This document shows positions 1 to 64,000 of a stretch of 64,000 nucleotides of DNA, piece by piece. This stretch comes from Candidatus Tidjanibacter gallistercoris. Its GTDB lineage: Bacteria; Bacteroidota; Bacteroidia; Bacteroidales; Rikenellaceae. The stretch is taken from the NCBI GenBank assembly GCA_019114205.1, contig DXFY01000014.1, positions 30,606 to 94,605 of the forward strand, read 5' to 3'. A program made the translations under genes and the position numbers. The notes under the pieces are model-generated. The model saw only the letters and a program-made list of their open reading frames with translations, did no database searches and was not told the DNA's origin. The stretch's first letter is position 1; every line of letters starts with the position of its first letter.

Positions 1-73
1 GCGATAAATCCGTATCCGGTGTGAAAATGGTCGAAAAGACGGCCTGTCCGCCCGGTTTTTACCCGTATCTTCG

Positions 74-81
74 TATCTTTG
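74..81 (+). promoter_or_regulatory. ricT: -7 box upstream of ricT
   Basis: TATCTTTG fits the Bacteroidota -7 consensus TAnnTTTG exactly and lies about 90 bases before the ricT start. No clean TTTG is seen 19-21 bases upstream, only a T-run, so the -33 element is weak. Confidence 0.55.
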
Positions 82-170
82 TAAGATATGGAAGAAGTTC
101 CGCGAAACCATACCTCCCGTCCGCGTTGCGGCACCGGTGCGCGGTTTCTTCGCAATAAAAAGAAAATTAC

Positions 171-1895
171 ATGGAACTGTTTCAAGATAAGTTGGATAAG
201 AAAGACTGTACCCTCGACATGGGACGCGGCTGCGAATTTTGCGGCGGCGGGGACGACGACGTGTCGGCCGGCGTGTGCGGCGGGTGTTTCAAACTGCACG
301 TCACCGACTGGCTGAAGGATTATCCCGATACCCTGCCCGGCGACATTTACGAGGTGCGCTTCAAGAATACGCGCCGCGGATATTATCAGAATGTCAATGG
401 CCTAGCCCTGAAGGAGGGCGATATCGTGGCGGTGGAGGCCGCACCGGGGCACGACATAGGCATCGTATCCCTGTCGGGCGACATGGTGGCGCGGCAGATG
501 CGCCGCGTCGGGTTCAATCCGCAGAACGGAGAGTTCCGGAAGATTTACCGCAAGGCCAAACCCTACGACATAGAGAAGTGGCAGGAGGCGATTGCGCTGG
601 AGCACAGTACCATGATAAGGGCCCGTCAGATAGCCGCCGAAATGAACCTGAACATGAAGATAGGCGACGTCGAATATCAGGGCGACAAGATAAAGGCCAT
701 CTTCTACTACATCGCGGACGAACGGGTGGATTTCCGCGAACTCATCAAGGTGTTCGCGGAGGTCTTTCACATACGCGTGGAAATGAAGCAGATAGGGGCC
801 CGTCAGGAGGCGGGGCGCATCGGGGGCATCGGTTCCTGCGGCCGCGAACTGTGCTGTGCGTCGTGGATATCGAGTTTCATGTCGGTCACTACCAATGCGG
901 CCCGCATGCAGGACATATCGCTCAATCCGCAGAAACTCGCAGGGCAGTGCAGCAAGCTGAAATGCTGTCTGATATACGAGTACGACGACTATATGGACGC
1001 CCGCCGCGAGTTTCCGAAGGTGTCGGAGCCGCTTCATGTGCTGGAGGGCGATTATTATTTCGTGAAGAACGATATCCTCGCCCGCACGATGAGTTTCAGC
1101 AGTGCGCCGGGCTCGATGGCCGGGCTCGTGTCGCTGCCGGTCGAGCGTGTCCGCGAAATCATGAAGCTGAATGCCAAGGGGATGAAACCGGAACGGCTCG
1201 AAGCGGAAGGGAGTTCGGTGCGTACCGAGAACGACCCAGGTTTCGTGAATGTCATCGGAGAAGACAGCATTACCCGTTTCGACAATGCCCGGAAGAAAAA
1301 GAAATCGCGCGGCGGCCGCGGTCGGGAGGAACAGCAGGGCGGTGAAGGACAGCGCCGGAAGCCGGAGGCACCGCGTGCAGCGAAGAACGGTGCGGAACCT
1401 TCGCAGGAGCGTGCTCCGCAGCAGCGTACCGCCGAAGGCACGAATGTAGAGGGTACGTCGCGCGGCGGCAACAACCGCCGTCGGGACGGTAATGGCAACG
1501 GCGGCCGCAGGCCAGGTACGGACGGCGGCCGTGACAACCGGCGGGGCGACCGTCCGGCAGCAGCGCGGCCTCAGTCGGAGCAGCAGGGCAAGAGTGCGGG
1601 CGGCGGCGAACGCCCGGCGGCAGGCGACCGTTCCCGGCAACGTCCGGAGCGCTCTCAGGGGCAGCAGCCGGAACAACAGAACAAACCTGCGGGTAACGGC
1701 GAACGTCCGGCGGGCGGAAGTCGTTCCCAGACTCCCCGGCAGGTTCAGGAACGCAAGCAACAGGGACAGCAGGCCGCATCCCGTAAAGAGGGGCCGCGCG
1801 GGGGCAACGGACGGCAGGGCGGTTCGAACGGACAAGGACGTTCGCAGCGTCCGGTGCCGGGCGGTGGCGAAGTACCTGCTCCGAAAAAGGAGTAG
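171..1895 (+). CDS. ricT: PSP1-domain protein RicT with long RG/Q-rich tail
   Basis: RicT (YaaT) family protein, 574 aa. In Bacillus RicT works with RicA and RicF in an Fe-S-containing complex that affects RNase Y and RNA maturation; the role in Bacteroidota is not established. The N-terminus has a Cys cluster (Cys21, 24, 36, 39). The PSP1 region spans roughly residues 60-280 and carries the conserved Cys sets GSCGRELCC (Cys223, 228, 229) and QCSKLKCC (Cys260, 265, 266). From about residue 375 to the end the protein is low complexity, rich in Arg, Gly, Gln, Glu and Pro, and probably disordered and basic, as in RNA-binding tails. The gene stands alone, with gldH about 530 bases downstream. The start follows an A-rich leader. 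Confidence 0.9.
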   Translation: MELFQDKLDKKDCTLDMGRGCEFCGGGDDDVSAGVCGGCFKLHVTDWLKDYPDTLPGDIYEVRFKNTRRGYYQNVNGLALKEGDIVAVEAAPGHDIGIVSLSGDMVARQMRRVGFNPQNGEFRKIYRKAKPYDIEKWQEAIALEHSTMIRARQIAAEMNLNMKIGDVEYQGDKIKAIFYYIADERVDFRELIKVFAEVFHIRVEMKQIGARQEAGRIGGIGSCGRELCCASWISSFMSVTTNAARMQDISLNPQKLAGQCSKLKCCLIYEYDDYMDARREFPKVSEPLHVLEGDYYFVKNDILARTMSFSSAPGSMAGLVSLPVERVREIMKLNAKGMKPERLEAEGSSVRTENDPGFVNVIGEDSITRFDNARKKKKSRGGRGREEQQGGEGQRRKPEAPRAAKNGAEPSQERAPQQRTAEGTNVEGTSRGGNNRRRDGNGNGGRRPGTDGGRDNRRGDRPAAARPQSEQQGKSAGGGERPAAGDRSRQRPERSQGQQPEQQNKPAGNGERPAGGSRSQTPRQVQERKQQGQQAASRKEGPRGGNGRQGGSNGQGRSQRPVPGGGEVPAPKKE

Positions 1896-2423
1896 GACTA
1901 GGGTATCGTCGGACGGCAGTTTCGGGAGGCGGATTTACGGGCCGTATCGGAAGCTGGTTCGTAGCGGTGTCCCAGCGGGCATCGGTACGCGGGGCAGGCG
2001 ACGGACATACGGAGTGTGTCGGGCTTTTTTCCGCATGCAGGAACGGCGTGCGCGGCAGGGAATCCGGAGGCGGTTGTCGGTGTGTGGCATTGCAGCGCGG
2101 ATGACCGGCGGAGTGGTTCGATGGGAAACCGCCGCCCGCACTGCACAACCGGGGTTTTGGGGCGTTGCATGCTGTAACGGGGACGGCAGGGGGCTGCCGA
2201 ATAGCGAAGGCAAACGCGGTGCGGTTCCGACAGGCACCGTGCCGTAATCATTTTCGGTGCCTGCTGCGGGCCGGAAGAGACGGTTCTTGCCGGAAACCGC
2301 CTGGATGAATATCCGTTCAGCACAGGGGCCTTTGTGCGGTTGCACGGGAACGAAACAAGGGGGACGGATATCGGAGAAATATCTTTTTAATTTAATGCCC
2401 TGTGTTGGTGTTGCGTTTTAATA
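1896..2423. other. Gene-free spacer between ricT and gldH
   Basis: I see no convincing gene here. One hairpin (stem 2231-2239 with 2255-2263, 15-base loop) could be a weak terminator. Near the 3' end TATCTTTT at 2380-2387 is a one-mismatch -7 box for gldH. The first 450 bases are GC-rich with few stops, so open frames on both strands are Arg/Pro-rich and look like chance. Confidence 0.5.
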
Positions 2424-2924
2424 ATGCGTGAATACATATTAAAATATTTTAATATATTTCAGGTTTCGGGCAGATGCCTGCCGTTCGTTGCGGCCGTATG
2501 CGGCATGCTGTCGCTGGCGGGTTGCAGCAGCGGGAGCGACAGTTTGTCTGCTGCGGTAGACCCGTGCGGCTGGAGGCAGGGCGAGGAGCGGGAATTCGTG
2601 TTCCGGAATACGGATACCGTATCGCTGCGGGAGCTTTCGCTTTTTGTCGTATCGGGCGGCCGTCGGCCGGGAGGATGCGATTCGCTCGCGTTGGACGTGA
2701 CGGTACGGACGCCCGATTCGCTGGAGTATACCGAACGTGTAGTCGTTCCGTTTCGGCCGGATGGGGATGCGGGTGTGGCAGGCTGCCGCGTGTTCCGCTC
2801 GCATGCCGTGCTGATGCAGGAAGGGGAGTATCGTTTCGTGGTCGGACACCGGGCACAGGAACCGGTGCGCGGGCTGCGGGCCGTTGGAATAGAGCTAACG
2901 AAAACCGAAAATGGGGAAAGATAA
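2424..2924 (+). CDS. gldH: GldH-type lipoprotein
   Basis: Lipoprotein of the GldH family, 166 aa. In Flavobacterium GldH is needed for gliding; gut Bacteroidales that do not glide keep it, with unknown role. A hydrophobic signal ends in the lipobox LAGC (Cys near residue 34), so the protein should be acylated and held in the envelope. The rest is a small soluble domain, and the C-terminal motif PVRGLRAVGIEL resembles the conserved GldH end. The stop overlaps the trmB start by 14 bases, so the two genes are probably translated together. The first codons contain a perfect AT palindrome, and no better start exists between it and the signal core. Family assignment rests on length, lipobox and the C-terminal motif. 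Confidence 0.75.
   Translation: MREYILKYFNIFQVSGRCLPFVAAVCGMLSLAGCSSGSDSLSAAVDPCGWRQGEEREFVFRNTDTVSLRELSLFVVSGGRRPGGCDSLALDVTVRTPDSLEYTERVVVPFRPDGDAGVAGCRVFRSHAVLMQEGEYRFVVGHRAQEPVRGLRAVGIELTKTENGER
2436..2455. repeat. 20-bp perfect AT palindrome
   Basis: ATATTAAAATATTTTAATAT reads identically on both strands. It lies just inside the predicted 5' end of gldH, in a strongly AT-rich patch inside GC-rich surroundings. It could be an operator or an RNA structure near the start codon. Confidence 0.6.
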
Positions 2925-3648
2925 ATACCGCAGGTTCCAGGAGAACCTGACATTCACCAATATGGTGCAGCCCGGTTTCGACGAGGTGTTCGGTCGGGAG
3001 TATTGGCTGCGGGGGCGTTGGAACGAGGATTTTTTCCGGAATCCGAACCCGATAGTGCTGGAGCTGGGGTGCGGACGGGGCGAATATACCGTTGCGCTGG
3101 CCGAGCGTGACCCGCACCGGAATTTCATCGGAATCGACATCAAGGGAGCCCGCATGTGGCGGGGCGCCAAAACGGCGACCGAAAGGAACATCCCGAACGC
3201 AGGTTTTCTGCGGACGCGCATCGAGTTCATCGGTTCCTGTTTCGCGCCGGGGGAGGTGGATGAACTGTGGATAACGTTTCCGGACCCGCAGCCGGGCAAG
3301 CAGCGGGTGAAGAAGCGTCTTACCTCGCCGCAGTTTCTCGGCCGTTATGCGGGGTTCCTGAAACCGGACGGCATCGTGCATCTGAAGACCGACTCGCGGC
3401 ATTTGCACGAATATACGAAAGCGGTCATCGAACGTAATGCGCTGCCTTTGCTGGCATGCGGCGACGATATCTACGGTACGGGCATGGCCGATGCCGCTCT
3501 GTCTATCAAGACTGCCTATGAGTGCAGGTTTCTGAAACAGGGGCTGCCGATTACCTATTTGGGTTTCACCCTCGGCGGGCGGACTCTGTTCGATGCGCCC
3601 GATTTCGACGAGGAGGACAACCTCGATGTCTCGCGTCTGGGCGAGTGA
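2911..3648 (+). CDS. trmB: tRNA (guanine-N7-)-methyltransferase
   Basis: TrmB transfers a methyl group from S-adenosylmethionine to N7 of G46 in tRNA variable loops. The 245-aa protein has the SAM-binding motif LELGCGRGEYT (residues 50-60), the acidic GIDIKG strand (about 74-79), and the family signature ITFPDPQPGKQRVKKRL (about 121-137). It ends with the usual C-terminal helix and sheet region. Length is normal. It overlaps gldH by 14 bases and is probably expressed from the same transcript; this pairing looks like translational coupling rather than functional linkage. The start ATG at 2911 gives MGKDKYRRF, which resembles other Bacteroidota TrmB N-termini. Confidence 0.95.
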   Translation: MGKDKYRRFQENLTFTNMVQPGFDEVFGREYWLRGRWNEDFFRNPNPIVLELGCGRGEYTVALAERDPHRNFIGIDIKGARMWRGAKTATERNIPNAGFLRTRIEFIGSCFAPGEVDELWITFPDPQPGKQRVKKRLTSPQFLGRYAGFLKPDGIVHLKTDSRHLHEYTKAVIERNALPLLACGDDIYGTGMADAALSIKTAYECRFLKQGLPITYLGFTLGGRTLFDAPDFDEEDNLDVSRLGE

Positions 3649-4799
3649 GCGTGCGGACGTTTCCGGTTTCGCGTCGTACGGGTTGCGGGTCGCGGCGGCG
3701 TCGGAGTTCGGCATAGCCGGAAAGCACGTCGTCCGCGTATCGTGCCGGTCGGGGCCGGTTTGCATATCGGTCGAAGACGGCCCCGGAGTATCGCGGTGCG
3801 CACGGAGGAGCAGGGATGTGCGGCGGCAGAATGTCGGCAGCGGGTGCAAGGGTGACAGACCGGAACGGCGGAGTTATCGCAGGGGTGAAGGGTATCTTTC
3901 GCCCCTGCCGCCGTTTCGGGCCCGGAGGTGCATGTGTGCTGCCGGGCCGCGCTCCGGGGAAACGGCTTTCAGCCCGTTTGTCCGGTCTTGTTCGGGGCTG
4001 GCCTTCGGGCATGGATGAACAGGTGCAGCCGCAGGTATACTGCCTGCTGCCGTTGCCTTGCTTTTGCGGTTCGGACCGCACGGGCAGCCGTTGGTCGGAT
4101 TGTGCGCTGTCGGGGTACAGAAGGTAGCCCCTTTCTGTGTGTTCGGGTACGCAAATAACCGAGTGTCCGGATATTCGTGCATCGGTTTTCCGGTCGCGGG
4201 CGGCCGGCAGGTATCCGTCTGTCGGAAATTCATAGGGAGCGGTTCCGCTCGGCGTTTGTTCGGTTCTGTCTTCCGGTCGGGGCGAAGTTCGGGCCGCCGT
4301 TGCCGGAATACAGGCGCGGTATCGGAACGGTCGGTGCATTTTGTGCGGGGGAGGCGGTATGCGGTGCATGTTCGTGGCGGCAGGTGTATGCGGTCGCGGA
4401 AACGGGCATCGGCTTCCGGCAAATGCTCTTATCCGGTCTGGCGGCACCTTGCGGCGGTCGGTCTTTGCCGGGGCGCGGAGGGGAAAGCGGGCGTTGTTAA
4501 GCAGTGAACGCTCTTGTTCGGGCCCGGAGTTGCGGCGGAGACGCGGTGTCGGGGGGGGCCGTGTAAATCGGTGCGGCAGCCTTTTCGCATTCCGGCGGAG
4601 AGGCCGGCTTGTCCTTCGGTCTGCCGGCGGCGGTTTTTGCGTGTTTGCGTACCGCGCTGTGTGGAGCCCTTCGGTAACCGCTTCCGGTCGGCTCCGTTTT
4701 CTGCGGGCGGCGGCCCGGATACGGGAAAGGTGTCGGTTCGTTATGCGGCGTTCTGTCCGACAGCCGGAGAACGGAACGGACGGGAGGCCCGCCGGTCGG
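3649..4799. other. 1.15-kb gene-free GC-rich spacer between convergent trmB and radA
   Basis: No frame on either strand gives a recognisable protein. Open frames exist only because the GC-rich sequence has few stops; their products are Arg/Gly/Pro-rich with no domain order. I found no tRNA, no strong hairpin and no consensus promoter. The region could be decayed coding sequence or hold an unrecognised RNA. Confidence 0.5.
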
Positions 4800-6167
4800 T
4801 CACTCCTTTCCGGTGAAAATCGCCTTAGGTAACTGGTCGATGCGGCTGACGCGGACGATGTCGATGTTGCCGGGCACTTCGGATTTGTCGCGGTAATAGG
4901 CCGAGACCACGATGCGGTCGAAGCCGAGGCGGGCGGCTTCGAGAATGCGCTGGTAGGTGCGGGGGGCCGGACGCACCTCTCCCGAAAGTCCGATTTCTCC
5001 GGCGCAGCAGACGCCCTGAGCGAGCGGACGGTCGAAATAGGAGGAAACGACCGCAGATACGACGGCCAGGTCGAGCCCCGTATCGGATACCTTGAAGCCC
5101 CCCGCGAAATTCAGGAAGACGTCTTTCTGGTACATCTTCAGTCCCACCCGTTTTTCCAGTACGGCCAGCAGCATGTTGAGGCGTTTGATATCGAATCCGG
5201 TGGACGAGCGCTGCGGGGTACCGTAGGCGGCATTGCCTACGAGCGACTGCACTTCGATGAGGTACGGACGGATGCCGTCGGCCGCAGCTCCCACGGCGAT
5301 ACCGCTCAGGGGTTCGTCGTAGTGGGTAAGCAGGATTTCCGAAGGGTTGGCTACCTCTGAAAGTCCTTCGCCGCGCATCTCGAACACCCCTATTTCGTAC
5401 GTGGCGCCGAAGCGGTTTTTGATGCCGCGCAGAATCCGGTACACGTTGTTGCCGTCGCCTTCGAACTGGAGCACGACGTCCACGATATGTTCCAGAACCT
5501 TCGGCCCGGCTATCGTGCCGTCTTTGGTGATGTGGCCGATGAGGAGGATGGAAGTACCCGTAGTCTTGGCGTATTTGAGCAGCATGGCCGCACACTCTCG
5601 GATTTGCGACACGCTTCCCGGCGAGGATTCGAGTACCTGGCTGTAAATCGTCTGGATGGAGTCGATGACCAGCAGGTCCGGCCGTACCGCTTCAGCCTGC
5701 CGGACGATGTCTTCGAGCAGCGTCTCGGCATAGACGAGGCATTCGCCGTCGCCCGCCGCAAGCCGGTTCGCCCGCATCTTTATCTGTTGGGGCGATTCTT
5801 CGCCGGATACGTAGAGCGTCCGCAGTCCCCGGCTGCCCAGTGCGAGCTGGAGCGCCAGGGTCGACTTGCCGATGCCCGGTTCTCCTCCGAGCAGTACGAG
5901 CGACCCCTGTACCATGCCTCCGCCCAGCACGCGGTTCACCTCCGCGCTGCCCGTATCGAGTCGGCGGTGCGTCACCTCTTCGATTTCCCCGACCGGTACG
6001 GGCCGCGACCGGGGTCGCTCGAACGGGACGGACTGTTGTTCCTCGCCGCGGCTGACCACCTCTTCCGCGAACGTGTTCCACTCGCCGCATGCGGGACATT
6101 TGCCGAGCCATTTGGGTGCCTCGTAGCCGCATGCCGTACAGAAATATGCCTTTTTTACCTTTGCCAT
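4800..6167 (-). CDS. radA: DNA repair protein RadA
   Basis: RadA (Sms) is a RecA-like ATPase that drives branch migration of recombination intermediates. The 455-aa protein starts with a C4 zinc finger (Cys10, 13, 24, 27). It then has a RecA-type ATPase core with Walker A GGEPGIGKST, a Walker B-like strand LLVIDSIQTI, and the RadA-specific KNRFG motif. The C-terminal part is the Lon-protease-like domain, lacking the Lon catalytic serine as in other RadA proteins. Full length. It lies downstream of the acetyltransferase on the same strand with a 205-base gap, so it may have its own promoter. Its 3' end faces trmB across the long spacer. Confidence 0.97.
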   Translation of the reverse strand: MAKVKKAYFCTACGYEAPKWLGKCPACGEWNTFAEEVVSRGEEQQSVPFERPRSRPVPVGEIEEVTHRRLDTGSAEVNRVLGGGMVQGSLVLLGGEPGIGKSTLALQLALGSRGLRTLYVSGEESPQQIKMRANRLAAGDGECLVYAETLLEDIVRQAEAVRPDLLVIDSIQTIYSQVLESSPGSVSQIRECAAMLLKYAKTTGTSILLIGHITKDGTIAGPKVLEHIVDVVLQFEGDGNNVYRILRGIKNRFGATYEIGVFEMRGEGLSEVANPSEILLTHYDEPLSGIAVGAAADGIRPYLIEVQSLVGNAAYGTPQRSSTGFDIKRLNMLLAVLEKRVGLKMYQKDVFLNFAGGFKVSDTGLDLAVVSAVVSSYFDRPLAQGVCCAGEIGLSGEVRPAPRTYQRILEAARLGFDRIVVSAYYRDKSEVPGNIDIVRVSRIDQLPKAIFTGKE

Positions 6168-6372
6168 CGGACAAGTATTTTCGGGTGTGTTCGATAAACG
6201 GCCGCATGAATGAACCGCCGTTGCACGACCGGACGATTGTCGCCGGTTTTCCGTTCGGAGAAGCTGGTTCCGAAACCGGTCGCACCGCTTCGTTACCGGG
6301 CGGTATCGTATCGGGTCGCTGCCGACCGTCGTGTGTTCCCTGCCTTTCGGCGGAGCGGGAATCCGCGCGGCG

Positions 6373-6927
6373 TTACCGGAGGCGGCGTTTGACGACCGCC
6401 GGGTTGCCTGCGGCCAGCGAATCGGCCGGGATGTCCCGCGTGACGACGCTGCCTGCCCCGATGATGCAGCGGTCGCCGATGCGCACGCCCGGACAGACCA
6501 CGACGCCTCCGCCCAGCCAGCAGTCTTCGCCGATTTCGATGGTTGCGCCGCGCTCTATGGGTTTGCGCCGCTCGATGGGGTCCATCGGATGAATCGGAGT
6601 GTAGAATTTGCAGTCGGGCCCGATGAGCGTATGGGCGCCGACGGTGATGCCGCCGCCGTCGAGGAAGGTGCAGTTCGCGTTGATGTAGGCGTGCTCGCCG
6701 AGCCGGATGCGGAATCCGAAGTCGCAGAAGAACGGGGTGATGAGTACCGACGAGGGAGCCCGGTCGGGAATGAGTTCCGTAAGGGCCTTTTCGTAACGTT
6801 CCGTATTGAGGCGGGAGCAGGCGTTCAGCAGTTCGAGTTTTCGCCGTGCTTCGCGGCTCAGCCGACGCACTTCGGGGTCGGTGATGTCGTACATCGCGCC
6901 TGCGAGCATTTTTTCCAGTTCGGTCAT
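6373..6927 (-). CDS. Sugar O-acetyltransferase (maltose/galactoside acetyltransferase family)
   Basis: A 184-aa left-handed beta-helix acetyltransferase that moves acetyl from acetyl-CoA to a sugar hydroxyl; the physiological acceptor is unknown. The N-terminal helical Mac domain covers about residues 1-55. It is followed by hexapeptide repeats such as IGPDCKF, IGEDCWLGGGV and IGDRCIIGAGSVV. The catalytic His lies in FYTPIHPMDP (about residue 114), and the coenzyme A-binding end AAGNPAVV is present. The gene starts 12 bases after the rseP stop, so it is probably co-transcribed with rseP, though no functional link is obvious. The family (Maa/LacA/NodL) is clear and the substrate is not. Confidence 0.9.
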   Translation of the reverse strand: MTELEKMLAGAMYDITDPEVRRLSREARRKLELLNACSRLNTERYEKALTELIPDRAPSSVLITPFFCDFGFRIRLGEHAYINANCTFLDGGGITVGAHTLIGPDCKFYTPIHPMDPIERRKPIERGATIEIGEDCWLGGGVVVCPGVRIGDRCIIGAGSVVTRDIPADSLAAGNPAVVKRRLR

Positions 6928-6939
6928 GGGGGTGCGTAT

Positions 6940-8262
6940 CTATTTGATGAACAGCCGGTAGATATCGTTGCCCGTTGCATAGATGACGAGCGTGAAGAGA
7001 AGAAGCATGCCGACGACCTGAGCGTACATCAAGAATTTGTCGCCCGGCTTGCGACCCGTGACGACCTCAGCCAGCAGGAACAGTACGTGGCCGCCGTCGA
7101 GGGCCGGTATGGGCAGGATGTTCATGACGGCGAGGATGATGGAGAGCAGTGCCGTGATTTCCCAGAATGCCTGCCAGTTCCAGCGGTCGGGGAAGATGCT
7201 GCCGATGGATAGCGGGCCGCCGAGCGATTTGTAGGCTTCGGTCTTGGGCTGGAAGACGAGTTTCAACTGTTTCCAGTAATTGTTCATTTCCTCCCCGATG
7301 CGTTTCGAACCGGCGGGTATCGCCTGCCAGAAGGTATAGTCCCGTGTGTGGACGGGAGTTACGGCCAGCATGTCTACCGCGGCACCCATCCTGCCGTCGT
7401 CGGCGATGCGGACCGGAAAGCGGTGTTCGACCGTCATTCCGGCGCTGTCGCGTTCCACGTCGATTGCGACCGTGCTCCCCTTGTGCCGGGGAAGGAGTTC
7501 GGTGTATTGGTCGAAGTATTCGAGCCGCCTGCCGTCGAGTGCGACGAGCCGGTCGCCCGGCCGGATGCCCGCTTCGGCCGCACCGCTGCCCTCGACCACC
7601 TGTCCTACGAGGAAGGGATAGCGCGGCGTGATGAAATCGACGTCTTCGGCCAGCTCGGTGACCGAAACGTCCGGCGTGCGGAACGTTACCGTGTCGCCGC
7701 CGCGGAGCACCTCGACCGTATAGTTCTGTTCGAGCAGCAGGGCGATGCGCAGCTGGCGGAAGTCTTCGTAGTCGTTTCCGTTGACCGACAGGATGCGGTC
7801 GCCGTCGCGGAAGCCCATCTCTTGTGCCTGGTCGCTGAACACATACCCGTAGCGCATGTCGCGGGTGGAGAGGTAGCTTTCGCCCCACTTCCAGCTGATG
7901 CCCACGTAGATGACGAAGGCGAGGAGGACGTTCATCAGCACGCCGCCCACCATGATGAGCAGGCGCTGCCAGGCGGGTTTGCTCCGGAACTCGTCCGGTT
8001 TCGGCTCGCTTTTCAGCTGTGCGGTATCCATGCTCTCGTCCACCATGCCGGCGAGTTTGACGTATCCGCCGAACGGTATCCACCCGATTCCGTAGCGCGT
8101 ACCCTTGCGGGTGAACGATGCGACGGGGTGGCCGAAGAAGAGCTGGAACTGTTCGACGCGCACTCCGAAGATGCGTGCGAAGAGGAAGTGCCCCAGTTCG
8201 TGTATGATGACCAGCAGCGAGAAGCTGAGGATGAATTGCAGTACCTTGATGAGTATGTCCAT
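6940..8262 (-). CDS. rseP: RIP metalloprotease RseP
   Basis: Site-2-type zinc metalloprotease of the inner membrane (M50 family) that cuts membrane-embedded anti-sigma factors and signal peptide remnants. The 440-aa protein has HELGH at residues 21-25 in the first membrane segment. A periplasmic region follows with two PDZ-like segments (about 125-290). The third zinc ligand is in PALDGGHVLF near residue 390, followed by C-terminal membrane helices. It lies between dxr (172 bases upstream) and an acetyltransferase; a dxr-rseP neighbourhood is common in bacteria. No anti-sigma factor gene is in the window. Confidence 0.96.
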   Translation of the reverse strand: MDILIKVLQFILSFSLLVIIHELGHFLFARIFGVRVEQFQLFFGHPVASFTRKGTRYGIGWIPFGGYVKLAGMVDESMDTAQLKSEPKPDEFRSKPAWQRLLIMVGGVLMNVLLAFVIYVGISWKWGESYLSTRDMRYGYVFSDQAQEMGFRDGDRILSVNGNDYEDFRQLRIALLLEQNYTVEVLRGGDTVTFRTPDVSVTELAEDVDFITPRYPFLVGQVVEGSGAAEAGIRPGDRLVALDGRRLEYFDQYTELLPRHKGSTVAIDVERDSAGMTVEHRFPVRIADDGRMGAAVDMLAVTPVHTRDYTFWQAIPAGSKRIGEEMNNYWKQLKLVFQPKTEAYKSLGGPLSIGSIFPDRWNWQAFWEITALLSIILAVMNILPIPALDGGHVLFLLAEVVTGRKPGDKFLMYAQVVGMLLLFTLVIYATGNDIYRLFIK

Positions 8263-8434
8263 AAAAACGGTTCTGGTATCGGGGCCCGGTTTCGGGCGTA
8301 CCCTTCGCCCTGCGGCGGTCGGTACGGGTTCCGTGCCGGGCCGGCTGTGCTGTGTAAACGCCGGTTGGGCTGTAATAGTATGCGGGGAGGTTCCCTGCGT
8401 GTCGTTTCCGGCAATAGCTTCCGCCGCCGGGCGG

Positions 8435-9580
8435 TCATATCATCGTTTCTACCATGCGGCGCACCTCCCGGTCGCACGCGATGTAGTCCGCGATGTCGGG
8501 CGAGGGGACGTAGTCCGCCCGTTCGAGGGCCTGTTCGATAAGCCGGACGATGCGCTGGTAGCCGATGCGACCGCCGAGGAATGCCGCCACGGCCGCCTCG
8601 TTCGCCGCATTCATGGTGCAGGGCGCCGTTCCGCCGCGCTTCAGGCAGTCGTATGCGATGCCGAGCGCCGGAAACTTGTCGCCGTCCACCTCCTCGAAGG
8701 TGAATGCCGGCGTTTTCGCGAAGTCGAGGCGCCGGCCTCCGTAGTCCGGTCTTTCCGGAAAGGTGAGCGCGTACTGTATCGGCAGGCGCATGTCGGGCGT
8801 GCCGAGCTGCGCTTTGACGGCGCCGTCCTCGAATTCCACCATGGAGTGTACCACCGACTGGGGGTGTACGAGCACGTCGATGCGTTCGGCCGGGAAGCCG
8901 AACAGCCAGTGCGCTTCGATGACTTCGAATCCCTTGTTCACCATCGTGGACGAATCGACCGTTATCTTCGCGCCCATGCTCCAGTTGGGGTGCCGGAGCG
9001 CCTCTTCGACGGTCACTTCGCACAGCCGCTCCTTCGGCGTGCGCAGGAAAGGCCCCCCCGATGCGGTCAGGATGAGCCGCCGTGCCGGAGATACTTCGCC
9101 TACGAGGGACTGGAAAATGGCCGAGTGTTCCGAATCGACCGGCAGAATGCTCGCTCCGCTGCGCCCGGCCGCTTCGATGATTTGGCGGCCGGCAATCACG
9201 AGGCTTTCCTTGTTGGCTAAGGCCAGCTTCTTGCCCGTTTCAGCCGCCGCGAGCGACGGCATCATGCCTGCATAGCCTACCAGGGCATTCACCACCACGT
9301 CGGCGCTGCCGCCCCGGACGACCTGTTCGATGGCTTCGGCACCGGCGTAAACCTTTATCGGCAGGCGGGCGAGCGCAGCCCGCAGGTCGCCGTAGTACCG
9401 TTCGTCCGCGATGACGACGGCATCCGGTGCGAACTCCGCGGCCTGTTCGGCGAGCTGCCGCCAGTTCGTGCCTGCGGTGAGTACGGCCACCTCGAACCGG
9501 TCGCTCCGTGCACGGACGATGTTGAGCGTCTGTCTGCCGATGGAGCCGGTAGCGCCCAGCAGTGCTATCCTTTGTTTCAT
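8435..9580 (-). CDS. dxr: 1-deoxy-D-xylulose 5-phosphate reductoisomerase
   Basis: Second enzyme of the MEP isoprenoid pathway: it converts DXP to 2-C-methyl-D-erythritol 4-phosphate with NADPH. The frame is open far upstream, but the start is set at the ATG giving MKQRIALLGATGSIGRQ, which begins the NADPH Rossmann motif. The product is 381 aa, normal for the family. Visible motifs are NKESLVIAG, the metal/substrate motif VDSEHSAIFQ, and MGAKITVDSSTMVNKG with EAHWLF after it. It starts 8 bases after the stop of the upstream M23-like gene, so the two share a transcript that probably continues into rseP. Confidence 0.97.
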   Translation of the reverse strand: MKQRIALLGATGSIGRQTLNIVRARSDRFEVAVLTAGTNWRQLAEQAAEFAPDAVVIADERYYGDLRAALARLPIKVYAGAEAIEQVVRGGSADVVVNALVGYAGMMPSLAAAETGKKLALANKESLVIAGRQIIEAAGRSGASILPVDSEHSAIFQSLVGEVSPARRLILTASGGPFLRTPKERLCEVTVEEALRHPNWSMGAKITVDSSTMVNKGFEVIEAHWLFGFPAERIDVLVHPQSVVHSMVEFEDGAVKAQLGTPDMRLPIQYALTFPERPDYGGRRLDFAKTPAFTFEEVDGDKFPALGIAYDCLKRGGTAPCTMNAANEAAVAAFLGGRIGYQRIVRLIEQALERADYVPSPDIADYIACDREVRRMVETMI

Positions 9581-9588
9581 TTCCCTTT

Positions 9589-10491
9589 TTATTGGAATAT
9601 CACGTATTTTTCCGGGTCTACCGGACGACCGTCTGCCCACAGTTCGAAGATGAACTCGCCGGACGGACGTGTGGCGTTGTCCACGACGCCGGGTTCCAGA
9701 TAGCCGATGACCTCTCCCGCCTCCACGCGGTCGCCGACCCTTTTCAGCAACTGGGAATTGTGCTTGTAGAACGAAATATAGTTGTCGCCGTGTTGTATCT
9801 GGATGGTGTTGCCGTCCTCCGGCGTCCATTGGCTCATCACCACCGTGCCGGCTTGGGCGGCGACCACCTGCTGTGCCCCGGAGGGTACCACGCCCGTGCC
9901 GAACATGTTCTTTCCGGGGTCGAATGTCGCGATGACCCGTCCCTTGACCGGTGCGATGAATTCCATGCGCCGAACCACCGTCCCCGAAGGAGTGACCATC
10001 CCCTCGACCAGTGCGAAACGTCCGTCGCCTTCGAGCTGCGCGCGGAGCAGCGAATCGGCTTCGGAAGGGGGGACGAGCGTTTTCGCTTCGGCGAGGGTGT
10101 CGGCCGCGGCGGGTTGTTCGGCTGCGGTTGGCGTCCGGCCTTCCATGATGAGCGCGACATTGTCGCCGTATGCCTGCATGATGCGGATTTCGTTTTCGAG
10201 GGAATCGAGCCTTTGGATGTTCCGTATAAGAAGTTCCCGCGCCTTTTTGCCGGGGTATCCCGGCAGGGAATCGAGTACGGGAGTATAGACGACCGCGGTG
10301 ACCACTACCGCGAACATGACGAGCAGTACGCCGAGGATGGCCAGCGTCATGCGCATGGGACTGATGTACATGTACCACACTTCGCGGTCGAGCCCCCGGT
10401 CGCGTACGCTTACCCGGTGTTTCTTGGTGAAGTTCCGCATCAGGTATCCGAAACCGGTGCGTATCTTGTTGTTCTCTTTCTTCCTGCCCAT
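9589..10491 (-). CDS. M23 (LytM)-like membrane protein with degenerate zinc site
   Basis: A 300-aa membrane-anchored protein of the M23/LytM fold. After a basic cytoplasmic N-terminus, one transmembrane helix lies at about residues 48-70. A predicted coiled region follows (about 80-165), then a C-terminal LytM domain (about 175-300). Fold markers are IQHGDNYISFYKHNS and VEAGEVIGYLEP. The usual zinc ligands look lost: no HxxxD-type motif is present at the expected place, and the HxH of active enzymes is replaced by EFIFEL. It is therefore probably a non-catalytic LytM factor that activates an amidase, like EnvC or NlpD; that is inference. It heads the dxr-rseP gene group. Confidence 0.85.
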   Translation of the reverse strand: MGRKKENNKIRTGFGYLMRNFTKKHRVSVRDRGLDREVWYMYISPMRMTLAILGVLLVMFAVVVTAVVYTPVLDSLPGYPGKKARELLIRNIQRLDSLENEIRIMQAYGDNVALIMEGRTPTAAEQPAAADTLAEAKTLVPPSEADSLLRAQLEGDGRFALVEGMVTPSGTVVRRMEFIAPVKGRVIATFDPGKNMFGTGVVPSGAQQVVAAQAGTVVMSQWTPEDGNTIQIQHGDNYISFYKHNSQLLKRVGDRVEAGEVIGYLEPGVVDNATRPSGEFIFELWADGRPVDPEKYVIFQ

Positions 10492-10782
10492 GTGTCGGCG
10501 ATTGCTTTACAAAAGTAGTAAATTAATGCGAGTTTGTCCGTTCCGTCCGGACGATTTGCGGGCTGCGGTCCGCAGTGCGGGATGTCGTTGCGCGTCGGTT
10601 CCTGCCGCGGTCGGTTCCCTGCCGGGCGTGCGGGGGCTTCCGCCGTCCGGCATATTCCGGTTTGCGTCCCTCCAACAGCTTTATTACGTACATCCTTCGT
10701 GCCGGAGCGTGCAGGCTGCATCGGCCGGTGGGGAAGCAGCGGGTTCTTCTCCGGCTGCAGGATGCGGTGCCGGTTGGGGGAA
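10492..10782. other. Spacer between the M23-like gene and the zinc-ribbon gene's terminator
   Basis: About 290 bases before the hairpin at 10783. The only feature I recognise is the promoter element of the M23-like gene at its left end. The rest is GC-rich with no convincing reading frame. Confidence 0.45.
10510..10517 (-). promoter_or_regulatory. -7 box upstream of the M23-like gene
   Basis: On the minus strand TACTTTTG matches TAnnTTTG and lies 18 bases before the start codon, giving a very short leader. No TTTG is seen at the -33 position. Confidence 0.5.
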
Positions 10783-10823
10783 GTATGCGACAGGGCGCCT
10801 TTCTAAGGCGCCCTGTCGCATAC
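10783..10823 (-). terminator. 19-bp perfect hairpin after the zinc-ribbon gene
   Basis: Left arm 10783-10801 pairs without mismatch with 10805-10823 around a 3-base loop. It lies 20 bases past the stop of the minus-strand gene. There is no long T-tract, so it may end transcription through stem strength or protect the 3' end. Confidence 0.7.
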
Positions 10824-10843
10824 ATGGCTCCACAGCCGGGAAC

Positions 10844-11614
10844 CTATGCTTCCGTTTCGGTGTCGAGTTCGTCGGAAACGAGGATGCGGCCGCAGTATTC
10901 GCAGACGATGATTTTCTTGTTCTGCCTGATTTCGAACTGTCGCTGCGGCGGTATGCGGTTGAAGCATCCTCCGCACGCATCCCGCTTCACGGTGACTACG
11001 GCCAGTCCGTTGCGCACGTTGGAACGGATGCGCGAATAGGCCGTGAGCAGCCTTTCGTCGATTTTGCCGCGCGCACGGGCTTCCTCCTCTCTCAGACGGG
11101 CCATCTCGTCGGCTGTCTCCTGGTCGATGCTGTCGAGTTCGGCGCGTTTCGCTTCGAGGTCTATCTTCCGTTCTTCGAGTACGGTCACGGCGTCTTCCGC
11201 CTGTTTCTTCTTCACCTTGATTTCGGCGGTATACTCTTTGATGTGCTTGTCGTTGAGCTGTATCTGGAGTTCCTGGTATTCTATTTCCTTGCTTATGGCG
11301 TCGAATTCACGGTTGTTGCGGACGTTCTTCTGCTGCTCGTTGTATTTGGATATCTGTATCTTGGCCTGTTCGGTATCCTCCTTTGCCTGTTTGACCTGCA
11401 TGTTGAGTTCGTCGATGCCGCCCTTGATGTTGTCGATGCGCGTCTGGAGACCGGCCACTTCGTCCTCCAAATCCTGCACCTCGGTCGGCAGTACTCCTTT
11501 TATCTTATTGATAGCATCGATTTTGGAGTCGATTTTCTGGAGGTCGTAAAGCGCCATAATCTTCTCCTGCATCGAATAATCGACGGTGTCCGCCGTCTTT
11601 CTGCTTGTTGCCAT
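10844..11614 (-). CDS. C4-type zinc-ribbon coiled-coil protein
   Basis: A 256-aa member of the DUF164/zf-RING_7 family. About residues 15-190 form a long, charged coiled coil rich in Glu, Lys and Gln. The C-terminus is a zinc ribbon with two CxxC pairs, CGGC (about 215) and CEYC (about 239). Relatives in other phyla bind RNA or ribosome-associated factors, but the role is not settled. The gene follows the nif3-like gene by 19 bases, a neighbourhood seen in many bacteria and suggestive of shared function. Transcription probably ends at the 19-bp hairpin downstream. Confidence 0.88.
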   Translation of the reverse strand: MATSRKTADTVDYSMQEKIMALYDLQKIDSKIDAINKIKGVLPTEVQDLEDEVAGLQTRIDNIKGGIDELNMQVKQAKEDTEQAKIQISKYNEQQKNVRNNREFDAISKEIEYQELQIQLNDKHIKEYTAEIKVKKKQAEDAVTVLEERKIDLEAKRAELDSIDQETADEMARLREEEARARGKIDERLLTAYSRIRSNVRNGLAVVTVKRDACGGCFNRIPPQRQFEIRQNKKIIVCEYCGRILVSDELDTETEA

Positions 11615-11633
11615 ATATTTTTTCGTTAAATGC

Positions 11634-12422
11634 TTATACCAAATAGTTTACCGGATTGACCGACTGCACGCTCCTATGGAGTGCAAAATTAGGCATTTTT
11701 TTCCGAATAATTTCATGGATAAGGTCGATGGCGCAATATTCGCTCTCGAAATGGCCGATGTCGGCTATTACAAGGTCGCGGTCGGCGTCGAGGAAGTCGT
11801 TGTACTTGAAGTCTGCCGAAAGGTAGATGTCGGCTCCGGCCCGTTTTGCCTCGTGCATCAAGGATGCTCCGGCTCCGGTGCAGACTGCCGCCCGCCGGAC
11901 CGTCGGTTGCGTGAGAGCGCTGTACCGGATGCAGCCGACCGAAAGTCTGTCGCGCACCATGCGCAGGAATTCCGTCGTCGGTATCCCGCATTCCGTTTCG
12001 CCGACCACCCCGAATCCGGAACCGGGAACCCCCGTGTCGGTCGGCTCCAGCAGCATAACGTTCCGCAGCCCCAGCAGATTGCCCAGCTTGCGGCTCATTC
12101 CTTCCGGAGCGCTGTCGAGGTTGGTGTGGCAGGCATAGAGCGCGATTCCCTGCCGCAGGGCCAGGGCGACGGTGCGTTCGATGTAGGTGCTCCCTGTGAG
12201 GCGTTTCAGCGGATGGAAGATGACCGGATGGTGGGCGATGACGAGTCCGGCTCCGAGGGCGGCGGCTTCGGTCACGACGGCCTCGGTGATGTCCACGCAC
12301 AGCAGGGCGCTATCGGTTTCCGCATCGCCGTTGCCGACGAGGAGTCCGCTGTTGTCGTAATGCTCCTGGAGCGACAGGGGAGCCGCCTCTTCCAGGACGG
12401 CCGTAATTTCCTTTATCTTCAT
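11634..12422 (-). CDS. Nif3-like dinuclear metal centre hexameric protein
   Basis: Member of the Nif3/YbgI (DUF34) family, 262 aa from the chosen start. The frame extends 13 codons further, but the ATG at 12422 gives MKIKEITAVLEEAAP, the typical N-terminus. Metal-ligand motifs are visible: HYDNSGLLVG near residue 20, IAHHPVIFHP near 65-74, and HxxLD in ACHTNLDSAPEG. A second-half ligand set lies near DIGHFESE. The protein forms hexamers with a two-metal site. Related proteins have been linked to GTP cyclohydrolase-like or tetrahydrofolate repair reactions, but no firm role is assigned. It sits between a MerR regulator and the zinc-ribbon protein in one transcriptional direction. Confidence 0.93.
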   Translation of the reverse strand: MKIKEITAVLEEAAPLSLQEHYDNSGLLVGNGDAETDSALLCVDITEAVVTEAAALGAGLVIAHHPVIFHPLKRLTGSTYIERTVALALRQGIALYACHTNLDSAPEGMSRKLGNLLGLRNVMLLEPTDTGVPGSGFGVVGETECGIPTTEFLRMVRDRLSVGCIRYSALTQPTVRRAAVCTGAGASLMHEAKRAGADIYLSADFKYNDFLDADRDLVIADIGHFESEYCAIDLIHEIIRKKMPNFALHRSVQSVNPVNYLV

Positions 12423-12494
12423 ATCGATTCGGTTTGTCGGTTCGGTGTCCGGCGGCGCCATGCCCTTTCGGGGGGCGGGACGGCTTGGAACATA

Positions 12495-13214
12495 TCAGAA
12501 AAGCGTCTGTTCGATGGCCTGCACTTTCGGTTTCGGCTCCTCTTCCGGCGCCTCTTCGCCTGCGGCAGCTTCGCCGGCGAAGGCCGCCTTCGCCGATTCG
12601 AAGCCGTCATCCGCCGCGGCCGCTCCCGCCTGCAGCAGTTCCAGCGGCACGGCTACTTCGAATAGTACCTGTTCCTCGAAAGGCGGCCGGGAGGAGGCCG
12701 GAGCTGCGGCACCGTCTGCCGGTTGTTCGGTACGCCCGGCTGTTTCCCGTGCGCTGTTTGTCAGCGCACCGCCCTCCTCCTCTCCCGTGGAGTATGATTT
12801 TACGGCATCGCCTGCGGCCTGCGGCATCGCTTCGTCCGCAAGGTCGTCGGTGTCGTCGTCCACCGTCTGCCCTTCGTAGGCGAGGTCTTGTTTGATTTCG
12901 AGCAGAATGGCGCGTATGTTCATCAGCCGTTCGGTAATCTCCGCGTCGCGGTCCACCTCCTTACGGTAGTCGCGGATGTGTTTGCGGGCGACCTCGATTT
13001 TCATGTTCCGCTCTTTGAGCAGGTGGTAGATGATGCGGATGTTGTCCACGTCCTTCGGGGTGAAGAGGCGGTTGCCCTTCTTGTTCCGGTGCGGTTTGAG
13101 GATATCGAACTCCTGCTCCCAGTAGCGCAGCAGCGAGGGATTCACGTCGAACATCTCCGCCACTTCGCCCATGGAGTAGTAGATTTTGCCTTTCTTATGG
13201 TTTATCTCCTGCAT
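12495..13214 (-). CDS. MerR-family transcriptional regulator
   Basis: A 239-aa DNA-binding protein. The start is placed at the ATG of MQEINHKKGKIYYS; twelve more upstream codons are open but unlike the family. Residues about 12-80 form the MerR winged helix: YYSMGEVAEMFDVNPSLLRYWE is split by a clear turn and followed by the wing motif NKKGNRLFTPKDVDNI. A helix at about 85-120 should mediate dimerisation. The remaining 120 residues are acidic and Ala/Glu-rich with no effector Cys motif, so this is not a typical metal sensor. Bacteroidota carry this short-helix MerR type near nif3-like genes; the target is unknown. It begins the MerR, nif3-like and zinc-ribbon gene group. Confidence 0.88.
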   Translation of the reverse strand: MQEINHKKGKIYYSMGEVAEMFDVNPSLLRYWEQEFDILKPHRNKKGNRLFTPKDVDNIRIIYHLLKERNMKIEVARKHIRDYRKEVDRDAEITERLMNIRAILLEIKQDLAYEGQTVDDDTDDLADEAMPQAAGDAVKSYSTGEEEGGALTNSARETAGRTEQPADGAAAPASSRPPFEEQVLFEVAVPLELLQAGAAAADDGFESAKAAFAGEAAAGEEAPEEEPKPKVQAIEQTLF

Positions 13215-13328
13215 AGTCGGTCGGGTTGGGGGTGACTGAAAACGCCGCAATTTACGAAAAAAACGCCGAACCGCCCCATGCCGGAAGCCGAAGGTGCATT
13301 CCCGCTTTGCAGCAGGCTCCCTTGTCCC

Positions 13329-14666
13329 TCACCGGTTCGCAGCGGAACGGTGTTCGCCGCGAACGCGGCAGGCGTCGTAATCCACGGTAAGTACATCGAA
13401 GGCCGTAACGAAATCCGTGCCCAGCGAACCGTATTCCGTACCGGCCGCGGCTCCCGCGCCGCCGTCCGGGAGGACATCGGTATCGTGCAGCGTGAAGGGA
13501 ATGCTGTCCAGCATCAGTTCCAGCGAAGGCATCCGATAGCAGACGGTTTCCACGATACCTGCGAAACCGCCTATCCGTACCGTATCCCGTATGCCGCGGG
13601 CGTCGACCTCGTTCCGGAACTTTTCGTAGAAAGACGGGTAGCATGTCGTCGAGACGTTTCCCGTATCGAAATGGAAGAGCAGCGGGATGTCTCCGGCGAA
13701 GATGCGGATGTAGGGCTGGAAGCTGTTCAGCATCATGTTCGCCGTCTCTTCAGTCCCGTCCGTGTGCAGCGTGGGCTTGGCGGGGAAGACGATGCGCCGC
13801 GTGCGGTTGTCGATGGCGAAACTGCCCGCCTTGCGCATGAAAGCATTGCCGAGCACCGCACTGATGACTTCGATGGTGTCCGTCGCCGGGTCGGGTGGCG
13901 ACACCAGGAAGACGGGGTTCCGCATCACGATGCCGCCCACCTCGATGCTGTCGGTCACGCCGAGGCCGACCGTTCCCCATTCGATGCCCGCCACGGGTAT
14001 CGAGTCGGCGATTATCCGGATGCCGTTCGCGCGGGCAAAAGCCTCGGAAACGAAGTTGAACTGTGCCGCGCCCGTGTCGAAGACGAAATCGCGGATGTTG
14101 CCGCCGATGCGTACCGGGACGGTCATGATACGGCCCCGCCCGATGCTGTCGAGCCGGTAAGGTACCGATGCCGCACGGTCGGGCATGACGAGCTGCGGGG
14201 CGGGATGTCTGGCTAAGGCGTGACCCGTTCGCCGGAGAAATTCGAGACTGAAGCGCAGGCCGTCGGGCAGACTGCCGCCCGCACCGGCAATGAAACCGTC
14301 CGCAAGTTCCGCAGCTTCGGCGTACCGGTCGAGCATGAAGAGGTCGAGCAGGGACATGAATACCATACTCGTGGTATTGTCGGGGCCGAGTTCGCCGCCG
14401 TATGTCTCCAGCAGTTCCGTTGCGGCGGCGAGCGCCTCTTCCGGACGGTTGAACCAGGTGCCGGTCAGGGTCGCCGCGATGCCCCGCAGTACGGGCGAGG
14501 CGATGCTGTCTCCCATTTTGGAGAACGCTTCGTGCAGCGCGAAACAGTCGCCGGCATCCAGCAGGCGGGCGATGTGCCGGTCGGTTTCCTGGGCTTCCGC
14601 CGATGCGGGCCCTATCGCCGCGGCGAGCAGCAGCAAAAGATGCAATACGTATTTCATGACGTTCAT
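13329..14666 (-). CDS. Secreted retropepsin-like aspartic protease
   Basis: A 445-aa exported protein with a signal peptide (MNVMKYVLHLLLLLAAAIG). Two aspartic protease half-sites lie in one chain: FVFDTGAAQFNFVS (about residue 215) and LFHFDTGNVSTT (about residue 345). The N-terminal 170 residues look helical and repeat-like. Two DTG sites suggest an intramolecular pseudo-dimer, unlike retroviral proteases that dimerise from separate chains. Substrate is unknown; relatives in Bacteroidota are annotated as clan AA proteases. The start could also be the ATG three codons downstream (14657). It is divergent from the riboflavin kinase gene, with a recognisable promoter for each. Confidence 0.87.
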   Translation of the reverse strand: MNVMKYVLHLLLLLAAAIGPASAEAQETDRHIARLLDAGDCFALHEAFSKMGDSIASPVLRGIAATLTGTWFNRPEEALAAATELLETYGGELGPDNTTSMVFMSLLDLFMLDRYAEAAELADGFIAGAGGSLPDGLRFSLEFLRRTGHALARHPAPQLVMPDRAASVPYRLDSIGRGRIMTVPVRIGGNIRDFVFDTGAAQFNFVSEAFARANGIRIIADSIPVAGIEWGTVGLGVTDSIEVGGIVMRNPVFLVSPPDPATDTIEVISAVLGNAFMRKAGSFAIDNRTRRIVFPAKPTLHTDGTEETANMMLNSFQPYIRIFAGDIPLLFHFDTGNVSTTCYPSFYEKFRNEVDARGIRDTVRIGGFAGIVETVCYRMPSLELMLDSIPFTLHDTDVLPDGGAGAAAGTEYGSLGTDFVTAFDVLTVDYDACRVRGEHRSAANR

Positions 14667-14724
14667 CGTTTGTCGGAGCAGTCGGCAGCCGGAACTTCGT
14701 GCCCGGCCGTCGATGCCGCAGCTG

Positions 14725-14755
14725 TAAAGATAAACATGATGGTGCTGCCGTGCAA
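14725..14755 (-). promoter_or_regulatory. Promoter of the aspartic protease gene
   Basis: On the minus strand TTG (14753-14755) is followed after 20 bases by TATCTTTA (14725-14732), one mismatch from TAnnTTTG. The leader would be about 55 bases. Confidence 0.55.
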
Positions 14756-14798
14756 GAACTAAAACGAAACAGGGCGCATGGGGCACGGCATATTTTCC

Positions 14799-14806
14799 TA
14801 CCTTTG
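14799..14806 (+). promoter_or_regulatory. -7 box of the riboflavin kinase gene
   Basis: TACCTTTG matches TAnnTTTG and ends 20 bases before the start codon. No clear -33 element. Confidence 0.55.
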
Positions 14807-14826
14807 TTCCGTAAAAGGATTCGAAT

Positions 14827-15207
14827 ATGGTGCACAAGATAAGAGGGGCGGTGGTGCGCGGCAACAGCATCGGCCGCAGGCTCGGTTTTCCCACCGCAAA
14901 TATTCCCGTTGCGGCGGAGGTGCCCGTGCAGGACGGGGTGTATGCGGCCGAGGCGCGCGTGGACGGAACGCTTTACCGCGCCATGGTGAACATAGGGACG
15001 AGGCCCACCGTGGGCGACGGTGCGGGCCGGTTCGCGGAAGCGAACCTGTTCGGTTTCGACGGCGACCTGTACGGCAGGCCGGTCGTCCTCTTCCTGTTGG
15101 CGTACATCCGGCCCGAACGCAGGTTCGATAGCCTCGATGCTCTGAAGGAACAGCTTGCTGCCGACCGGAAGACGGTTTCGGAATATTTTGAAAATGCGGC
15201 AGGTTGA
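14827..15207 (+). CDS. Stand-alone riboflavin kinase domain
   Basis: A 126-aa protein matching only the C-terminal flavokinase half of bacterial RibF; it should phosphorylate riboflavin to FMN with ATP. Key motifs are the nucleotide/flavin loop GRRLGFPTANI (about residues 16-26), MVNIGTRPTV (about 55-64), the Glu of FAEANLFGFDGDLYG (about 70-84), and RRFDSLDALKEQL near the end. Most bacterial RibF proteins are about 310 aa and also carry an N-terminal FAD synthetase; that half is absent and the region upstream is intergenic. A promoter and an RBS-like AAAGGAT fit this start, so the gene looks intact rather than truncated. FAD synthesis would need another protein. Confidence 0.88.
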   Translation: MVHKIRGAVVRGNSIGRRLGFPTANIPVAAEVPVQDGVYAAEARVDGTLYRAMVNIGTRPTVGDGAGRFAEANLFGFDGDLYGRPVVLFLLAYIRPERRFDSLDALKEQLAADRKTVSEYFENAAG

Positions 15208-15318
15208 TGTTGCGATTTTTATGGTTTCGACGCGGCATTTGCTTTTTATATAAAAATATATGGCTGCCTTAGTGTAGTTTTTGATTAATTAATCTGTAAT
15301 TGATAAAAAATATTAAAA

Positions 15319-16737
<1,419 letters not shown>

Positions 16738-16762
16738 CGCGACACGAAGCGAAAGATGCTAA

Positions 16763-16792
16763 AACTCCCGGTGCCCGCAGGTACCGGGAGTT
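16763..16792 (+). terminator. Hairpin after ahcY
   Basis: A 10-bp perfect stem (16763-16772 with 16783-16792), 10-base loop, followed by a T-rich stretch, 25 bases past the ahcY stop. Confidence 0.7.
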
Positions 16793-17216
16793 CATTTCGA
16801 TGAAGGTTCCGGCCGGCCGTGCTTCGTTCGCCGCATCGACGGATTTGCAGGCATCCGTTATCGCACATGCCGACAGACGGCATCCCTCCCGCTGCTTCGG
16901 AACGTGCAGTGTCCGGCATTCCTGTGCGGAAGCTGTGAAGCGGTGAAGGGGACGTCGCCCCTTTGCAGTCTCGGTGCGCATCCTGCCGTTTCGGAAAATG
17001 GTGCGCGGAATATCGGAGGGGGCGGTTCGGAGCATTGGTCGGCTGCTTCCGGCAGCGGAAACGGAACAGGAAACGGGGCGTTCCGTGTCGCGGTGGTGTG
17101 CGGAGGCTTCCCTATTCCTCTCCGAGGGACGGTCTTTTGCCTTCTTTGCGGCTTGCCGGCGGCAGCGGGAGCGAAGCTTCTGGCGGTGTACATTGCCAGA
17201 GGCTTGCAGTTTCGTC
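16793..17216. other. Gene-free spacer between convergent ahcY and the exporter
   Basis: About 420 bases of GC-rich sequence. I see no recognisable protein, RNA gene or promoter. Confidence 0.45.
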
Positions 17217-17741
17217 CTATTTCGCCAGGGGCTGTTCCCTTCGCGGCGCGGTCCATGTTTTCCGCCGCGTCATGGAGTAGGCTTTTTTGGGAAAAAGGAA
17301 GATAACCAGCGTGGCGCCACCTGCGAGCAGGAAGACGACGCTGACGGTCACCGTCGCATTGACGAAGAATTGGTTGATGTAGAGTTCCGCCGCGGTGTAG
17401 TCGCCCAGATGCTGCATCAGTTTGACGAGGGCATAAACGCTTTTGTAGGCATACATGCCCGGAATCATCGGCAGCAGTGCGGGAATGTAAAGCACCGTGA
17501 GCGGACAGTGCGACAGGCGTCCGAACCAAAGCGCGAGCAGCCCGATGGTCATCGAGGCGCAGAACGATGCTGTGGCGATATCCATTCCTCCGTAGTGCAT
17601 CAGCGTGTAGCGCAGCGCGTGCCCCGCTGCGGCGAGGACGGCGATGTATGTGAATGCCCGCCGCGGCGGATGGGAGATGGCACCGAAACCGATTGCGGCG
17701 ACGGCAGCGAGCAATCCGTCCGTAATGATGTCCGTTATCAT
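17217..17741 (-). CDS. ThrE-type exporter subunit, YjjB-like (DUF3815)
   Basis: A 174-aa hydrophobic protein with about five membrane helices, matching the C-terminal half (ThrE_2/DUF3815) of threonine/serine exporters. The motif YIPALLPMIPGMYAYK with its conserved proline-glycine turn is the family hallmark. The start codon is placed where it overlaps the stop of the upstream partner by four bases (ATGA), indicating translational coupling. In Corynebacterium both halves form one ThrE protein; here, as with E. coli YjjP/YjjB, they are separate genes. The likely role is proton-coupled export of small amino acids or dicarboxylates; the substrate is not shown by sequence. Confidence 0.88.
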   Translation of the reverse strand: MITDIITDGLLAAVAAIGFGAISHPPRRAFTYIAVLAAAGHALRYTLMHYGGMDIATASFCASMTIGLLALWFGRLSHCPLTVLYIPALLPMIPGMYAYKSVYALVKLMQHLGDYTAAELYINQFFVNATVTVSVVFLLAGGATLVIFLFPKKAYSMTRRKTWTAPRREQPLAK

Positions 17742-18508
17742 AGCAGGTTTTTCATGAACAGAAGCAGGGGTACGGCCAAGCCCGTAGCGATGCAGATGAC
17801 CAGCAGCGTGGCCTGAATAAGGCGCGAGGTGCCCGTGACCGTATGTCCTTCGAGGATGTCGATGATGCCGTTGATGAGCGGTACGCCCGGAATGAGGAAG
17901 AGTACGCTCGTACCGATGGCGATGTTCGGCGTCCAGCCGGGAATGAGTGTCAGGGAAGCGAACATGGAGGCGGCGAAGGCCGACACCATGAAAACGATGA
18001 AGTGGTTGTAATGGCGTTTCTGCATCTGCTGGCGGATGAACATGCCCAGCAGCGTGGCCAGAACTACTGCCGCCACGGCGCCCCACGACCCGCCGAACAG
18101 CCTGCAAAAGGCGCCGTTTGCCAGCCCCACGAGGACGAGTATCCGGTAGGGCGACATTTTCGGACGGGCAATGATTTCCCGATACCGTGCTTTCAGCTCG
18201 GCCAGCGGCATGTGGGTGTCGTAGGCCTCCCAGCTCAGCGCGCTGAGTTCGGAGTTGTATTCGAAGGAGATGGGAAGCGCCGGTATGGAGAGTACCTCGG
18301 TATTGACACTGCCCGTGTCCGCGTCGTCGAATACGGTGAGCACGATGGTTTTGGACAGCGTCGTCATGTGTATCCGCAGGCCGAAGGCCTCGCCGATGCG
18401 CGACGAGTTCCGCAGCACACGCGAGGTATGCACGCCCGAACCGAGCAGGCACGTCGCGTATTCGGCTATGAACCCCGTTATCTCTTTCAGTTCCTCGTTC
18501 GTTTTCAT
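17738..18508 (-). CDS. ThrE-type exporter subunit, YjjP-like (DUF1212)
   Basis: A 256-aa protein. The first 115 residues are a soluble domain of the DUF1212/ThrE type, containing the conserved segment LLGSGVHTSRVLRNSSRIGE. Five membrane helices follow, with the motif FLIPGVPLINGIIDILEGH, which mirrors the PMIPG motif of its partner. Translation starts at the ATG of MKTNEELKEITGF; 48 upstream codons are open but unlike the family and contain the promoter. It forms a two-gene unit with the YjjB-like gene (4-base overlap). Both subunits are expected to build one inner-membrane exporter. Confidence 0.9.
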   Translation of the reverse strand: MKTNEELKEITGFIAEYATCLLGSGVHTSRVLRNSSRIGEAFGLRIHMTTLSKTIVLTVFDDADTGSVNTEVLSIPALPISFEYNSELSALSWEAYDTHMPLAELKARYREIIARPKMSPYRILVLVGLANGAFCRLFGGSWGAVAAVVLATLLGMFIRQQMQKRHYNHFIVFMVSAFAASMFASLTLIPGWTPNIAIGTSVLFLIPGVPLINGIIDILEGHTVTGTSRLIQATLLVICIATGLAVPLLLFMKNLL

Positions 18509-18541
18509 ATCCCCTGCGCGGCTGGTTTTGCCGCGGCGCTG

Positions 18542-18549
18542 CAAAGGTA
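18542..18549 (-). promoter_or_regulatory. -7 box of the exporter genes
   Basis: Minus-strand TACCTTTG matches TAnnTTTG, 33 bases before the start codon. No clear -33 element. Confidence 0.55.
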
Positions 18550-18620
18550 GTGCACGGAAGGAAAATTTCCGCGGCGCAGCGACCGTCTCCGCCGATTTTT
18601 TCCGCCGCCGGGAACGGAAA

Positions 18621-18648
18621 AAGGCACGGCCGTCAGAGGCCGTGCCTT
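18621..18648 (-). terminator. Terminator of the metal efflux operon
   Basis: An 11-bp perfect stem (18621-18631 with 18638-18648), 6-base loop. On the minus strand it runs into five T residues, 23 bases past the stop of the TolC-like gene. Confidence 0.85.
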
Positions 18649-18671
18649 GCACCGGGTGCCGGAAGCGCCCG

Positions 18672-19862
18672 TTACAGGTAGATGACGTGGAGCCGTGCCA
18701 GCCCCAGCCGGTACTCCAGTTCGGTGCGTATGCGTACTTCGAGCGCCGAATAAAATGTGTCGAGTTCGGAGTAGTAGTCCACGATGTTGATTTGTCCCGC
18801 TTCGAGCGTCCGGCCGAGCATGTCGGTGTATTCCGCCGCGTCGGGCATGGTACTGAAAGACTCCAGCATCCGGCCCGTATAGTCCACCTTCAGGTAGAGT
18901 TCCCGGACCGCACTGCGCTTTTCGGTCAGCGCCGATTCCGCTCCGGCCTTCGCCGCCTGTTCCATGGCGCGCGCCCGCTTAACGTTGAAGCGGTTGGAAA
19001 AAAGCGGGATGCTCAACCCGGCCGAAAAACCGTTGAAACGTTCTCCCGTACCGTATTCGTACTTGTAGCCGAGTTCGATTTTCGGAAGCGCCTGCTGGCG
19101 GCTCAGGCGCACGTCGTAGCGGGCGCTTTCCTCCTGCAGACGGAGCGCCGTGAGGTCGGGCGCACAGGTCTCCCAGTCTGCCAGCAGCGCCTCCAGCGGC
19201 ATCATCGCTTCGGCCGGAGGCATCCGGTAACCGCATTCGGGCAGTTCGCCGCCGTTGAGCGCTGCGAGTCGCTGCGAGAGTTCGATGATGCGTTTGTCTA
19301 CCTCCGAGAGCTCCTCGCGCAGCAGCAGGTATTCGAATTCCGTCCGGTTTCTGTCGATGGCCGTCGCGTCGCCCGTTTCGTAGCGCGAAGCGAACAGGGC
19401 GGCCATGTGTTCGGCAGCGGTCAGGCGCGGAGCGTTGATTTCGGCAATGCCGTGCAGCGCGCACAGTTCGAGATAAACCTCCTGGGCCTCCAGCAATATC
19501 TGTTGCCGCAGGGCGAGGTATTCGGCTTCGTATTGCCGTGCACGCGTTGCCGCTATCCGGCTCCGGGTGGCGTAGAGCATCGGCAGGTCGAAGGACTGCG
19601 ACACCTCCAGCTCGCCTTCCTTGCCGAGTGCCGCGGGAGCATCGCCCATCGAGCTGTACGATATCGAGAGCGGTTCGAGCGAGTTGCCCGTGCGGGCTTC
19701 GTAGGTGCGTCCCGCGGTCGCGTATGCTTCGGCACGCAGCGACAGGTTGTTCCGTTCCACGCTTTCGAGCACGCGCCGCAGTTCGTCCTCCTGTCCCTTT
19801 ACGGTCGCGGGCGCCGCCGCCAGCAGCGCCGCGGCGAGAACCGTTATGATTTTGCTATTCAT
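18672..19862 (-). CDS. TolC-family outer membrane efflux protein
   Basis: A 396-aa outer membrane factor with a signal peptide ending near VKGQ. It has the internally duplicated helical-hairpin structure of TolC/CusC proteins: long heptad-like helices around residues 90-200 and 230-390, with GYKYEYGTGERFNGFSAG as a likely beta-strand segment. It should form the trimeric exit duct for the RND pump encoded directly upstream; the two genes overlap by eight bases (19855-19862), so they are translationally coupled. It is slightly shorter than classical TolC. A clear terminator follows, making it the last gene of the operon. Confidence 0.9.
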   Translation of the reverse strand: MNSKIITVLAAALLAAAPATVKGQEDELRRVLESVERNNLSLRAEAYATAGRTYEARTGNSLEPLSISYSSMGDAPAALGKEGELEVSQSFDLPMLYATRSRIAATRARQYEAEYLALRQQILLEAQEVYLELCALHGIAEINAPRLTAAEHMAALFASRYETGDATAIDRNRTEFEYLLLREELSEVDKRIIELSQRLAALNGGELPECGYRMPPAEAMMPLEALLADWETCAPDLTALRLQEESARYDVRLSRQQALPKIELGYKYEYGTGERFNGFSAGLSIPLFSNRFNVKRARAMEQAAKAGAESALTEKRSAVRELYLKVDYTGRMLESFSTMPDAAEYTDMLGRTLEAGQINIVDYYSELDTFYSALEVRIRTELEYRLGLARLHVIYL

Positions 19863-22800
19863 CCTGATTGCATTTGTCGGTTGATAATTCGCCCCCCGCG
19901 CGGCGGAGCCGCCGTTTCTCGGCCCGGCTGCTGAAGAGCATGTACATGATGGGCATGACGAAGCCGTTGAGCAGCGTGGAGCTGACCAGACCGCCCAGAA
20001 TAACCTGCGCCATCGGACTCTGTATCTCGTTGCCCGACACGTCGCCGTTCACCGCCAGCGGGATGAGGGCGAGGGCCGTGGTGAGCGAGGTCATCAGAAT
20101 GGGCGTGAGGCGGTCGAGCGAACCGTGCACCACGGCGTCGTACATCGTGCAGCCTTCGGCGCGCAGCTGGTTGTAGCGCGACACCAGCAGGATACCGTTG
20201 CGCACCGAGATGCCGAAGAGCGAGATGAATCCGATGATGGAGGGAATGCTGACCACGCCCGATGTTATCCAGATGCTCGCCACGCCTCCGACCAGTGCGA
20301 AGGGGAGGTTCACCATAATCATCGTCGAGAGGGGGACGCTTTTGAACTCCTGGAACAGGAGCATGAAGACCACGAGGATGGCCAGCAGCGATGCGAAGAC
20401 GAGCGTGCGCGAGGCCGACTGCTGGCTTTCGAACTGCCCGCCGTACTCCACGTAGTACCCTTCCGGAAGGACGATGTCCCGATCTACGGCCCGGCGGATG
20501 GCTTCCACCGCCCCGCCCAGGTCGCCTCCGACGACGTTCGCCGAGACGACGATTTTTCGTTTCACGTTCTCGCGGCTGACCGTGTTGGGGCCGGTCGAGG
20601 ATTCGATGTCGGCCAGGTAGCTGAGCGGTACCTTGACGCCGTTGCCGTCCACGAGCAGGTTGCCGATTTTTTCTATCGTGTTGCGCCGGTCGTCGGCCAC
20701 CTTGACCGTAAGGTCGAACGTATTGTTGCCTTCGTACACCTGCGATACGGCCTGTCCGGCGAGCGCCGTGGCGATGTACTCGTTGAACTGCGGCATGGTG
20801 ACGCCGTACAGGGCGAGCATCTCCCGCCGTGGCGTAATCTTCAGCTGCGACCGTTCCACCTGCTGTTCCACGCTGATGTCGGCGATTCCCTCAATATCCG
20901 ATATGGACTGCCCTATCCGGGTGGCGAGCGCGTACATCCGGTTCAGGTCTTCGCCGAAAAGTTTGATGGCGATGTTGGCCTTGGTGCCGGAGAGCATGGC
21001 GTCGATGCGGTGCGAAATGGGTTGGCCGACCTCTACGGTGAGACCGCGCAGGTCGCCCAGCCGGTGGCGCACGTCGGCGAGGAATTCGTCGCGCGAACGC
21101 CTGTCGAGCACGAAAGGCGCTTCGAGTTCCGAGGCATTCACTCCGAGGGCGTGTTCGTCCAGCTCGGCGCGTCCGGTCTTGCGGGCCACGGTCTGTATCT
21201 CCGGTATTTCGAGGAGTATTTCCTCTACCATGCGTCCCATGCGGTCGGACTCTTCGAGCGATACGCCGGGCATTGTGGCGACGCTGATGGTTAGCGAACC
21301 CTCGTTGAACGGCGGCAGGAAGCTGCTGCCGAAGGTGCTGAATACCACGGCGGCACCGACGAACAGGGTGACGACCGCGGCCAGTACTGTCCGGCGGTGG
21401 CCCAGTACCCATGCGAGCGCTTTTCCGTAGATGCGTTTGCAGAACCGCGTAACGGGGGGCTCCTTCTGGCTGCGGCGGAGCGCCCGGTCGGAGGTGAGCA
21501 TGTAGCTCGACATGACGGGCGTCAGCGTCACGGCCACCAGCAGCGAGGCGAGCAACGAGATGATGAAGGCCATGCCGAGCGGTTTGAGCATGCGCCCTTC
21601 CATGCCGCCGAGGAAGAAGAGCGGTACGAAGGCGACGATGGTGATGAAGGTGGCATTCACGATGGAGACGCGGATTTCGCGCGAGGCTTCATACACGACC
21701 TTCAGGCAGTTTTCCCGTTGCCCCTTGGGGCGTGCGTAGTTCTCCCGCAGCCTTTTGTATACGTTCTCCACGTCGATGATGGCGTCGTCCACGAGCGAAC
21801 CGATGGCGATGGCCATACCGCCGAGGCTCATGGTGTTGATGGTATGTCCCGTCAGGCGCATCACGATGACGGCGATGAGCAGCGACAGGGGCATGGCCGT
21901 CAGCGATATGAGCGTCACGCGACCGTTCATGAGGAACACCAGCAGGACGAGCACTACGAAGAAGGCGCCCTCAATCAGCGAGTTTTTGATGTTGTTTATC
22001 GAACTGTCGATGAAGCGCGACTGGCGGAAAATGTCGGTCGCCACCTGCACGTCGTCCGGGAAGCCCGTGCCGAGCTCCGCGATGGTCGCGTCGAGCGCTT
22101 CGGTCAAGGCGATGGTGCTCGTGTAGGGCTGCTTGGTAACGGTAATCAGTACGCCCGGCCTGCCCTCCACGGAAGCCACGCCGAGCTGCGGCGACTTGGC
22201 GCCCGTCCGGACTTCGGCGATGTCGCCGAACGTTACGGGCGCTCCTTCGGCCGACATGCGGACGAGCCCTGCGGCTATCTGCTCCGTATCGGTCGTGGAG
22301 GCCATGCCCCGGACGATGTATTCGTTGCCGTATTCGTAGAGCACGCCGCCCGACGAGTTCCGGTTCATCTCCTCCGCCGCCGCGAGCACCTCGTCGAGCG
22401 TGATGCCGTAGGCGTCCATCTTTTCGGGCGAAAGCAGGATTTGGTACTCCCGGATGTCGCCGCCGAGGACGGCTACCTGCGATACGCCCGCAACGGAGAG
22501 CAGGCGCGGTCGGATGGTCCAGTCGGCCAGCGTGCGCAGCTCTTCGAGCGTGGTATCCCCGTCGGAGGTGAGGCCGATAATCATCATTTCGCCGAGAATG
22601 GAGGACTGCGGACCGAGGGTGGGTTGCCCTGCCGTGGGGGGCAGCTGTTCGGCTACCGATGCGAGCCTTTCGGAGACGATTTGCCGGGCGATGTAGATGT
22701 CGGTGTCCCAGTCGAATTCCACCCATACGACCGAGAAACCCGTCGTGGACTGCGAACGGACGCGGCGCACGTCGGTCGCGCCGTTGAGCGACGTTTCGAT

Positions 22801-23004
22801 GGGGAAGGTCACGAGCCGTTCGACCTCCTCGGCGGCCATGCCCTGGGCTTCGGTCATGACCACCACCGTGGGTGCGTTCAGGTCGGGAAAGACGTCCACT
22901 TCCATGCGCGTGGCGGCCCATACGCCCGCAATGGCGATGAGCACCGCTGCGATAACCACTACCAGCCGGTTATCGAGCGAGAATCGGATGATTCTGTTCA
23001 ACAT
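19855..23004 (-). CDS. Heavy-metal RND efflux pump, CusA/CzcA family
   Basis: A 1049-aa inner-membrane RND transporter that uses the proton gradient to drive metal ions through the outer membrane duct. The N-terminus MLNRIIRFSLDNRLVVV starts TM1, followed by the porter motif VEVDVFPDLNAPTVVVMTEA in nearby form (RMEVDVFPDLNAP). TM4 carries GSLVDDAIIDVENVYKRL, with the acidic pair expected for proton relay. The internal repeat restarts near residue 530, and the C-terminal TM block contains GFISLFGISVRNGILLVSRYNQL. No CusA-style methionine ladder is obvious, so ion specificity (Cu/Ag versus Zn/Co/Cd) is open. It lies 12 bases after the membrane-fusion gene. Confidence 0.95.
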   Translation of the reverse strand: MLNRIIRFSLDNRLVVVIAAVLIAIAGVWAATRMEVDVFPDLNAPTVVVMTEAQGMAAEEVERLVTFPIETSLNGATDVRRVRSQSTTGFSVVWVEFDWDTDIYIARQIVSERLASVAEQLPPTAGQPTLGPQSSILGEMMIIGLTSDGDTTLEELRTLADWTIRPRLLSVAGVSQVAVLGGDIREYQILLSPEKMDAYGITLDEVLAAAEEMNRNSSGGVLYEYGNEYIVRGMASTTDTEQIAAGLVRMSAEGAPVTFGDIAEVRTGAKSPQLGVASVEGRPGVLITVTKQPYTSTIALTEALDATIAELGTGFPDDVQVATDIFRQSRFIDSSINNIKNSLIEGAFFVVLVLLVFLMNGRVTLISLTAMPLSLLIAVIVMRLTGHTINTMSLGGMAIAIGSLVDDAIIDVENVYKRLRENYARPKGQRENCLKVVYEASREIRVSIVNATFITIVAFVPLFFLGGMEGRMLKPLGMAFIISLLASLLVAVTLTPVMSSYMLTSDRALRRSQKEPPVTRFCKRIYGKALAWVLGHRRTVLAAVVTLFVGAAVVFSTFGSSFLPPFNEGSLTISVATMPGVSLEESDRMGRMVEEILLEIPEIQTVARKTGRAELDEHALGVNASELEAPFVLDRRSRDEFLADVRHRLGDLRGLTVEVGQPISHRIDAMLSGTKANIAIKLFGEDLNRMYALATRIGQSISDIEGIADISVEQQVERSQLKITPRREMLALYGVTMPQFNEYIATALAGQAVSQVYEGNNTFDLTVKVADDRRNTIEKIGNLLVDGNGVKVPLSYLADIESSTGPNTVSRENVKRKIVVSANVVGGDLGGAVEAIRRAVDRDIVLPEGYYVEYGGQFESQQSASRTLVFASLLAILVVFMLLFQEFKSVPLSTMIMVNLPFALVGGVASIWITSGVVSIPSIIGFISLFGISVRNGILLVSRYNQLRAEGCTMYDAVVHGSLDRLTPILMTSLTTALALIPLAVNGDVSGNEIQSPMAQVILGGLVSSTLLNGFVMPIMYMLFSSRAEKRRLRRAGGELSTDKCNQDE

Positions 23005-23016
23005 GGCCGTGCGGGA

Positions 23017-24270
23017 TTAGTGGGTGTGTCCGTGCGGTATGGCGTCCGATGCCGCGGCCATTTTCACATTGACGGCTCCGCGGACGACGATGCGCTCGCC
23101 GCCTTGCAGCCCGCGCAGGATTTCGACATCCGTGCCGTCGTCCGCACCCGGCCATACCTGTTGGCGGCGGTAGCAGTCCGCATCGAGCTGTATGTAGACG
23201 TAGTAGAGCCCCTGCTGTTCGGTCAGTGCCGAGAGGGGAACCGACACGACGTCGTCGCGTTCCCGGCCGAGCAGTACGACGTCGGCATACGTCCCGTCGG
23301 GGAAGCGTCCCGCGGCGTCGAATTCAAATACCACCGGTACGAGTGCCGAGCCTTCCGGAACGATGCGTCCGGTCGTGCAGCGCATGCCGTTCAGTTTGCT
23401 CACGCGGTAATATGCCTCCGAGGCGGGGGTGCGGAACGCGGCGTCGGTCATGCCGGAGAGCCGGTCGAAATAGCGCTGCGATACCAGCGCGCGCAGCTGC
23501 ATGCGCCCCGTCCGGGCGATGGTGGCCAGCGGCTGTCCCATCTCCACGTAATCGCCCGGCGCCACCGACAGCTGTCGGACGTAGCCTGCGGCGGGAGCCT
23601 GGATGAGCGTCCCCTGCCGGTCGGATACCTTCACCGGGTCGTATTCCGCCTTGGCGCGCAGGTATTCGGCCTCGGCGGCGAGGTAGTCGCGCTGGGTCAC
23701 CAGCTTGTCGGCATAGAGTGCTTCGATGCGCCGGAAATCGGCTTCGGCCTGATGGAAGGCGATGCGGGCCTTCTGCACCGCGTCGCCCGAAGCGAGTCCT
23801 CCGGAGGAGAGCCGGAACAGCCCCTGGCCGGCCTGCACGGCCGCATCGGGCAGGACGCGGCCGTCCACGAAGGTGACCACGCCCGCTATCGGTGCCGATA
23901 CGACCGACAGTTCGCTTTGGGAGGCGTATATTTCGCCGCCGCAGTGCAGCGTTTCGCGGAACGGTCCGCGTTTCGCTTCCCGTACTTCGAAGTCGGTACG
24001 GGCGGCCTGCTCGGCCGGGAAAACGATTTCGTCCGGGTCTTCCGCAGCCGTTTCGTCTTCGGCGTGGAGGTGGCCGTCGTGGGTTTCGTCCGTGCCGTGG
24101 GTCGTGTCGGAGGGACAGGGCGTACCCTCCGGATGGTCGTGTACATGGCCGTCGCCGGCAGCCTGGCCGGTGGCCGTCGGCCCGTTTTCGTTTTTCGGGG
24201 CCGTGCGGCCTGCACACCCCTGCATGACGGCGAGCGCCAAGGCTGCCGTTATCAATAATATGTTTTTCAT
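23017..24270 (-). CDS. RND periplasmic adaptor lipoprotein, CusB family, His-rich
   Basis: A 417-aa membrane-fusion protein. The signal peptide ends in the lipobox MQGC (Cys19). Residues about 40-75 form a His/Asp/Glu-rich loop (HVHDHPEG, HGTDETHDGHLHAED), and the chain ends in HGHTH; both look like metal-collecting segments. The core has the barrel-sandwich halves APIAGVVTFVDGRVLPDAAV and IQAPAAGYVRQL around a helical hairpin (about 185-240), then beta-barrel and membrane-proximal domains. It should link the RND pump to the TolC-like protein. It is the second gene of the operon, 93 bases after the small His-rich gene. Confidence 0.93.
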   Translation of the reverse strand: MKNILLITAALALAVMQGCAGRTAPKNENGPTATGQAAGDGHVHDHPEGTPCPSDTTHGTDETHDGHLHAEDETAAEDPDEIVFPAEQAARTDFEVREAKRGPFRETLHCGGEIYASQSELSVVSAPIAGVVTFVDGRVLPDAAVQAGQGLFRLSSGGLASGDAVQKARIAFHQAEADFRRIEALYADKLVTQRDYLAAEAEYLRAKAEYDPVKVSDRQGTLIQAPAAGYVRQLSVAPGDYVEMGQPLATIARTGRMQLRALVSQRYFDRLSGMTDAAFRTPASEAYYRVSKLNGMRCTTGRIVPEGSALVPVVFEFDAAGRFPDGTYADVVLLGRERDDVVSVPLSALTEQQGLYYVYIQLDADCYRRQQVWPGADDGTDVEILRGLQGGERIVVRGAVNVKMAAASDAIPHGHTH

Positions 24271-24363
24271 CGGGATTAAGACTTTATGCGGGGCCCGTGC
24301 GGGGGCCCGTGAATGAATGATGCGCGTGTGCCGTCCGCCCGTTCGGGTCTGCGGCAGGATGTA

Positions 24364-24810
24364 TCAGCACATAAAGTCGGGAGCGCGGCAGGGGAGCGCG
24401 TCCGTAAGATATATCCGGATGTAGGGTTCCGCGTCGGAATGCCGGCCGTAACCGTGGAATGCGGTTTTCGTCCGGTTGTGCGTTACGAAAGTCTCGAAAT
24501 CCGCGGTACAGGCAGCGCAGCCGCAATCGGGCGCATGGTCGGCGGCAGGCTCTTCGATACCGTCTTCTTCCTGTTGGGGCTGTGCTACGGTGATGCCGTG
24601 CGAAAGACACGAGGCATAGGGCTGCGTATGGTGCGCATTGCTGCCCGTGCAGATGCTGCCGCACGGGTTGGTCTTATAAAGGTGCGCATAATTCAGACAT
24701 ACGGCGGTCGCCGCGGCGTGGTGATGGTGCGGGATAAGCGCCACTGCCTGCATCAGCACGCAGAGCAAAAGCACCGTTTTTGCAAAGCAACTGTTTCCCA
24801 AACGCCTCAT
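24364..24810 (-). CDS. Small His/Cys-rich membrane-associated protein (DUF6769-like)
   Basis: A 148-aa protein of the kind found next to metal efflux systems in Bacteroidales. After a hydrophobic signal/anchor it has HHHH (about residues 29-32), then scattered His and Cys (CGSIC, HHTQ, CGCAAC), and ends in DFMC. These features suggest periplasmic metal binding or sensing; no catalytic motif is visible. The start is the ATG at 24810 with GGAG four bases ahead; the next upstream candidate is a TTG. It is the first gene of the efflux operon and uses the same strand as the pump genes. Family assignment is from overall pattern, not from alignment. Confidence 0.7.
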   Translation of the reverse strand: MRRLGNSCFAKTVLLLCVLMQAVALIPHHHHAAATAVCLNYAHLYKTNPCGSICTGSNAHHTQPYASCLSHGITVAQPQQEEDGIEEPAADHAPDCGCAACTADFETFVTHNRTKTAFHGYGRHSDAEPYIRIYLTDALPCRAPDFMC

Positions 24811-24816
24811 ACTCCG

Positions 24817-24824
24817 CAAAAATA
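24817..24824 (-). promoter_or_regulatory. -7 box of the metal efflux operon
   Basis: Minus-strand TATTTTTG matches TAnnTTTG. Only six bases separate it from the start codon, so the transcript would start at or next to the ATG unless another promoter is used. Confidence 0.4.
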
Positions 24825-25393
24825 ATTCTTTTTTCTAAATTCCGGAACGGCGGAAGCATTTTGTACGCAAAAGAGGCACGGGCGGCCTTGCGGCGTACCG
24901 TTCATGTCGGGCGGGGCGGCGGTCGGCACAGTGGGAACAGGGCGGGGAAGAGGAGAACGGAGGAAATGTATCGGAGGACAGGCCGTGCGGCATGGGGAGG
25001 TTTGCTGTCGGACGGCTTGTATGCTGCCGGCGGGCGCGTCGTGTATCGGGTACGTCGGGCGCGTTGTGCGTCGGGTGTCGGGGCGGAACCGTTTACGTAT
25101 CCTCGCGTATCTTGCGGTCAGTGTACCCGGTGCGGGAATGCGCATCGGGGAGCGGACGGTGTCGCGGTCGATACGTTTTCGTCGGTCTCCGGTTCGGAAC
25201 GGTGCGTGGGCGATACGATTCGGTTCGGCGACGAGGGCAGGCAAAAAGTTCTGTCGGCCGGTCGTCATCGGTTGCTTCCCGCCGGAGTGCGTGCGGTGGC
25301 TGCCCGAATCGGGGAATACCTGCCGGGCAACAGGACGGTATCCGTCATACCGTTTCTGTCCTGTCCGCGGCGGTCGGCGGGAGAGGGATGTAA
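24825..25393. other. Gene-free GC-rich spacer between the efflux operon and gapA
   Basis: About 570 bases, G-rich on the plus strand, with no recognisable protein or RNA gene. Open frames are Arg/Gly-rich and lack any domain pattern. Confidence 0.45.
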
Positions 25394-25424
25394 AAAACCC
25401 GCTCCGAACATCGGAGCGGGTTTT
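25394..25424 (-). terminator. gapA terminator
   Basis: A 14-bp perfect stem (25394-25407 with 25411-25424), 3-base loop, flanked by A-runs and T-runs on both sides, so it can work in either direction. It lies 57 bases past the gapA stop. Confidence 0.9.
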
Positions 25425-25480
25425 CTTGGTACCGGATGTACGTCCGCCGTGCGGCAGACGGTAATGCGTATTGCGGCGTG

Positions 25481-26515
<1,035 letters not shown>

Positions 26516-26534
26516 TTATTTTTTTCTCGTAACG

Positions 26535-26566
26535 CAAAAGTACTTACTTTACATATGGTGCGCAAA
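26535..26566 (-). promoter_or_regulatory. gapA: gapA promoter
   Basis: On the minus strand TTTG (26563-26566), a 20-base spacer, and TACTTTTG (26535-26542) match the Bacteroidota consensus exactly. The box ends 52 bases before the start codon. Confidence 0.85.
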
Positions 26567-27013
26567 TAAATACTTTATATTTTTTGCAATCGTTCCGGCA
26601 GCAGCTCCGGCGCTGCATTTCCGATACACATAATGGGCCAAACCCGTTTTACGTATCTGCAAAAGCAATACCCTTCGCAAGTTTGTTCGTTTACGGAAAA
26701 GTTCGTACATTCGTCGTGTCTCGTGCCTTCCTGTGGCGCGGGGCGGACATACGTAAAGTGTTTTCGCACTGTCCTTCAAAGAAAATGTGGCAATTTTCCT
26801 TAGCAAGGGACGACGAACAAACACGCATCTGGTATAGCATGTTCGGACGACACGCTTTCGCGGTCGTACCCCATCTATACTCAGTGTGGGGTATTGCATC
26901 GTTTATTTTGCTATGGGTTTGCCACAACCTTCTTTGAGATAGACGAAACTGACTCCACACTTTATTTTTAGGAATTGCCGGAAGGGGAGTCGGCCGGTAT
27001 AAATCATGTAAAA
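26567..27013. other. Spacer between divergent gapA and the BACON gene
   Basis: About 450 bases, lower in GC than the other spacers. No gene is recognised; short open frames on both strands lack any family pattern. No consensus promoter for the BACON gene was found, although TATTTTTA at 26963-26970 is one mismatch from the -7 box. Confidence 0.45.
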
Positions 27014-29059
27014 ATGAGTCGTTTTTTCATTTCGAAGATGTGCTGCATCGTCGCGGCGCTGTGGCTGTCGGCATGCACCGAAAGTACCCCGCAGGATGTA
27101 CCGCAGCCCACTCCGCCCTCTGCCCAGACCCTCGACATCGATGCGGGCGCCGATGCGGATTATACGGGGGCCGCTTCGGCATCCGAATTGGAACTGTTCA
27201 TCGTTTCGGAATCCGACTGGCAGCTGACCGTATCCGATACGAGGGCTGCAGTCGATTGGATTACCCCCTCGGCTACCAGCGGTAAGGCCGGAAAAAGTTC
27301 GGTTACGCTCGCCGTCTCGGAAAACATGTCGCAGGATGACCGGGTGGCCAGCATACAGTTGGCCAACAGCGTTTCGGACATGACGTTCACCTATACCCAA
27401 CGACATTACGACCCGGCGAATCTGACGCTTTCCATAGACGAGCTGGAGGTCGGCAGCGAGGCGGTCAGTCAGACATTCACGCTCGAATCGGCGCTGGACT
27501 GGACGCTGGCCAGCAGCGATGAAAGTTTCTGTACGGTATCACCCATTCGCGGTGAGGCGGGAGAACATACGGTCACCGTTTCCATTACGGGCAATACTTC
27601 GACCGACCGGGAACGGACGGCGACTCTGACTGCGCGGTCGGGTTACGAGACGGCGACCGTAACGGTTACGCAGGAGCGCAGAAAACCGGAACTGAATATC
27701 GACCGGGGGATTGAGACGCTCGACGACCTGTGCCGTTTCCGCGATGCCGTGAATGCCGGCGAAAGCCTTGCCGAGTGGAAATACAACGGCGAAATCAATC
27801 TGCTGGCGGATATCGACCTGTCGTATATAGACGAATGGCAGGGTATCGGCACCCCCGACAATCCCTTTACGGATACGTTCAACGGCAACGGTTTTTCGGT
27901 CAAGAACATGAAGATAACTACCGGTGACGATACCGGATTCTTCGGGACGTGCGAAGGCGGAACCATCAAAAATTTGGTGCTCGAAGATGCTTACAGCAAT
28001 CTATGCGGCATCTGCGGCACGTGCGCTCCTACTCAGTATCCTGTGAAAATCATCAACTGCACCGTATCCGGATACGTGAAAGAAGCGCCTTTCGGGTGGT
28101 GTGGCTCGGAAAACGGCAGCGGGCAAACCGTTCAGATAACGGACTGTACCAACAGGGCGCTGACGACGTATCCGATTTGCGGTGGAAGCGCAGCGGTATC
28201 CTCGTGCGCCAACGAAGGAGTATATTGTTATCCATATAATCTCGATTACGAGTTCACGGACGATGGCTATAAAATCGATGAGGAGTTGTTCGATACGATA
28301 ACGGAACTCGGAATATTTTCCGTGGAGGATTTCGTCGATTACGTGCATACTTCGCTGGAAGATTTGTACATTTCTGTGACAGGAGATTATTCAAACAAAA
28401 GTTTTAATTGGAACGTCAATGATAATTTTGTAAAACTCGCCGCCGAGTCGCAGTCGCTCGAAGAATTACGGGTATCTTTTAATGAACGCTCGGTCTATAC
28501 AACAGCGGCAGCACAACTGGAGCGTTTGTCCGAACTTATCGACCTGTGCGAGCATATCAAGTTGTTGGAATGCGATTTAGGTAATGAGTTTTACAGTGGG
28601 GGGGCTCCACGCCTTTATCTCCGTAATGCAAAACCGGAACTGGAAACACTGATTGTTCGGAGCAGTCGCTATGGGTCTTATTTCAGCATCGCGCTTTCTG
28701 CCGATGAAATGTTTCCTGCATTGAAAAGAATCGAATACGACGGTTACTACTATAGCACTCTTATCCCTTCCGTATGCAAGGAACTGGTGCTTTCCTGCCG
28801 CGATTCATACTTGATTATCGAACATGCACAGTTGGAATATATCGAAGTCAGCAACACCGATTTGATGCGCCTCGATGTCAGCAAAACGAACCTGGGCGAG
28901 AGTACGTACCGGTATCCGTTGAAGTGTGCTGGCTGCGGTTCGTACAACAAGGAACCGCTGACTTTAGTATTGAAAAAGGGCTGGAATATAAACGGTATCA
29001 ACCAGAACGTCAATTATGGTTGTATCGATTCCGACACGGTCATCGAATACGCGGATTGA
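27014..29059 (+). CDS. BACON-domain surface lipoprotein with repeat-rich C-terminus
   Basis: A 681-aa lipoprotein; the start is the ATG giving MSRFFISKMCCIV, with the lipobox LSAC and Cys21 as the acyl site. Two BACON domains occupy about residues 55-130 and 145-222, each ending in a VTVTQ-like strand. Residues about 232-420 hold turns such as FNGNGFSVKNM and GTIKNLVLEDAYSN typical of GLUG-like or parallel beta-helix segments. The last 260 residues have spaced Leu/Ile strands (LKRIEYDG, LEYIEVSNTDLMRLDVSKTNL) resembling irregular leucine-rich repeats. BACON proteins are often exposed and bind glycans or mucin, but no ligand can be named. The 3' half is more AT-rich than its neighbours. Confidence 0.8.
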   Translation: MSRFFISKMCCIVAALWLSACTESTPQDVPQPTPPSAQTLDIDAGADADYTGAASASELELFIVSESDWQLTVSDTRAAVDWITPSATSGKAGKSSVTLAVSENMSQDDRVASIQLANSVSDMTFTYTQRHYDPANLTLSIDELEVGSEAVSQTFTLESALDWTLASSDESFCTVSPIRGEAGEHTVTVSITGNTSTDRERTATLTARSGYETATVTVTQERRKPELNIDRGIETLDDLCRFRDAVNAGESLAEWKYNGEINLLADIDLSYIDEWQGIGTPDNPFTDTFNGNGFSVKNMKITTGDDTGFFGTCEGGTIKNLVLEDAYSNLCGICGTCAPTQYPVKIINCTVSGYVKEAPFGWCGSENGSGQTVQITDCTNRALTTYPICGGSAAVSSCANEGVYCYPYNLDYEFTDDGYKIDEELFDTITELGIFSVEDFVDYVHTSLEDLYISVTGDYSNKSFNWNVNDNFVKLAAESQSLEELRVSFNERSVYTTAAAQLERLSELIDLCEHIKLLECDLGNEFYSGGAPRLYLRNAKPELETLIVRSSRYGSYFSIALSADEMFPALKRIEYDGYYYSTLIPSVCKELVLSCRDSYLIIEHAQLEYIEVSNTDLMRLDVSKTNLGESTYRYPLKCAGCGSYNKEPLTLVLKKGWNINGINQNVNYGCIDSDTVIEYAD

Positions 29060-29105
29060 TGTCCGGCGTCTGCTGCCTGCACGGGGAACCCGACGATAAC
29101 GGAAA

Positions 29106-29864
29106 CTAAGCGTCCATCATCCCTCTGGCCCGTTTGGCCATTGCCGAGGTGAAGACGAAATCGTTGAGTTCCCTGTTGTCGGCATGCAGCATGTCGTCTC
29201 TGGTTCCTTCCCACCACTTGCGTCCTTCGTTGATGAATACGATTTTTTCGCCGATTTCCATGACCGAATTCATATCGTGGGTATTGACGATGGTGGTGAT
29301 GCCGTACTCCTTGGTGATGTCGTATATCAGCCGGTCGATGACGTTGGAAGTGACCGGGTCGAGTCCCGAATTGGGTTCGTCGCAGAACAGGTACCGCGGA
29401 TTCATCACGATGGCGCGTGCGATGGCCACCCGCTTAATCATGCCGCCGCTCAGCTCGGCGGGGTAGAGCTTTTCGGCCCCTTCGAGGTTCACCCGCCGCA
29501 GGCAGAACGCCGCGCGCTCCCGTTTCTCGGCCGCACTCTGTCCGGTGAACATGTCCAGCGGGAAGCGCACGTTCTCCTCCACGGTGGAGGAGTCGAGCAG
29601 GGCGCCGCCCTGGAATATCATCCCCACGTCGCGGCGGATGGCTTTCCGCTGCCGGAAATCGAGCGAGGTGAAGAGCGTGTCGCCGTAGTATATCTCCCCT
29701 TCGTCTACCGCATACAGTCCCGCGATGCTTTTGAGCAGCACCGTCTTGCCGGAACCGCTGCGGCCGATAATCATGTTGATTTCGCCGGGCAGGAAGGTCG
29801 CCGAGATATCTTCGAGCACCTGTTTCCCGTCGAAGGATTTGCATATGTGTTCGCAGCGTATCAC
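29106..29864 (-). CDS. mlaF: MlaF-type ABC transporter ATP-binding protein
   Basis: ATPase of a phospholipid/lipid trafficking ABC system (Mla), 252 aa. It has Walker A GRSGSGKTVLLK (about residues 35-46), the Q-loop GMIFQGGALLDS, the signature LSGGMIKRVAIARA, Walker B YLFCDEPNSGLDP and the switch His in NTHDMNS. The start is a GTG at 29864, chosen because it overlaps the mlaE stop by four bases (GTGA) and gives the expected N-terminus VIRCEHICKSFDG. An ATG start would lie far upstream inside mlaE. Its partner mlaE is directly upstream; no MCE-domain (mlaD) gene follows. Confidence 0.93.
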   Translation of the reverse strand: MIRCEHICKSFDGKQVLEDISATFLPGEINMIIGRSGSGKTVLLKSIAGLYAVDEGEIYYGDTLFTSLDFRQRKAIRRDVGMIFQGGALLDSSTVEENVRFPLDMFTGQSAAEKRERAAFCLRRVNLEGAEKLYPAELSGGMIKRVAIARAIVMNPRYLFCDEPNSGLDPVTSNVIDRLIYDITKEYGITTIVNTHDMNSVMEIGEKIVFINEGRKWWEGTRDDMLHADNRELNDFVFTSAMAKRARGMMDA

Positions 29865-30601
29865 AGATAGGAGATTTGGGTGATTACGAGGTCCATCATC
29901 AGGATGACCGCCGAACTGACCACCACCGCCTTGGTGCTCGCACGGCCCACTTCGAGCGAATTGCCCTTGGCGTAATAGCCGTAGAATCCGGAGATGGAAG
30001 TGATGACGAAAGCGTATACAATCATCTTTATGAGGGCGTACACGATGGAGAAGAGTTTGAAATCCATCTGGATGCCCGTGATGTAGGTGTCGGGAATGAC
30101 GATACCCGTGGCGATGGTGATGACGTATCCTCCGATGAGTCCCACGACGATGCTCAGGATGGCGAGCAGCGGGAAGAAGATGACCGTGGCGATGATTTTC
30201 GGGAGTATCAGGTAGCTTGCCGAATTGACGCCCATGATTTCGAGCGCGTCGATTTGTTCGGTGATGCGCATGGTGCCGATTTCGGACGCGATGCTCGACC
30301 CCACGCGGCCGGCGAGGATGAGCGCCACAACCGTGGAGCTGAATTCGAGAATCATCACCTCGCGGGTGGCATAGCCCATGAGTTCGCGGGGGATGAACGG
30401 CGATTCGAAGTTGATGCACATCTGGAGCATGAGTACCGCTCCCATGAAGACCGAGACGAGCGATACGATGCCGATGGAGTTGAGGCCGAGCGTCTCCATT
30501 TCGGCAATCACCCTGCGGCGATAGACCGTCCGTCGTTCGGGCCGGGAGAACACCTTGCCCATGAGTATGACGTAACGTCCTATGAGGCTGAAAATATTCA
30601 T
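29861..30601 (-). CDS. mlaE: MlaE-type ABC transporter permease
   Basis: A 246-aa integral membrane permease of the MlaE family, the inner-membrane part of a lipid transport complex that acts between inner and outer membranes. It has about five to six membrane helices, with conserved segments GAVLMLQMCINFESPF, LEFSSTVVALILAGRVGSS, the MRITEQIDALEIMGVN coupling region and GFYGYYAKGN. It is coupled to mlaF by a GTGA overlap and begins 15 bases after a small DUF4834 gene. Whether the system retrieves or exports lipids is not decided by sequence. Confidence 0.95.
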   Translation of the reverse strand: MNIFSLIGRYVILMGKVFSRPERRTVYRRRVIAEMETLGLNSIGIVSLVSVFMGAVLMLQMCINFESPFIPRELMGYATREVMILEFSSTVVALILAGRVGSSIASEIGTMRITEQIDALEIMGVNSASYLILPKIIATVIFFPLLAILSIVVGLIGGYVITIATGIVIPDTYITGIQMDFKLFSIVYALIKMIVYAFVITSISGFYGYYAKGNSLEVGRASTKAVVVSSAVILMMDLVITQISYL

Positions 30602-30616
30602 ACCGGCGTGCTGTGG

Positions 30617-30988
30617 TTATTCCGTGCGGCTTTCCGACCGTTCTTCGCGGATTTCCTCGTATTCGACGTAGTCGCCCACTTCGCTGCTGACGACCTTGTG
30701 CGAGGAAGTCTCGGTGTGCTGCACGGTGACTTCGCCGTCCTTTTTTCGCTGTGTGCGGGTGCGGGGACTGCCCCAGGTGTACGTGCGGAAAGTCTCCCCT
30801 CCCGCCTCCATTTCCCTGCGCAGGCGGTTCATCCGGTAACGGAATACCAAGATGCCTATCAATATCAGTGCGAGGAATCCCATGATGATGTAGAAGGCCA
30901 CGCTGAGTACATCGCCGATTGAGACGAGTCCGAAAAGTATCAGTACGACCAGTATGATAAGTATGTATGTTCCTATTCCGGCTCTCAT
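30617..30988 (-). CDS. DUF4834-like small membrane protein
   Basis: A 123-aa protein found mainly in Bacteroidota, of unknown function. From the ATG at 30988 (MRAGIGTYILII) it has two adjacent hydrophobic segments (about residues 6-25 and 29-48). A basic stretch follows (RYRMNRLRRE), then a hydrophilic Glu/Arg/Ser-rich cytoplasmic tail containing TYTWGSPRTRT and YVEYEEIREE. It is the first gene of a three-gene unit with mlaE and mlaF (15-base gap), preceded by a consensus -7 box. The family name is from the overall pattern; a role with the Mla system is only suggested by position. Confidence 0.75.
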   Translation of the reverse strand: MRAGIGTYILIILVVLILFGLVSIGDVLSVAFYIIMGFLALILIGILVFRYRMNRLRREMEAGGETFRTYTWGSPRTRTQRKKDGEVTVQHTETSSHKVVSSEVGDYVEYEEIREERSESRTE

Positions 30989-31047
30989 ATAAGACAGTGC
31001 ATTTCGTTGTCGGACATGTGCCGGCGGCATCCCGCCGACCGATTATA

Positions 31048-31055
31048 CAAAGATA
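31048..31055 (-). promoter_or_regulatory. -7 box of the DUF4834-mlaE-mlaF unit
   Basis: Minus-strand TATCTTTG matches TAnnTTTG, 59 bases before the first start codon. Confidence 0.55.
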
Positions 31056-31206
31056 ACTCTTTTTTGCCGAAAATATTATTGTCCTTTTTCTATTTAAAAT
31101 CCGTTGCGCATATTTTGTGCCCGACTGTTTCCGTTTGGTAACAATTTTGTATCTTCGGGCGGTGAAACATCGTTTCGAATCGTTGAATCAGTAAAAGACC
31201 AGGATT

Positions 31207-31371
31207 ATGAAAAAGTACATTTGTAACGTATGCGGATACATATACGACCCGGCGGTCGGCGACCCCGACGGCGGCGTGGCACCCGGAACGGCTTTCGAGG
31301 ATATTCCCGATGACTGGGTATGTCCGCTCTGCGGCGTGGGCAAGGACGATTTCTCTCCGGTGGAGGATTAG
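31207..31371 (+). CDS. Rubredoxin
   Basis: A 54-aa one-iron electron carrier of the cytosol. Both iron-binding pairs are present, CNVCGY (Cys6, 9) and CPLCGV (Cys39, 42), together with the conserved [16 protein letters not shown] and [11 protein letters not shown] segments. In anaerobes rubredoxin passes electrons to rubrerythrin or superoxide reductase for oxygen defence, but neither is encoded in the window. It is a single-gene transcript: TATCTTCG at 31150-31157 may be its -7 box and a 16-bp terminator hairpin starts 20 bases after the stop. Confidence 0.97.
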
Positions 31372-31391
31372 CCGCATATATACGGACACAA

Positions 31392-31427
31392 CGAAATAGG
31401 GAGCGACCGAAGTCGCTCCCTATTTCG
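31392..31427 (+). terminator. Rubredoxin terminator
   Basis: A 16-bp perfect stem (31392-31407 with 31412-31427) with a CGAA tetraloop, followed by TTTTC. Confidence 0.92.
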
Positions 31428-31560
31428 TTTTCGCATTCGTCCCTGTCGCGGGGAGGCGGAGTCTGCGGGGCCGGGACGGTCGCTCCCTTTACGGAGCGGC
31501 GCTTCAGCTGCGGGGCTCCTCGTAAGGATATGCAGGGAGGCGTTCTTCCGGCAGGCGGCC

Positions 31561-32028
31561 CTATCGGATTCTGTCGAGCGACTTCAGCAGCAGGATATCT
31601 TTGCGGATGCCGCGCAGGGCAAGGTAGTCGAATACTATCGAAACGGGAGGAAAGAAGGCCGCGGCCGACAGCTTCCATGCCGAGACGGGAAAGTCCGCAA
31701 GGCTTCTCGCACCGCCCCAGACATAGTATACTTCGAAGAGCAGCACGCCGGCGAGCAGCACCATTTCCACCACGCACAGCCGGAACTGGAGCAGGCGTTT
31801 TTTGTAGAGGAAGATGGCGACGAGCGGCAGCAGCGCGGCAGCGATGACCGTGGCGGTGAGTCCGTAGGCGTGCAGCACGGGAGTACCGTCGGCTGTGTCG
31901 ATGAAACCGAATGCCGTGAGGCGCATCTCTTCCGTGCCGCCGAGGAACGTGCCTGCCGGCAGGAGCAGCATGAGGCCCGTCAGAATGGTGACGAGCAGCA
32001 GGTAAAGCGTTTGTATCCGTTGTATCAT
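31561..32028 (-). CDS. DUF4293 family membrane protein
   Basis: A 155-aa protein of a Bacteroidota-specific family with four predicted membrane helices. Typical features are the N-terminus MIQRIQTLYLLLV and the C-terminus LALRGIRKDILLLKSLDRIR. Function is unknown. The gene follows the glycosyltransferase by 87 bases on the same strand and may share its transcript. DUF4293 genes often lie near rpoD or envelope genes in this phylum; here rpoD is about 5 kb away. Confidence 0.88.
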   Translation of the reverse strand: MIQRIQTLYLLLVTILTGLMLLLPAGTFLGGTEEMRLTAFGFIDTADGTPVLHAYGLTATVIAAALLPLVAIFLYKKRLLQFRLCVVEMVLLAGVLLFEVYYVWGGARSLADFPVSAWKLSAAAFFPPVSIVFDYLALRGIRKDILLLKSLDRIR

Positions 32029-32115
32029 GTCCGTTTGTTTTTGTTTCGTTCTTTTGCAGGCCTTCCTTTCGGGGCCGTTCGCCGTTCTCCGCTTCTGCCG
32101 GATGCTGCGGCAGGC

Positions 32116-33078
32116 TCACAGTTCTTCGTCTATCAGGTAGCGGTTGCGGTCGGAGGAGGTGCGGTTGATGAGTTCGCCGAGGAACCCGGCCAGAAAGAGC
32201 ATTACGCCGAGCGCAACGGCCAGCAGGCACAGATGGAACAGCGGTTGGTCGGTGACGGCGCGGAATACCATGTCGTGCGACTGGCGGTAGAGCTTCTGGG
32301 CGATGATGACGACGACGGCCACTCCGCCGAACAGGAACATCAGCGTGCCGAGCCCGCCGAAGAAATACATCGGGCTGCGGCCGAACCGCGAAAGGAACAT
32401 GACCGTAATGAGGTCCAGGTAGCCTTTCACGGCGCGTTCCCAGCCGAATTTGCTGTGACCGTACTTGCGGGCACGGTGGTGCACCTCCTTCTCTCCGATG
32501 CGGGAGAAGCCCGCGTTCTTGGCGAGGATGGGAATGTAGCGGTGCATTTCGCCGTACACCTCGATGCTTTTGACCACCTTTTTCCTGTATGCTTTGAGGC
32601 CGCAGTTGAAGTCGTGGAGCCGGATGCCGGAAGTCGCTCGCGCCGTAGCGTTGAAGAGCTTGCTCGGCCACCGTTTTCCTATCGGGTCGTGGCGCTGTTT
32701 TTTCCAGCCCGACACGAGGTCGTACCCCCCCTCGGTTACCATGCGGTAGAGCTCCGGTATTTCGTCGGGCGAGTCCTGTAGGTCGGCGTCCATCGTAATG
32801 ACCACCTCGCCGCGCGCCGCCTCGAATCCGCAGTACAGCGCGGCGCTCTTGCCGTAGTTGCGGCGGAAACGGATGCCGCGTACCGCGGGGTTCTCCCCGG
32901 CCAGACGGGCTATTTCGTCCCACGAACCGTCGCTGCTGCCGTCGTCCACGAAGATGACCTCGTAGCGGAAACCGTGCGCATCCATGACGCGGACTATCCA
33001 TGCGGCCAGTTCGGGCAGCGATTCGCGTTCGTTCAACAGCGGTACGACCACCGATATGTCCGGCATTGCGTCATTCAT
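32116..33078 (-). CDS. Polyprenyl-phosphate glycosyltransferase, GT2 family
   Basis: A 320-aa membrane enzyme of the DPM1/GtrB/ArnC type that transfers a sugar from a nucleotide sugar to undecaprenyl phosphate. The GT-A domain (residues 8-230) has VVVPLLNERESL, the nucleotide-binding EVIFVDDGSSDGSW and the metal motif MDADLQDSPDEIPEL. Two C-terminal membrane helices (about 240-305) are followed by a short tail. It overlaps the upstream DUF4199 gene by eight bases if the first ATG is used; the ATG at 33066 (MPDISVVV) is the alternative start. No flippase or glycan operon is nearby, so the sugar and product are not known. Confidence 0.92.
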   Translation of the reverse strand: MNDAMPDISVVVPLLNERESLPELAAWIVRVMDAHGFRYEVIFVDDGSSDGSWDEIARLAGENPAVRGIRFRRNYGKSAALYCGFEAARGEVVITMDADLQDSPDEIPELYRMVTEGGYDLVSGWKKQRHDPIGKRWPSKLFNATARATSGIRLHDFNCGLKAYRKKVVKSIEVYGEMHRYIPILAKNAGFSRIGEKEVHHRARKYGHSKFGWERAVKGYLDLITVMFLSRFGRSPMYFFGGLGTLMFLFGGVAVVVIIAQKLYRQSHDMVFRAVTDQPLFHLCLLAVALGVMLFLAGFLGELINRTSSDRNRYLIDEEL

Positions 33079-33622
33079 GGGGCGTATTGTCGTTTGCGTC
33101 GCTGCCGGAGAACGGGGCGGGCTGCCGCTGTGCCAGGGCGCTGGTGAACAGGCCGATGACGCCGCCCTGCACGAGGTAGCCTATCACGTAGCAGACGACC
33201 AGCACGAGCGGGTTGAACATGGCCGAGTAGGTGGCGTCGTACACCGCGTCGAACTGGGCTTCGGGCAGGAGGTTTTGCATGGAGGCCATCTGACTGTCGA
33301 TTGCCTCCGCTATGGCGTCCGGAATGAGGAAGTTGTTGATGAGTGCGGCGGCGAAACCGAAGATGACTCCCGTAAAGAGCATCATCGCCAGGACGAATCC
33401 CATGCACCGCGGGTAGGGGAATCCGTCCCGCGCGTCGGCCATGCCCGCCGTCCGGCGCGTGAAACCGTACGTGAGCAGGATGAATACCGCGAGCGACACG
33501 ATGCTCATCCATGTTCCCAGACCGAACGACGCACGCGTCAGTTGCAGGGCCGCGGCCACCAGTCCGATGACGGTGCCGCCCTTCATGGCTTCCGTCCAGA
33601 ATATCTTTTTCGTTATCTCCAT
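33071..33622 (-). CDS. DUF4199 family membrane protein
   Basis: A 183-aa protein with about four membrane helices (near residues 13-33, 38-56, 72-95 and 145-168), of a family almost limited to Bacteroidota. The order DUF4199 then GT2 glycosyltransferase is recurrent in this phylum, and here the two genes overlap, suggesting joint action in envelope glycan assembly; this is inference. A central soluble segment (about 95-140) is helical. A consensus promoter with both boxes lies just upstream. Confidence 0.85.
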   Translation of the reverse strand: MEITKKIFWTEAMKGGTVIGLVAAALQLTRASFGLGTWMSIVSLAVFILLTYGFTRRTAGMADARDGFPYPRCMGFVLAMMLFTGVIFGFAAALINNFLIPDAIAEAIDSQMASMQNLLPEAQFDAVYDATYSAMFNPLVLVVCYVIGYLVQGGVIGLFTSALAQRQPAPFSGSDANDNTPHE

Positions 33623-33654
33623 TTCGGAATTTCTTTATATCGACGTTGCATCCG

Positions 33655-33686
33655 CAAATATAACGTTTTTTCGCCGCTTCGGACAA
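33655..33686 (-). promoter_or_regulatory. Promoter of DUF4199-glycosyltransferase genes
   Basis: On the minus strand TTG (33684-33686), a 21-base spacer and TATATTTG (33655-33662), with a leader of about 28 bases. Confidence 0.65.
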
Positions 33687-33827
33687 TCGTACCGTATCCC
33701 CGCATGCTCTTTCTGCCGGGGGCTGCCGGCCGCCGATTCCCTGCCGCCGGGCAGCGGGCGCCGCGCACAGCGTTCGCTGCGGCGGCTTCGTTCGGTGCGT
33801 AACACGGGTAGCGAGGGGTTCCTCCGT

Positions 33828-35108
33828 TCAGTATTTGCCCTTCCAGAGCTGGGCGATGCGTCGGGCTATTTCGGCCTCGCGCGGATTGTCTCCCGGTTCG
33901 TAAAACCGGGTTCCTTCGAGTCCGGCCGGCATGAATTCCTGTTCGGCGAAGTTGCCCTCGAAATCGTGGGCATACTTGTATCCCTTTCCGTAATCCAGCT
34001 CTTTCATGAGTTTCGTGGGCGCGTTGCGGATGTGCAGCGGTACGGGCCGGTTGTTGGTGTCTTTCGCGGCCAGTGCCATGGCGCGGTCTACGGCCATGTA
34101 AGCCGCATTGCTTTTGGGACTGGTGGCCAGATAGATGGTGGCTTCGGCCAGGGGAATGCGCGCTTCGGGCATGCCGATTTTGTGGACGGTGTCGAAGCAG
34201 GCGTTGGCCAGCAGCAGGCCGTTCGGATTGGCCAGCCCGATATCTTCGGCGGCGAGTATCACGAGCCGGCGGGCGATGAACTTGGGGTCTTCTCCGGCAT
34301 TCAGCATGCGGGCCAGATAGTATATCGCGGCGTTCGGGTCGCTGCCGCGGACGCTTTTGATGAAGGCCGAGATGATGTCGTAGTGCATCTCCCCGTTCTT
34401 GTCGTAGGTGGCGATGTTCTGCTGCAGGGCGTCGGTGACCGTGCGGTCGTCGATGACGACCGGCCCGTCCGAGGCGCCCGTCACGATGTCGAGTATGTTG
34501 AGCAGCTTGCGCGCGTCGCCCCCCGCGAAGCCGAACAGTGCGGCCGTTTCGCGTACTTCGATGGGACGTTCCCTCAGCAGGGCGTCCGTCGCGAGGGCGC
34601 GGTCGAGCAGCTCCTGCAGCTGTGCGTCGTCCATCGCCTTCAGCACGTAGACCTGACAGCGCGACAGCAGCGGGGAGATGACCTCGAAGGAGGGATTCTC
34701 GGTCGTCGCGCCGACGAGGGTGATGTCGCCCTGTTCGACGGCGCCCAGCAGCGAATCCTGCTGCGCCTTGTTGAAGCGGTGGATTTCGTCGATGAACAGG
34801 AACGGTGCCGGCGTGTTGAAGAATTTCTGTTTGCGGGCCTGTTCGATAACCTCGCGCACGTCCTTCACGCCGGAGTTGATGGCCGACAGGGTGAACATCC
34901 GCCGGTCGAGCGCACCGGCCACGAGCCGGGCGAGGGTGGTCTTGCCCACGCCGGGCGGCCCCCACAGGATGAACGAGGGGACATTGCCCGTTTCGATGAA
35001 CTTGCGGAATACTCCGCCGGGGCCCACGAGGTGTTCCTGCCCGATGTAGTCGTCGAGCGTCTGCGGCCTGAGCCGTTCCGCGAGGGGTATGTTGCTTTGT
35101 GTCGCCAT
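33828..35108 (-). CDS. rarA: Replication-associated recombination protein A (AAA+ ATPase)
   Basis: RarA (MgsA) acts at stalled replication forks with single-strand binding protein. The start is the ATG giving MATQSNIPLAERLRP, with 16 open codons upstream rejected; the product is 426 aa. Motifs are Walker A WGPPGVGKTTLAR (about residue 52), Walker B LFIDEIHRFNK, sensor 1 GATTENPSF and the RarA C-terminal tetramer domain with IYYLARMLNAGEDPKFIARR. Full length. A -7 box ends six bases before the start, so the mRNA may be leaderless. Confidence 0.97.
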   Translation of the reverse strand: MATQSNIPLAERLRPQTLDDYIGQEHLVGPGGVFRKFIETGNVPSFILWGPPGVGKTTLARLVAGALDRRMFTLSAINSGVKDVREVIEQARKQKFFNTPAPFLFIDEIHRFNKAQQDSLLGAVEQGDITLVGATTENPSFEVISPLLSRCQVYVLKAMDDAQLQELLDRALATDALLRERPIEVRETAALFGFAGGDARKLLNILDIVTGASDGPVVIDDRTVTDALQQNIATYDKNGEMHYDIISAFIKSVRGSDPNAAIYYLARMLNAGEDPKFIARRLVILAAEDIGLANPNGLLLANACFDTVHKIGMPEARIPLAEATIYLATSPKSNAAYMAVDRAMALAAKDTNNRPVPLHIRNAPTKLMKELDYGKGYKYAHDFEGNFAEQEFMPAGLEGTRFYEPGDNPREAEIARRIAQLWKGKY

Positions 35109-35114
35109 ATAATG

Positions 35115-35122
35115 CAAAGGTA
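35115..35122 (-). promoter_or_regulatory. rarA: -7 box abutting the rarA start
   Basis: Minus-strand TACCTTTG matches TAnnTTTG and leaves six bases before the ATG. Confidence 0.5.
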
Positions 35123-35363
35123 ACGAAAAATCGCCGTTCCGGAGTATGTCCCGCACGGCGCGGGAAATGAGCGGGCCGGCACAATAAGGACGGGAAGGGG
35201 CGCGTTCTAAAAGTGTTCGGTAATTTTTAAGGGTTTAAACGACAGAACGATATTGCCTATGGTGTGATTCGACTTTCGGACTGCCGGAAACCGCTGACGC
35301 AGACGGCTGGCGCGGCATTCCGTCGGAACGTGCAGATTGACTTGTAGCTAAAAAAATATCGTT

Positions 35364-36845
35364 ATGAAGAAAAAATGGATGTTTGCGGGGCTCATCGCCG
35401 CGGCCGTGGCGGTCGGGAGCGGTGCGACCTGGCTCGTTGCGAAAAACCATCAGGAACAGGATGCCGCCGTACCGCGTGTGACCGAACGGGTCGTCGAGGT
35501 GGAACCGGCGCCGGCGGCGCACTTTACCACTTATCAGGCGTCGAATTATCCGGACTTGACCTATGCGGCCGAGAATGCGGTGAATGCGGTGGTCAATATC
35601 GAGGTGACGCAGCAGGTGCAGATGCGCACGGTGGACCCCTTCCTCGAATTTTTCGGAATCCCTCAGGGATACTCCCGCGGCGGGGAGTACGTGCCGCGCG
35701 AATTCAAGGCGGGCGGTTCGGGCGTCATCATTTCGCAGGACGGCTATATCGTCACCAACCACCACGTCGTGGACAATGCGACCGAACTGAAGGTCAAGCT
35801 TTACGACGGGCGGACGTTCGAGGCCGAGGTTGTCGGTACGGACCCCACTACGGAGGTGGCGCTCATCAAGATAGACGGCGAGGGGCTGCCGACCTTGGCG
35901 TTCGGGGATTCGGATGCGCTGCGGCTGGGCGAATGGGTGCTGGCCATCGGCAGTCCGTTCGACTTGCAATCGACCATTACGGCAGGCATCGTGAGCGCCA
36001 AATCGCGTAACCTCGGTGCCATCCCCAATCAGTATCGTGTGGAATCGTTCATCCAGACCGATGCGGCGGTCAATCCCGGCAACAGCGGGGGCGCACTGGT
36101 CAATACGCGCGGCGAGCTGGTCGGCATCAACACGCTGATTAAGAGTCAGACCGGAACCTATATGGGCTATTCGTTCGCCATTCCGAGCGCAATCGTAAAA
36201 AAAGTGGTGGTAGACCTCAAGGAGTACGGCGTGGTGCAGCGTGCGCTGCTCGGCGTCGGCTATCAGGAAATAACCGAGGATTTCATCGAGGCGTTCGGCG
36301 ACGAGTACGGCATCCACGAGCCGGGCGGCGTCTATGTGGCGAGCGTTTCGGAGGACGGTGCCGCCGGTGCTGCCGGCATCCGCAAGGGCGACGTTATCAC
36401 CGCGATAGACGGAATACAGCTCGGAAACAATACCAACCTGGCGGAAATCATGTCGCGGTACCGCCCGAACGACCGGGTGAATATTTCGGTAAAAAGGGAT
36501 GGCAAAACGAAACAATTCGAGGTCGTGCTGCGTAATAAGGCAGGTAAGGCGGAACTGCTCTCGCGCGACTACGTGGATGTGGCCGAGTCGCTGGGCGGAA
36601 AGTTCGCCGAAATCAACGACAGGACCCGGAAAGAACTCAGGATAGACGACGGAATACGGGTAACGGAGGTACGTCCGGGCGGCGTGCTGGCGCGGGCCCG
36701 CGTACGGGAAGGATTCGTGATAACGCACATCAACGACCGTCCGATACGTTCCGTGAGCGACCTGGACAGGGTGACCGGCCCTGTGACATACATCGAAGGC
36801 GTATATCCCAACGGTCGCGCCATGAGCTATTCTCTCGTTCAGTAG
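35364..36845 (+). CDS. DegP/HtrA-type periplasmic serine protease
   Basis: A 493-aa protease and chaperone of misfolded envelope proteins. A signal anchor (MKKKWMFAGLIAAAVAVGSG) is followed by a trypsin-like domain (about residues 60-270). The catalytic triad is visible: His in VTNHHVV, Asp in TEVALIKID and Ser in NPGNSGGALV. Two PDZ domains follow, the first around 290-385 (GIRKGDVITAIDG) and the second around 410-490 (VREGFVITHINDRPI). The PDZ2 loop is shorter than in E. coli DegP. It stands alone, with a promoter not clearly recognised and a strong terminator behind it. Confidence 0.96.
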   Translation: MKKKWMFAGLIAAAVAVGSGATWLVAKNHQEQDAAVPRVTERVVEVEPAPAAHFTTYQASNYPDLTYAAENAVNAVVNIEVTQQVQMRTVDPFLEFFGIPQGYSRGGEYVPREFKAGGSGVIISQDGYIVTNHHVVDNATELKVKLYDGRTFEAEVVGTDPTTEVALIKIDGEGLPTLAFGDSDALRLGEWVLAIGSPFDLQSTITAGIVSAKSRNLGAIPNQYRVESFIQTDAAVNPGNSGGALVNTRGELVGINTLIKSQTGTYMGYSFAIPSAIVKKVVVDLKEYGVVQRALLGVGYQEITEDFIEAFGDEYGIHEPGGVYVASVSEDGAAGAAGIRKGDVITAIDGIQLGNNTNLAEIMSRYRPNDRVNISVKRDGKTKQFEVVLRNKAGKAELLSRDYVDVAESLGGKFAEINDRTRKELRIDDGIRVTEVRPGGVLARARVREGFVITHINDRPIRSVSDLDRVTGPVTYIEGVYPNGRAMSYSLVQ

Positions 36846-36868
36846 GGAGCGCGCAGGAGTCGTAAGAT

Positions 36869-36920
36869 ACGGGGGCCCCGGTTCCGCAGGGATTCGCTGT
36901 GCGGGCCGGGCCCCGTTTTT
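36869..36920 (+). terminator. Terminator after the DegP-type gene
   Basis: GC-rich hairpin with arms near 36869-36881 and 36905-36915 (one bulged base), followed by TTTTT. Confidence 0.8.
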
Positions 36921-37000
36921 CCGGAGTGCGCCCGACAGACGGAGCGGAAAGCCCCGCAGGAGAGGAATACAACGTTATGATATTGCAATAAAACCAGACA

Positions 37001-37861
37001 ATGAGGCAGTTAAAAATTACGAAATCCATCACGAACCGCGAGAGCGCATCGTTGGACAAATACCTTCAGGAGATAGGCAAGGAAGACCTGATAACCGTCG
37101 AGGAGGAGGTGGAACTTGCCCAGCGTATCAAGAAGGGCGACCAGGAAGCGCTCGAAAAGCTGACCAAGGCCAACCTGCGTTTCGTGGTCTCCGTGGCGAA
37201 GCAGTACCAGAATCAGGGGCTGAGCCTGCCCGACCTGATTAACGAAGGCAACCTGGGCCTTATCAAGGCCGCGGAGAAGTTCGACGAGACGCGCGGTTTC
37301 AAATTCATCTCCTACGCCGTGTGGTGGATACGTCAGTCCATCCTCCAGGCGCTTGCCGAACAGTCGCGTATCGTGCGCCTGCCGCTCAACCAGGTGGGGT
37401 CACTCAACAAGATAAACAAGGCGTTCGCGCGATTCGAGCAGGAGAACGAACGAACCCCTTCGCCGGAAGAGCTCGCCAACGTGCTCGACCTGCCCAAGGA
37501 GAAGGTTTCCGACACGTTGCGCGTATCGGGACGTCATGTCTCGGTGGATGCCCCTTTCTCGGACGGAGAGGACAACAACCTGCTCGACGTGCTCGTAAAC
37601 ACCGATTCGCCGAATGCCGACCGCGGGCTGATTAACGAGTCGCTCTCCACCGAGGTGGAACGCGCGCTGGCGACGCTGACCGACCGGGAGCGCGACATCA
37701 TCCGCTATTTCTTCGGCATCGGCTGCCCGGAAATGACGCTGGAGGAAATCGGAGAGAAGTTCGGACTCACCCGCGAGCGGGTACGTCAGATAAAGGAAAA
37801 GGCCATCCGCCGCCTGCGCCACAGTTCGCGCAACAAGTTCCTAAAATCCTATCTCGGATAG
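37001..37861 (+). CDS. rpoD: Primary RNA polymerase sigma factor, Bacteroidota type
   Basis: The housekeeping sigma-70 factor, 286 aa, without region 1.1 and without the large insert of proteobacterial RpoD. Region 1.2 is at about residues 13-50. Region 2 contains [37 protein letters not shown] and the promoter-melting [10 protein letters not shown]. Region 3 lies around 140-200, and region 4 ends in [20 protein letters not shown], the -33-binding helix-turn-helix. Its expected promoter class (TTTG, 19-21 bases, TAnnTTTG) is exactly what precedes gapA, sufB, the FKBP gene and the SRP RNA in this window. Single gene with its own terminator. Confidence 0.97.
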
Positions 37862-37894
37862 AAACGGTAACGCCTGCGGATGCGGCATCCGAAA

Positions 37895-37932
37895 CATGCG
37901 GACGGGAATCCTTACGGGTTCCCGTCCGCATG
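37895..37932 (+). terminator. rpoD: rpoD terminator
   Basis: A 14-bp perfect stem (37895-37908 with 37919-37932), extended inside by three more pairs, followed by a T-rich stretch. Confidence 0.85.
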
Positions 37933-38004
37933 TCTTTGTCGTGGCTCCGCTGCCGGTGTCGCGAAAACGGTGCGGCCGTCGGTACGGCGAACGGTACGAT
38001 TCCC

Positions 38005-38012
38005 TATCTTTG
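38005..38012 (+). promoter_or_regulatory. -7 box of the DUF486 gene
   Basis: TATCTTTG matches TAnnTTTG, 27 bases before the start codon. No clear -33 element. Confidence 0.55.
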
Positions 38013-38039
38013 CGCCGTTTTGAAACCCGCAATCCGACA

Positions 38040-38408
38040 ATGAAAGCGCTTTACACCGTTCTGTTGCTCGTCTGTTCCAATACGTTCATGACGATAGCCT
38101 GGTACGGGCACCTCAAGTTCAATGCGTCCAACAACGGTAGTCCGCTGCCGCTTTTGCTTGTCATCCTCGCAAGTTGGGGCATCGCCTTTTTCGAGTACTG
38201 TTTCCAGGTGCCGGCCAACCGGCTCGGATTCGCCGAAAACGGCGGCCCGTTTTCCCTTATCCAGCTGAAAATCATTCAGGAAGTCATATCCCTGCTCGTG
38301 TTCACGCTGTTCACCGTGCTGGTTTTCCGTACCGAGACGTTCCGCTGGAACCACATTGCAGCCTTCGTGTGCATCGTGCTCGCCGTTTATTTCGTGTTCC
38401 GTAAGTAG
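38040..38408 (+). CDS. DMT family (DUF486) small membrane protein
   Basis: A 122-aa hydrophobic protein with four predicted membrane helices, matching the DUF486 family. Recognisable segments are NTFMTIAWYGHLKF, WGIAFFEYCFQVPANRLG and the C-terminal VCIVLAVYFVFRK. The family is distantly related to drug/metabolite transporters; two such half-size units would need to dimerise to form a channel. Substrate unknown. The start is the ATG at 38040, preceded by a -7 box and a very short leader. It ends at a two-way terminator shared with the convergent phosphatase gene. Confidence 0.9.
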   Translation: MKALYTVLLLVCSNTFMTIAWYGHLKFNASNNGSPLPLLLVILASWGIAFFEYCFQVPANRLGFAENGGPFSLIQLKIIQEVISLLVFTLFTVLVFRTETFRWNHIAAFVCIVLAVYFVFRK

Positions 38409-38459
38409 CCGGGAGCGGGGAGCCGCCGTGGGGAAAGGGCGTGGGGGCAGATGCCGGAC

Positions 38460-38496
38460 GCAAACCGCCCGCGGAATGTTTCCGCGGGCGGTTTGC
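38460..38496. terminator. Two-way terminator between convergent genes
   Basis: A 17-bp perfect stem (38460-38476 with 38480-38496) and 3-base loop between the DUF486 gene and the CpsB-type gene. Confidence 0.85.
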
Positions 38497-38523
38497 ATAT
38501 TCCGGACAGGTCTGCGTTCCGGT

Positions 38524-39243
38524 TCAGAAGAGCATCCGGTTGTTCTCTTTCAGGGCGTTCACCGCGTCGAAAACCTTTTTCGATACCTTGGCTCGCTGGA
38601 GGGCGTCGAGGTAGGCGTTGGAATGGGTGTCCGTGCCGACGAACGTGTAGAGTCCCTGCCGGAGCATGTTCTCGGCGCATTTCTTCGCTCCGCTGCCGTG
38701 GTATCCCGCGAGGGAGAGCAGGTTCAGTTGCAGCTTGTACTGTTTGATGAGGTTGATGACCTTGTCGCGCCCCTCGACCTGTACGAAGGTATAGCGTTCG
38801 GGGTGGGCGAGGATGATTTCGTAACCGGACAGGGTCGCTTCGAAGAGCATGTCGAATGCTCGGAGGCTGTACCCGTTGAGGGCGAATTCCACCAGAATGT
38901 GGCGGTGGTTCATGGTCAGCGGGTTGCCTGCGAGGTGTTCCGGAAACCGGTCGTCGATGAAATACTCCGCACCGAGCCGTACCTTCACCGGCCCGGTGTA
39001 GCCCAAATCGGCGAATCGCTGCCTGAGCTCCTCTTCCGAGCGGTTGTCGTAGGCGCCGTTGATGATGTGGGGCGTCATGTAAAGTTCCCGCACGCCCATG
39101 CCGTGCATTCTTTCCAGCAGTTGCAGGCTGTGTTCCCGGTCGGGGCTGCCGTCGTCCACTCCGGGAAGCAGGTGGCAGTGGATGTCGCAGAATCCGTCGA
39201 GCAGGTCGGCAAGATATATATTCTTTTTATGGAAACTGAACAT
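38524..39243 (-). CDS. CpsB/CapC-type manganese-dependent tyrosine phosphatase
   Basis: A 239-aa PHP-family phosphatase. In streptococci the homologue CpsB removes phosphate from the tyrosine kinase that controls capsule length. Metal-binding motifs are visible: DIHCHLLPGVDDGS (about residues 19-32), MTPHII (about 57-62), the Glu of AEYFIDD (about 93), LAHPERYTFV (about 145-154) and GTDTHSN near 199. Normal length. It is followed on the same strand by the UDP-glucuronate decarboxylase gene upstream of it (33-base gap), so both probably belong to polysaccharide production, though the main glycan cluster is not in this window. Confidence 0.9.
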   Translation of the reverse strand: MFSFHKKNIYLADLLDGFCDIHCHLLPGVDDGSPDREHSLQLLERMHGMGVRELYMTPHIINGAYDNRSEEELRQRFADLGYTGPVKVRLGAEYFIDDRFPEHLAGNPLTMNHRHILVEFALNGYSLRAFDMLFEATLSGYEIILAHPERYTFVQVEGRDKVINLIKQYKLQLNLLSLAGYHGSGAKKCAENMLRQGLYTFVGTDTHSNAYLDALQRAKVSKKVFDAVNALKENNRMLF

Positions 39244-39276
39244 TGCTAACTTTACTCTTTTTCTTGCTATGTATCG

Positions 39277-40212
39277 TTAAACGATGTTTCGGAAATAGTC
39301 GATGGTGCGGGCGAGTCCTTCGCGGAGCTGTACCTCCGGTTTCCAGCCGTCCAGCAATTCTCCGGCGAGTCCGATGTCGGGCCGGCGCTGCCGCGGGTCG
39401 TCCGAGGGGAGCGGACGGAACACGATGCGCGATGCCGAACCCGTCAGCTCCCTGACGAGGGAAGCGAGTTCGAGTATCGTGAATTCCCCCGGATTGCCTA
39501 TATTGACCGGGCCGCACACGTCGTCCGGCGTGTTCATCATGCGTATCATGCCTTCCACCAGGTCGCTGACGTACTGGAAACTGCGGGTCTGCGAACCGTC
39601 GCCGTAGATGGTGATGTCCTCGCCGCGCAGTGCCTGTACGATGAAGTTGGAAACCACACGTCCGTCGTCGGCGTTCATGCGCGGACCGTACGTGTTGAAT
39701 ATCCTTACGATTTTGGTCCGCACCCCGTTCTGGCGGCGGTAATCCATGAAGAGCGTTTCGGCGCAGCGTTTCCCCTCGTCGTAACAGGAACGTATCCCGA
39801 CGGGATTCACGCGCCCCCAGTAGCTTTCCGGCTGGGGATGGATTTCCGGGTCTCCGTATACTTCGGAGGTCGATGCCTGCAAGATACGTGCCTTAACCCG
39901 CTTGGCGAGCCCCAACATGTGGATGGCTCCCAGTACGGAGGTTTTGGTGGTTTTGATGGGGTTGTACTGATAATGGACGGGCGAGGCGGGGCAGGCGAGG
40001 TTGTAGATTTCGTCCACCTCTGCATAATAAGGCGCGGTGACGTCATGGCGTACCAATTCGAAATTGCCGCACCCGAACAGGTGCATGACGTTCCGTTTGC
40101 TGCCCGTAAAGTAGTTGTCGAGGCATATGACGTCGTGTCCTTCTCCGACCAGTCTTTCGCAGAGGTGCGAACCGATAAAGCCGGCACCGCCCGTTACAAG
40201 CACTCTTTTCAT
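39277..40212 (-). CDS. UDP-glucuronate decarboxylase (UDP-xylose synthase type)
   Basis: A 311-aa SDR-family sugar nucleotide enzyme; it most resembles UXS, which converts UDP-glucuronate to UDP-xylose with bound NAD. The start is the ATG giving [17 protein letters not shown], the NAD Rossmann motif; a long upstream extension of the frame is rejected because it contains the promoter. The catalytic triad is seen as Thr/Ser in [11 protein letters not shown] and YxxxK in [12 protein letters not shown], and the UXS-like motif [12 protein letters not shown] is present. dTDP-glucose dehydratase or another epimerase is less likely. It lies upstream of the CpsB-type gene in one transcript. Confidence 0.9.
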
Positions 40213-40281
40213 CGTCAATCCGTCGTCTTTGGACTGCCGCGTTCCTGCCCGGCGGGGTACGCGGCTTTGCATTAGAGAGTG

Positions 40282-40289
40282 CAAATATA
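40282..40289 (-). promoter_or_regulatory. -7 box of the decarboxylase-phosphatase genes
   Basis: Minus-strand TATATTTG matches TAnnTTTG, about 70 bases before the start codon. Confidence 0.5.
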
Positions 40290-40406
40290 GCTTTTTTTCA
40301 CCGTCCGTTCGGTCTTGTGCCGATTTTATCTCCTCCGCCTGCCGTGCGCATGCAATGAAAACGCTCGTCGGCACGTTGGTATGTACGGGGTGCAGTGTTC
40401 GGGCCG

Positions 40407-40438
40407 TTTGGCTCGGAAACGTTTTTTGCATATCTTTG
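40407..40438 (+). promoter_or_regulatory. Promoter of the FKBP lipoprotein genes
   Basis: TTTG (40407-40410), a 20-base spacer and TATCTTTG (40431-40438) match the Bacteroidota consensus exactly. The leader is about 40 bases. Confidence 0.85.
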
Positions 40439-40483
40439 TACATTAAACGGGCCTTTGGTGCGCCCGGACTGAATGGACGGTCT

Positions 40484-41029
40484 ATGGACGGGAAACGCTG
40501 GATGGTATGGATGCTTGCCGTTGCGGTATGCGCGTCGGCATGCGACAAGAAGAAGGAGATTTTTGACGAACAGATGGATACCATCCGTTCGTGGGTGGAA
40601 ACGAGCAACAATAATGACAGTGCATATACCGAAATTGCGTCGGGCGTTTTCCGCGATATCGTCTATCCGGAAGACGGCCGGGGAACGGTCATCGCCGAAA
40701 AGGGAGACAGCCTGTACGTGATGTACGAGTTGTACGAATTCACCACCTCGTTCTCCGCCACGAGCAAGGGTACGCCCATCTATACCAACAAGGCGGACCT
40801 CATGCCCGAACGGGTGGAATGGAGCAGGGATACGCTGCGGATGAAGCTCGGCGGCGGTACCTTGATGAAAGGGGTAGAGGAGTCCCTGACGGGCAGCGCT
40901 CCCGGCGACTTAGTTCTGGTCGTGCTGACTTCCAGCAATGCTTACGGCGACCACACCGTGCAGCAGCTCCCGCCCAATACGCCCGTAGCATGGCGTATCG
41001 ATGTGGAGAAAGTAATCAAAAACGAATGA
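40484..41029 (+). CDS. FKBP-type peptidyl-prolyl isomerase-like lipoprotein
   Basis: A 181-aa lipoprotein with a short hydrophobic signal and lipobox ASAC (Cys17). Residues about 70-180 form one FKBP-like domain, with [13 protein letters not shown], the central [24 protein letters not shown] and the closing strand [10 protein letters not shown]. The usual aromatic active-site residues are only partly kept, so isomerase activity is uncertain and a chaperone or binding role is possible. The start is the ATG at 40484; an ATG 11 bases upstream is in another frame. The next gene, 19 bases later, encodes a two-domain relative, so both likely act together in the envelope. Confidence 0.8.
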
Positions 41030-41048
41030 AAAACAACGCCGGAAATCA

Positions 41049-42263
41049 ATGATGAAATCTGTTTTTAAACCTTTGACGGTCGTTCTGGCCGTGCTCGCCG
41101 CCGGTTCGTGCGCGAAATCCGAAAGCGAGTCGTTCAGCGAAGTCGAGGACAAGGCGCTCGACATCTGGGTGAGCCGCAATGCACCCGATGCCGAACCCCT
41201 CGGAGATACGGGGATGTATTACGAGGTCATCGAAGGTGCATCCGCGGGAACGTCGTCCAAAATCGACGTGCGCGGGAGATGGGTGGATGTGGATTACGTC
41301 ATCCGCGACCTGAACGACGATATCGTCTATAACCGCAACGAAGAGACCGCCCGGCTGCTGGGAACGTTCACCAAATATACGCACTATGTTCCGGATAGGC
41401 TCTACATCGCCAGCAAGGAATCCCTGAGCAATATTCCGAGGGGTATTTACCGGGCCATAACGGAAATCACGCCCGGCGAAATTTGGCGGGTCTATATTCC
41501 TTCGCGTCTCGCCTTTTCTTCGGCAGGTATCAGCACCTCGTCCGGATACGGAGGGCAGCAAAGTCTGGAATCGGACGTGCCGGTCATTCTCGACAGCCTC
41601 CGCATCGTGAATATCGTGGACAACCCGCAGACCGAAGGCCGGCAGGCCATCGAGGAGCTTGTGACTGCGCCCGAACCGGAAGGATGGGGCATGCGGCGGA
41701 ACGATACGGTACGCGAAGGATTGTATATGGATATATTCAACCGGATAAATCCGAACGATACGATTGCCATGAACGAGAGCGCCGAAATCTATTACAAGGT
41801 ACGGTTTCTCGACGGCCATTTGATTTATTCGAACGTGGATTCCGTGCTATACAACAATTTCGGCTCCATACGCAGCAGCGACGTGACGGGTGCCGTGCGG
41901 GTGACGCGGATGACGGGTACCCCCACGAACGCGAACCAGATGCCGGCCAAAGTATTCTATGCGATATTGCCCGACCTGTGTTACGGCGACATTGCACGGA
42001 TTGCGGTACCTTCGGAGTACGGTTATTACCGCCAGTACATGTATCCGGACATGAGCAATTCCGTATGGTCCTCTTCGGCTACCTTTACCTTCGACTTTAC
42101 GTATCAGTACAAGGATTATACGCTGGAGGATACGGATTATTTCTTCGCCGCTTCGACTTATTACGCACCTTATTCGGGCAGTTCGTCGAGTGTGCCGATA
42201 GCGGAAATCAAACCTTATACTCCGCTTATTTACGAATTTACCGTGAAGAAACCGGAGTCCTGA
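41049..42263 (+). CDS. Lipoprotein with two FKBP-like domains
   Basis: A 404-aa lipoprotein (lipobox AGSC, Cys21) that carries two divergent FKBP-like units. The first covers about residues 75-195, with VDVDYVIRDLNDDIVYN and PRGIYRAITEITPGEIWRVYIPS. The second covers about 245-400, with AEIYYKVRFLDGHLIYS and AKVFYAILPDLCYGDIARIAVPS. Active-site aromatics are poorly conserved. It follows the one-domain FKBP lipoprotein in the same transcript, and a strong terminator closes the unit. The start may be the second of the two adjacent ATG codons. Function is probably in folding or assembly of exported proteins; this is family inference. Confidence 0.78.
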   Translation: MMKSVFKPLTVVLAVLAAGSCAKSESESFSEVEDKALDIWVSRNAPDAEPLGDTGMYYEVIEGASAGTSSKIDVRGRWVDVDYVIRDLNDDIVYNRNEETARLLGTFTKYTHYVPDRLYIASKESLSNIPRGIYRAITEITPGEIWRVYIPSRLAFSSAGISTSSGYGGQQSLESDVPVILDSLRIVNIVDNPQTEGRQAIEELVTAPEPEGWGMRRNDTVREGLYMDIFNRINPNDTIAMNESAEIYYKVRFLDGHLIYSNVDSVLYNNFGSIRSSDVTGAVRVTRMTGTPTNANQMPAKVFYAILPDLCYGDIARIAVPSEYGYYRQYMYPDMSNSVWSSSATFTFDFTYQYKDYTLEDTDYFFAASTYYAPYSGSSSSVPIAEIKPYTPLIYEFTVKKPES

Positions 42264-42284
42264 CTCGTTGCATGATGAAGTATG

Positions 42285-42328
42285 CCGGACGCGGCACCGT
42301 ATCGGTACGGTGCCGCGTCCGGTTTTTT
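42285..42328 (+). terminator. Terminator of the FKBP lipoprotein genes
   Basis: A 17-bp perfect stem (42285-42301 with 42306-42322), TCGG loop, followed by six T residues. Confidence 0.95.
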
Positions 42329-42699
42329 ATTCGTCAGAGCTCTTCCGAGGACTGGCTGGGGTGTGTAAGAACTGTCGGACGTAGGAAGGAGGAATAATGT
42401 GCCCCTCCGGACGCGGGAGCCGGAAGGAATGCACGAAACGGATACGACAGGCATCTGCGCACGGGTGATGGGCGATACTTGGACGAATTTTGCCCGTGCT
42501 CCTGGTGAATTATTTCCGTTCGGAAAGTAAATTAGGACGTCCTGTTATTGCCTGGCGGGTTCGGGCGGACGGGTGTCTCCCGCGACCGTTTTCGTGAACG
42601 GCAGTACTTCCCGTTGTTCCGGTGGACTGCCGCCTCCGCCCGCCGGCATGCTTCCTGTCGTTTTTCTCCCTGCATGACAGCCGCCGCCGGCGAAAGACG
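42329..42699. other. Spacer between convergent FKBP genes and the phosphate transporter
   Basis: About 370 bases with no recognisable gene. No clear terminator for the minus-strand transporter gene was found. Confidence 0.45.
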
Positions 42700-44955
42700 C
42701 TACTGCATGCTGCCCAACATGTCGTTGGAAGTATCCTGGTTTTCCATGAAGGAACGCTGCGACTTGAGCAGGTTGCGCGACTGGAGCACCATGGTTTTGG
42801 TTTCATTCAGGATGGTGAGGTACAGCATGCTGGCCTTCGTGCTCGTCGCCTTGTTCTGGATGCGGCGCAGTTGGTTTTTCACGGCATCGTCTATCGTGAC
42901 GAACAACTCGTCGCGCATCTCCAGCACGACGTTCGTGTCGGAATAGTCGTTATCGTTGAGCATCAATATAATGCGGGCGTATATTTCCGAAACGCGGTCG
43001 TTGATTTTCAGCAGGTCTTCTACTTGTTCCTCGCTCATGCCCCGGTGGTTGTTGTCGATGTGCTCGAAACAGGGGCGGGTGATGTGCACCAGCGCCTTAG
43101 ACATTTCGCTGATGTAATCCACCACCTGTACGTAGAAGTGGCCCGCTTCGATGTAATTGTCCTGGAGTTTCTGGAGCGTGGGCAGCAGGGCGTACTTCTT
43201 TTCGCGTGCGTTGTAGAAGAGGTCGTTCGACTCGCGTACCATTTCGCGCAGTGTCCGGCGGTCTTCATTCAGCGTCGCCATGATGGTCTTGCTGTATATT
43301 CCGGTGGTTTTGGTCATGACGCCGCTTATTTCGGCGATAAGGTTGCACATCACTTCCTGCGTGCTGTTGCCCGAAGCGCTGACGATTTCTTCGGTCTTGT
43401 GCTCTTTCGCCTTGCGGCGCTTGTGGGTGATGGAGCTTTGGATGAACATGCCCACGCACAGGAGCGAGATGACGATGACGGCCCACGTGCCTCCCCACAG
43501 CAGGGCGTAGGTCACCACCAGTGCGATGACGAAGGCGATGAGCGCCGTGACGAACCAGCCTGCGATGACCGTGACCACGCCCGTTATCCGGTATACGGCG
43601 CTTTCGCGGCCCCACGCCTTGTCTGCGAGCGAACTACCCATGGCTACCATGAAGGTGACGTAAGTGGTCGAAAGCGGCAGTTTGAGCGAAGTAGCCGTGG
43701 CGATGAGGATGGAGGCGACGGTGAGGTTCACCGTGGCGCGTATCAGGTCGAAATGGGCGCTGCCTGCCTTGGGGCGCAGCGGAATGAACCGTTTGTTGAT
43801 GGCGCGCTGGAGCGCTTCCGGAGCGTGGTCTTCGTACCACCGGTTGCAGGTGACCGCCATCCGGACGATGGAGCGCGAGAAAATGGTGGAGCCGAAACGT
43901 TCCGTCCCTTCGTCCTGTTTGGCGAGGTTGATTTCCGTTTCGCTCACGCTCTGCGCCTTCTTGGAAGTCCACAGCGTGATGACCATGACTACGCCCGCAG
44001 CGAGCAGCAGCAGGTGGTTGGCCACGACCGGTTCGCTGAGCTTGCCCATCATCATCGTGTCTCCGCCGCCTGCGGCGAGGGCGATTTTATAGGAATCCAC
44101 GCCGGCTATCGGTACGCCGATGAAATTGACCAGGTCGTTCCCCGCGAAGGCCAGAGCCAGCGAGAAGGTACCCGCCAGAATCGTCACCTTGAGGATGTTC
44201 ACCCTGGCCAGCTGCAGCAGGAACATGACGAGCGAACTCAGGGCGAAGAATCCCGCAAGTACCGGCAGCATGTTTGCCGAGAGCGTGTCGAAGAACCGTT
44301 CGCTGAAAATTCCGGAGTCCTGCAGGCCCTTGAACAGTGCGAAGTAGGCGATGGCGGTGAAGGCGATACCGCACCACAGGGCGCCGAAGCGTTTCAGCAT
44401 CTTTTGGTAACGGAACGTGAAGATGAGCCGGCTGATGAACATGACCACGGCACCGACCACGAAAGCGATTGCCACCGAGGCCAGAATGCCAGATATGATG
44501 ACGAGCGCCTTGCCCGAATTGATGTAGTTGGACATGTCGGCCGCCGTGAGTGCGGGGTCGGCGCTTATCTTGAGCGAAGTGACCGCCACCGCGGCGCCCA
44601 GCAGTCCGAAGACGAGGGAGACCGTCGTCGAGGTGGGCAGCCCGAACGTGTTGAACAGGTCGAGCAGGATGACGTTGGCGAACATGACGCCCAGAAAAAG
44701 CATCATGACATCGCGGAACGTGAACATCTCCGGATAGAACACCCCGCTGCGGGCGACCTCCATCATGCCGCTGGAGGTCATCGTTCCGAGCAGAATGCCG
44801 ACGGATGCTATGGTGAAGATGACTTTGCGAGAGGCGGCCTTGGAGCCTATGGCCGAATTGAGGAAGTTGACTGCATCGTTGGAAACCCCTACGACAAGAC
44901 CGAGGATTGCCAGAACCAATAAAATGACTATGATTACGGTGTAAATAGTCTCCAT
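42700..44955 (-). CDS. Inorganic phosphate transporter (PiT) fused to a PhoU-like domain
   Basis: A 751-aa inner-membrane protein. The first 500 residues are a PiT-family phosphate permease: the two halves each carry the signature, seen as SNDAVNFLNSAIG with TFGLPTSTTVSLVFG and as FAGNDLVNFIGVPIAG with LKLPLSTTYVTFMVAMG. After the last helices a basic linker (about 515-530) leads to a helical region (about 540-730) resembling PhoU, a regulator of phosphate uptake. The fusion suggests that transport and its control are built into one chain. The gene is single, convergent with the FKBP genes and divergent from the suf operon. Confidence 0.93.
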   Translation of the reverse strand: METIYTVIIVILLVLAILGLVVGVSNDAVNFLNSAIGSKAASRKVIFTIASVGILLGTMTSSGMMEVARSGVFYPEMFTFRDVMMLFLGVMFANVILLDLFNTFGLPTSTTVSLVFGLLGAAVAVTSLKISADPALTAADMSNYINSGKALVIISGILASVAIAFVVGAVVMFISRLIFTFRYQKMLKRFGALWCGIAFTAIAYFALFKGLQDSGIFSERFFDTLSANMLPVLAGFFALSSLVMFLLQLARVNILKVTILAGTFSLALAFAGNDLVNFIGVPIAGVDSYKIALAAGGGDTMMMGKLSEPVVANHLLLLAAGVVMVITLWTSKKAQSVSETEINLAKQDEGTERFGSTIFSRSIVRMAVTCNRWYEDHAPEALQRAINKRFIPLRPKAGSAHFDLIRATVNLTVASILIATATSLKLPLSTTYVTFMVAMGSSLADKAWGRESAVYRITGVVTVIAGWFVTALIAFVIALVVTYALLWGGTWAVIVISLLCVGMFIQSSITHKRRKAKEHKTEEIVSASGNSTQEVMCNLIAEISGVMTKTTGIYSKTIMATLNEDRRTLREMVRESNDLFYNAREKKYALLPTLQKLQDNYIEAGHFYVQVVDYISEMSKALVHITRPCFEHIDNNHRGMSEEQVEDLLKINDRVSEIYARIILMLNDNDYSDTNVVLEMRDELFVTIDDAVKNQLRRIQNKATSTKASMLYLTILNETKTMVLQSRNLLKSQRSFMENQDTSNDMLGSMQ

Positions 44956-44984
44956 GGATTAGCGTTCTGATGGAAAATTTGGGA

Positions 44985-44992
44985 CAAAGTTA
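44985..44992 (-). promoter_or_regulatory. -7 box of the phosphate transporter gene
   Basis: Minus-strand TAACTTTG matches TAnnTTTG, about 30 bases before the start. The nearest TTTG upstream is 23 bases away, longer than the usual spacing. Confidence 0.5.
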
Positions 44993-45112
44993 ATCCATAA
45001 TTTCGAATGCCGTAGCAAAAGAGGTGTCAAATATCGATGATTCGTCGGCGACCGGCGGCCGGTACGCGGAGCCGTTGCAGGACGGGCGGGCACCGTTATT
45101 TTATGCATAAAT

Positions 45113-45143
45113 TTTGCACATCGGCGGCAGTTGGTTAATTTTG
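45113..45143 (+). promoter_or_regulatory. sufB: Promoter of the suf operon
   Basis: TTTG (45113-45116), a 19-base spacer and TAATTTTG (45136-45143) fit the Bacteroidota consensus. The leader is about 30 bases and ends in GGAGGT just before the ATG. Confidence 0.8.
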
Positions 45144-45176
45144 TGGTTCGGATGAGAACCACCGTTCGGAGGAGGT

Positions 45177-46628
45177 ATGGAAGACAGCAACAAAATCATA
45201 CGCGATATTGCGGGCCAAGAATACAAATACGGTTTCACGACCGATATCGATACGGAAACCATTCCGCGCGGACTGAGCGAAGAGATTGTCCGGCTCATAT
45301 CGCATAAGAAGGGGGAACCGGAGTGGATGACCGCCTACCGGCTCGACGCTTTCCGCCACTGGCAGACCATGAAGCTGCCCGCATGGGCCCATCTCGACAT
45401 TCCGGAAATCGATTTCCAGGATATCATCTATTACGCCGCCCCCAAGGCGAACCGGGGTAAGGAGGGGGGGACGGCGGATGACATAGACCCCGAACTGAAG
45501 AAGACGTTCGACAAGCTCGGCATTCCGCTCGAAGAGCAGCTCGCTCTGAGCGGCGTGGCGGTGGATGCCGTCATGGACTCGGTGTCGGTCAAGACGACGT
45601 TCCGGGAAACGCTCGCCGAGAAGGGTATCGTCTTCTGTTCGATGAGCGAAGCGATTCGGGACTATCCGGAATTAGTGCGCAAATACCTCGGAAGCGTGGT
45701 GCCCTATACCGACAACTTCTATGCTGCGCTCAATGCGGCGGTATTTTCCGACGGGTCGTTCTGTTATATTCCGCAGGGAGTGCGCTGCCCGATGGAGCTC
45801 AGCACCTATTTCCGCATCAATGCCGCCGGTACGGGGCAGTTCGAGCGGACGCTGATAGTGGCCGACGAGGGGGCTTACGTGAGTTATCTGGAAGGGTGTA
45901 CGGCACCGCGGCGCGACGAGAACCAGCTCCATGCCGCCGTGGTGGAAATCGTGGTGCTGAAGGATGCGGAGGTGAAATACTCCACCGTGCAGAACTGGTA
46001 TCCGGGCGACCGGGAGGGCAGGGGCGGCATTTACAATTTCGTCACCAAGCGCGGGATATGCCGCGGGGCGAACGCCCGCCTGTCGTGGACGCAGGTGGAG
46101 ACCGGTTCGGCCATCACGTGGAAGTATCCGAGCTGCATCCTCGCAGGGGACAACAGTACGGCGGAATTTTATTCGGTGGCGCTCACCAACAATTTCCAGC
46201 AGGCCGACACGGGTACCAAAATGATACATCTGGGGCGCAACACCCGGAGCCGCATCGTTTCCAAAGGTATTTCGGCCGGGCGCAGCCAGAACAGTTACCG
46301 GGGGTTGGTGCAGGTGAATCCGGGCGCGGAGAACGCCCGCAACTTTTCGCAGTGCGATTCGCTGCTGATAGGCGACCGCTGCGGGGCGCACACCTTCCCG
46401 GTCATCGACGTGCGGAATCCCGGCGCCGTGGTGGAGCACGAGGCTACGACGTCCAAAATCAGCGACGACCAGCTCTTCTACTGCAACCAGCGCGGGCTGG
46501 ATACGGAGGAGGCCGTGGGGCTCATCGTGAACGGCTATGCCCGGGAGGTGCTCAACAAACTGCCGATGGAGTTCGCCGTGGAAGCGCAGAAGCTGCTTTC
46601 GGTGAGCCTGGAGGGAAGCGTGGGTTAG
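45177..46628 (+). CDS. sufB: Fe-S cluster assembly protein SufB
   Basis: Scaffold subunit of the SufBCD complex, on which iron-sulfur clusters are built in the cytosol. The 483-aa protein has the SufB hallmarks: [25 protein letters not shown] in nearby form early on, [18 protein letters not shown] in the middle, and the C-terminal core [20 protein letters not shown] with the conserved Cys and the [11 protein letters not shown] helix for binding SufC. Normal length. A strong SD-like GGAGG precedes the start. The next two genes are not suf genes: sufC follows only after two paralogous barrel-like genes, which is unusual. Confidence 0.97.
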
Positions 46629-46715
46629 CTCCGGGGAGGGGCAAAGCGCCGGGCTCCCGACCCGGTAAGGAGGCGGCCGGCGAACTACTTCGATACTACC
46701 AAACCTAAAATAGCC

Positions 46716-47324
46716 ATGAAGAAAATCGTATTGTTTTGCGTCGCCTTATGCGTAACCGCGGCAGGAGTGCATGCGGCTTCGCCGAAGTCGGATGCAGCAG
46801 ACAGGGTGCCCCGTCGGAATGTCATCACCGGTTCGCTGGAGTTTTTTCCCATGGACCTGTTCCAGTTGTGGGGAGGCCCTGCGGTGTCTTTCGAGTACGC
46901 CTATAACGTCAGGGGGAAGTTCTGGGCCGGAGGCCGGATGAACGCCCAATATAGTACGTTGTGGGGAGATTCGTTTAACGGCGATGTGCTTCAGAATTAT
47001 TGGAGGAATACCCTGTACGGTTTGGGGTACTGGGACTTTCCGGTGGCAAAGGATTGGCTGTCGTTCCGTCTCGGTGCGGGAGTCGGAATAGGCTTTCATT
47101 CGGGCAAACAGATATCGGGCGTCATGGTCGCTCCCTATTTGATGGTACGCGCCGAATGGGTGGTTCGGCTGACGCGGAATTTCGGCATCACCGTAGCACC
47201 GCTCGTGTTAGGCCCTTCCGGTGTGGAGTGGTCGCCCTGGGCGCCGCATACGGCCACAGGTGGCAGAGGCAACCTTGTACAGGCGACTGTGCTGGGGCGC
47301 ATCGGCTTTTTCGGGCGGTTCTGA
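46716..47324 (+). CDS. Secreted barrel-like protein, suf-operon paralogue 1
   Basis: A 202-aa protein I cannot assign to a named family. It has a Sec signal (MKKIVLFCVALCVTAAGVHA). The rest alternates hydrophobic and aromatic residues and ends in IGFFGRF, the aromatic C-terminus typical of outer membrane beta-barrels; eight strands would fit the length. It shares with its neighbour the segments GKFWAGGR, APYLxVRxEW, TRNFG, GGRG and IGFFGRF. It lies 87 bases after sufB and is in the same direction as all suf genes. Nothing in its sequence (no Cys cluster, no catalytic motif) links it to Fe-S chemistry. Role unknown. Confidence 0.8.
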   Translation: MKKIVLFCVALCVTAAGVHAASPKSDAADRVPRRNVITGSLEFFPMDLFQLWGGPAVSFEYAYNVRGKFWAGGRMNAQYSTLWGDSFNGDVLQNYWRNTLYGLGYWDFPVAKDWLSFRLGAGVGIGFHSGKQISGVMVAPYLMVRAEWVVRLTRNFGITVAPLVLGPSGVEWSPWAPHTATGGRGNLVQATVLGRIGFFGRF

Positions 47325-47331
47325 GGACGGC
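47310..47331 (+). repeat. 22-bp direct repeat, copy 1
   Basis: This stretch, spanning the last codons and stop of paralogue 1, is identical to 48159-48180 at the end of paralogue 2. It marks the duplication that created the pair. Confidence 0.85.
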
Positions 47332-47352
47332 TCTGAGAAGGAGGTACGGAAT

Positions 47353-47547
47353 ATGTGGAAGTGCGCAGCGGGCTTTTTGGCAGCGTTTGCCGTGCAGGTG
47401 CGGGAGGTGCTGCCGGTAGGACCGGGCATACGGGATAAAATTTATGGGAGGCGTGCAACGCGGACAGCGTGCGAAACGTCAGAAGGAAAAACCGTCGGCG
47501 AAAGTTCCGGCGGATGTTTGTCGAACCTTGAAAACGTTTTGCCATGA
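47353..47547 (+). CDS. Possible small protein between the two suf-operon paralogues
   Basis: A 64-codon ORF starting MWKCAAGFLAAFAVQ, with a hydrophobic N-terminus and no known family. Evidence for translation: a perfect Shine-Dalgarno AAGGAGGT (47338-47345) seven bases before the ATG, and a stop that overlaps the next start codon as ATGA. Against it: composition after residue 25 is unremarkable and this phylum does not rely strongly on Shine-Dalgarno pairing. It may instead be chance sequence in a 219-base gap, or a truncated third signal-peptide-like unit. Confidence 0.35.
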   Translation: MWKCAAGFLAAFAVQVREVLPVGPGIRDKIYGRRATRTACETSEGKTVGESSGGCLSNLENVLP

Positions 47548-48173
47548 AAAAGTGTTTGTTCGTTACCCTCCTCCTCGCAGGTATGGCAGCCGGTATGCTG
47601 CACGCTGCACCGCCCGTGCTGCGGTCGGAGCATGCAGAAAAGGAAATGGGCCGCAATGCGGTCTCCGTGTCCGGCGGTTTTGCGATGGGATTCGGAGATT
47701 CGTACATGTTCGGGCCGTTCGGGTATGCGGAATATGCCCGCAACGTGAAGGGAAAATTCTGGGCCGGAGGCCGGCTGAACATGCAGGTCAATTGGATGGG
47801 GGTCACATGTCAGCCTTCGGACATGCTCGACGGCTACCTGCTGACGACGGCCTACGGGATTGCATACTGGGAACTGCCGGTAGTGCGGGAGCGGCTGGCG
47901 TTCCGTGCCGGAGGAGGCATCGGGGTGGGGATACACACCGGTACTCAGATACGGGGAAGTACGGTGTTGGCACCTTACCTTCTGGTGCGGATGGAATGGG
48001 CGCTCTATTTTACGAGAAACTTCGGGATGACTTTTGCTCCGATACCCGTTTACCCGGTAGGCACGTCGCAGCTGGAGTGGACGCCTTGGGCGCCCGTTAC
48101 GAAGAACGGCGGACGGGGAGGCATCGTAAAGATAAATATGGCTTTCCACATCGGGTTCTTCGGGCGGTTCTGA
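47544..48173 (+). CDS. Secreted barrel-like protein, suf-operon paralogue 2
   Basis: A 209-aa paralogue of the preceding barrel-like protein, with signal MKKCLFVTLLLAGMAAGMLHA and the same ending IGFFGRF. Shared landmarks are NVKGKFWAGGRLN, TAYGIAYWELPV, GIGVGIHTG, APYLLVRMEW, TRNFGMTF and WTPWAP. Differences are spread over the chain, with a few-residue length change near the loop between strands, so the copies are old enough to have diverged. The 3' end and 22 bases around the stop are identical to copy 1. It lies 51 bases before sufC. Function unknown; an outer membrane location is inferred from the signal and C-terminal Phe. Confidence 0.82.
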   Translation: MKKCLFVTLLLAGMAAGMLHAAPPVLRSEHAEKEMGRNAVSVSGGFAMGFGDSYMFGPFGYAEYARNVKGKFWAGGRLNMQVNWMGVTCQPSDMLDGYLLTTAYGIAYWELPVVRERLAFRAGGGIGVGIHTGTQIRGSTVLAPYLLVRMEWALYFTRNFGMTFAPIPVYPVGTSQLEWTPWAPVTKNGGRGGIVKINMAFHIGFFGRF

Positions 48174-48180
48174 GGACGGC
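48159..48180 (+). repeat. 22-bp direct repeat, copy 2
   Basis: Identical to 47310-47331, spanning the stop codon of paralogue 2. Confidence 0.85.
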
Positions 48181-48224
48181 CCGAAGAAACGGGGAACAGG
48201 AGAAGGATAACATATAGTTCTGGG

Positions 48225-48983
48225 ATGAAAAACATACTTACGGTAAAGGGACTGCATGCCTCGATAGACGGCAAGGAGATATTGCGCGGCATCGACTTCA
48301 CGGTCAATGCGGGCGAGGTGCATGCCATCATGGGCCCGAACGGTTCGGGCAAGAGTACGTTCGCCTCGGTGCTCGCGGGCAGTCCGCGCTTCGAGGTGAC
48401 GGCCGGCGAAGCGGTCTACGACGGGAAAGACCTGTTCGGAATGAACATCGAGGAGCGTGCCCGTGCGGGTATCTTCCTCGGATTCCAGTATCCGGTGGAG
48501 ATACCGGGGGTGAGCATGGCCAACTTCATGAAAATCGCCGTGGCGCGCCGCCGCGAGTACCTCGGACTTCCCGCACTCTCTTCGGGCGAATTTCTGAAGA
48601 TGATGCGCGAGAAGGGGAAGGTCGTGGAGCTCGACAGCAAGCTCACGGGCCGTGCCGTGAACGAGGGCTTTTCGGGCGGCGAGAAGAAGAAGAACGAAAT
48701 CTTCCAGATGGCCATGCTGGAGCCGGAACTCGCCATACTGGACGAGACGGACAGCGGGCTCGACATCGACGCGCTGCGCATCGTGGCGCAGGGGGTGAAC
48801 AAGCTGCGCACGAAGGAGAACGCCACCGTCGTGATAACCCATTACCAGCGGCTGCTCGATTACATCGTTCCCGACTTCGTGCACGTGCTCTACAAAGGGC
48901 AGATTATCCTGTCGGGCGACAAGGAGCTCGCCCTGAAGCTGGAGCGCGAGGGGTACGACTGGCTGATAAACCGATATAAATGA
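48225..48983 (+). CDS. sufC: Fe-S cluster assembly ATPase SufC
   Basis: ABC-type ATPase that drives conformational change of the SufBCD scaffold; it is cytosolic, not a transporter. The 252-aa protein has Walker A GPNGSGKSTFAS, the SufC-specific Q-loop area FLGFQYPVEIPG, the signature FSGGEKKKNEIFQM, Walker B LAILDETDSGLD and the switch His in VITHYQRLL. Full length. Its stop overlaps the sufD start by four bases (ATGA), so sufC and sufD are translated together. It is separated from sufB by two unrelated genes. Confidence 0.97.
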   Translation: MKNILTVKGLHASIDGKEILRGIDFTVNAGEVHAIMGPNGSGKSTFASVLAGSPRFEVTAGEAVYDGKDLFGMNIEERARAGIFLGFQYPVEIPGVSMANFMKIAVARRREYLGLPALSSGEFLKMMREKGKVVELDSKLTGRAVNEGFSGGEKKKNEIFQMAMLEPELAILDETDSGLDIDALRIVAQGVNKLRTKENATVVITHYQRLLDYIVPDFVHVLYKGQIILSGDKELALKLEREGYDWLINRYK

Positions 48984-49999
48984 GCGACGCCATGAAGGAG
49001 ACATCCGATTTGACGGGCATCTGCACGGGCGGTGTCCTCGAAGTGCGGGACGGACAGTACGTGCTGCCCGTTCCATCCGGGCATTCCGGCATCGAAGCAT
49101 TGGCGCTGGATGCGGCCCGGACGCGGTATCCCGATACGGTCGCACGTTTCGGAACGTTGCCGCAGCAGGCCGCGGGGCTGCTGGTGCGGATACCCGACGG
49201 GATGCAGGTGTCCGAACCGCTGTGCCTCTCCTTTACCGGAACGGGCGGTTGTACCGTGGCCGTACATGCGGGCAGGGGGGCAACGGTCGAGCTGTTGTTT
49301 CTGCTCGCGGACGGCGCTGCACTGAGGCGGCACATCGTTGCGGAGAACGGCTCCTCGCTCCGGATACGGGAGGTCGCCGCAGGCGGTGCGGACGGCATGC
49401 TCTCCGTCGCCAGCACGATGCAGGTGGGCGAAGGAGCCCGTGTCGATACCGTGACCGTGGAGCTCGGCGGAGGCCGGGCGGAACTGCATTATGCGACCGT
49501 GCTCGAAGGTGCGTCGGCCGAAGCGCTGTATGCCGGCCTTTTCATGGCTGCCGACGGCGAGCGCAAGGAGGTGGACGTGCGCGTGGAGCACCTTGTGCCC
49601 GACTGTCGCAGCGACGTGCTGATGAAAGGCGTGGCTTCCGGGACGGGATTCGGCTCGTTCGGCGGGATGGTTTATGTGGCACAGGATGCGCAGCGTACGG
49701 TCGCCTACCAGCAGAGCCGCAATTTAGTGCTGGGAGGCCGGGCGCGTATCGTCACCGCGCCTCAGTTGGAAATCTATGCCGACGACGTGCGGTGCAGCCA
49801 CGGGGCGACGGTCGGCCAGATGGACGACGAGGCGGTGTATTACATGCGTCAGCGCGGGCTCAGCGAGGCCGAGGCCCGCGGCCTGCAACTGACCGGTTTC
49901 GTGAACGAAGTCGTGTCGCGGCTCGGCGACGGGCCGTTGGCGGAGGAGGTGCTGCGCAGGGCCGGACAAAAGATTGCCGCGCTCCAGCAGTCGGCATAG
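48980..49999 (+). CDS. sufD: Fe-S cluster assembly protein SufD
   Basis: Partner scaffold subunit of SufBCD, 339 aa, shorter than the roughly 420-aa E. coli protein mainly in the N-terminal helical part. The beta-helix core is seen as repeated V-x-V strands from residue 80 on. The conserved C-terminus has AYQQSRNLVLGGRARIVTAPQLEIYADDV in nearby form, CSHGATVGQMDDEAVYYMRQRG and a final helix. The catalytically relevant His in CSHGATVG is present. It overlaps sufC by four bases and is followed by sufS after about 200 bases. Confidence 0.93.
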   Translation: MSDAMKETSDLTGICTGGVLEVRDGQYVLPVPSGHSGIEALALDAARTRYPDTVARFGTLPQQAAGLLVRIPDGMQVSEPLCLSFTGTGGCTVAVHAGRGATVELLFLLADGAALRRHIVAENGSSLRIREVAAGGADGMLSVASTMQVGEGARVDTVTVELGGGRAELHYATVLEGASAEALYAGLFMAADGERKEVDVRVEHLVPDCRSDVLMKGVASGTGFGSFGGMVYVAQDAQRTVAYQQSRNLVLGGRARIVTAPQLEIYADDVRCSHGATVGQMDDEAVYYMRQRGLSEAEARGLQLTGFVNEVVSRLGDGPLAEEVLRRAGQKIAALQQSA

Positions 50000-50198
50000 G
50001 CAGGTAGGGCGCAGGAACTGTTCGGACAGCTCGTGCGGTGGTCTGCGGAGTGTCGGGTGCCCGACACGCTGTGGGCCGGAACCGGATGCGTGGGGCGGGC
50101 GGGGTTACCCTTTGGGCTGCTGCCCGGCAGACGGAGCAGGCAGCGCACAATGTATGCGGACGGGGCGGAACCCGGCCGCCGGAGAAAAGGATACGGAA

Positions 50199-51416
50199 AT
50201 GTTTGACGTAAATGAAATAAGGAAGGATTTCCCGATACTGTCGCGGAAGGTTTACGGGAAGCCGCTGGTATATCTCGACAGCGCGGCCACGAGCCAGAAG
50301 CCGCGGCGTGTCATCGACTGCGAACGCAGGATGTACGAGGAGCTGAACGGCAACGTGCACAGGGGCGTGCATTACCTTGCGGAGCAGGCGACCGAACGCT
50401 ACGAAGAGGCCCGCGAGCGTATCCGGGACTTCATCGGGGCCGCCTCGCGCGAGGAAATCGTCTTTACGTCCGGGGCGACGGCTGCCGTGAACGCCGTGGC
50501 GTACAGCTACGGCGAACTCGCTTTCGGGGAGGGCGACAACATCGTGGTCTCCGAAATGGAACACCACTCCAACATCGTTCCGTGGCAGCTGGCATGTGCC
50601 CGCCGGGGTGTGGAACTGCGCGTGCTGCCTTTCGACGATGCGGGAGAACTGCTGGTCGGACGGTTGCCGGAGCTTGTGGACGACCGCACGAGGCTGGTGG
50701 CCGTCACGCAGGCTTCCAACGTGCTGGGTACCATGCCGCGGCTCGATGCGGTGGTACGCGCGGCGCATGCCGTCGGAGCCGTCGTGCTGGTGGACGGCTG
50801 CCAGGGCATCGTCCACGGCGGCGTGGACGTGGGGGCGCTCGGCTGCGACTTCTATGTCTTTTCGGGCCACAAGCTCTATGCGCCGAACGGCATCGGCGTG
50901 CTGTACGGCCGGCGCGAGCTGCTGGAGCGGATGCCGCCGTTTCTGGGGGGCGGCGATATGGTGAAGAAGGTACGCTTCACGGGAACCACGTTCGCCGACC
51001 TGCCGTTGAAGTTCGAGGCGGGGACGGCGAATTATGTCGGGGCGATTTGCCTCGGCGAGGCCGTCGAATATATAAAGGGCATCGGTACGGACGGCATCGC
51101 CGCGTACGAACGCGACCTTGCGGCGTATGCCGCCGAAAGGCTCGGTACCGTCGAAGGACTGCGCATCTACGGAACGACTCCGGACAAGTGCAGCATCCTG
51201 TCGTTCAACGTGGAAGGAGTGCATGCCTACGACATGGGCATGATACTCGACAAGCTCGGCATCGCCGTGCGTACCGGAGCGCACTGCGCCGATCCGGTCA
51301 TGGACCATTACGGGGTGACGGGCATGGTACGTGCCTCGTTCGCCTTTTACAATACGGTGCAGGAGGCCGACGCGCTTGCTGCCGGTATCGAAAGGGCCGT
51401 GCGCATGCTGCGGTAG
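50199..51416 (+). CDS. sufS: Cysteine desulfurase SufS
   Basis: PLP-dependent enzyme that takes sulfur from cysteine and supplies it as persulfide to SufBCD. The start is the ATG giving MFDVNEIRKDFPILSR; 75 upstream codons are open but unlike the family. The 405-aa product has the PLP-binding Lys in FSGHKLYAPNGIG (about residue 224), the SAATSQKP motif near residue 27, and the catalytic Cys in RTGAHCADPVMDHYG (about residue 362). It is a group II desulfurase, which usually needs SufE or SufU; neither is encoded here. Last suf gene of the operon. Confidence 0.96.
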   Translation: MFDVNEIRKDFPILSRKVYGKPLVYLDSAATSQKPRRVIDCERRMYEELNGNVHRGVHYLAEQATERYEEARERIRDFIGAASREEIVFTSGATAAVNAVAYSYGELAFGEGDNIVVSEMEHHSNIVPWQLACARRGVELRVLPFDDAGELLVGRLPELVDDRTRLVAVTQASNVLGTMPRLDAVVRAAHAVGAVVLVDGCQGIVHGGVDVGALGCDFYVFSGHKLYAPNGIGVLYGRRELLERMPPFLGGGDMVKKVRFTGTTFADLPLKFEAGTANYVGAICLGEAVEYIKGIGTDGIAAYERDLAAYAAERLGTVEGLRIYGTTPDKCSILSFNVEGVHAYDMGMILDKLGIAVRTGAHCADPVMDHYGVTGMVRASFAFYNTVQEADALAAGIERAVRMLR

Positions 51417-51471
51417 CGGCGGCCGAATGACGTTTGCGGCCGGGGCCGCGGTAAAATACCTGTTTTCGATT

Positions 51472-52152
51472 ATGCCGTTGATTGTGCTCGAAGGGCTCGA
51501 CGGAGCCGGAAAGTCCACCCAGACGGAGCTGCTGAGGAAGTTGCTCGCAGACCGCGGCGCAGTGTGCGAATACGTGCACTTTCCGCGGTTCGATGCTCCC
51601 GTGTACGGGGAGCTCATCGCTCGGTTCCTGCGCGGGGAGCTGGGTGCCATCGATGCCGTAGACCCCTATATCGTCGCACTGCTTTTCGCGGGCGACAGGG
51701 CCGGGGCTGCCGATACGATTCGCGGCTGGCTCGCCGCGGGCAGGTACGTGCTGCTCGACCGGTACGTGTATTCCAACATTGCCTACCAATGCGCGAAACT
51801 GGAGGACGGTGCGCAGCGGGAACGGCTGAAGCGGTGGATACTCGACCTCGAATACGTGTATCACGGCATTCCGCGGCCGGATGTTTCGGTATTTCTCGAC
51901 GTGCCGTTCCGGTTTACCGAGCGCAGCCTTACCGCGCACCGCAGCGGCAGCGACCGCGCATACCTCGCCGGCGGGAACGATATCCATGAGGCATCGCTCG
52001 TTTTCCAGCGGCGCGTGCGGGAGATGTATCTCGACGCGGCGGCCGGGGACGATTCGTTCGCGGTGGTGGACTGTGCCGACGAGCGGGGCGGGATGTGCCC
52101 GCCGGAGCGTGTGTTCGAGCGGATAAGGGAAAAGATAAAAGACGTTTTGTAG
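51472..52152 (+). CDS. tmk: Thymidylate kinase
   Basis: Phosphorylates dTMP to dTDP for DNA synthesis. From the ATG at 51472 the product is 226 aa and begins MPLIVLEGLDGAGKST, the P-loop. The DRY motif is LLDRYVYSNIAYQ and the lid carries RSGSDRAYL, with Arg residues typical of this type. It is slightly longer than E. coli Tmk, as in other Bacteroidales. The gene starts 55 bases after sufS and ends one base before the next gene, so it is probably read through from the suf operon. Confidence 0.95.
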   Translation: MPLIVLEGLDGAGKSTQTELLRKLLADRGAVCEYVHFPRFDAPVYGELIARFLRGELGAIDAVDPYIVALLFAGDRAGAADTIRGWLAAGRYVLLDRYVYSNIAYQCAKLEDGAQRERLKRWILDLEYVYHGIPRPDVSVFLDVPFRFTERSLTAHRSGSDRAYLAGGNDIHEASLVFQRRVREMYLDAAAGDDSFAVVDCADERGGMCPPERVFERIREKIKDVL

Positions 52153-52153
52153 C

Positions 52154-53272
52154 ATGGCGGCAGAACGGAACAGGGGATTCGCAGCGGTGGCCGGCGTGTG
52201 CCGTATCCTTCTCGGTGCGGTGTTCGTCTTTTCGGGTCTGGCGAAAAGCGTGGACCCGTGGGGGACGGCCCTCAAAATCGAGGAGTATTTCGCCGCGTTC
52301 GGCGTCGGTGGGCTGGCACCGACCGCCCCGGTGCTCGCCGTGGGGCAGTGTGCGTTGGAACTCGTCCTGGGATTGATGCTCCTCTTCGGTACGGCGAGGC
52401 GGCTGGCAAGCTGCATCGCCCTGTTGCTTATGGGATGCTTTACGCTGCTGACGCTCGTCATTGCCGTCTGGAATCCGGTGGATGACTGCGGTTGCTTCGG
52501 GGATGCGCTCCGGCTGAGCAACTGGATGACCTTCGCCAAGAATGCCGTGCTGCTGCCCGTTGCGGCGGTGGTATGGCGCGATGCGAAGGCGCGGGGCGGT
52601 TTCGCCTTCACCCGCGGGGATACGGTATGGAGTGCGGCGTTTCTGCTGCTCGCGCTCGCGCTGAACCTTTATTCGTGGTTCTGTCTGCCTCCGGTGGATA
52701 CTTCGGCCTACCGGGTGGGAACCGACCTGCGGCGGGACGTGCTTTGTACGAGCTGCATGAACCGGTCGGTGGTACTCGTTTACGAAGACGTGCATACGGG
52801 CGAGCTGCGTGAATTCTCCCTTTCGGACACGACCTGGTACGATACCGCGCGCTGGCGTTACGTCGATACGCGCACGGGCTACGACGACCTGCCCGAAGAG
52901 GCGCAGGAGTACGACTTCGCACTTTGGCGCGATGGCCGGGACGTGGCCGACGAGGTGGTCTTCGCGCAGGGGGCGACCTGCCTGGTGCTCGTGCGCGATG
53001 CCGGGGAACTGTCGGCGCGGTGCCGGCGCAGTATTGCGGAACTCGCCGCGGCAGCGGATGCGACAGGCGTGCGGGTGGTCTATGTGGTGGGAACGGACGG
53101 GGGCGATGTGCCCGAACCGTTCGTCGTCGGCGGGCGGAGCGTTCCCGCGTACGGTATGGACCGGCGGCTGATGGCGCGTTTGCTGCGTGCCGATGCGGGA
53201 GCCCTGCGGATAGAGGACGGGGTGATAACCGCGAAGCGGCCGTGCCGCACGATGGCGGAAATAGCGGAATGA
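52154..53272 (+). CDS. DoxX/MauE-like membrane protein with periplasmic domain
   Basis: A 372-aa protein of a Bacteroidales-type DoxX/MauE family. Residues about 10-150 contain four membrane helices, with FVFSGLAKSVDPWG and the MauE-like loop DDCGCFGDAL holding a CxC pair. A further helix lies around 165-180. The rest, about 185-372, is a soluble domain with LCTSCMNRSVV (a CxxC pair) near its start, reminiscent of a thiol-redox region. MauE proteins help disulfide formation; a redox role here is inference. It begins one base after tmk and precedes the TPR gene by 45 bases. Confidence 0.8.
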   Translation: MAAERNRGFAAVAGVCRILLGAVFVFSGLAKSVDPWGTALKIEEYFAAFGVGGLAPTAPVLAVGQCALELVLGLMLLFGTARRLASCIALLLMGCFTLLTLVIAVWNPVDDCGCFGDALRLSNWMTFAKNAVLLPVAAVVWRDAKARGGFAFTRGDTVWSAAFLLLALALNLYSWFCLPPVDTSAYRVGTDLRRDVLCTSCMNRSVVLVYEDVHTGELREFSLSDTTWYDTARWRYVDTRTGYDDLPEEAQEYDFALWRDGRDVADEVVFAQGATCLVLVRDAGELSARCRRSIAELAAAADATGVRVVYVVGTDGGDVPEPFVVGGRSVPAYGMDRRLMARLLRADAGALRIEDGVITAKRPCRTMAEIAE

Positions 53273-53317
53273 GAAACGCCCCCAGGGGGCTGGAACAACG
53301 ATAAATAGGAACGTTTT

Positions 53318-56293
53318 ATGGGACGCAGGATTGGGTTGGTGCTGGCGATGGGATGTCTGTTCCCGTCGGTTGCCTCCGCGCAGGGAGACGGTGCGGAACG
53401 GCACTTCGGGCGCGGCGAGGGGCTTTACCGCATGGAGCGGTACGCCGAAGCCTTCAGGGAGTTCGAAAGGGCCGGCCGGCATGCGGTGCGTGCGGACGGC
53501 GCAGTGGAAGAGGAGCTGCGTTATTTCCTCGCCATGAGTGCGGCGCAGGCCGGGATGGCGGATGCGGAAGGGCTGCTGGAGGAGTATGCGGCGCACTACC
53601 CGCAGGGCCCCGGTATCGGTCAGGTGCTGTTCGAGCTCGGCAACATCGCCTTCGGGCGCGGGGACTATGCCGCTGCAGCCCGGTTCTATGCCCGGACGGA
53701 TGCCGACCGGCTGCCTGCGGACGATGCCGACGAGTATTTTTTCAAATACGGGTATTCCTGTTTCGAGGAGGACCGCTTCGAAGAGGCTGTCCGGTATATG
53801 GCGCGCATCGCCTTCACGAGCGATTACTACCCTCACGCCCAGTACGTGATGGGGTATTCCGAATACATGAAGGGAAACTATCCGGCCGCCAAGCGCTATT
53901 TTACCGTCATCGCGGACGATGCGGCCTATGCGGGCGTGCTGCCTTTCTATATTCTGCAAATCGAGTTCAACGACGGCAATTACCATTATGTCCGCGAGAA
54001 CGGCGGGGCCGTGCTGCGCATGGCGACGGGCGACCGGCTGACGGAACTGAACCGTATCGTCGGCGAGAGCTGGTTCCATACGGGCGGGTGGCGCGAGGCT
54101 TCGCAGTACCTCGAACGTTACCGGGAGCTGGGCGGCGCGATGGACCGCGAGGTCTGGTACATGCTGGGATTCGCGGCCTATATGGTCGGCGACTATGAGG
54201 CGGCCGAGCAGCACCTCGCCCGCGTGGCGGGACCGGACGACAAGCTTTCGCAGAATGCGAGCTATCACCTGGCCGACTGTTATCTGCGCATGGGGCGCAA
54301 ACAGCAGGCCATGCAGTCGTTCGCGATGGCCTCGTCGGAGGGGTACGACGATGCAATCAGCGAAGATGCGCTCTTCAACTACGGGAAGTTGCAGTACGAG
54401 CTCGGCGGCGGGTATTTCAACGAAGCCATCAACGTACTGAACCGCTACATCGCCCGCTACCCCAATTCGGGGCGCGTGCCGCAGGTGAAGGAGTACCTCG
54501 CTGCGGCCTACTACAATTCGCGGAATTACGATGCCGCATACCGGGCCATCATGCAGGTGCCCTTTCCGGACAACGACCTGAAGGCCGCATTGCAGAAAAT
54601 CACCTATTTCCGGGCGCTGGAATGTTACAACGAAGGGGATTACGGTGCCGCCGACCGCCTGCTGGAACAGTCGCTCGCCAACCGGTTCAATGCCAAATAC
54701 ACCGCTCTGGCAGGCTATTGGCAGGGCGAGATACGCTACCGGCAGGGGGACATGCCGGGAGCCGTCGAACGTTTCGCGGCCTATGTGAGGCTTTCCCCGA
54801 AGAGCGAGCCGGAGAATCTCGCGGCGCGTTACAACCTCGGTTATGCCTACTTCAACATGAAGGACTGGGACAACGCGAAGAAGTGGTTCGACGATTTCCT
54901 GCTCGATTACCGGCAGAAGGACAGCTATGCCGCCGACGCCTACAACCGCCGGGGTGACATCGAGTACAGCGGACGTTCGTTCTGGAGGGCCATCGAGTTT
55001 TACGACAAGGCCGCCGCGATGAACACCCCGGAACGGTATTATTCCGCTTTTCAGCGGGCCATGATGCTCGGCATGGTGCAGCGCCCCGAACGCAAGATAG
55101 AGAGCCTCATGGATATCGTGCGCAAGAACGAGGGGCCTTACATAGCCGATGCCATGTACGAACTCGGACGCGCGTACATGGGGCAGCAGCGTTATTCGGA
55201 GGCTACGGGCGTGCTGGAACGGTTCGTGAAAACCTATCCTTCATCGCCGCGTTATGCGTCGGCGCTCAACGAGCTCGGCCTCGCCTACCAGAATCTCGAT
55301 GACGACGCCAGGGCGATGTCCTATTATAAGCAGGTGATGCAGCGGGAGCGGCATTCGGATGCCGCACGCAGCGCCATGAACGGTATTCGCACGATATATG
55401 TCGAGCGCAACGATGTAGATGCCTATTTCGAATATGCCGAGAGCGTCGGTGTGGAAACCGACTTGGGTGCGGTACAGCGCGATTCGCTGGCTTTTGCGGC
55501 GGCGCAGAAGGTCTATCTTTCCGGCGACCGGGAACGTGCGGCCGAGGCGCTCGACCGGTATGTCGCGGGTTATCCGAAGGGGGCGCATGTGGCCGAGGCC
55601 CTCTATTTCGCCGGGGAGAATGCTGCTGCCGTGGGGAACCGGGAGCGTGCGGCCGGCTACTACCGGAAACTCGCCGCGATGCCGGGCAACGATTTCACGG
55701 TGCGCGGCCTCGAACGGCTCGCGGCCGTTGCGATGGATATGAAATCGTATGACGAGGCAGCGGACGCCTGGCTGCGGCTGAGCGGGCTGGCGACACTTCC
55801 CGTCCGGAAGGATGAAGCGCTGTCGGGTTATCTGGAGGCTGTCGTGGCGGCGGGGGACGACGAGCGGATACTCGCTGCGGCCGACGAGGTGACGGCACGC
55901 GCTTCGGGCCGGCAGACGAAACGGCAGGCGGCCTATGCGAAGGCTACGGCGCTGCGGCGTACGGGACGGAACGACGAAGCGCTGCCGCTTTACGAACGGC
56001 TCAGCGACGACGTTTCCACGGCGCAGGGGGCCGAGAGCGCGTACCGCGTCATCGCAGCAGCGCGTGCGCAGGGCGACAATGCGCGTGTCGAGCAGCTCGT
56101 ATATGCCTTTGCCGACAAGAATACGCCCTATGCGTACTGGCTCGGCAAATCGTTCCTCATCCTCGGCGACGTCTATGCCGAGGCGGGCGATGCGTTCCAG
56201 GCGCGGGCGACCTACCAGAGCGTGGTGGACGGCTATCCCGATGCGTCGGACGGCGTGGTGGACGAGGCGAAGGCGCGCATAGCGGCTTTGTAA
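53318..56293 (+). CDS. Large exported tetratricopeptide-repeat protein
   Basis: A 991-aa protein with a signal peptide (MGRRIGLVLAMGCLFPSVASA) and almost entirely made of TPR-like helical pairs. Repeats are clear at about residues 30-60, 105-135, 180-215, 305-340, 380-410, 450-500, 505-540 (ARYNLGYAYFNMKDWDNAKKWF) and 605-680. The Asn/Tyr/Ala-rich pattern at regular 34-36-residue spacing is typical. It probably acts as a periplasmic scaffold, like the BamD/YbgF class of TPR adaptors but much longer. A barrel-protein gene follows by 130 bases, and the pair is found together in other Bacteroidales, so the TPR protein may help assemble or serve that barrel; this is inference. Confidence 0.88.
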   Translation: MGRRIGLVLAMGCLFPSVASAQGDGAERHFGRGEGLYRMERYAEAFREFERAGRHAVRADGAVEEELRYFLAMSAAQAGMADAEGLLEEYAAHYPQGPGIGQVLFELGNIAFGRGDYAAAARFYARTDADRLPADDADEYFFKYGYSCFEEDRFEEAVRYMARIAFTSDYYPHAQYVMGYSEYMKGNYPAAKRYFTVIADDAAYAGVLPFYILQIEFNDGNYHYVRENGGAVLRMATGDRLTELNRIVGESWFHTGGWREASQYLERYRELGGAMDREVWYMLGFAAYMVGDYEAAEQHLARVAGPDDKLSQNASYHLADCYLRMGRKQQAMQSFAMASSEGYDDAISEDALFNYGKLQYELGGGYFNEAINVLNRYIARYPNSGRVPQVKEYLAAAYYNSRNYDAAYRAIMQVPFPDNDLKAALQKITYFRALECYNEGDYGAADRLLEQSLANRFNAKYTALAGYWQGEIRYRQGDMPGAVERFAAYVRLSPKSEPENLAARYNLGYAYFNMKDWDNAKKWFDDFLLDYRQKDSYAADAYNRRGDIEYSGRSFWRAIEFYDKAAAMNTPERYYSAFQRAMMLGMVQRPERKIESLMDIVRKNEGPYIADAMYELGRAYMGQQRYSEATGVLERFVKTYPSSPRYASALNELGLAYQNLDDDARAMSYYKQVMQRERHSDAARSAMNGIRTIYVERNDVDAYFEYAESVGVETDLGAVQRDSLAFAAAQKVYLSGDRERAAEALDRYVAGYPKGAHVAEALYFAGENAAAVGNRERAAGYYRKLAAMPGNDFTVRGLERLAAVAMDMKSYDEAADAWLRLSGLATLPVRKDEALSGYLEAVVAAGDDERILAAADEVTARASGRQTKRQAAYAKATALRRTGRNDEALPLYERLSDDVSTAQGAESAYRVIAAARAQGDNARVEQLVYAFADKNTPYAYWLGKSFLILGDVYAEAGDAFQARATYQSVVDGYPDASDGVVDEAKARIAAL

Positions 56294-56310
56294 CTTCGTT
56301 TGCACGTACA

Positions 56311-56334
56311 GGGCAGGGCAGGGCAGGGCAGGGC
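56311..56334 (+). repeat. GGGCA pentamer tandem repeat
   Basis: Four perfect GGGCA units plus a partial fifth, in the 130-base gap between the TPR gene and the barrel gene, 90 bases before the barrel start. Confidence 0.9.
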
Positions 56335-56423
56335 GGCGGGCTTTTCGGAACCGTCGGTGGTTGGGCGGCGCGTGCGGAAAATTGCGAATGGTTCGGATAC
56401 ATGAACGATAATCCCACAGGGAG

Positions 56424-58064
56424 ATGAAAAGAATTCTTTTGACTGTCATGGCGGCTGCAGCCGCCGCAGGAGCGGCCGCGGCGCAGGAGGGCGATGCTTC
56501 CATCGCGCAGCGCATCGAGGTGACGCGGCAGTACGTGCCGGAGCTCAGCGAGGTGCGTAAGCTCGACTTCCAGCCCCGCATGACCGATACGGTCACGCTG
56601 AAGCCGGACATCCGTTACTCCATAACCCCGACGCCGTGGAAATCGGTGTTCGGAACGAAACCCATCGAGCCCGTGGCGATAAGCACGGCCGAATACCGGC
56701 AGCAGCGCCCCGTCTACCTGATGCTCGGCGGCGGCTATCCGGCCCGGAGCATGCTCGACTTCTACGCAGCATTCGCCGCGCCGCGCGATGTCCGCGCCGG
56801 GGCCTATGCGAATCATTACGGACAGTGGGCGCGGTTGCAGAACGACCGGGGAACGAAGGAACCCGCATGGTGGACGGAGAACACGGCCGGTATCTATGCC
56901 GGCAGGGATTTCGGGCGCCGCAGCCTCGATTTCGACATCCGCTACGGGTACAATTACTATACGACCATCGGAAAGGTGATGTCGGGAGACTGCGTGCCCG
57001 GCGATTTGTATTACCACAAGGTGCAGACTGCGCTGACTTTCGGCGATGCGTTTACGGACTTGTCCCGTTTCAATTACCGTTTCGGCATTGCGGGTACTCT
57101 GTGGGGAAGGGGCCTCGTGGATAATCCGGAGGGTTCGGCGTTCGCCGATTTCGGTTGGAAGGCGGGGCGCCGGGGCGCGGTGGTGGTCGGCGTCTCGTTC
57201 CGGGGGGCGTGGAACGACTGGGATACCGGCGAATGGGTTGCGGCGCTGGCGCCGGAGTACAGGCTCCGCACGGAACGGCTCTCCCTGCATGCGGGGGTGA
57301 AGGCTTATTACGACAGGTTTCGTTTCGGTTTCGAGGAGCAGGGCAGCCATGTATATGTGCTTCCGAAAGCCGGCATATCCTACCGGGTGGCCGATGTGTT
57401 CGTCCCCTATGCGGAACTGGACGGCAGGGTCGGCCCCGGCAGCTACCTGGAACTGAGCAGGCTGAACCCTTACGTCGAACAGACGAACATTGCCGGGGCC
57501 AGGCGTGCCGAGCTGCGCGGCGGTTTCCGGGGCGATGCGGGTGGTGTGTTCGCCTATGACGTGTATGCCGGTTATTTGATGGGAGAGCTGCCCTATTTCG
57601 TGAAATGCGAGGATACGTTCCTCCCCGTACTCGCACCCGTGAACCTGTTCTACGCGGGTGCGGGTATCGGTCTGAGGCTTCCGATGGGCTTCGGAGTACA
57701 GGCGGGCGTGCGGTACGACAGCTATGACAACGGCGGAAACTTCTTCAGCGGTCGCGGCGGCCGGGTGGGAATGGGAATTCCCGAATTTACGTTTACGGGC
57801 GAGGTCAGCTACCGGTACCGCGACCGGTTCTCCGTCAGCGCCGGGGTGGAAGTGCTCGGAGAGCGGCGATTCGCTTCCCTGCAAAACCTCGATACGGCAG
57901 TACCTGCGACGGTGAATCTGAAGGTGGATGCGGAGTATAAGACCGGGCCCCGTTTCAGTATCTTCGCCGCGGGCGACAACCTGCTGAACCGGCGCATCTA
58001 CCGCTGCCTCGGTTATCCGACACTCGGCGCGAATGTCGTGGCCGGGGTGCGGATGCTCTTCTGA
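56424..58064 (+). CDS. TonB-receptor-like outer membrane barrel protein
   Basis: A 546-aa exported protein (signal MKRILLTVMAAAAAAGAAAAQ). After about 75 residues it turns into alternating aromatic and polar strands (DFDIRYGYNYY, FNYRFGIAGTLWG, FTFTGEVSYRYRDRFSVSAGVEV) and ends with a strand closing in VRMLF, as in outer membrane barrels. It resembles the barrel part of TonB-dependent receptors but lacks a recognisable plug domain, so it is not a complete receptor. Length would fit 16-20 strands. It follows the TPR gene and probably works with it. The ligand is unknown. Confidence 0.78.
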   Translation: MKRILLTVMAAAAAAGAAAAQEGDASIAQRIEVTRQYVPELSEVRKLDFQPRMTDTVTLKPDIRYSITPTPWKSVFGTKPIEPVAISTAEYRQQRPVYLMLGGGYPARSMLDFYAAFAAPRDVRAGAYANHYGQWARLQNDRGTKEPAWWTENTAGIYAGRDFGRRSLDFDIRYGYNYYTTIGKVMSGDCVPGDLYYHKVQTALTFGDAFTDLSRFNYRFGIAGTLWGRGLVDNPEGSAFADFGWKAGRRGAVVVGVSFRGAWNDWDTGEWVAALAPEYRLRTERLSLHAGVKAYYDRFRFGFEEQGSHVYVLPKAGISYRVADVFVPYAELDGRVGPGSYLELSRLNPYVEQTNIAGARRAELRGGFRGDAGGVFAYDVYAGYLMGELPYFVKCEDTFLPVLAPVNLFYAGAGIGLRLPMGFGVQAGVRYDSYDNGGNFFSGRGGRVGMGIPEFTFTGEVSYRYRDRFSVSAGVEVLGERRFASLQNLDTAVPATVNLKVDAEYKTGPRFSIFAAGDNLLNRRIYRCLGYPTLGANVVAGVRMLF

Positions 58065-58305
58065 CGCGGTGCGGCGGCGGACGGTTCTTTTCGTTACGAC
58101 ATGCGTCGCGGCCGGAGCCGTTTCGGACGGGGGTGCGGATCGTGGAGGAGGGCCTGCCCGAATCGGAGACCGAATGGAACTTTTCAGTCGTGCCGTCGGG
58201 CATGCCTTTTGAAATGCGGAGCCGGTTTCTGAAAATCGTGTTCGGCGTATGAGGAAGAGCGCAGGGAGAACAGGGGATTCCCAAACGATAAAAAAGGAAA
58301 AGTAT

Positions 58306-59118
58306 ATGAATACGGAAGCTGTTGCGGAATATATTGCGGAGTGGATGTCGGGATACCTCGACGGAACGGGCGCAAGGGGATTCGTCGTGGGCATTTCGGG
58401 GGGTATCGACTCGGCGGTGGTTTCATCGCTGGCAGCCATGACCGGCCACAGGACGCTGTGTGCGACGCTGCCGATACATCAGGCCCAGGCCCAGGTGGAA
58501 CGCGCCGAAGAGCATGTCCGCCGCCTGACGGCGCGTTACCCCAACGCGGAGGCCGTCCATGCCGACCTGACGGCGGCATACGATGCCTTCGCCGGTTCGT
58601 TCGCCCCGGCCGACGTGCAGGGAAAGCCCGAAAGCGTGCTGCACCTTGCGGGGGCCAATGCCCGTTCGCGGCTGCGCATGACGGCGCTTTACTATTACGC
58701 GGGGCTTAATAACCTGCTCGTGGCCGGTACGGGCAATAAAATCGAGGATTTCGGCGTGGGCTTCTTCACCAAGTACGGTGACGGCGGTGTGGACATCAGC
58801 CCGATTGCCGACCTGACCAAGACCGAGGTGTACGAATTGGGGCGCTGGTTAGAGGTGCCGGAGGCCATTCTCGCCGCCCCGCCGACCGACGGCCTGTTCG
58901 GGGACGACCGCACGGACGAGCAGCAGATTGGGGCCACCTATCCCGAACTGGAACGGGCCATGGCCCATGTCGAACGCGGTACGGACCCGTCGCGGCTTGC
59001 AGGGCGCGAACGGGAAGTGTACGATATTTTCGTTCGCCGCAACCGCGCCAACCGGCACAAGATGGAACCCGTGCCCGTGTGCCGTATCCCGTGTCGTGTC
59101 AGGGACGGGGAGCGGTAG
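58306..59118 (+). CDS. nadE: NH3-dependent NAD+ synthase
   Basis: Last step of NAD synthesis: amidation of deamido-NAD with ammonia and ATP. From the ATG at 58306 the product is 270 aa, without the N-terminal glutaminase domain of the longer NadE form. The PP-loop is VVGISGGIDSAVVSSL (about residues 27-42); other motifs are VAGTGNKIEDFGVGFFTKYGD and DISPIADLTKTEVYELGR. The C-terminus has RNRANRHKM. An A-rich stretch with AAGGA precedes the start; an in-frame upstream ATG would add 19 codons without family similarity. Confidence 0.95.
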   Translation: MNTEAVAEYIAEWMSGYLDGTGARGFVVGISGGIDSAVVSSLAAMTGHRTLCATLPIHQAQAQVERAEEHVRRLTARYPNAEAVHADLTAAYDAFAGSFAPADVQGKPESVLHLAGANARSRLRMTALYYYAGLNNLLVAGTGNKIEDFGVGFFTKYGDGGVDISPIADLTKTEVYELGRWLEVPEAILAAPPTDGLFGDDRTDEQQIGATYPELERAMAHVERGTDPSRLAGREREVYDIFVRRNRANRHKMEPVPVCRIPCRVRDGER

Positions 59119-59169
59119 GTGTCGGTGCGGCGGACTGGCTGCCGGAAAGCGATTGTTTCTCGAACTAAA

Positions 59170-59529
59170 ATAAAAGTATCGGTCGGTGCTGTGCCTTACT
59201 TCCGGTGACTGCGGCGTGTTCGCACGGAGCGATGTACAGCGAGCAGGATTTTATCGGAGTATGGGTGGAACCCGTGCCGGGTATGACCGGGGGGGCAGGG
59301 CATCGCATTGGAAGCGCACGGAACGGCCCGCTCCGTCAATATGGCTACTTTGCGCTACGAGGCATGGCGGTATGCGGACGGGCAGTCGGTATTGGAGGGA
59401 CTGAGCATCGGCAACGGACAGACCATCCGGTTCGCGGATACGCTGAAGGTCGAGAAGCTCACGAAGGATACCCTGATGGTTTCGGAGGGTGGTGCTGTCC
59501 GTACCTTCGGGCGGATGGCGGAGGAGTGA
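59170..59529 (+). pseudogene. Broken lipocalin-like lipoprotein gene, frameshift at a G7 run
   Basis: Two reading frames together give a Bacteroidales lipocalin-like (Lipocalin_3-type) protein. The first frame reads MYSEQDFIGVWVEPVPGMTGG from 59232. The second reads ALEAHGTARSVNMATL and continues with YEAWRY, GLSIGNGQTIRFADTLKVEKL to the stop at 59529. They join exactly if one G is removed from the run of seven G at 59289-59295. The N-terminus is also damaged: VTAACS could be the lipobox, but no start codon and signal precede it in frame. An assembly error at the homopolymer or phase variation is possible, but the missing start points to decay. Confidence 0.7.
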
Positions 59530-59944
59530 GGGTGTCGTGTGCAGGGCACTGCGGTTTTTCGGTTGGCCCCGGCGGAATCGCACGGGGGCACCGCGTCGAC
59601 CGGGAGCATGCGTACCTTTTGCAGAACGCTCCGACGGCTTGTCGGCGGCGGATGTATCCGGCTCTTCGCAGCGACGGAGTCCCGGTGCCGGTAACCCCGA
59701 AGCGATGCCGGTAACGGAATGGAGGTACTGCCGGCCGGCGGGCGGAAAGGTTTGCATCGCCCGATGACGGTATGTGTCGGGTGCCTCATATTTTAGGAAG
59801 AGCGGAGGAACGGGAATGCGGGCGGGTTCTTCCCCGGCAGTGAATACGGGTGCGGTTCGATGGACCGCACCCGTTTGTTTCGCAGGCGGAGTTGCGGAAG
59901 GTGCGGCCCGGAGTAGGGTCGGGCGTCCTTTTGAAGGCCGCGTC
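59530..59944. other. Spacer between the broken lipocalin gene and mltG
   Basis: About 415 bases without a recognisable gene, apart from a terminator-like hairpin near 59846. Confidence 0.45.
59846..59874. terminator. Hairpin downstream of mltG
   Basis: An 11-bp perfect stem (59846-59856 with 59864-59874), 7-base loop. It is 70 bases past the mltG stop on the minus strand; a T-rich tail is present only on the plus-strand side. Confidence 0.55.
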
Positions 59945-60985
59945 CTACCGGATGCCGCGGCGATCGAGGGCAGCGGCGTAGGCGCGGGCGTTGCGGTTGT
60001 GTTCGGCCAGCGTGCGTGCGAATGTATGATATCCCGAAAAGTCGGGCCGGGCGCAGAAGTAGAGGTAGTCGTGTTCGGTGTAGCCGAGCACCGCATCGAT
60101 GGCCGTCGGCGAAGGCATGCGTATCGGGCCCGGCGGCAGTCCGGCGTACCGGTAGGTGTTGTACGGCGAATCGACCGTCAGGTGTTTGCTGCGGATGCGT
60201 TTCAGGGAGAAGTCTCCCAGCGCATATTTGACGGTCGGGTCGGCCTGAAGGAGCATGCCGCGGCGCAGACGGTTGATGTAAACGCCGGCCATCGTCGGCA
60301 TTTCGTCCGTCCGGTTGGTCTCCTCCTCGATGATGGAGGCGAGAACGGACACCTGCTGTTCCGTAAGGCCGGTGCGCCGGAGTCGTTCCCGGCGCTCTTC
60401 GTTCCAGAAACGCAGGTATTCCCGGTGCATCCGTTCGGCGAATGCTTCGGGCGAAACGGTCCAGTAAACTTCGTAAGTATTCGGGAGGAACATGCCGATG
60501 AACGTTTCCGGGCGGAACCCGTAACGGGCCGCAAGGGAATCGTCCAGCAGCGTGGCGGCGAATGCGGTCGAGTCCGCCCGGAGCTGCCGGCCGAGTACGG
60601 CGGCCAGTTGGGGCAGGGTGCGGATGTTGTTGAACGTGATGCGCAGGGGCGTCTGGTTGCCGTTGCGTATCATCGTCGCCACCTGGACGGCGCTCATCCC
60701 CGCATGCAGCACGTAGCGTCCCGAACGGATGGTGCGGTCGGTGCCCGTAAGCCGTGCCGCGAGGCGGAAGCGCCCCGGACGGACGATACGTCCCTCGGCC
60801 GAGAGGGTGTCGCACAGGGCCTCGAATGTCGTCCCTTCCGGGATGCAGCACACCGAATCTCGTCCGGCGATGCTCCCGTACAGCAGCAAGCAGGCTCCGG
60901 TGCCGGCGGCGAGCAGGAGCGTGCACAGCGCGGCTGCCGCTGTGAAGAGGCGCTTTCGGACGGTGGAACGGGGTTTCTGTGTCAT
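59945..60985 (-). CDS. mltG: Endolytic murein transglycosylase MltG
   Basis: Membrane-anchored enzyme that cuts nascent glycan strands and is thought to end their elongation. The start is the ATG at 60985 (MTQKPRSTVRKR), just after the -7 box; product 346 aa. One transmembrane helix lies at about residues 14-36, then a LysM-like domain (about 40-110, IPEGTTFEALCDTLS). The catalytic domain carries FLPNTYEVYWTVSPE, the active-site Glu in LASIIEEETNR (about residue 214) and LLQADPTVKYALG. Normal length. The gene is divergent from the SRP RNA gene. Confidence 0.95.
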   Translation of the reverse strand: MTQKPRSTVRKRLFTAAAALCTLLLAAGTGACLLLYGSIAGRDSVCCIPEGTTFEALCDTLSAEGRIVRPGRFRLAARLTGTDRTIRSGRYVLHAGMSAVQVATMIRNGNQTPLRITFNNIRTLPQLAAVLGRQLRADSTAFAATLLDDSLAARYGFRPETFIGMFLPNTYEVYWTVSPEAFAERMHREYLRFWNEERRERLRRTGLTEQQVSVLASIIEEETNRTDEMPTMAGVYINRLRRGMLLQADPTVKYALGDFSLKRIRSKHLTVDSPYNTYRYAGLPPGPIRMPSPTAIDAVLGYTEHDYLYFCARPDFSGYHTFARTLAEHNRNARAYAAALDRRGIR

Positions 60986-61011
60986 TCGTCGGGTACGGAG
61001 TGTGCGATTCG

Positions 61012-61044
61012 TTTGCAAAACTATGAAAAAAATGTTTATCTTTG
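61012..61044 (+). promoter_or_regulatory. ffs: Promoter of the SRP RNA gene
   Basis: TTTG (61012-61015), a 21-base spacer and TATCTTTG (61037-61044) match the Bacteroidota consensus. The -33 element is directly next to the -7 box of the divergent mltG gene. Confidence 0.85.
61016..61023 (-). promoter_or_regulatory. mltG: -7 box of mltG
   Basis: Minus-strand TAGTTTTG matches TAnnTTTG, 30 bases before the mltG start, inside the spacer of the SRP RNA promoter. Confidence 0.5.
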
Positions 61045-61048
61045 TGCC

Positions 61049-61150
61049 GGGTAAGTCTTATACGACCAGCTCCTGCTGAATCCCCCAGGCGTGGAAGCGA
61101 GCAAGGGTAGGCGGTCGCAGCGGTGCGATATAAGTAGCTTACCCTTTTTT
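61049..61150 (+). ncRNA. ffs: Signal recognition particle RNA (small, 4.5S type)
   Basis: The RNA part of the SRP, which with Ffh targets nascent membrane proteins. GGGTAAG at 61049-61055 pairs with CTTACCC at 61138-61144, closing a long hairpin of about 96 bases. Conserved apical elements are present, including the Ffh-binding loop region GGAAG...AGCAAGGGTAGG (61092-61112). A run of six T follows the closing stem and ends transcription. The promoter places the start about five bases before or at 61049. Limits are set by pairing, to within a few bases. Confidence 0.93.
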
Positions 61151-61216
61151 CGTACTTTGTTGCGGGCGACTGCCGGGCGCCCCTTTCCGAAGTCCGGCCC
61201 GTAAACGTTTCCCGTT

Positions 61217-61819
61217 ATGTTCGTCAAACTGTATCCTGAAAATCCGAACCCCAGAGAGGTGGAGCGCATCGCCGATGTACTCCGCAGGGACGGCGTCGTC
61301 ATCTGTCCGACCGACGGGGTATATGCGTTCTGCTGTGCGCTCACGAGCCAGAAAGCCATCGACCGCATCAAGACCCTGAGCGGCAGGCGCAGCGACGAAC
61401 TGACCATCGTATGCGACGGCCTGAGCAATATTTCGGAATACGCGCGTGTCGATAACGTGCAGTTCCGCATTCTGAAACGCAACCTGCCGGGGCCGTTCAC
61501 CTTCATCATGCAGGCTTCGGGACGTATTCCGGGCAAGGCGCTCGGACGGCGCAGAACGTTCGGGGTGCGCGTGCCGGCCAACCCCATCCCGGTGGCCGTC
61601 GTGCGGGAGCTCGGCATGCCGCTGGTGACGGCGTCGGTGAAAGACCCGGACGAGGTGGTCGAATATACCACCGACCCCGAACTGATTTATGAACGGTACG
61701 GAAATGCGGTGGATGCCGTGATTGACGGCGGATACGGAACCCTCGTTCCCACGACCGTGGTAGACATCGTGTCGGGGCAGCCGGAGGTGCTGCGCGAAGG
61801 CGGCGGCGAACTCGTGTGA
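61217..61819 (+). CDS. YciO/TsaC-family L-threonylcarbamoyladenylate synthase-like protein
   Basis: A 200-aa Sua5/YciO/YrdC-fold protein. TsaC makes threonylcarbamoyl-AMP for the t6A tRNA modification; YciO is a close paralogue whose activity is less certain. Fold motifs are GVVICPTDGVYAFCC (about residues 26-40), IKTLSGRRSDELTIV with the K/R-rich loop, LPGPFTFIMQA (about 90-100), RRRTFGVRVPANPIPVAVV and PLVTASVKDP. The run of charged residues SGRRSDE and LGRRRTFGVR resembles YciO more than TsaC. It starts 66 bases after the SRP RNA terminator. If no other sua5/tsaC gene exists in the genome, it could supply t6A. Confidence 0.88.
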   Translation: MFVKLYPENPNPREVERIADVLRRDGVVICPTDGVYAFCCALTSQKAIDRIKTLSGRRSDELTIVCDGLSNISEYARVDNVQFRILKRNLPGPFTFIMQASGRIPGKALGRRRTFGVRVPANPIPVAVVRELGMPLVTASVKDPDEVVEYTTDPELIYERYGNAVDAVIDGGYGTLVPTTVVDIVSGQPEVLREGGGELV

Positions 61820-61835
61820 CGTTCTTCCGGTTTTC

Positions 61836-62327
61836 CTACTTTTTCCATTCGCCCACTTCGAGCGCTCCGATTGCGCCGTCGGTCAGCTCCAACCGGACGG
61901 CCGTGCGGACTTTGTGGAAGCCGTATTTCCCTGCGGCACCGGGATTGATGTGCAGTGCACCGTGCCTGCGGTCGTACTGCACTTTCAGAATATGGGAGTG
62001 GCCTGTGACGACGATGCCGGGCCGGCACGATTCGATGCGGCGCAGGAAGGACGGTTCGTAACGGCCGGGATATCCGCCGATATGCGTCATCAGCACGGTA
62101 ATGCCTTCGCATGCGAAACAGTCCGTCGCCGGCCATATCCGTCGGAGCAGCGCATCGTCTATGTTGCCGTAAACGGCCCGGAGCGGTTTGAAGGCCGCGA
62201 TTTCGTCGGAGAGCGCGGCGGAACCGATGTCGCCCGCATGCCATACTTCGTCCACATCGGCGAGGAAGTTCCGCAGCGGAGCATCGAAAATCCCGTGCGT
62301 GTCCGATATGATTCCGATTTTTTTCAT
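61836..62327 (-). CDS. YfcE-family metallophosphoesterase
   Basis: A 163-aa calcineurin-like phosphodiesterase with a two-metal active site. Ligand motifs are in order: ISDTHG (residues 7-12), HAGDIG (about 30-35), GNID (about 54-57), LMTHIGG (about 79-85) and TGHSHI (about 108-113), with INPGAAG following. Full length for the YfcE/MJ0936 type, which hydrolyses phosphodiesters in vitro; the natural substrate is unknown. It is convergent with the TsaC/YciO-like gene, 16 bases apart. A -7 box ends five bases before the ATG, so the mRNA is probably leaderless. Confidence 0.92.
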   Translation of the reverse strand: MKKIGIISDTHGIFDAPLRNFLADVDEVWHAGDIGSAALSDEIAAFKPLRAVYGNIDDALLRRIWPATDCFACEGITVLMTHIGGYPGRYEPSFLRRIESCRPGIVVTGHSHILKVQYDRRHGALHINPGAAGKYGFHKVRTAVRLELTDGAIGALEVGEWKK

Positions 62328-62332
62328 TGCTG

Positions 62333-62340
62333 CAAAGATA
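62333..62340 (-). promoter_or_regulatory. -7 box abutting the YfcE-like start
   Basis: Minus-strand TATCTTTG matches TAnnTTTG; only five bases (CAGCA) separate it from the ATG. Confidence 0.6.
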
Positions 62341-62777
62341 AGCCGGACGGAGGTTCGCCGTGCCCGTGCAGCGGTTTTTTAAGGAATTATTCCGCAGCGG
62401 TTCCTCCGCTCGTGTCCGGTGCAGCGCGGGCCGAAAACTGCTGTTTTCCGGAGGAGGGCGGATGCGCGTCCGGCAAACGGGCGTTTGCGTGCGGCAGGGA
62501 GGAGCCGCCCTGTGCCGCCTTTTGTGTACAGCACCCTGCCTTGCGGTTTGTACGTGCATGCCCGCCGCAGTTTCCAGAATGTTGAGGGGGCGCCTGTGTC
62601 TGTTGCGGGTAGTGAGAATTTTTATAGAAAAGAGAAATTTTAATATTTTTATCCTTTTGTTTGTGATATTTATTATTAGTGCTTATATTTATATCGCCAA
62701 CAGGTATATGCGTCCTGTTGTATGGTTCAAGGGTGTTGAATACTTAGGTTGTATGTTGAACCTTAATACTTTCGCTT
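62341..62777. other. Spacer upstream of the C10 peptidase gene
   Basis: The first 260 bases are GC-rich with no recognisable gene. From about 62620 the sequence becomes strongly AT-rich up to the start codon, as expected for a promoter region. TACTTTCG at 62767-62774 is one mismatch from a -7 box but lies too near the start to be convincing. Confidence 0.45.
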
Positions 62778-64000
62778 ATGAAAAGATGGATGCGCGTAGT
62801 TTCGGTTGTGGCAGCTCTGCTGCTCGCCGCATGTACGAAAGATATGCCGGAGGCGGCTTGTTCCGGAGTGGAAAGAACGTCGTCCGACCATTATGTAACG
62901 GTTGAGGAGGCACGTACGGCGGTGGAGACCATGCTGGGAGGCATGGACCCCGTGACCAGAGGCGGTGCAGTGCGGACCGTGACCGGTGCCGTCACCATCG
63001 GCGGATTCGGCAGCACACGGAATGGAAGTGAGGCGGAAGCCCCCGTCTATCATGTCTTTGAACTCGGCGACGGGGAGGGGGTCGCACTTGCGTCCGGCGA
63101 CGACCGCACGCCGCCCGTGTTCTGCATCACGGACAGCGGAACGTTCGGGGAGATGACCGAAATCGACAATCCCGGTCTGGGCATGACGCTGCTCAACTAC
63201 GATATCAATTATCGTGTGGCGGTAGGGCTGCCCATTCCCGACGAAGGAGACGGACTGATATATCCCGGCGAACCCGGCTATCCCGCTGCCTCCGCATTCG
63301 GGAACGGCGGAAATATTACCGATGTCGATTTCGATTACGGCGGAGGTGTCGGTAACAACATTACCCGCAAGACCTATCCTATGGAACTGTCCGGCTACAA
63401 AGGGACGCAGGTGACCTGCAACTGGGGGCAGGGAGAGCCGTATAACCTGATGATGCCGATGATATCCGCCAAAAAACACGCTCATGCAGGCTGCGGTGCG
63501 GTGGCTGTGGCGCAAATCCTTTACCATTACGGCTATCCTTCGAGCATCGACGGTTATGCGTTGGACTGGATGCTGATAAGGAAGCATCGCAATACATTGA
63601 GTGATTCGTATACAGCTGCTTATTCTGCAATAGCCCGTCTGTTCGAGAGACTCAATTCCCAAAATTATCTGCAGGCGACGGTCGAGGGAAGCAGTGGAAC
63701 TTCAACTTTTACGAGTCGGATAACTCCGACCTTTCAGGCATTGGGGTATTCGTGCGCAGCGGCAGCCGATTACAGTGCGGTCTCGCTTTTGAATACTATT
63801 ATGACAGACGGAAGACCGGTTATGGTGTTCGGCATGTCGCATCGGACACCGAAATATAATATCTTCGGGAAATTGTCCGGTTACGATTATTCTGATGGAC
63901 ATTATTGGGTATGCGACCGAGTAATGACCTACAAACAGAAGATAGAAACCTATAATTGGAGCATTTTGCTGCGGACGGATTACGAATACCTTTACTATGT
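62778..64000 (+). CDS. C10-family (streptopain-like) cysteine peptidase lipoprotein, partial
   Basis: The frame is open to the window end, so the C-terminus is missing; about 407 residues are seen. A signal with lipobox LAAC (Cys19) makes it a lipoprotein. An inhibitory propeptide-like region (about 25-200) contains VYHVFELGDGEGVALASGDDR, which matches the Spi/pro-domain pattern of C10 enzymes. The catalytic Cys is Cys239 in HAGCGAVAVAQILYHYGYP and the His is His375 in DGHYWVCDRV. Relatives include streptococcal SpeB and the Bacteroides fragilis Bfp proteases, which are secreted. The full protein may carry C-terminal adhesion or sorting domains beyond the window. Confidence 0.9.
   Translation, partial: MKRWMRVVSVVAALLLAACTKDMPEAACSGVERTSSDHYVTVEEARTAVETMLGGMDPVTRGGAVRTVTGAVTIGGFGSTRNGSEAEAPVYHVFELGDGEGVALASGDDRTPPVFCITDSGTFGEMTEIDNPGLGMTLLNYDINYRVAVGLPIPDEGDGLIYPGEPGYPAASAFGNGGNITDVDFDYGGGVGNNITRKTYPMELSGYKGTQVTCNWGQGEPYNLMMPMISAKKHAHAGCGAVAVAQILYHYGYPSSIDGYALDWMLIRKHRNTLSDSYTAAYSAIARLFERLNSQNYLQATVEGSSGTSTFTSRITPTFQALGYSCAAAADYSAVSLLNTIMTDGRPVMVFGMSHRTPKYNIFGKLSGYDYSDGHYWVCDRVMTYKQKIETYNWSILLRTDYEYLYY

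What the first reader, a model, noticed from the sequence alone, without database searches (positions are those of the whole stretch)
46629..48224. Two tandem paralogous secreted barrel-like genes inserted between sufB and sufC
SufB, SufC and SufD form one cytosolic complex, and their genes are usually adjacent. Here two related genes with Sec signals and an outer-membrane-like C-terminal Phe separate sufB from sufC, all in one direction from one good promoter, with no terminator seen between them. The two copies share GKFWAGGR, APYL-VR-EW, TRNFG and IGFFGRF and a 22-bp identical repeat across their stop codons. An envelope protein pair wired into Fe-S assembly expression is unexpected and could signal iron acquisition, oxidative-stress response of the envelope, or insertion that tolerated the operon.
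Basis: partly seen in the sequence, partly recalled or inferred. Interest (0 to 1): 0.75.

Follow-up and report, generated by a model that had tools for sequence, protein, structure and literature searches.

The report
Surface barrel genes inside iron-sulfur operon
In a bacterium of the genus Tidjanibacter, two related genes predicted to make small outer-membrane barrels sit between the iron-sulfur assembly genes sufB and sufC; their family was found directly after sufB in 5 of 23 genomes of the genus, and it is likely a fast-changing set of surface proteins that would ride on suf expression rather than help to build iron-sulfur clusters.

The parts
45113..45143 (+). promoter-like site TTTG-N19-TAATTTTG before sufB
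   Evidence: exact match to the consensus quoted in PMC7366714 (passage seen); an exact match lies about 62-76 nt before sufB in 6 of 6 genomes compared; 3 of 2000 shuffles have one
45177..46628 (+). sufB
   Evidence: NF008773 and TIGR01980 above cut-off
46716..47324 (+). T1: predicted signal peptide and eight-stranded outer-membrane barrel, 202 aa
47306..47341 (+). predicted RNA hairpin over the T1 stop codon, UGA as its loop; contains one copy of the 22-nt repeat
   Evidence: -16.9 kcal/mol, z -1.9, 8 of 200 shuffles as good; repeat at 47310-47331
47544..48173 (+). T2: paralogue of T1, predicted eight-stranded outer-membrane barrel, 209 aa
48156..48188 (+). predicted RNA hairpin over the T2 stop codon, UGA as its loop; contains the second copy of the 22-nt repeat; no T-run behind it
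   Evidence: -24.2 kcal/mol, z -4.07, 0 of 200 shuffles as good; inverted repeat I1
48225..48983 (+). sufC
   Evidence: TIGR01978 above cut-off
48980..49999 (+). sufD, overlapping sufC by 4 nt
   Evidence: PF01458; TIGR01981 202 bits against cut-off 222
50199..51416 (+). sufS
   Evidence: TIGR01979 above cut-off

Best explanation
T1 and T2 belong to a family that, in the 23 genomes of the genus searched, lies directly after sufB wherever it was found; they are predicted to be small eight-stranded outer-membrane barrels, are likely transcribed from the sufB promoter, and would act as fast-diversifying surface proteins rather than as parts of the Fe-S machinery. Shown by sequence: position, direction, 44% identity, C-terminal Arg-Phe, and a promoter-like site before sufB but none in the gap. 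Predicted: signal peptide, barrel fold, and long variable loops outside with short turns inside. Inferred: one sufB-T1-T2-sufCDS transcript; stop-codon hairpins that shield or trim the barrel mRNA and set how much RNA passes on into sufC; loop diversity arising by duplication, recombination between copies and loss, favoured by pressure from phages, predators or host. The place is likely kept because sufB and sufC are not tightly coupled (median gap 66 nt, against 6 nt for sufC-sufD), so cargo could enter there and gain steady, perhaps stress-responsive expression at little cost.
For: Position: 5 of 23 genus genomes (5 of 11 near-complete ones) carry the family, 11 copies, all directly 3' of sufB. 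Within 268 Rikenellaceae genomes only two further, distant matches appear. Fold. Loops: pairwise identity 13-36% in the four predicted outer loops against 42-65% in strands, six of 13 rows. Turnover: between G000 and G004 sufB/sufC have dN 0.03 and dS 0.55/0.44, the barrels dN 0.39-0.58 and dS about 1.8-2.2 (3 of 4 pairs computable). Recombination: P0003 differs from T2 at 22 of 209 residues, all within 84-150, 0 of 20000 permutations; P0005 equals G004 copy 1 for residues 1-105 and G004 copy 2 for 99-174. Decay: one in-frame stop each in a G007 and a G015 copy. Promoter. Cargo slot: sufB-sufC gap >=300 nt in 11 of 100 genomes, sufC-sufD 2 of 100 (Fisher p 0.018). [quoted passage not shown]
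Against: No RNA or protein data. The recombinant proteins come from public assemblies whose DNA I could not see, so assembly error is possible. sufD-sufS gaps are occupied about as often (7 of 87; p 0.62), so sufB-sufC is not a unique slot, and 6 of the 11 occupied cases fall in one family (no correction for kinship). Nine of 11 copies are open, so some constraint acts. In the conservation count the N-terminal linker (23%) is as variable as the loops, and one loop (36%) is close to one inner turn (38%). The G007/G015 copies lie behind their own terminator-like hairpin, so suf-driven expression is not general. The dS trend along sufB/sufC shows no simple exchange signature. One of five stop-codon regions folds worse than its shuffles.
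Confidence: 0.58

Rival explanations
1. The barrels work with the Fe-S system: they would bring in iron or haem, or mend the envelope under oxidative stress, and are placed in the operon so that both respond together.
For: Found directly after sufB in all five genomes that have them; momL in the same slot in Muricauda is reported as induced with suf by iron lack and H2O2 (PMC5484670, passages).
Against: Eight-stranded barrels of this size are usually closed to large substrates (general knowledge); Pfam shows no TonB-dependent receptor domain in T1 or T2; the family was not found in 18 of 23 genus genomes (6 of 11 near-complete ones), including G014, whose sufB and sufC lie 23 nt apart; in G007/G015 the array is cut off from sufC and lies behind a terminator-like hairpin.
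Confidence: 0.15
2. A neutral insertion: the barrels serve some envelope role unrelated to where they sit, and the place is an accident that the operon tolerates.
For: The junction holds unrelated genes in other Bacteroidota; sufB-sufC is loosely spaced (median gap 66 nt).
Against: 11 of 11 copies found lie after sufB, even in the genomes where the operon has split; no copy was found elsewhere in the 23 genomes.
Confidence: 0.22
3. An exchanged cassette: barrel alleles move between strains by recombination through the conserved sufB and sufC flanks, like a capsule or serotype locus.
For: Barrel dS (about 2) far exceeds flank dS (0.44-0.55) between G000 and G004; the barrel tree sets G000, G001 and G004 against G007 and G015, whereas the sufB and sufC trees join G000/G004 with G007/G015 and leave G001 outside.
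Against: Old paralogues with differential loss give the same picture; GC3 of the barrels is below the flanks but follows each host (0.51 in G001 to 0.78 in G007), so no recent import from afar; dS does not rise on both sides of the barrels.
Confidence: 0.05

Closest known systems
momL-suf cluster of Muricauda olearia (PMC5484670; passages seen)
   Same: A gene foreign to Fe-S assembly lies between sufB and sufC in a Bacteroidota suf operon, closely linked to both.
   Different: momL is a secreted lactonase and a single gene; here a tandem pair of predicted barrels that differ strongly between relatives.
OmpA/NspA/OprF-type eight-stranded outer-membrane barrels
   Different: 9-11% identity in those alignments, no Pfam or NCBIfam barrel match, no OmpA-type periplasmic domain; Foldseek TM-scores are moderate (0.39-0.56 by query length in the 17 best rows).
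Neisseria Opa proteins (PMC3960869; passages seen)
   Same: Eight strands with four outer loops; variation strong in loops; recombinant-looking variants.

Membership tests
Eight-stranded outer-membrane barrel (structural class) | eight-stranded antiparallel barrel | tested here: met
   predicted only: DSSP lists 10 and 12 strand pieces, eight strands after joining broken ones; best matches are such barrels
Eight-stranded outer-membrane barrel (structural class) | C-terminal aromatic residue | tested here: met
   Arg-Phe invariant in 13 of 13 rows
Eight-stranded outer-membrane barrel (structural class) | Sec signal and location in the outer membrane | not testable with these tools
   the N-terminus looks like a type I signal (KK, hydrophobic core, HAA) by eye; no signal predictor was run; location needs fractionation
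Known Pfam or NCBIfam barrel family | match above the curated cut-off | tested here: not met
   no barrel family listed: T1/T2 at E <= 10, 13 alignment rows against Pfam at E <= 1
Opa-like variable adhesins | variable outer loops changed by recombination | tested here: inconclusive
   loops less conserved than strands; P0003 and P0005 look recombinant, DNA not seen
Opa-like variable adhesins | CTCTT coding repeats for phase variation | tested here: not met
   no tandem repeat in 46600-48250, no CTCTTCTCTT in the window
Cargo gene between sufB and sufC (momL type) | unrelated gene between sufB and sufC, same direction | tested here: met
Cargo gene between sufB and sufC (momL type) | co-transcription with suf | not testable with these tools
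   promoter match before sufB only and no strong classical terminator in the gap are indirect

The most novel reading that the evidence does not exclude
The sufB-sufC junction of Bacteroidota is a recurrent docking site for envelope and redox genes, and in Tidjanibacter it houses a contingency locus: a tandem array of surface barrels whose outer loops are reshuffled by recombination and whose expression is tied to Fe-S stress through the suf promoter and stop-codon hairpins.
Probability: 0.3. Interest if true: 0.72.

Novelty: new variant of a known kind. Interest (0 to 1): 0.52.

Why it matters
If right, a core metabolic operon serves as the fixed address and promoter of a variable surface-protein array. 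That would link iron or redox stress with what phages, predators and the host meet at the cell surface, and it gives a simple test for why genes foreign to a pathway sit inside core operons. It also extends the published momL case to a recurrent pattern in the phylum.

Tried and rejected
Tried and dropped. (1) Barrels as members of a named family: no Pfam or NCBIfam barrel match; solved-structure sequences gave only antibody chains at E 0.39 or worse. (2) A remnant third copy in the T1-T2 gap (64-aa ORF 47354-47547): BLAST gave chance-level matches only. (3) Phase variation by repeats: none; the homopolymer scan listed one 6-T and one 5-G run in T1 and one 5-G run in T2. (4) Truncated or frameshifted public proteins P0007-P0010 as proof of on/off switching: P0008 and P0010 change frame more than once or carry extra residues, so sequencing error is likely; none of the four is counted as evidence. 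(5) Exchange through the flanks: dS falls along sufB from 0.90-0.96 to about 0.28-0.30 (0.35 in the last 240 nt) and along sufC from 0.81 to 0.20, no simple pattern. (6) Known RNA families in 44900-50300: none. (7) The first tblastn with a wrongly framed SufS query gave SufS identities that are too low; corrected values are. (8) Literature: eight searches; in the listings shown, which for searches are only a part of the papers found, I saw no paper on barrels at suf; most subscription papers are not held. Dropped rows: 44 of 148 phylum genomes without a SufB or SufC match; G309 and G364 (other gene order); G308 left out; 13 of 100 without SufS in reach, and one of the 87 SufS hits scores far below the rest (173 against 545 bits and more), one gap there is negative (G305, -217, counted as not occupied); four rows left out of the barrel tree (P0003, P0004, P0005, P0011); loop figures use 6 of 13 rows; copies with a stop left out of all alignments. 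Gaps rest on longest open frames, so starts may be off.

Full report
What is there. The gap 46629-48224 lies exactly between sufB (45177-46628) and sufC (48225-48983), followed by sufD and sufS, all on +. It holds T1 (202 aa) and T2 (209 aa), 44% identical. The 22-nt exact repeat across the stop codons is real. In the own genome no further copies were found (E up to 10).

Where the family occurs. One contig of a same-genus genome (G001) is titled 'uncultured Tidjanibacter sp.'. With the 13-row profile, 5 of 23 genomes of the genus (5 of 11 near-complete ones) have the family: G000 two copies, G001 one, G004 two, G007 three, G015 three. All 11 lie directly 3' of sufB. Of 268 Rikenellaceae genomes, 7 have a match at E 1e-4 or better: these five and two distant ones, G026 and G262; no sufB or sufC was seen on the stretches of those two matches, and the G262 relative lies between genes matching carboxynorspermidine synthase (below that model's cut-off) and carboxynorspermidine decarboxylase. 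One weak match in another family of the order, G046, has E 0.003. A scan of named genome contigs gave one locus, the G001 record. Three protein searches returned 14 distinct proteins, four of them truncated or frameshifted.

Two arrangements. In G000, G001 and G004 the order is sufB, barrel(s), sufC, with 51 nt before sufC in each. In G007 and G015 the order is PiT transporter, sufB, three barrel copies, Xaa-Pro peptidase, while sufC-sufD-sufS sit on other contigs. There sufB is followed by a strong hairpin with a T-run (-54.3 and -44.8 kcal/mol). sufC there has a TATCTTTG box just upstream, but the scan found no full two-box promoter with up to one mismatch per box within about 250 nt of sufC in either genome, none before the G007 array, and one imperfect site before the G015 array. 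G014 has sufB and sufC 23 nt apart and no barrel. The sufC and sufB trees join these six genomes and pair G000 with G004 and G007 with G015; they disagree on G001 and G014. The barrel tree instead sets G000, G001 and G004 against G007 and G015. So the barrels were gained before or during this radiation and lost in G014, or gained or exchanged more than once; I cannot tell which.

Expression. The site TTTG-N19-TAATTTTG lies 64 nt before sufB. An exact match to the consensus (TTTG at -33, TAnnTTTG at -7, quoted in PMC7366714, one passage seen) lies about 62-76 nt before sufB in all six genomes compared; 3 of 2000 shuffles of the window stretch have one. None lies in the three gaps of the window, 357 nt in all. 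The simple scan lists only weak terminator-like sites in the gap.

The stop-codon hairpins. The 22-nt repeat is not just shared coding sequence. In T2 the RNA is predicted to fold into a 10-bp stem plus a 4-bp inner stem whose three-base loop is the stop codon UGA (-24.2 kcal/mol, z -4.07, 0 of 200 shuffles as good). T1 forms the same shape with UGA as its loop (-16.9, z -1.9, 8 of 200), although its 3' arm differs in sequence. G004 copy 1 (-28.0, z -2.85) and G001 (-17.7, z -2.0) also fold well around the stop but not with UGA as the loop; G004 copy 2 does not (z +2.0). No T-run follows the T2 hairpin, so a classical terminator is unlikely; a role as RNA end protector or partial attenuator is inference.

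Diversification. Between G000 and G004 sufB and sufC are 94% identical as proteins (dN 0.03; dS 0.55 and 0.44), while the barrels are 43-53% identical with dN 0.39-0.58 and dS 1.8-2.2 in three pairs, the fourth not computable. The copies are therefore old paralogues that were kept and lost differently, or were exchanged. Public protein P0003 equals T2 except for 22 residues, all within 84-150; no permutation of 20000 is as clustered. P0005 is G004 copy 1 for residues 1-105 and G004 copy 2 for 99-174; the two copies share no exact DNA longer than 16 nt in G004, which makes a short-word assembly chimera less likely. One G007 copy and one G015 copy carry a single stop. GC3 of the barrels is below that of their flanks but follows each host. 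This is the pattern expected of a surface protein under varying pressure; what that pressure is remains open.

The slot. To see whether the place is special I measured it across the phylum. Of 148 genomes drawn evenly (completeness 90% or more), 104 have both SufB and SufC. Two have another gene order; of the remaining 102, 90 have gaps of 269 nt or less and 12, the window's genome included, have gaps of 396 nt or more. I read all 11 other long gaps: each holds at least one open frame in the suf direction. With Pfam: NADPH-dependent FMN reductase in G359 and G375 (and in G002 of the window's genus), SPFH/Band 7 with ArsC in G314 (and SPFH with an Arc-like protein in G030 of the window's family), PNPOx in G325 and G422, GNAT in G386, 23S rRNA intervening protein in G433, PDDEXK_3 in G303, and in G344, G394 and G409 one family of small lipoprotein-like proteins without a Pfam match (29-39% identical). 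As a control over 100 of the 101 other genomes, gaps of 300 nt or more occur in 11 of 100 at sufB-sufC, 2 of 100 at sufC-sufD and 7 of 87 at sufD-sufS; Fisher p 0.018 and 0.62. So sufB-sufC is more open than sufC-sufD but not than sufD-sufS; median gaps of 66, 6 and 18 nt suggest that tight coupling of sufC and sufD explains part of it. Six of the 11 fall in one family (f29), two in f28, two in f41 and one in f45, so kinship inflates the counts.

Known case. In Muricauda olearia the lactonase gene momL lies between sufB and sufC, and the authors report co-transcription with suf under iron lack and H2O2 and call the place unique (PMC5484670, passages). The survey here shows that cargo in this junction is recurrent. 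Neisseria Opa proteins are the nearest functional likeness for variable eight-stranded barrels (PMC3960869, passages), a likeness only: no coding repeats occur here.

Verdict. A lineage-specific family of predicted surface barrels at a recurrent cargo slot of the suf operon. Its link with Fe-S assembly is most likely one of shared expression, not of shared chemistry.

Noticed in passing
window 47354-47547: A 64-aa open frame with a Shine-Dalgarno-like stretch before it fills most of the T1-T2 gap and its stop overlaps the T2 start (ATGA); no similarity to the barrels found.
   Followed up: partly
window 48980-49999; L015, L016: SufD diverges much faster than its partners: 65% identity to G004 and 47% (aligned part) to G001, where SufB and SufC keep 91-94%.
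   Followed up: no
window 45177-46628 and 48225-48983 against L015: Synonymous divergence falls steeply along both sufB (0.90-0.96 to about 0.28) and sufC (0.81 to 0.20), which hints at mosaic ancestry of the locus.
   Followed up: partly
L063 2819-6413: A distant barrel relative and a NPDGTHTVIN-repeat protein lie between genes matching carboxynorspermidine synthase and decarboxylase in another Rikenellaceae genome: again an envelope-like gene inside a metabolic gene pair.
   Followed up: partly
L066 186-569, L067 209-628, L068 169-597: A family of small lipoprotein-like proteins without a Pfam match sits between sufB and sufC in three genomes of one family.
   Followed up: partly
L017, L018, L024, L026, L065: In G007 and G015 the suf operon is split: sufB with barrels on one contig, sufCDS on another, with a terminator-like hairpin after sufB.
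   Followed up: yes
P0007-P0010: Public proteins that begin like G004 copy 1 and then change frame or end at different codons; real null alleles or sequencing errors.
   Followed up: partly
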